NCBI GenBank assembly: GCA_012841845.1
Contig: DUTZ01000359.1
Span: 1 to 10,881 of the forward strand
Length of the DNA stretch: 10,881 bases
Direction of reading: 5' to 3'
Origin: Actinomycetales bacterium
Lineage (GTDB): Bacteria > Actinomycetota > Actinomycetes > Mycobacteriales > Mycobacteriaceae
Notes under the pieces: model-generated
What the model saw: the letters and a program-made list of their open reading frames with translations, nothing else
What the model was told of the DNA's origin: nothing
Databases searched by the model: none
Shown: positions 1 through 10,881 of the stretch, piece by piece
How positions within the stretch are numbered: position 1 is the first letter of the stretch
How the letters are laid out: every line of letters begins with the position of its first letter
Program-made: the position numbers and the translations under genes

Positions 1-70
1 CGGCCGCGCTCGCGAGCGTGTCGGCGTCGGTGTGGACGGTGATCGTCCGGGGCTCGGGGTCGGGGGACAC
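1..70 (-). CDS. pgl: 6-phosphogluconolactonase, N-terminal fragment (cut by window edge)
   Basis: Reading the minus strand from a GTG at 70, an open frame runs to the left edge: 23 codons containing TITVHTDADTLASAA. A strong Shine-Dalgarno, GAGGAGG (complement of 75-81), ends four bases before the GTG, which fixes the start. The pattern of a short beta strand, Asp, and then an alpha helix beginning Leu-Ala-x-Ala-Ala is the usual beginning of Pgl/DevB proteins, which hydrolyse 6-phosphogluconolactone in the cytosolic oxidative pentose phosphate pathway. The second argument is synteny: pgl normally follows opcA directly in Mycobacterium and Corynebacterium, and here opcA is the next minus-strand gene upstream, 2.7 kb away beyond a plus-strand cassette. 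Twenty-three residues are not diagnostic alone, so the assignment rests mostly on context. No catalytic residues fall inside the window. Confidence 0.62.
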   Translation of the reverse strand, partial: MSPDPEPRTITVHTDADTLASAA

Positions 71-126
71 GGGGCCTCCTCGGTGGCGGGTCGGCGGTCC
101 GGTCGGGGCCGGATCGGTCGCCGTCC

Positions 127-132
127 ACCCTA
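127..132 (-). promoter_or_regulatory. Possible -10 box for pgl
   Basis: The minus strand reads TAGGGT here, a TANNNT match that would start transcription near position 120, giving a leader of about 50 bases before the GTG at 70. A -35 with 16-18 base spacing would fall at about 149-156, on top of the leftmost GTTCAC repeat, and has no good TTGACA match. If correct, pgl has its own promoter, as expected after separation from the tkt-opcA operon. Confidence 0.3.
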
Positions 133-149
133 GCCGCGCCCCGGCGGGG

Positions 150-193
150 GTTCACGGCCCCGAGACCCGGCGTTCACCCGGAGTGAACGCGCG
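150..193 (+). promoter_or_regulatory. PHO-box-like operator (GTTCAC direct repeats at 11-base register)
   Basis: GTTCACG at 150-156 and GTTCACC at 172-178 begin exactly 22 bases apart, which is two 11-base units. The Streptomyces PhoP 'PHO box' consists of 11-base direct-repeat units whose first seven bases approximate GTTCACC, and the mycobacterial phosphate regulator RegX3 is reported to use related sequence. Split in that register, units are 150-160 (good), 161-171 (degenerate), 172-182 (perfect core) and 183-193 (GTGAACG, partial). The last two also make a perfect inverted repeat: 8-base arms GCGTTCAC at 170-177 and GTGAACGC at 183-190 with a 5-base centre. The element overlaps the expected -35 region of the 199-204 promoter, the normal place for such an activator. 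GTTCAC also occurs within nearby coding sequence (for example 820, 1138 and 1262), so the spacing and position, not the hexamer alone, are the evidence. Confidence 0.55.
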
Positions 194-198
194 CCCAG

Positions 199-204
199 TA
201 CCGT
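199..204 (+). promoter_or_regulatory. -10 box of the phosphate cassette, leaderless start
   Basis: TACCGT fits the actinobacterial TANNNT -10 and is followed by seven bases (cacccgc) before the ATG at 212, so transcription should begin at or beside the A of the start codon. There is no Shine-Dalgarno upstream of 212, which agrees with a leaderless mRNA. No TTGACA-like -35 is present; that region is occupied by the GTTCACC repeats, suggesting dependence on an activator. Confidence 0.5.
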
Positions 205-211
205 CACCCGC

Positions 212-1456
212 ATGGCAGCGACGGTTGACGACCAAGAACGGCCCGATACCGAGGTGCCGCCCGAGGCCGAACCCGGTGAGGCGTCGGCGCCCAGGAACCC
301 GCTGCGCGTCCTCGGGCTGAGCGGGACGGCTGAGAGCTGGGTGAGCTGGATCTCCGTCGCCGTGGCGGTGTGGATCCTCATCACCGCCGTGAGCGTGATC
401 GGCGACGGCTTCAGCGCCGCCACCGGCGGGCAGGCCGAGGAGCTCTTCCAGTTCGCCACCAACCCGTTCGTGGCACTGACCATCGGCATCCTCGCCACCG
501 TCGGCACCCAGTCCTCCTCCACCACGACCTCGATCGTCGTGGGCCTGGCCGCGGGCGGGCTGCCCATGGAGATCGCGATCCCCATGCTCATGGGCGCGAA
601 CCTCGGCACCACCGTCACCAACACGCTCGTGTCGATGGGCATGGCCGGCAACAAGGAGCAGTTCCGCCGGGCGTTCTCCGCGGCGTCGGTGCACGACTTC
701 TACAACATCATGGCGGTCGCGATCCTGCTGCCCGTCGAACTGCTCACCGGCTTCCTCGACACGACGTCGGAGGCGGTGTCCGGGGCGGTCTCGGGCGACG
801 GCGGGATCGTGGCGGCCGCGTTCACGGCGTTCGGGGACGCGGTCAAGGCCGTCACCTCCCCGGGAGCCGACTTCTTCGAGTGGGCGGTCTCCCCGCTCCC
901 GGAGGTCTGGGGCGGGATCGTCCTCATCGCGGTGGGCGTGGCGCTGATCCTCCTGGTGATCGGGTTCATCGGGAACATGATGAAGTCGCTCATGGTGGGC
1001 CGCGCCAAGAAGATCCTCCACGGCGCCATCGGCCGCGGCCCGCTGTCGGGGATCGGCTCCGGCACCGTCATCACGATGATCGTGCAGTCCTCCTCCACGA
1101 CCACCTCGCTGGTCGTCCCGCTCGCCGGGTCGGGGGCGTTCACCATCCGGCAGATCTACCCGTTCACGGTGGGTGCCAACATCGGGACCACGCTCACCGC
1201 GCTCATCGCCTCGTTCGCCTTCACCGGGATCGAGGGGCAGCTCGCGCTGCAGGCCGCGCTCGTTCACCTGTTCTTCAACGTCACGGCCGCGATCGTCATC
1301 TTCGGCCTGCCGTTCCTGCGGCCACTGCCCGTCAAGGGGGCGACGTGGCTCGGGGATCTGTGCGCCCAGCGCCGGATCTGGGCGGTCGTCTGGGTCGTCA
1401 GCGTCTTCGTGGTCCTCCCGCTCGTCTTTATCGCCCTCACCACGGCCCTCGGCTAG
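212..1456 (+). CDS. Na+/phosphate cotransporter, NptA/PF02690 family
   Basis: This 414-residue membrane protein should import inorganic phosphate driven by sodium. It carries the duplicated signature of the Na/Pi cotransporter family: QSSSTTTS at 100-107 and again at 292-299, each followed by GANLGTT (128-134) or GANIGTT (321-327). These paired motifs lie in the two inverted structural repeats that form the substrate site. The first 45 residues are hydrophilic and acidic, followed by hydrophobic segments near 47-66, 85-98, 163-180, 233-254, 340-370 and 388-411. Many bacterial members (for example YjbB) continue into a cytoplasmic PhoU-like domain of 100-200 residues; this one stops soon after its last membrane segment and lacks it. 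The ATG at 212 has no Shine-Dalgarno but lies seven bases after a -10 box, so a leaderless start is likely. The stop codon abuts the ribosome site of the next gene. It is the first gene of a three-gene operon behind a PHO-box-like element. Confidence 0.92.
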   Translation: MAATVDDQERPDTEVPPEAEPGEASAPRNPLRVLGLSGTAESWVSWISVAVAVWILITAVSVIGDGFSAATGGQAEELFQFATNPFVALTIGILATVGTQSSSTTTSIVVGLAAGGLPMEIAIPMLMGANLGTTVTNTLVSMGMAGNKEQFRRAFSAASVHDFYNIMAVAILLPVELLTGFLDTTSEAVSGAVSGDGGIVAAAFTAFGDAVKAVTSPGADFFEWAVSPLPEVWGGIVLIAVGVALILLVIGFIGNMMKSLMVGRAKKILHGAIGRGPLSGIGSGTVITMIVQSSSTTTSLVVPLAGSGAFTIRQIYPFTVGANIGTTLTALIASFAFTGIEGQLALQAALVHLFFNVTAAIVIFGLPFLRPLPVKGATWLGDLCAQRRIWAVVWVVSVFVVLPLVFIALTTALG

Positions 1457-1469
1457 GAGACCACGGATC

Positions 1470-1727
1470 ATGGAGAACGCAGACTTCGAAGCCCACCTCG
1501 AGGCGATGCTCGCCGAGACGGAGGAGACGGCCCGGGAGCTCCGTGCCGAGCTCCGCGAGCTCCGGTCGCAGCGGGAGGAGGGCGCCCGGCGCGCCGCCCA
1601 GCACGCGGAGATCGAGCGGCTGGAGGAGCACCTGGCGCAGACCCGGGTCGACTGGGCCAAGGTGCGCCAGTTCCTCGAGGAGGCCGTCCGCGAGCTGCGC
1701 GACAAGCGGAAGGGGTCGGAGGCGTGA
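1470..1727 (+). CDS. Small charged coiled-coil protein, unknown function
   Basis: I do not recognise a family. The 85-residue product is almost entirely predicted helix, with about 19 Glu and 13 Arg, regular Leu/Ala spacing (for example TARELRAELRELRSQ near 20-34 and IERLEEHL near 47-54), and a single Trp near residue 61; it has no signal peptide, membrane segment or cysteine. It is probably a cytoplasmic coiled coil or short helical bundle. The ATG at 1470 is chosen because AGGAGA at 1455-1460 sits nine bases upstream, overlapping the transporter stop; an open frame extends further upstream only as a shadow of the transporter gene. Its stop overlaps the GTG of the PstS-like gene (GTGA, 1724-1727), so translation is probably coupled. 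Given the missing PhoU tail on the transporter, it could be a detached regulatory helix, but that is only inference from context. Confidence 0.75.
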   Translation: MENADFEAHLEAMLAETEETARELRAELRELRSQREEGARRAAQHAEIERLEEHLAQTRVDWAKVRQFLEEAVRELRDKRKGSEA

Positions 1728-2734
1728 CCGGCACCGGACGGCGACAGTTCGCGCGCGCGGCCGCGGCCCTGACGGGCGTGGCGCTCGTGGCCTCCCTCGC
1801 GGCATGCGGCAGCGACGCGGACCCCGAGGGCGCGATCGAGATCTCCGGTTCCGCCACGGTCGAACCGATCACGCAGGCCGTCGCCGACCGCGGCGGCTTC
1901 GACGTGGCGATCCGGGCCGAGGGCACCACGGACGGCTTCGAGCGCTTCTGCGCCGGCGAGACCGCGGTGCACAACGCCTCGGTGCCCGTCCCCGGCGCCG
2001 GCCAGCTCACCGACTTCCTCGCCGAGTGCGAGCGGAACGACGTGGAGTTCGTCGAGATCCCCGTCGCGCTTGACGCGCTCACCCTGGTGATCCACGCGAC
2101 CAACACCTTCGCCCGGGACCTCACCATGGACGAGGTGCGGCGGATGTGGGAGCCCGGCTCCGAGGTGACGACGTGGGCGGACGTGCGGCCCGAGTGGCCC
2201 GACGACGAGGTGTCCTTCTACGGCCGACCGGACGGGTCCGGGACCTTCGAGTACTTCTCCCACCAGGTCTCCGGTGAGGCCGGCGAGCTCCGCGACGACT
2301 ACCGGGCCACCGACGACGTCCGCGAGCTGGCCGGGTGGCTCGCCGAGGACCCGCAGGGGATGGGCTTCATGGGCGCCGGCAACTACCTCGCGGCGCCGGG
2401 GGAGGACCGCGACCGGATCACCAACGTCGCCATCGACGGCGTGGTGCCGACCCGGGAGGAGGCGCAGTCCGGCGCGTACCGGCCCTTCACCCGCCCCCTG
2501 TTCGTCTACGTCAACACCGACCTCGCCGCCGAGGACGAGGACGTGACGCGGTTCGTGGACTACTACGTCGACGAGGTCCAGAGCATCCTGCCGCTGGTGT
2601 ACTTCTACCCGCTGCCCGACGACGTCCACGACGCCGCGGCCGAGCGGTGGCACGACCGCACGCCGGGAACGATGTTCGGCGGCGACCCGTTCGGCGAGGT
2701 GGACCTGCGCGAGGCCCTGGGCACCGAGGGCTGA
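1724..2734 (+). CDS. PstS/SphX-like phosphate-binding lipoprotein
   Basis: This 336-residue extracytoplasmic solute-binding protein should capture phosphate at the outer face of the membrane. The N-terminus has a paired-arginine stretch (GRRQFARA, 5-12), a hydrophobic core, and a lipobox ending L25-A-A-C28, so Cys28 is the likely lipid anchor; the RRxF pattern hints at Tat export. Recognisable ligand-binding elements are SGSATVEPIT (41-50), EGTTDGFERFCAGE (66-79), and RPDGSGTFEYF (168-178). The last matches the RxDGSGT phosphate loop of E. coli PstS. Cys76 and Cys102 could form the disulfide seen in SphX-type proteins. The segment around 105-160 (VEFVEIPVALDALTLVIHATN, then LTMDEVRRMW) is also typical of SphX. 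The GTG at 1724 overlaps the preceding stop, with GGAGG at 1718-1722 and AAGGGG at 1710-1715 upstream. It is unusual in that no pstC, pstA or pstB accompanies it; instead it is last in an operon led by a Na+/Pi transporter. Confidence 0.9.
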   Translation: MTGTGRRQFARAAAALTGVALVASLAACGSDADPEGAIEISGSATVEPITQAVADRGGFDVAIRAEGTTDGFERFCAGETAVHNASVPVPGAGQLTDFLAECERNDVEFVEIPVALDALTLVIHATNTFARDLTMDEVRRMWEPGSEVTTWADVRPEWPDDEVSFYGRPDGSGTFEYFSHQVSGEAGELRDDYRATDDVRELAGWLAEDPQGMGFMGAGNYLAAPGEDRDRITNVAIDGVVPTREEAQSGAYRPFTRPLFVYVNTDLAAEDEDVTRFVDYYVDEVQSILPLVYFYPLPDDVHDAAAERWHDRTPGTMFGGDPFGEVDLREALGTEG

Positions 2735-2735
2735 C

Positions 2736-2777
2736 CCGGCCCCGCGCCCGCGCCGTCGGTGCGGGCGTCGTGGCCGG
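2736..2777. terminator. Long GC hairpin between convergent operons, probable bidirectional terminator
   Basis: The whole 43-base gap folds on itself. CCGGCC (2736-2741) pairs with GGCCGG (2772-2777), and CGCCCGC (2745-2751) pairs with GCGGGCG (2761-2767), leaving a nine-base loop and a small asymmetric internal loop. It lies directly after the stop of the PstS-like gene and directly after the stop of opcA on the other strand, so it can serve both. Neither side has a T tract, so if it terminates it is of the tract-less kind often proposed in actinobacteria. Confidence 0.6.
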
Positions 2778-3698
2778 TCAGCGCACCGAGGCCGAGGTGT
2801 AGATCACGCGGTCGTGGCAGGCCAGCGCGTCGGCGTACACGCCGTCCGCGTCCATCCGGCGCAGCTCCTCGGCCAGGCAGTCGGCCACGGACCGGGCGAC
2901 CAGCGCCACCCGGGTCGGCGGCTGTCCGGTCACGCGGAGCTCCGCGGTGGTGGGGCCCACCTGCTCGAGGACGATCGACCCGGAGGCGCGTTCGAGCACG
3001 ACCATCGAGGGCCCGACGGCCCGGTGCACGTCGATCCCGAGCCGGGAGGCCAGCCAGCCGCCGGCGAGATCGACCGACGCGGCTCGTTCGGCGCCGCACA
3101 CGGTGGCGCCGGTGATCGGTTCGAACGGTGCGCGGTCGAGGGTCGCGGCGAGCAGGGACCGCCAGTGGGTGATCCGGGCCCAGGCGAGGTCGGTGTCGCC
3201 GGGGGAGTAGCCGGCGGCCCGCTTGGCGAGCGCGTCGGTGGGGTGCCCCTCGGCGTCGGAGTCGACGATGCGGCGCCGCGCCAGCCGGCCCACCTTGTCG
3301 ACGGCGAGCAGGGTGGGCGAGTTCCGCGGCCACCACACCGCGACCGGGGTGTCCGGCAGCAGCAGCGGGGTGACGAGGGACGCGGACTGCGAGGCCATGC
3401 CGCCGGACGTCCGCAGCACCACGACCTCGGCCGCGCCGGCGTCGCCGCCCACGCGGATCTGCGCGTCGAGCCGACTGGCCGCCGCCCGGCTGCCCCGGAT
3501 CACCACGATGACGCGGCACGGGTGCTCGCGGCTCGCCTCGTTGGCGGCGTCGATGGCCGCCTCGCTGCCGCGGACGTGGTCGGTGAGGACGATGAGCGTG
3601 AGGACGCGGCCGATCGTGGACAGGCCCGCCTCCTCGCGGATCTGCACGAGCTTCTTGGAGATGTCCCGGGTCGAGGTGTCGGGTAGGTCGATGATCAC
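2778..3698 (-). CDS. opcA: Glucose-6-phosphate dehydrogenase assembly protein OpcA
   Basis: OpcA is the partner of Zwf: in cyanobacteria and actinobacteria it promotes assembly and activity of glucose-6-phosphate dehydrogenase. The 306-residue product begins [17 protein letters not shown], the family's characteristic start (IxDLPDT followed by a Lys-Lys helix), and continues with HPCRVIVVI near 59-67, LPDTPVAVWWP near 114-124 and DLAWARITHWR near 170-180, all typical of OpcA. Length is normal. The GTG start at 3698 overlaps the zwf stop (GTGA, 3695-3698), and GGAGG (complement of 3704-3708) precedes it by five bases. It is the last gene of the tkt operon here; the usual next gene, pgl, is not adjacent but displaced to the left edge of the window. 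Confidence 0.95.
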   Translation of the reverse strand: MIIDLPDTSTRDISKKLVQIREEAGLSTIGRVLTLIVLTDHVRGSEAAIDAANEASREHPCRVIVVIRGSRAAASRLDAQIRVGGDAGAAEVVVLRTSGGMASQSASLVTPLLLPDTPVAVWWPRNSPTLLAVDKVGRLARRRIVDSDAEGHPTDALAKRAAGYSPGDTDLAWARITHWRSLLAATLDRAPFEPITGATVCGAERAASVDLAGGWLASRLGIDVHRAVGPSMVVLERASGSIVLEQVGPTTAELRVTGQPPTRVALVARSVADCLAEELRRMDADGVYADALACHDRVIYTSASVR

Positions 3699-5242
3699 GG
3701 CCGCCTCCAGGTCCGCCCGCTCCGGGCGAGCATCTCGTCGGCACCACGCGGGCCCCACGTGCCGGACTGGTACTGCTCGGGCGGCCCGGACACGGCCCAC
3801 TGCTCGAGGACGGGGTCGAGCAACTCCCAGCTCAGCTCGACCTCGCGGGAGACGGGGAAGAGCGACGGCTCGCCCAGCAGCACGTCCAGGATGAGCCGCT
3901 CGTAGGCCTCGGGGGAGGACTCGGTGAACGCCTCGCCGTAGGCGAAGTCCATGTTGACGTCCCGGACCTCCATCGCGGTGCCGGGCACCTTGGAGCCGAA
4001 GCGCAGGGTGACGCCCTCGTCGGGCTGGACGCGGATCACCAGGGCGTTCTTGCCCAGCTCCTCGGTCATGGTGGCGTCGAAGGGCAGGTGCGGGGCGCGG
4101 CGGAACACCACGGCGATCTCGGTGACCCGGCGGCCGAGTCGCTTGCCGGTCCGCAGGTAGAACGGCACGCCCGCCCAGCGCCGGTTGTGGACCTCGAGCG
4201 TGAGCGCCGCGAACGTCTCGGTGGTGGAGGCCGGGTCGTAGCCCTCCTCCTCCTTGAGCCCCACGACCTGCTCGGACCCCTGCCAGCCGCCGGCGTACTG
4301 CCCGCGGGCGGTGGTCTCGGCGATGGGCAGCGCCAGCGAGGTGGACTCGAGGACCTTGATCTTCTCGGCCCGCAGTGCGGACGCCGAGAAGTCGGTGGGC
4401 TCCTCCATCGCGACGAGCGCCATGAGCTGGATGAGGTGGTTCTGGATCACGTCCCGGGCGGCGCCGATGCCGTCGTAGTAGCCGGCGCGGCCCCCGAGGC
4501 CGATGTCCTCCGCCATGGTGATCTGCACGTGGTCCACGTGGTTGCCGTTCCACACCGGCTCGAAGAGCTGGTTGGCGAAGCGCAGGGCGAGGATGTTCTG
4601 GACGGTCTCCTTGCCGAGGTAGTGGTCGATGCGGAACACCGAGTCCTCGGGGAAGACGGCGGCGACCACCTCGTTGAGCTCGCGGGCGCTGGCGAGGTCG
4701 TGGCCGAAGGGCTTCTCGATGACGACCCGGCGCCACGACAGGTCGGTGGCCCGGGCGCACCCCGTGCGCTCGAGGTGTCGGCAGACGGTGGGGAAGTCGT
4801 CCGGGGGGATCGAGAGGTAGAAGGCGTAGTTGCCGCCGGTGCCCCGCTCGGTCTCGAGGGCGGTGAGCTGGGCGGCGAGGGCGTCGAACCCGGCGTCGTC
4901 GTCGAAGGACCCGGTGACGAAGCGCAGGCCTTCGGCGAGCCGCTCCCACACGTCGTCCCGGAACGGGGTGCGGCAGCCCTCCCGCGCGCTCTCGCGTGCG
5001 AAGGCGGCGAACTCGGCGTGGGTCCACCGGCGGCGGCCGAAGCCCACGAGCGCGAAGCCCGGCGGCAGCAGGCCGCGGTTGGCCAGGTCGTAGACGGCCG
5101 GGATGAGCTTCTTCTTGGACAGGTCGCCGGTGACCCCGAAGATGACGAGGCCCGCCGAGCCCGCGATCCGCGGGAGTCGGCGGTCCCGCGGATCGCGGAG
5201 GGGGTTGACCCAGCCCGCCGGGGCGTCCGTCGAGGGACTCAC
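3695..5242 (-). CDS. zwf: Glucose-6-phosphate 1-dehydrogenase
   Basis: This cytosolic enzyme oxidises glucose 6-phosphate to 6-phosphogluconolactone with reduction of NADP+. The product has 515 residues, normal for the family. The nucleotide-binding loop is [10 protein letters not shown] at 36-45, EKPFG lies at 176-180, the active-site signature RIDHYLGKE at 204-212 (substrate-binding His207), and the catalytic-base histidine is expected at His269 in NHLIQLMA. All expected motifs are intact. The GTG start at 5242 was chosen because it makes a GTGA overlap (5239-5242) with the tal stop and places the dinucleotide loop at the usual distance from the N-terminus; the open frame extends further upstream only as a shadow of tal. 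The Shine-Dalgarno is weak, so translation probably depends on coupling to tal. It overlaps opcA by four bases, consistent with coordinated synthesis of the two partners. Confidence 0.97.
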
Positions 5243-6345
5243 GACCCCGCGGGCAGCTCGTCGATGCGGGCGCGGACGGTGTCGAGCAGCCCCTCCCAGG
5301 CGCTGACGAACTTCTCGACGCCCTGCTTCTCGAGGAGGGTGAACACCTCGTCGAGGTCGATCCCCTCGGCGCGCAGCGCGTCGAGCGTCTCGTGGGACGC
5401 CGCGGCGGTGCCGCGGACGGTGTCGCCCTCGAGTTCCCCGTGGTCGGCGAACGCCTCGATGGTGGGGAAGGGCAGGGTGTTGACGGTCCCGTGGGTCACC
5501 AGGCCGGTGACGTACAGGGTGTCCGGATAGGCGGGGTCCTTGACGCCGGTCGAGGCCCACAGCAGCCGCTGGGGGCGGGCGCCCTTCGCCGCGAGCTCGG
5601 CGAAGCCGCCCGCGGGGTCGTAGACCTCCTCGTAGACCTCCTGGCAGAGGCGGGCGTTGGCCAGCCCGGCGCGGCCGCGCAGCTCCGAGTCCTCCGGCAG
5701 CCGCGAGTCGATCTCGGTGTCCAGTCGGGAGACGAACACCGACGCGACGGAGTGGATGCGGGACACGTCGTGCCCCGCCGCGGCGGCCTTCTCCAGGCCG
5801 GCGAGGTACGCGCGGGCCACGGCCCGGTACTGGTCCGCGGAGAAGATGAGCGTCACGTTGACGTCGATGCCCCGGCCGATCACCTCGGTGATGGCGGGCA
5901 GGCCCGCCTCGGTGGCCGGGATCTTGATCATGACGTTGGGGCGGGCCACCGCGGCGGCCAGCTCGACGGCCTGCTCGATGGTCTCCTCGGTGCGGTCCGC
6001 CAGGCGGGGGTCCACCTCGAGCGAGACCCGGCCGTCGACGCCGTCGGTGGCCTCGTAGATCCGGGCGAGCACGTCGCACGCGTCCCGGACGTCGGCGGTG
6101 GTGAGTGCGCCCACCACGGCGTCGACGTCGCGGTTCTCCGCCACCGCCTCGGCGAGCGCCGACTCGTAGGTCGAGGAGTCGGCGAGCGCGGACTGGAAGA
6201 TCGCCGGGTTGGTGGTGACGCCCACGATCGAGTACGTGGACATGCGCTGCTCGAGCTCGCCGGAGCGGATGAGCTGGCGCGACAGGTCGTCGAGCCACAC
6301 CGAGACGCCTGCGGCGCTCAGGGCGGCGAGGTTGGCGTTGGTCAT
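5239..6345 (-). CDS. tal: Transaldolase
   Basis: Transaldolase moves a dihydroxyacetone unit from sedoheptulose 7-phosphate to glyceraldehyde 3-phosphate in the cytosolic non-oxidative pentose phosphate pathway. The 368-residue product has GVTTNPAIF at 42-50, the Schiff-base lysine Lys141 within [15 protein letters not shown], and [12 protein letters not shown] near 162-173. Length and the LSRQLIRSG start region match the longer actinobacterial/cyanobacterial transaldolases. The ATG at 6345 overlaps the tkt stop (ATGA, 6342-6345), and GGGAGGA (complement of 6349-6355) lies just upstream inside tkt. It is the second gene of the tkt-tal-zwf-opcA operon. Confidence 0.97.
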
Positions 6346-8453
6346 GAGTCCTCCCCTCGGGCGGCCGCGAGGGATTCGCGGGCGGCGGCGACCACCGCGT
6401 CGGCGGTGATCCCGAACTCGGTGAACAGGGTCTGGAACGGCGCCGAGGCACCGAAGTGCTCGAGCGAGACGGCGCGGCCGGCGTCGCCGAGGAAGCGGTA
6501 CCACGGCATCGCGATGCCGGCCTCGACGCTCACCCGGGCCCGCACGGAGCGGGGGAGCACGGACTCGCGGTACTCGGCGTCCTGCTGGTCGAAGAACTCG
6601 ACGCACGGCATCGACACGACCCGGGTCGGCACGCCCTCGGCCTCGAGCGCCTCGCGCGCCTCGACGGCGAGCTGCACCTCGGAGCCGGTGCCCATGAGGA
6701 TCAGCTCGGGGGTTCCGGTGGAGGCCTCGGCGAGCACGTAGCCGCCGCGCTCGACGCCCTCGCGGGCCTTCTCCGCGGTGCCCTCGAGCACCGGGACGTT
6801 CTGGCGGGTCAGGCACAGGCCCTTGGGGCCGTCGAGCGCCATGAGCATCGCGCGCCACGCGGCGGCGGTCTCGTTGGCGTCGGCGGGCCGGAGCATGGCC
6901 AGGTTCGGGATGGCGCGCAGCGCGGCGAGCTGCTCGACCGGTTGGTGCGTGGGGCCGTCCTCGCCGAGGCCGATCGAGTCGTGCGTCCACACGTAGTAGG
7001 CGTTGCTGCCCTGCAGGGCCGCGAGCCGGACCGCGGGGCGCATGTACTCGCTGAAGATGAGGAACGTGCCGCCGTACGGGCGGGTCGGGCCGTGGAGGGC
7101 GATCCCGTTGAGGATCGCGCCCATCGCGTGCTCGCGGATGCCGAAGTGGAGGTTGCGGCCGTAGGGGGACGCGGTCCACATGTCGGTCGAGATCGAGGCC
7201 GGGCCGAACGAGTCGGCGCCCTTGATGGGCGTGTTGTTGGACTCGGCCAGGTCCGCGGAGCCGCCCCACAGCTCGGGCAGGGTCTTGCCGAGGGCCTGGA
7301 TGACTTCCGCCGAGGCCTTGCGGGTGGCCACGCCCTTCGCGTCCGCCTCCCACGTCGGCAGCTCGGCGTCCCAGCCCTCGGGCAGGTCGCCGGCGTACAG
7401 GCGGTCGTAGAGCTTCTTGCCCTCCGGGTTGGCCTCGGCCCACGCGTGGAACATGTCGCTCCACTGGGCGTGGACCCGGGCCCCCCGGTCACGGGCACCC
7501 CGGGTGTGGGCGATCACCTCGTCGTCGACGGTGAACGGCTCCGTGCCGCCCATCCCGACGGCCTCCTTGACCGCGTCGACCTCGTCCTGGCCGAGCGCCG
7601 CGCCGTGGGAGGCGCCGGTGTTCATCTTGGTGGGGGCCGGGTAGGCGATGACGGTGCGCAGCACGATGAGCGACGGCTTGTCGGTCACCGCGCGGGCGTC
7701 GGCGATCGCCTCCTCGATCGCGGCCACGTCCTCGCCGCCGTTGACGGTCTGGACGTGCCAGCCGTACGCCTCGTAGCGCGCGGCGACGTCCTCGGTGAAG
7801 GCGATCTGGGTGTCGTCCTCGATCGAGATCTTGTTGTCGTCGTAGACGGCGATGAGGTTGCCGAGCTGCTGCGTGCCGGCGAGCGACGACGCCTCCGCCG
7901 TCACCCCCTCCTGGAGGTCGCCGTCCGAGGCGATGACGTAGACGAAGTGGTCGAACGGGCTCTTGCCGTACGGGGTGTCCGGGTCGAACAGGCCGCGCTC
8001 GTAGCGGGCGGCCATGGCCATGCCCACCGCCGAGGCGAGGCCCTGGCCGAGCGGGCCCGTGGTGATCTCGACGCCGTCGGTGTGGTTCCACTCCGGGTGG
8101 CCGGGGGTCTTGGAGCCCCACGTCCGCAGGGCCTTGAGGTCCTCGATCTCGAGCCCGAACCCGGCGAGGTAGAGCTGGATGTACTGGGTGAGCGAGGAGT
8201 GCCCGCAGGACAGGACGAACCGGTCGCGGCCCACCCACTTGGGGTCCGCCGGGTCGAGCCGCATGACGCGCTGGTACAGCGTGTAGGCCAGGGGCGCCAG
8301 GCTCATGGCGGTACCGGGGTGGCCGCTGCCGCAGTTCTGGACCGCCTCGGCGGCGAGAACACGGGCGGTGTCGACGGCCCGGGTGTCCAGGTCCGTCCAG
8401 TCCGAGGGGTGGCGGGCGGTGGTGAGCTCGGTGATCTCCGACGCGCTGGTCAC
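6342..8453 (-). CDS. tkt: Transketolase
   Basis: Transketolase uses thiamine diphosphate to transfer two-carbon units between sugar phosphates, linking pentose phosphates with glycolysis. The 703-residue product shows GSGHPG near 42-47 (His45), CGHSS at 83-87, the cofactor motif SDGDLQEG at 176-183 ending near Asn207 in YDDNKIS, the catalytic glutamate Glu441 in IREHAMG, and [14 protein letters not shown] at 497-510. An open frame extends upstream to 8681, but I place the start at the GTG at 8453: it is preceded at seven bases by GGGAGA (complement of 8461-8466), and the protein then begins [10 protein letters not shown], a normal distance before the first conserved helix. It leads the operon, with a palindrome overlapping its probable -10 box. 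Its stop overlaps the tal start by four bases. Confidence 0.97.
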
Positions 8454-8460
8454 AGGTGGG

Positions 8461-8466
8461 TCTCCC
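8461..8466 (-). promoter_or_regulatory. Ribosome binding site that decides the tkt start
   Basis: On the minus strand GGGAGA lies seven bases before the GTG at 8453. It supports a 703-residue transketolase over the longer open frame, whose extra N-terminal residues would be translated from palindromic promoter sequence. Confidence 0.6.
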
Positions 8467-8480
8467 GGGTCGAGTGTGCG

Positions 8481-8494
8481 GCGCGGATCCGCGC
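8481..8494. repeat. Perfect 14-base palindrome in the tkt leader
   Basis: GCGCGGATCCGCGC equals its own complement. It lies between the probable tkt transcription start (near 8502) and the tkt ribosome site, so it could be a dimer-binding site or, in RNA, a five-pair hairpin with a GAUC loop that influences access to the ribosome site. In such GC-rich DNA a chance palindrome is possible. Confidence 0.45.
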
Positions 8495-8504
8495 GCGTGT
8501 CGTC

Positions 8505-8520
8505 GACCACCTTAGTGGTC
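8505..8520 (-). promoter_or_regulatory. Probable tkt -10 box embedded in a perfect inverted repeat (candidate operator)
   Basis: GACCAC, CTTA, GTGGTC forms a perfect inverted repeat with 6-base arms. Read on the minus strand its centre contains TAAGGT (complement of 8509-8514), a TANNNT -10 match that would start tkt transcription near 8502 with a leader of about 49 bases. A regulator bound to the repeat would cover the -10, the expected geometry of a repressor site. No clear TTGACA -35 is visible. The regulator cannot be named from the sequence. Confidence 0.45.
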
Positions 8521-8582
8521 ACCGGCGATCGGGGTCGGGCGGTCCCCGCCCCCGCCTTTTCGCGGGCGTCAGTGGGGAGACG

Positions 8583-8588
8583 TAGGAT
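8583..8588 (+). promoter_or_regulatory. Probable -10 box for ctaB
   Basis: TAGGAT is a good -10 match on the plus strand and would start transcription near 8595, leaving a leader of about 46 bases with the ribosome site AGGAG at 8631-8635. The -35 region is not recognisable; a weak hairpin (CCCGC 8551-8555 with GCGGG 8562-8566) lies there. Confidence 0.45.
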
Positions 8589-8640
8589 CGGCGGGTAAGG
8601 CGCGACGAGTGTGACGCGACATCTGCGATGAGGAGTTCCG

Positions 8641-9663
8641 GTGCACGATTCCACCCCGACCCGGAGTGGGGGGGCTTCCACCTCCGCTCATGAGGACTCG
8701 GGGCGGGCGGGCGCGGCCCCCGTCGATGCGGGGCGGAGCCGGCCGCTGGACGTGGTGATGGCCTACATCGCCCTCACCAAGCCGCGCGTCATCGAGTTGC
8801 TCCTCGTGGCCGCGATCCCGGCTCTCCTGCAGGCCGACCGCGGTTCGGTGCACCTCGGGCTCATCCTGCTGACCCTGGTCGGCGGGTGGATGGGCGCGGC
8901 CAGCGCCAACACCTTCAACATGGTCGTGGACTACGACATCGACCAGGTGATGAAGCGCACCGAGCGCCGTCCGCTCGCCCGGCACGCCGTGACCCGCCGC
9001 GCCGCGCTGATCTTCGGCCTCGTCCTGGGCGCGGGGAGCATGCTGTGGCTCGGCCTGCTGGCGAAAAGCTGGCTCGCCGCCTTCTTCATCCTGCTGACGA
9101 TCCTGTTCTACGTGTTCGTCTACACCATGTTCCTCAAGCGCCGGACCGCGCAGAACGTGGTGTGGGGCGGCGCCGCCGGCTGCATGCCGGTGCTCGTGTC
9201 GTGGGCCGTGATCACGGACAACGTCGACGCGGCGACGGGCGCGTGGTGGCAGGCGATCGTCCTGTTCCTCATCATCTTCTTCTGGACGCCGCCCCACACG
9301 TGGGCGCTCGCGATGCGCTACAAGGACGACTACGAGGCGGCCGGCGTCCCGATGCTGCCCGTCGTGATGTCCCCCGAGGGCGTCACGCGTCGGATCACCA
9401 TCTACACGTGGGTCACCGTCCTGTGCACCCTCGCCCTGCTTCCCGCCGCCGGGTGGGTCTACGCCGCCGGGGCGATCGGCTTCGGCGCGTGGTTCATCGT
9501 CATGGCCCACCGCCTCGAGGCGGGCGTCCGCCGGGGCGTCGAGGTCAAGCCGCTCAAGCTGTTCATCCTGTCGAACAACTACCTCGCCGGCGTGTTCGTG
9601 GCGCTCTCCGTGGACGCGGTGCTGGGCCTGCAGACCCTGTCGGAGATGACGACCCTGTTCTGA
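8641..9663 (+). CDS. ctaB: Protoheme IX farnesyltransferase (heme O synthase)
   Basis: This membrane enzyme attaches a farnesyl group to heme B to make heme O, the precursor of the heme A used by cytochrome aa3 oxidase. The 340-residue product is a UbiA-family prenyltransferase. It has the first Asp-rich motif N93xxxD97xxxD101, followed by KRTERRPLA, and a second at [16 protein letters not shown] (227-242); [10 protein letters not shown] at 46-55 is the family's typical opening. Eight or nine hydrophobic segments follow an N-terminal, hydrophilic tail of about 35 residues rich in Gly, Ser and Ala. The GTG at 8641 is supported by AGGAG at 8631-8635, five bases upstream. It is divergent from tkt, the same arrangement as in Mycobacterium and Corynebacterium, and convergent with qor. 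Confidence 0.96.
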
Positions 9664-9669
9664 TCCGGG

Positions 9670-9694
9670 CCCACCGCTCCCGTCAGCGCGTGGG
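9670..9694. terminator. Hairpin at the ctaB/qor convergent junction
   Basis: CCCAC (9670-9674) and CGC (9675-9677) pair with GCG (9686-9688) and GTGGG (9690-9694), with one bulged base and an eight-base loop. It spans the 19-base gap and the last codons of qor, so it could help end both transcripts. There is no T tract. Confidence 0.35.
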
Positions 9695-10651
9695 GTCGAG
9701 CGTCACCGAACCGGTGGTCTCCCGCGACTGCAGCGCCCGGTGGGCGTCGGCGGCCTCGGACAGCCCGAACGTGGCGCCGACGCTGAGGCGGAGCGTCCCG
9801 TCGAGCAGCGCTCCCAGCACCTCGGAGGCCCGGTCCCGGAACTCCTCGGTCGTGGCGATGTGGTCGGCGAGCGTGGGCCGGGTGAGGAACACCGACCCCG
9901 CGGCGTTGAGCCGCTGGGGGTCGACGGGCGGGACGGGGCCGCTCGCCGCGCCGAACAGCACGAGGGTGCCGCGCCGGCGCAGGGAGTCCAGGCTCGCGTC
10001 GAAGGTGTCCCGGCCCACGCCGTCGAAGACCGCCGCCACCCCGCCGTCGGAGAGCTCCCGCACCCGCTCCGGCGTGGCCTCCTCGTACCGCAGGACGTGC
10101 TCGGCGCCGAGGTCGCGGCACAGCCGCGCCTTCTCCTCGGTGGACGTCGTGGTGATCACCCGCAGGTCCCGCGCCGTGGCCATCTGGATGAGCAGCTGGC
10201 CTACGCCGCCGGCGCCGGCGGTGACGAGGACGGCGTCGCCCGGCTCCGCCCGGTGGGTGTCGGTGACGAGGTAGTGCGCGGTGAGGCCCTGCAGGAGCAT
10301 GGATGCGGCCACCTCGTCGGCCACGCCGTCGGGCACCGCGACGAGCTTGTCCGCGGGGACCGCGACGTACTGCGCGTAGGAGCCGGGTCCCTGGCACCAG
10401 GCGACCCGGTCGCCGACGACGAGGTCGCGCGTCCCCTCACCGAGTTCCTCGACGACGCCCGCCCCCTCGCTGCCCGGGACGAACGGCAGGTCCGCGGCGT
10501 AGTCGCCCTCGCGGAAGTACGTGTCGATGTAGTTGACGCCGATCGCCGTGGTCCTCACCAGGACCTCGCCCGGGCCCGGCGAGGGGACCTCGCGGTCGAC
10601 CGGGGTGAGGACGTCGGGGCCGCCGTGTCGGGTGATCTCGATGGCACGCAT
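9683..10651 (-). CDS. qor: Zinc-free NADPH:quinone oxidoreductase (MDR superfamily)
   Basis: The 322-residue product belongs to the quinone oxidoreductase (zeta-crystallin-like) branch of the medium-chain dehydrogenases and should reduce quinones with NADPH in the cytosol. It opens MRAIEITRHGGPDVL, has GVNYIDTYFREG at 38-49, PFVPGSEGAGVVEELG at 56-71, the dinucleotide loop AGAGGVG at 145-151 and FDGVGRDTFD at 209-218; zinc-ligand cysteines and histidines of the alcohol dehydrogenase branch are absent. The frame allows a GTG at 10657, but I prefer the ATG at 10651: a -10-like GATACT lies seven bases upstream (leaderless geometry) and the protein then begins as its relatives do. A qor gene near ctaB is also found in Mycobacterium. 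Its physiological substrate is not shown by the sequence. Confidence 0.92.
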   Translation of the reverse strand: MRAIEITRHGGPDVLTPVDREVPSPGPGEVLVRTTAIGVNYIDTYFREGDYAADLPFVPGSEGAGVVEELGEGTRDLVVGDRVAWCQGPGSYAQYVAVPADKLVAVPDGVADEVAASMLLQGLTAHYLVTDTHRAEPGDAVLVTAGAGGVGQLLIQMATARDLRVITTTSTEEKARLCRDLGAEHVLRYEEATPERVRELSDGGVAAVFDGVGRDTFDASLDSLRRRGTLVLFGAASGPVPPVDPQRLNAAGSVFLTRPTLADHIATTEEFRDRASEVLGALLDGTLRLSVGATFGLSEAADAHRALQSRETTGSVTLDPTR

Positions 10652-10658
10652 GGGCACC

Positions 10659-10664
10659 AGTATC
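10659..10664 (-). promoter_or_regulatory. Probable -10 box for a leaderless qor transcript
   Basis: On the minus strand GATACT ends seven bases before the ATG at 10651, so transcription would begin at that codon. No Shine-Dalgarno is seen upstream of either possible start. This is the main reason for preferring 10651 over the GTG at 10657. Confidence 0.4.
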
Positions 10665-10753
10665 CGCGTCCCGGCCGGCTCCCGCAGCGCCGATTCCGGG
10701 GGCGGACGGTGACGAGGTCGGGAGCGCCGCCCGGGCGTGGGCGGTGGAGGCGA

Positions 10754-10759
10754 TAGGCT
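10754..10759 (+). promoter_or_regulatory. Probable -10 box for a leaderless gene at 10766
   Basis: TAGGCT (TANNNT) is followed by six bases (accccc) and then ATG, placing the transcription start at or next to the start codon. No -35 match is evident. With the qor promoter it makes 10652-10765 a divergent promoter region. Confidence 0.42.
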
Positions 10760-10765
10760 ACCCCC

Positions 10766-10881
10766 ATGAGCCTGCAGATCCTTTCCCAGTACGCCGGGGG
10801 ACCGCGAGTCCGGGCGACCGGCTGGCCGGCCGTGACGACGAGCGGATCCGGCGCCGCCCCCGCGCCCGCGGAGACGCCGGC
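10766..10881 (+). CDS. Unidentified protein, N-terminal fragment (cut by window edge)
   Basis: An ATG at 10766 opens a frame that stays open for 38 codons to the right edge, beginning MSLQILSQYAGGPRVRATGW and then becoming rich in Ala, Pro, Gly, Ser and Thr. There is no Shine-Dalgarno, but TAGGCT at 10754-10759 fits a leaderless start. The visible part is hydrophilic, without a signal peptide or a recognisable domain. In related genomes this neighbourhood holds heme A synthase (ctaA) and ABC transporter genes, so a membrane protein with a disordered N-terminal tail is possible, but nothing in these residues proves it. Confidence 0.5.
   Translation, partial: MSLQILSQYAGGPRVRATGWPAVTTSGSGAAPAPAETP

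What the first reader, a model, noticed from the sequence alone, without database searches (positions are those of the whole stretch)
212..2734. Operon pairing a Na+/Pi symporter with a PstS-like lipoprotein: possible binding-protein-assisted secondary phosphate uptake
Seen: a Na/Pi cotransporter with both QSSSTTTS repeats, a coiled-coil protein and a PstS/SphX-like lipoprotein, consecutive on one strand, the last two overlapping by GTGA. Known: PstS normally delivers phosphate to the PstCAB ABC transporter, while Na/Pi symporters work without a binding protein; TRAP and tripartite tricarboxylate transporters show that binding proteins can serve secondary carriers. Inference: the lipoprotein may feed phosphate to the symporter, or act as a phosphate sensor for it, forming an uptake unit that I do not know to have been described.
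Basis: partly seen in the sequence, partly recalled or inferred. Interest (0 to 1): 0.72.

Follow-up and report, generated by a model that had tools for sequence, protein, structure and literature searches.

The report
Sodium-phosphate symporter with binding lipoprotein
A bacterial relative of the human kidney sodium-phosphate carrier travels as a gene set with a small coiled-coil protein and, in many species, a phosphate-binding lipoprotein, which suggests a phosphate uptake machine that combines a symporter with a binding protein normally seen on ATP-driven pumps.

Summary
Confirmed: three genes on one strand, an SLC34-type Na/Pi symporter (212-1456), an 85-aa coiled coil (CC, 1470-1727) and a PstS-fold lipoprotein (SBP, 1724-2734), the last two overlapping by GTGA. 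The linkage is no accident. Of 30 named actinobacterial relatives found through the lipoprotein, 29 carry symporter-CC-SBP in that order; in the 30th the contig ends first. None of the 30 has pstC beside it; 38 of 50 outgroup loci do. The lipoproteins are one clade and the three proteins co-diverge (r 0.90-0.92). A symporter-anchored census corrects the picture: of 80 symporters 33 have CC+SBP, 29 CC only, 17 neither, 1 SBP only. CC is the commoner partner: in Corynebacterium all 49 CC genomes have the symporter. SBP is optional. Most Pi contacts are kept in its pocket. Best explanation: binding-protein-assisted Na+/Pi symport with CC as cytoplasmic accessory regulator. Delivery of Pi from SBP to symporter is inferred, not shown. 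If true, this is a fourth family of SBP-assisted secondary carriers after TRAP, TTT and TAXI-GltS (PMC12344293).

The parts
212..1456 (+). SLC34-type Na+/Pi symporter, 414 aa, two Na_Pi_cotrans stretches, QSSSTTTS at aa 100-107 and 292-299, no PhoU domain found
   Evidence: PF02690 and NF037997 over cut-off; nearest solved chain SLC34 member 2a, 9z60, 174 bits
1470..1727 (+). CC: 85-aa coiled-coil accessory protein; two helices (2-57, 62-84) predicted; M1, E18, W62 invariant and L10, L24, E27, Q44, E47 nearly so in 31 sequences
   Evidence: ORF between symporter and SBP in 29 of 29 loci that reach it; alignment; AF2 pLDDT 86.8, pTM 0.47; no Pfam family over cut-off
1724..2734 (+). SBP: PstS/SphX-fold lipoprotein, lipobox LAAC with Cys28, most Pi-contact columns kept
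   Evidence: PF12849 over cut-off; AF2 pLDDT 91, best fold match 4jwo E 3.3e-25 (the model is of P0001, a near-copy of the window protein); contact columns
1724..1727 (+). GTGA stop/start overlap of CC and SBP, a sign of translational coupling
   Evidence: sequence; 4- or 8-base overlap in 17 of the 18 relatives read
1..70 (-). N-terminal end of pgl (6-phosphogluconolactonase), cut by the contig end; left border of the inserted trio; GTG start at 70 is a guess
   Evidence: translation read by eye against congeners in which pgl follows opcA; the congener frame of L143 is TIGR01198 pgl, 197.8 bits over 124.45

Best explanation
The trio is a Na+-driven phosphate uptake unit. The SLC34-type symporter moves Pi with Na+. 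The membrane-anchored PstS-fold lipoprotein captures Pi outside the membrane and raises its effective concentration at, or hands it to, the symporter, so that a carrier of moderate affinity works at low Pi. The coiled coil binds the cytoplasmic side of the PhoU-less symporter as its accessory regulator or assembly factor. Shown here: gene identity, conserved order, coupled CC-SBP junction, co-divergence, association of CC (in Corynebacterium) and of the SBP clade with this symporter, most Pi contacts kept. Inferred: physical contact, Pi hand-over, Na+ coupling, and the role of CC.
For: 29 of 30 SBP-anchored named relatives have symporter-CC-SBP (in L021 the symporter is cut by the contig end); the 30th, L039, is cut before it. 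The 31 trio SBPs are one side of a branch (SH-aLRT 100); the 32 trio symporters likewise among those (98). Distances correlate 0.92/0.90/0.90, 0 of 2000 shuffles as high. 0 of 30 trio SBPs lie by pstC; 38 of 50 outgroup loci have it within 250 bases. 42 of 44 genomes whose symporter has no SBP beside it have no SBP match elsewhere at E<=1e-30. Of seven Pi-contact columns of CpPstS (PMC12421899) five (S43, T45, S86, G173, T174) are identical in 31 of 31 trio SBPs, column 68 is T or S and column 44 S or A; the Arg of other PstS branches is kept as R168 in 31 of 31. CC: all 49 CC genomes among 202 have the symporter, 49 of 53 CC hits lie directly 3' of it. Precedent: TAXI-GltS (PMC12344293).
Against: 46 of 80 symporters have no SBP next door, and the SBP state changes 13 times on the symporter tree, so this carrier family does not depend on an SBP as TRAP carriers do. 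17 of 80 have neither CC nor SBP, and 10 of 59 symporter genomes of Corynebacterium have no CC at E<=1e-6. Fusions and docking surfaces could not be tested. The 12 trio-specific SBP columns are not shown to lie on a surface. An Arg present in 53 of 53 outgroup SBPs at column 87 is not seen in the trio SBPs, so affinity or specificity may differ. All evidence is genomic.
Confidence: 0.5

Rival explanations
1. The lipoprotein is a phosphate sensor or regulator of the symporter and not a delivery protein: Pi-loaded SBP touches the symporter from outside and gates it, or CC passes the state of the symporter to PhoR or another cytoplasmic target, as the PhoU domain of NptA does.
For: SBP is optional while the symporter stays. 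CC is the commoner partner, and no PhoU domain was found in the window symporter or in three relatives. In S. [quoted passage not shown]
Against: No receptor or kinase gene lies in the trio. A ligand-binding lipoprotein of the PstS type is usually a delivery part (established knowledge of ABC systems).
Confidence: 0.25
2. The lipoprotein is an extra PstS that feeds the genome's own PstCAB, and its place beside the symporter only reflects shared control by phosphate starvation.
For: pstC is present elsewhere in 31 of 32 genomes tested. The fold is that of PstS.
Against: 0 of 30 lie beside pstC. The window genome's pst operon has its own PstS of another family (TIGR00975, 273.8 bits over 205; only 21 bits to the SBP profile). 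SBP co-diverges with symporter and CC.
Confidence: 0.13
3. The unit handles another oxyanion or organophosphate, or runs outward as a Pi exporter, with SBP fixing specificity.
For: Column 87 Arg is lost in the trio SBPs and column 168 Arg is kept, the reverse of 52 of 53 outgroup SBPs.
Against: Five of seven contact columns of a known Pi site are unchanged and two change conservatively. The QSSS motifs are kept, with single Ser/Thr changes in a few rows.
Confidence: 0.07
4. Chance neighbours or a selfish cluster with no shared function.
For: The trio entered the window's lineage as an insert between opcA and pgl, so it moves as a block.
Against: Same order, coupled junction and co-divergence across eight named families.
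Confidence: 0.03

Closest known systems
TAXI-GltS (Bordetella pertussis BP0403-BP0402; PMC12344293)
   Same: A lipoprotein SBP coupled in translation to a Na+ symporter whose family mostly works alone.
   Different: Other SBP family (TAXI), other carrier family (ESS), substrate glutamate, some fusions known, no coiled-coil third gene reported in the parts I read.
TRAP and tripartite tricarboxylate transporters
   Same: SBP plus secondary carrier plus a small third gene.
   Different: The third gene is a membrane protein there (recalled); here it is a predicted soluble coiled coil. Carrier and SBP families differ. TRAP carriers are described as strictly coupled to their SBP (PMC9971032, abstract in the listing).
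NptA / SLC34 NaPi-II symporters
   Same: Two repeats with QSSS; nearest solved chain is SLC34 member 2a.
   Different: NptA of S. aureus carries a C-terminal PhoU domain (PMC13170248, passages); none was found here, and a separate coiled coil follows instead.
PstSCAB
   Same: PstS-fold lipoprotein with a Pi pocket.
   Different: No PstC beside any of the 30 trio SBPs; below the TIGR02136 cut-off.
Cyanobacterial SphX
   Same: Same wider SBP family and, by eye, a like C-terminal extension; one cyanobacterium (L048) has symporter end, coiled coil and an SphX-type SBP in a row.
   Different: Outside the trio SBP clade; the 12 other cyanobacterial genomes with the symporter (13 of 386) showed no CC or SBP in the flanks held.

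Membership tests
Na/Pi cotransporter family PNaS (TC 2.A.58), SLC34-type | PF02690 / NF037997 over curated cut-off | tested here: met
   113.2 against 29.1 bits; 79.9 against 50 bits
Na/Pi cotransporter family PNaS (TC 2.A.58), SLC34-type | QSSS motif in each of two repeats | tested here: met
   QSSSTTTS at aa 100 and 292; Q100, S101, S102 and Q292, S293, S294 invariant in the 23-row alignment, the third Ser of each nearly so
TIGR01013 subfamily (2a58) | score over curated cut-off | tested here: not met
   173 against 306.15 bits
Na/Pi cotransporter family PNaS (TC 2.A.58), SLC34-type | Na+-coupled Pi transport | not testable with these tools
   needs an uptake assay
PstS (TIGR02136, PF12849) | PF12849 fold and score | tested here: met
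   80.6 against 27 bits; AF2 model matches 4jwo, 9jwy, 4gd5
PstS (TIGR02136, PF12849) | TIGR02136 curated cut-off | tested here: not met
   162.3 against 206.6 bits
PstS (TIGR02136, PF12849) | gene beside pstCAB | tested here: not met
   0 of 30 trio SBPs; 38 of 50 outgroup loci within 250 bases
PstS (TIGR02136, PF12849) | Pi-contact residues | tested here: inconclusive
   five of seven contact columns identical in 31 of 31, columns 44 (S/A) and 68 (T/S) conservative, R168 kept, but column 87 Arg of all 53 outgroup rows lost; contacts taken from PMC12421899; no binding measured
SBP-dependent secondary transporters (as a mode of action) | SBP gene linked and coupled to a secondary carrier | tested here: met
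   29 of 29 loci that reach it; 4- or 8-base CC/SBP overlap in 17 of 18 read
SBP-dependent secondary transporters (as a mode of action) | carrier activity depends on, or is raised by, the SBP | not testable with these tools
   needs reconstitution; the 46 of 80 symporters without SBP speak against strict dependence of the family
SBP-dependent secondary transporters (as a mode of action) | natural fusions of SBP and carrier | not tested
   a fusion would exceed the length range of the searches
TRAP / TTT / TAXI-GltS (as families) | carrier of the DctM, TctA or GltS family | tested here: not met
   the only Pfam family over cut-off in the carrier is PF02690
PhoU-type accessory regulators | PhoU domain in CC or symporter | tested here: not met
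   no PhoU match for the window proteins, three symporter relatives or the 31 CC sequences

The most novel reading that the evidence does not exclude
A fourth family of binding-protein-assisted secondary transporters, the first for an inorganic nutrient ion and the first built on the SLC34 (NaPi-II) fold, with a previously undescribed coiled-coil subunit that takes the place of the PhoU domain; the SBP is a detachable affinity module that was added once and lost many times.
Probability: 0.45. Interest if true: 0.86.

Novelty: new variant of a known kind. Interest (0 to 1): 0.73.

Why it matters
The TAXI-GltS paper says that before it only TRAP and TTT carriers were known to work with a soluble SBP, suggests that an SBP may need an elevator-type carrier, and looks to further classes to test this (PMC12344293, Discussion). 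SLC34 carriers have been modelled as elevators (PMC6325988, passages), so the trio is an independent test, on a fold shared with human kidney phosphate carriers. Because close relatives differ naturally in having or lacking the SBP, the effect of an SBP on nearly the same carrier can be measured. The coiled coil could add a new kind to the three known clades of phosphate accessory regulators (PMC13170248, passages).

Tried and rejected
Considered and rejected: (1) chance adjacency, because of 29 of 30 loci, one SBP clade and co-divergence. (2) A PstS displaced from pst in this genome only: 0 of 30 relatives are beside pstC. (3) Replacement of a missing Pst: pstC is over cut-off in 31 of 32 genomes. 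(4) An obligatory SBP as in TRAP: 46 of 80 symporters lack it. My first, SBP-anchored sampling hid this; I corrected it after names such as Kocuria appeared among the listed symporters but not among the listed SBP relatives.

Led nowhere: fold search with the coiled coil (0 matches); promoter and terminator scan (0 and 0); Pfam on the coiled coil (eight weak families, each in 1 of 31 members); a wider cyanobacterial trio (only L048's genome of 13 with the symporter). Papers: the listings of searches showed no paper on this gene set by title or abstract; of two searches only 20 of 370 and 20 of 2,206 papers were listed, and the library lacks most subscription journals, so this is no proof of absence. 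Searches judged distances by stop-to-stop ORFs and so missed some coiled coils, which uses the matched stretch, replaces them. Genome G1586 (symporter and CC, no SBP; the same locus as G1116) was left out of the census of 80 by oversight.
Full report
WHAT IS THERE. The window is the whole contig C207 of a fragmented actinobacterial assembly (2.73 Mb, 606 contigs, 78% complete). On the + strand lie a 414-aa Na/Pi symporter (212-1456), an 85-aa coiled coil (CC, 1470-1727) and a 336-aa lipoprotein (SBP, 1724-2734). Symporter and CC are 13 bases apart; CC and SBP overlap by GTGA. The symporter has two PF02690 stretches with QSSSTTTS in each and no PhoU match; its nearest solved relative is SLC34 member 2a (9z60, 174 bits). 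The SBP is a PstS-fold protein (PF12849; model pLDDT 91, best PDB match 4jwo, E 3.3e-25) with a lipobox Cys invariant in 36 of 36 aligned sequences. CC is predicted as two helices (pLDDT 86.8), matches no Pfam family over its cut-off and no PDB fold.

IS THE LINKAGE REAL. A protein search listed 63 close SBP sequences (304 bits or more, the window's own included) and then a gap to 229 bits; 120 of 378 hits were listed. With an alignment of 36 of the 63, a scan of species genomes returned the best 80 of 429 related stretches. The first 30 (L017-L046) are the close ones, all Actinomycetota: Hoyosella, Corynebacterium, Nesterenkonia, Propioniferax, Gulosibacter, Kineosphaera, Isoptericola, Ruania, Microbacterium, Frigoribacterium, Mobilicoccus, Micrococcus. 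In 29 of these 30 the symporter lies directly upstream with a CC frame between (in L021 the symporter is cut by the contig end); in L039 the contig ends 45 bases before the SBP match. In 18 of the 29 loci I read the CC/SBP junction: 10 overlap by 4 bases, 7 by 8, 1 by 1; the other 11 were not read because the mechanical SBP start lies further upstream. With a Salinispora PstC as query, PstC lies within 250 bases of the SBP in 38 of the 50 outgroup loci L047-L096 (40 of 50 within 3 kb) and near none of the 30 trio SBPs, some of which have short flanks (counted by hand from its rows).

HISTORY. The 31 trio SBPs (window included) are one side of a branch with SH-aLRT 100 among 84 rows; the fragment L014 was dropped. 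The 32 trio symporters are one side of a branch (98) among 72 rows, next to nine cyanobacterial symporters (100). Both symporter trees carry a long-branch warning from the program. Symporter, CC and SBP distances over 30 loci correlate at 0.92, 0.90 and 0.90, above all of 2000 shuffles. In the window's own genus the trio is an insert: in 21 congeners with a locus (of 22 others with an opcA match) opcA is followed by pgl, about 30-60 bases on in 18 and inside an ORF with an earlier mechanical start in 3, while here the trio stands between opcA and the beginning of pgl. OpcA is TIGR00534 (237.3 bits, slightly under its cut-off of 256.25) and the congener frame of L143 is TIGR01198 pgl over cut-off. 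The window's own pgl end was read by eye; blastn of the left 211 bases gave no hit. In one search (101 genomes, 9 with any match) the only other same-genus match is weak (G019, E 2.5e-4).

THE CORRECTION. Loci found through the SBP cannot show symporters without one. I therefore searched with the symporter. At E<=1e-60, 2 of 397 genomes of the window's order and 32 of 396 of its phylum have a match; the 31 phylum genomes other than the window score only 283-352 bits, and the 29 loci returned for them show no CC or SBP in the flanks held, up to 1.5 kb. At E<=1e-100, 23 of 197 genomes in the family of a Nesterenkonia genome and 59 of 201 in the genus of Corynebacterium glaucum have it. Of 84 symporters so found and inspected (pieces under 300 bits, three overlapping loci L176, L197, L198, and by oversight genome G1586 left out), 80 have at least 1 kb downstream: CC and SBP 33, CC alone 29, neither 17, SBP without CC 1. 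The CC threshold was lax (E<=0.05); the weakest counted, L249, has 15 bits, all others 35.8 or more. On a tree of 94 symporters the SBP state changes 13 times by parsimony, and starred branches force at least 9 changes for the CC+SBP label. As the SBP itself is one clade, repeated loss is the simplest reading; transfer is not excluded. Of 44 genomes whose symporter had no SBP beside it (G1586 included), 42 have no SBP match at E<=1e-30; G1506 has one beside its other symporter, in two pieces, and G1327 one of 220 bits, in the range of outgroup SBPs. Two positive controls were found. CC was then sought by itself: 49 of 202 Corynebacterium genomes have it at E<=1e-6, all 49 have the symporter, and 49 of 53 hits lie directly 3' of it; the other four lie within 3 kb of one. 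10 of the 59 symporter genomes have no CC at this threshold. So CC is the regular partner of this symporter branch, and the SBP an optional third part. The exception to its tie with the symporter is one 97-aa SBP fragment in G062 with no symporter match in 20 kb.

DOES THE SBP LOOK LIKE A PI BINDER. In CpPstS seven residues contact Pi, and an Arg does so in other PstS branches (PMC12421899, passages read). By my mapping over the profile alignment these are window S43, A44, T45, T68, S86, G173, T174 and R168. Columns 43, 45, 86, 173 and 174 are identical in 31 of 31 trio SBPs; column 44 is S (18) or A (13), column 68 S (16) or T (15); S172, a neighbour, is also constant. Two Arg columns differ from the 53 outgroup rows: 168 is Arg in 31 of 31 trio and 1 of 53 outgroup SBPs, and 87 is Arg in 53 of 53 outgroup SBPs but mostly V, E, T or I in the trio (commonest five letters shown, 30 of 31, no Arg among them; the window has V). 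Pi binding is therefore likely, with a changed pocket.

HOW IT MOST LIKELY WORKS. The window genome has its own pstS, pstC, pstA, pstB and phoU on contig C242, each over its NCBIfam cut-off, and pstC is over cut-off in 31 of 32 genomes tested; the exception is G122, the genome of the metagenome record L038. The trio is thus an additional system. The best reading is that the anchored SBP supplies the symporter with Pi at low concentration, and that CC regulates or assembles the PhoU-less symporter from inside. The alternative, that SBP or CC is a sensor, is kept at 0.25. In S. aureus the PhoU domain of NptA has such a regulatory role (PMC13170248, passages), and CC is a candidate for a further kind of accessory regulator; this is inference.

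WHAT IS KNOWN. TAXI-GltS is the closest precedent (PMC12344293: passages and the Discussion read): an SBP coupled to a symporter whose family mostly works alone, as here. Its authors name TRAP and TTT as the only earlier families, suggest a link to the elevator mechanism and look to further classes as a test. NaPi-II carriers were modelled as elevators (PMC6325988, passages). The listings of searches showed no paper on a symporter-CC-SBP gene set. Passages of PMC8276074, PMC11358556 and PMC12260270 mention none either. By mode of action this would be a new variant of a known kind; it is not a member of TRAP, TTT or TAXI-GltS.

LIMITS. All evidence is genomic. Trees are quick ones without bootstrap. 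No complex could be predicted with the tools at hand, and fusions were not tested. The window's assembly is 78% complete.

Noticed in passing
window 1-2778: The trio is an insert between opcA and pgl of the pentose phosphate cluster; in the 21 congeners with a locus pgl follows opcA.
   Followed up: yes
window 1470-1727: CC belongs to a family without Pfam domain, named 'hypothetical protein' or 'uncharacterized protein' where a source names it; in 202 Corynebacterium genomes it was found only in genomes with this symporter.
   Followed up: yes
window 1724-2734, residues 87 and 168: An Arg of the Pi pocket sits at column 168 in trio SBPs and at column 87 in the outgroup SBPs, an exchange that may change affinity.
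   Followed up: partly
L048 1-1763: A cyanobacterium (cf. Phormidesmis LEGE 11477) has symporter end, a coiled coil (E 1e-6 to the CC profile) and an SphX-type SBP in a row; the 12 other cyanobacterial genomes with the symporter showed neither gene in the flanks held.
   Followed up: partly
L024 6330-10572; L254, L255: Isoptericola halotolerans has symporter-CC-SBP-symporter-CC; two genomes of the Corynebacterium set have a second symporter after the SBP without CC.
   Followed up: partly
L014 9767-10213 (G062): Fragment of a trio-type SBP with no symporter match within 20 kb, probably a remnant.
   Followed up: no
G1548 C1:620307-621353; G1610 C1:1834097-1835082: Two CC matches in tandem after one symporter.
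   Followed up: no
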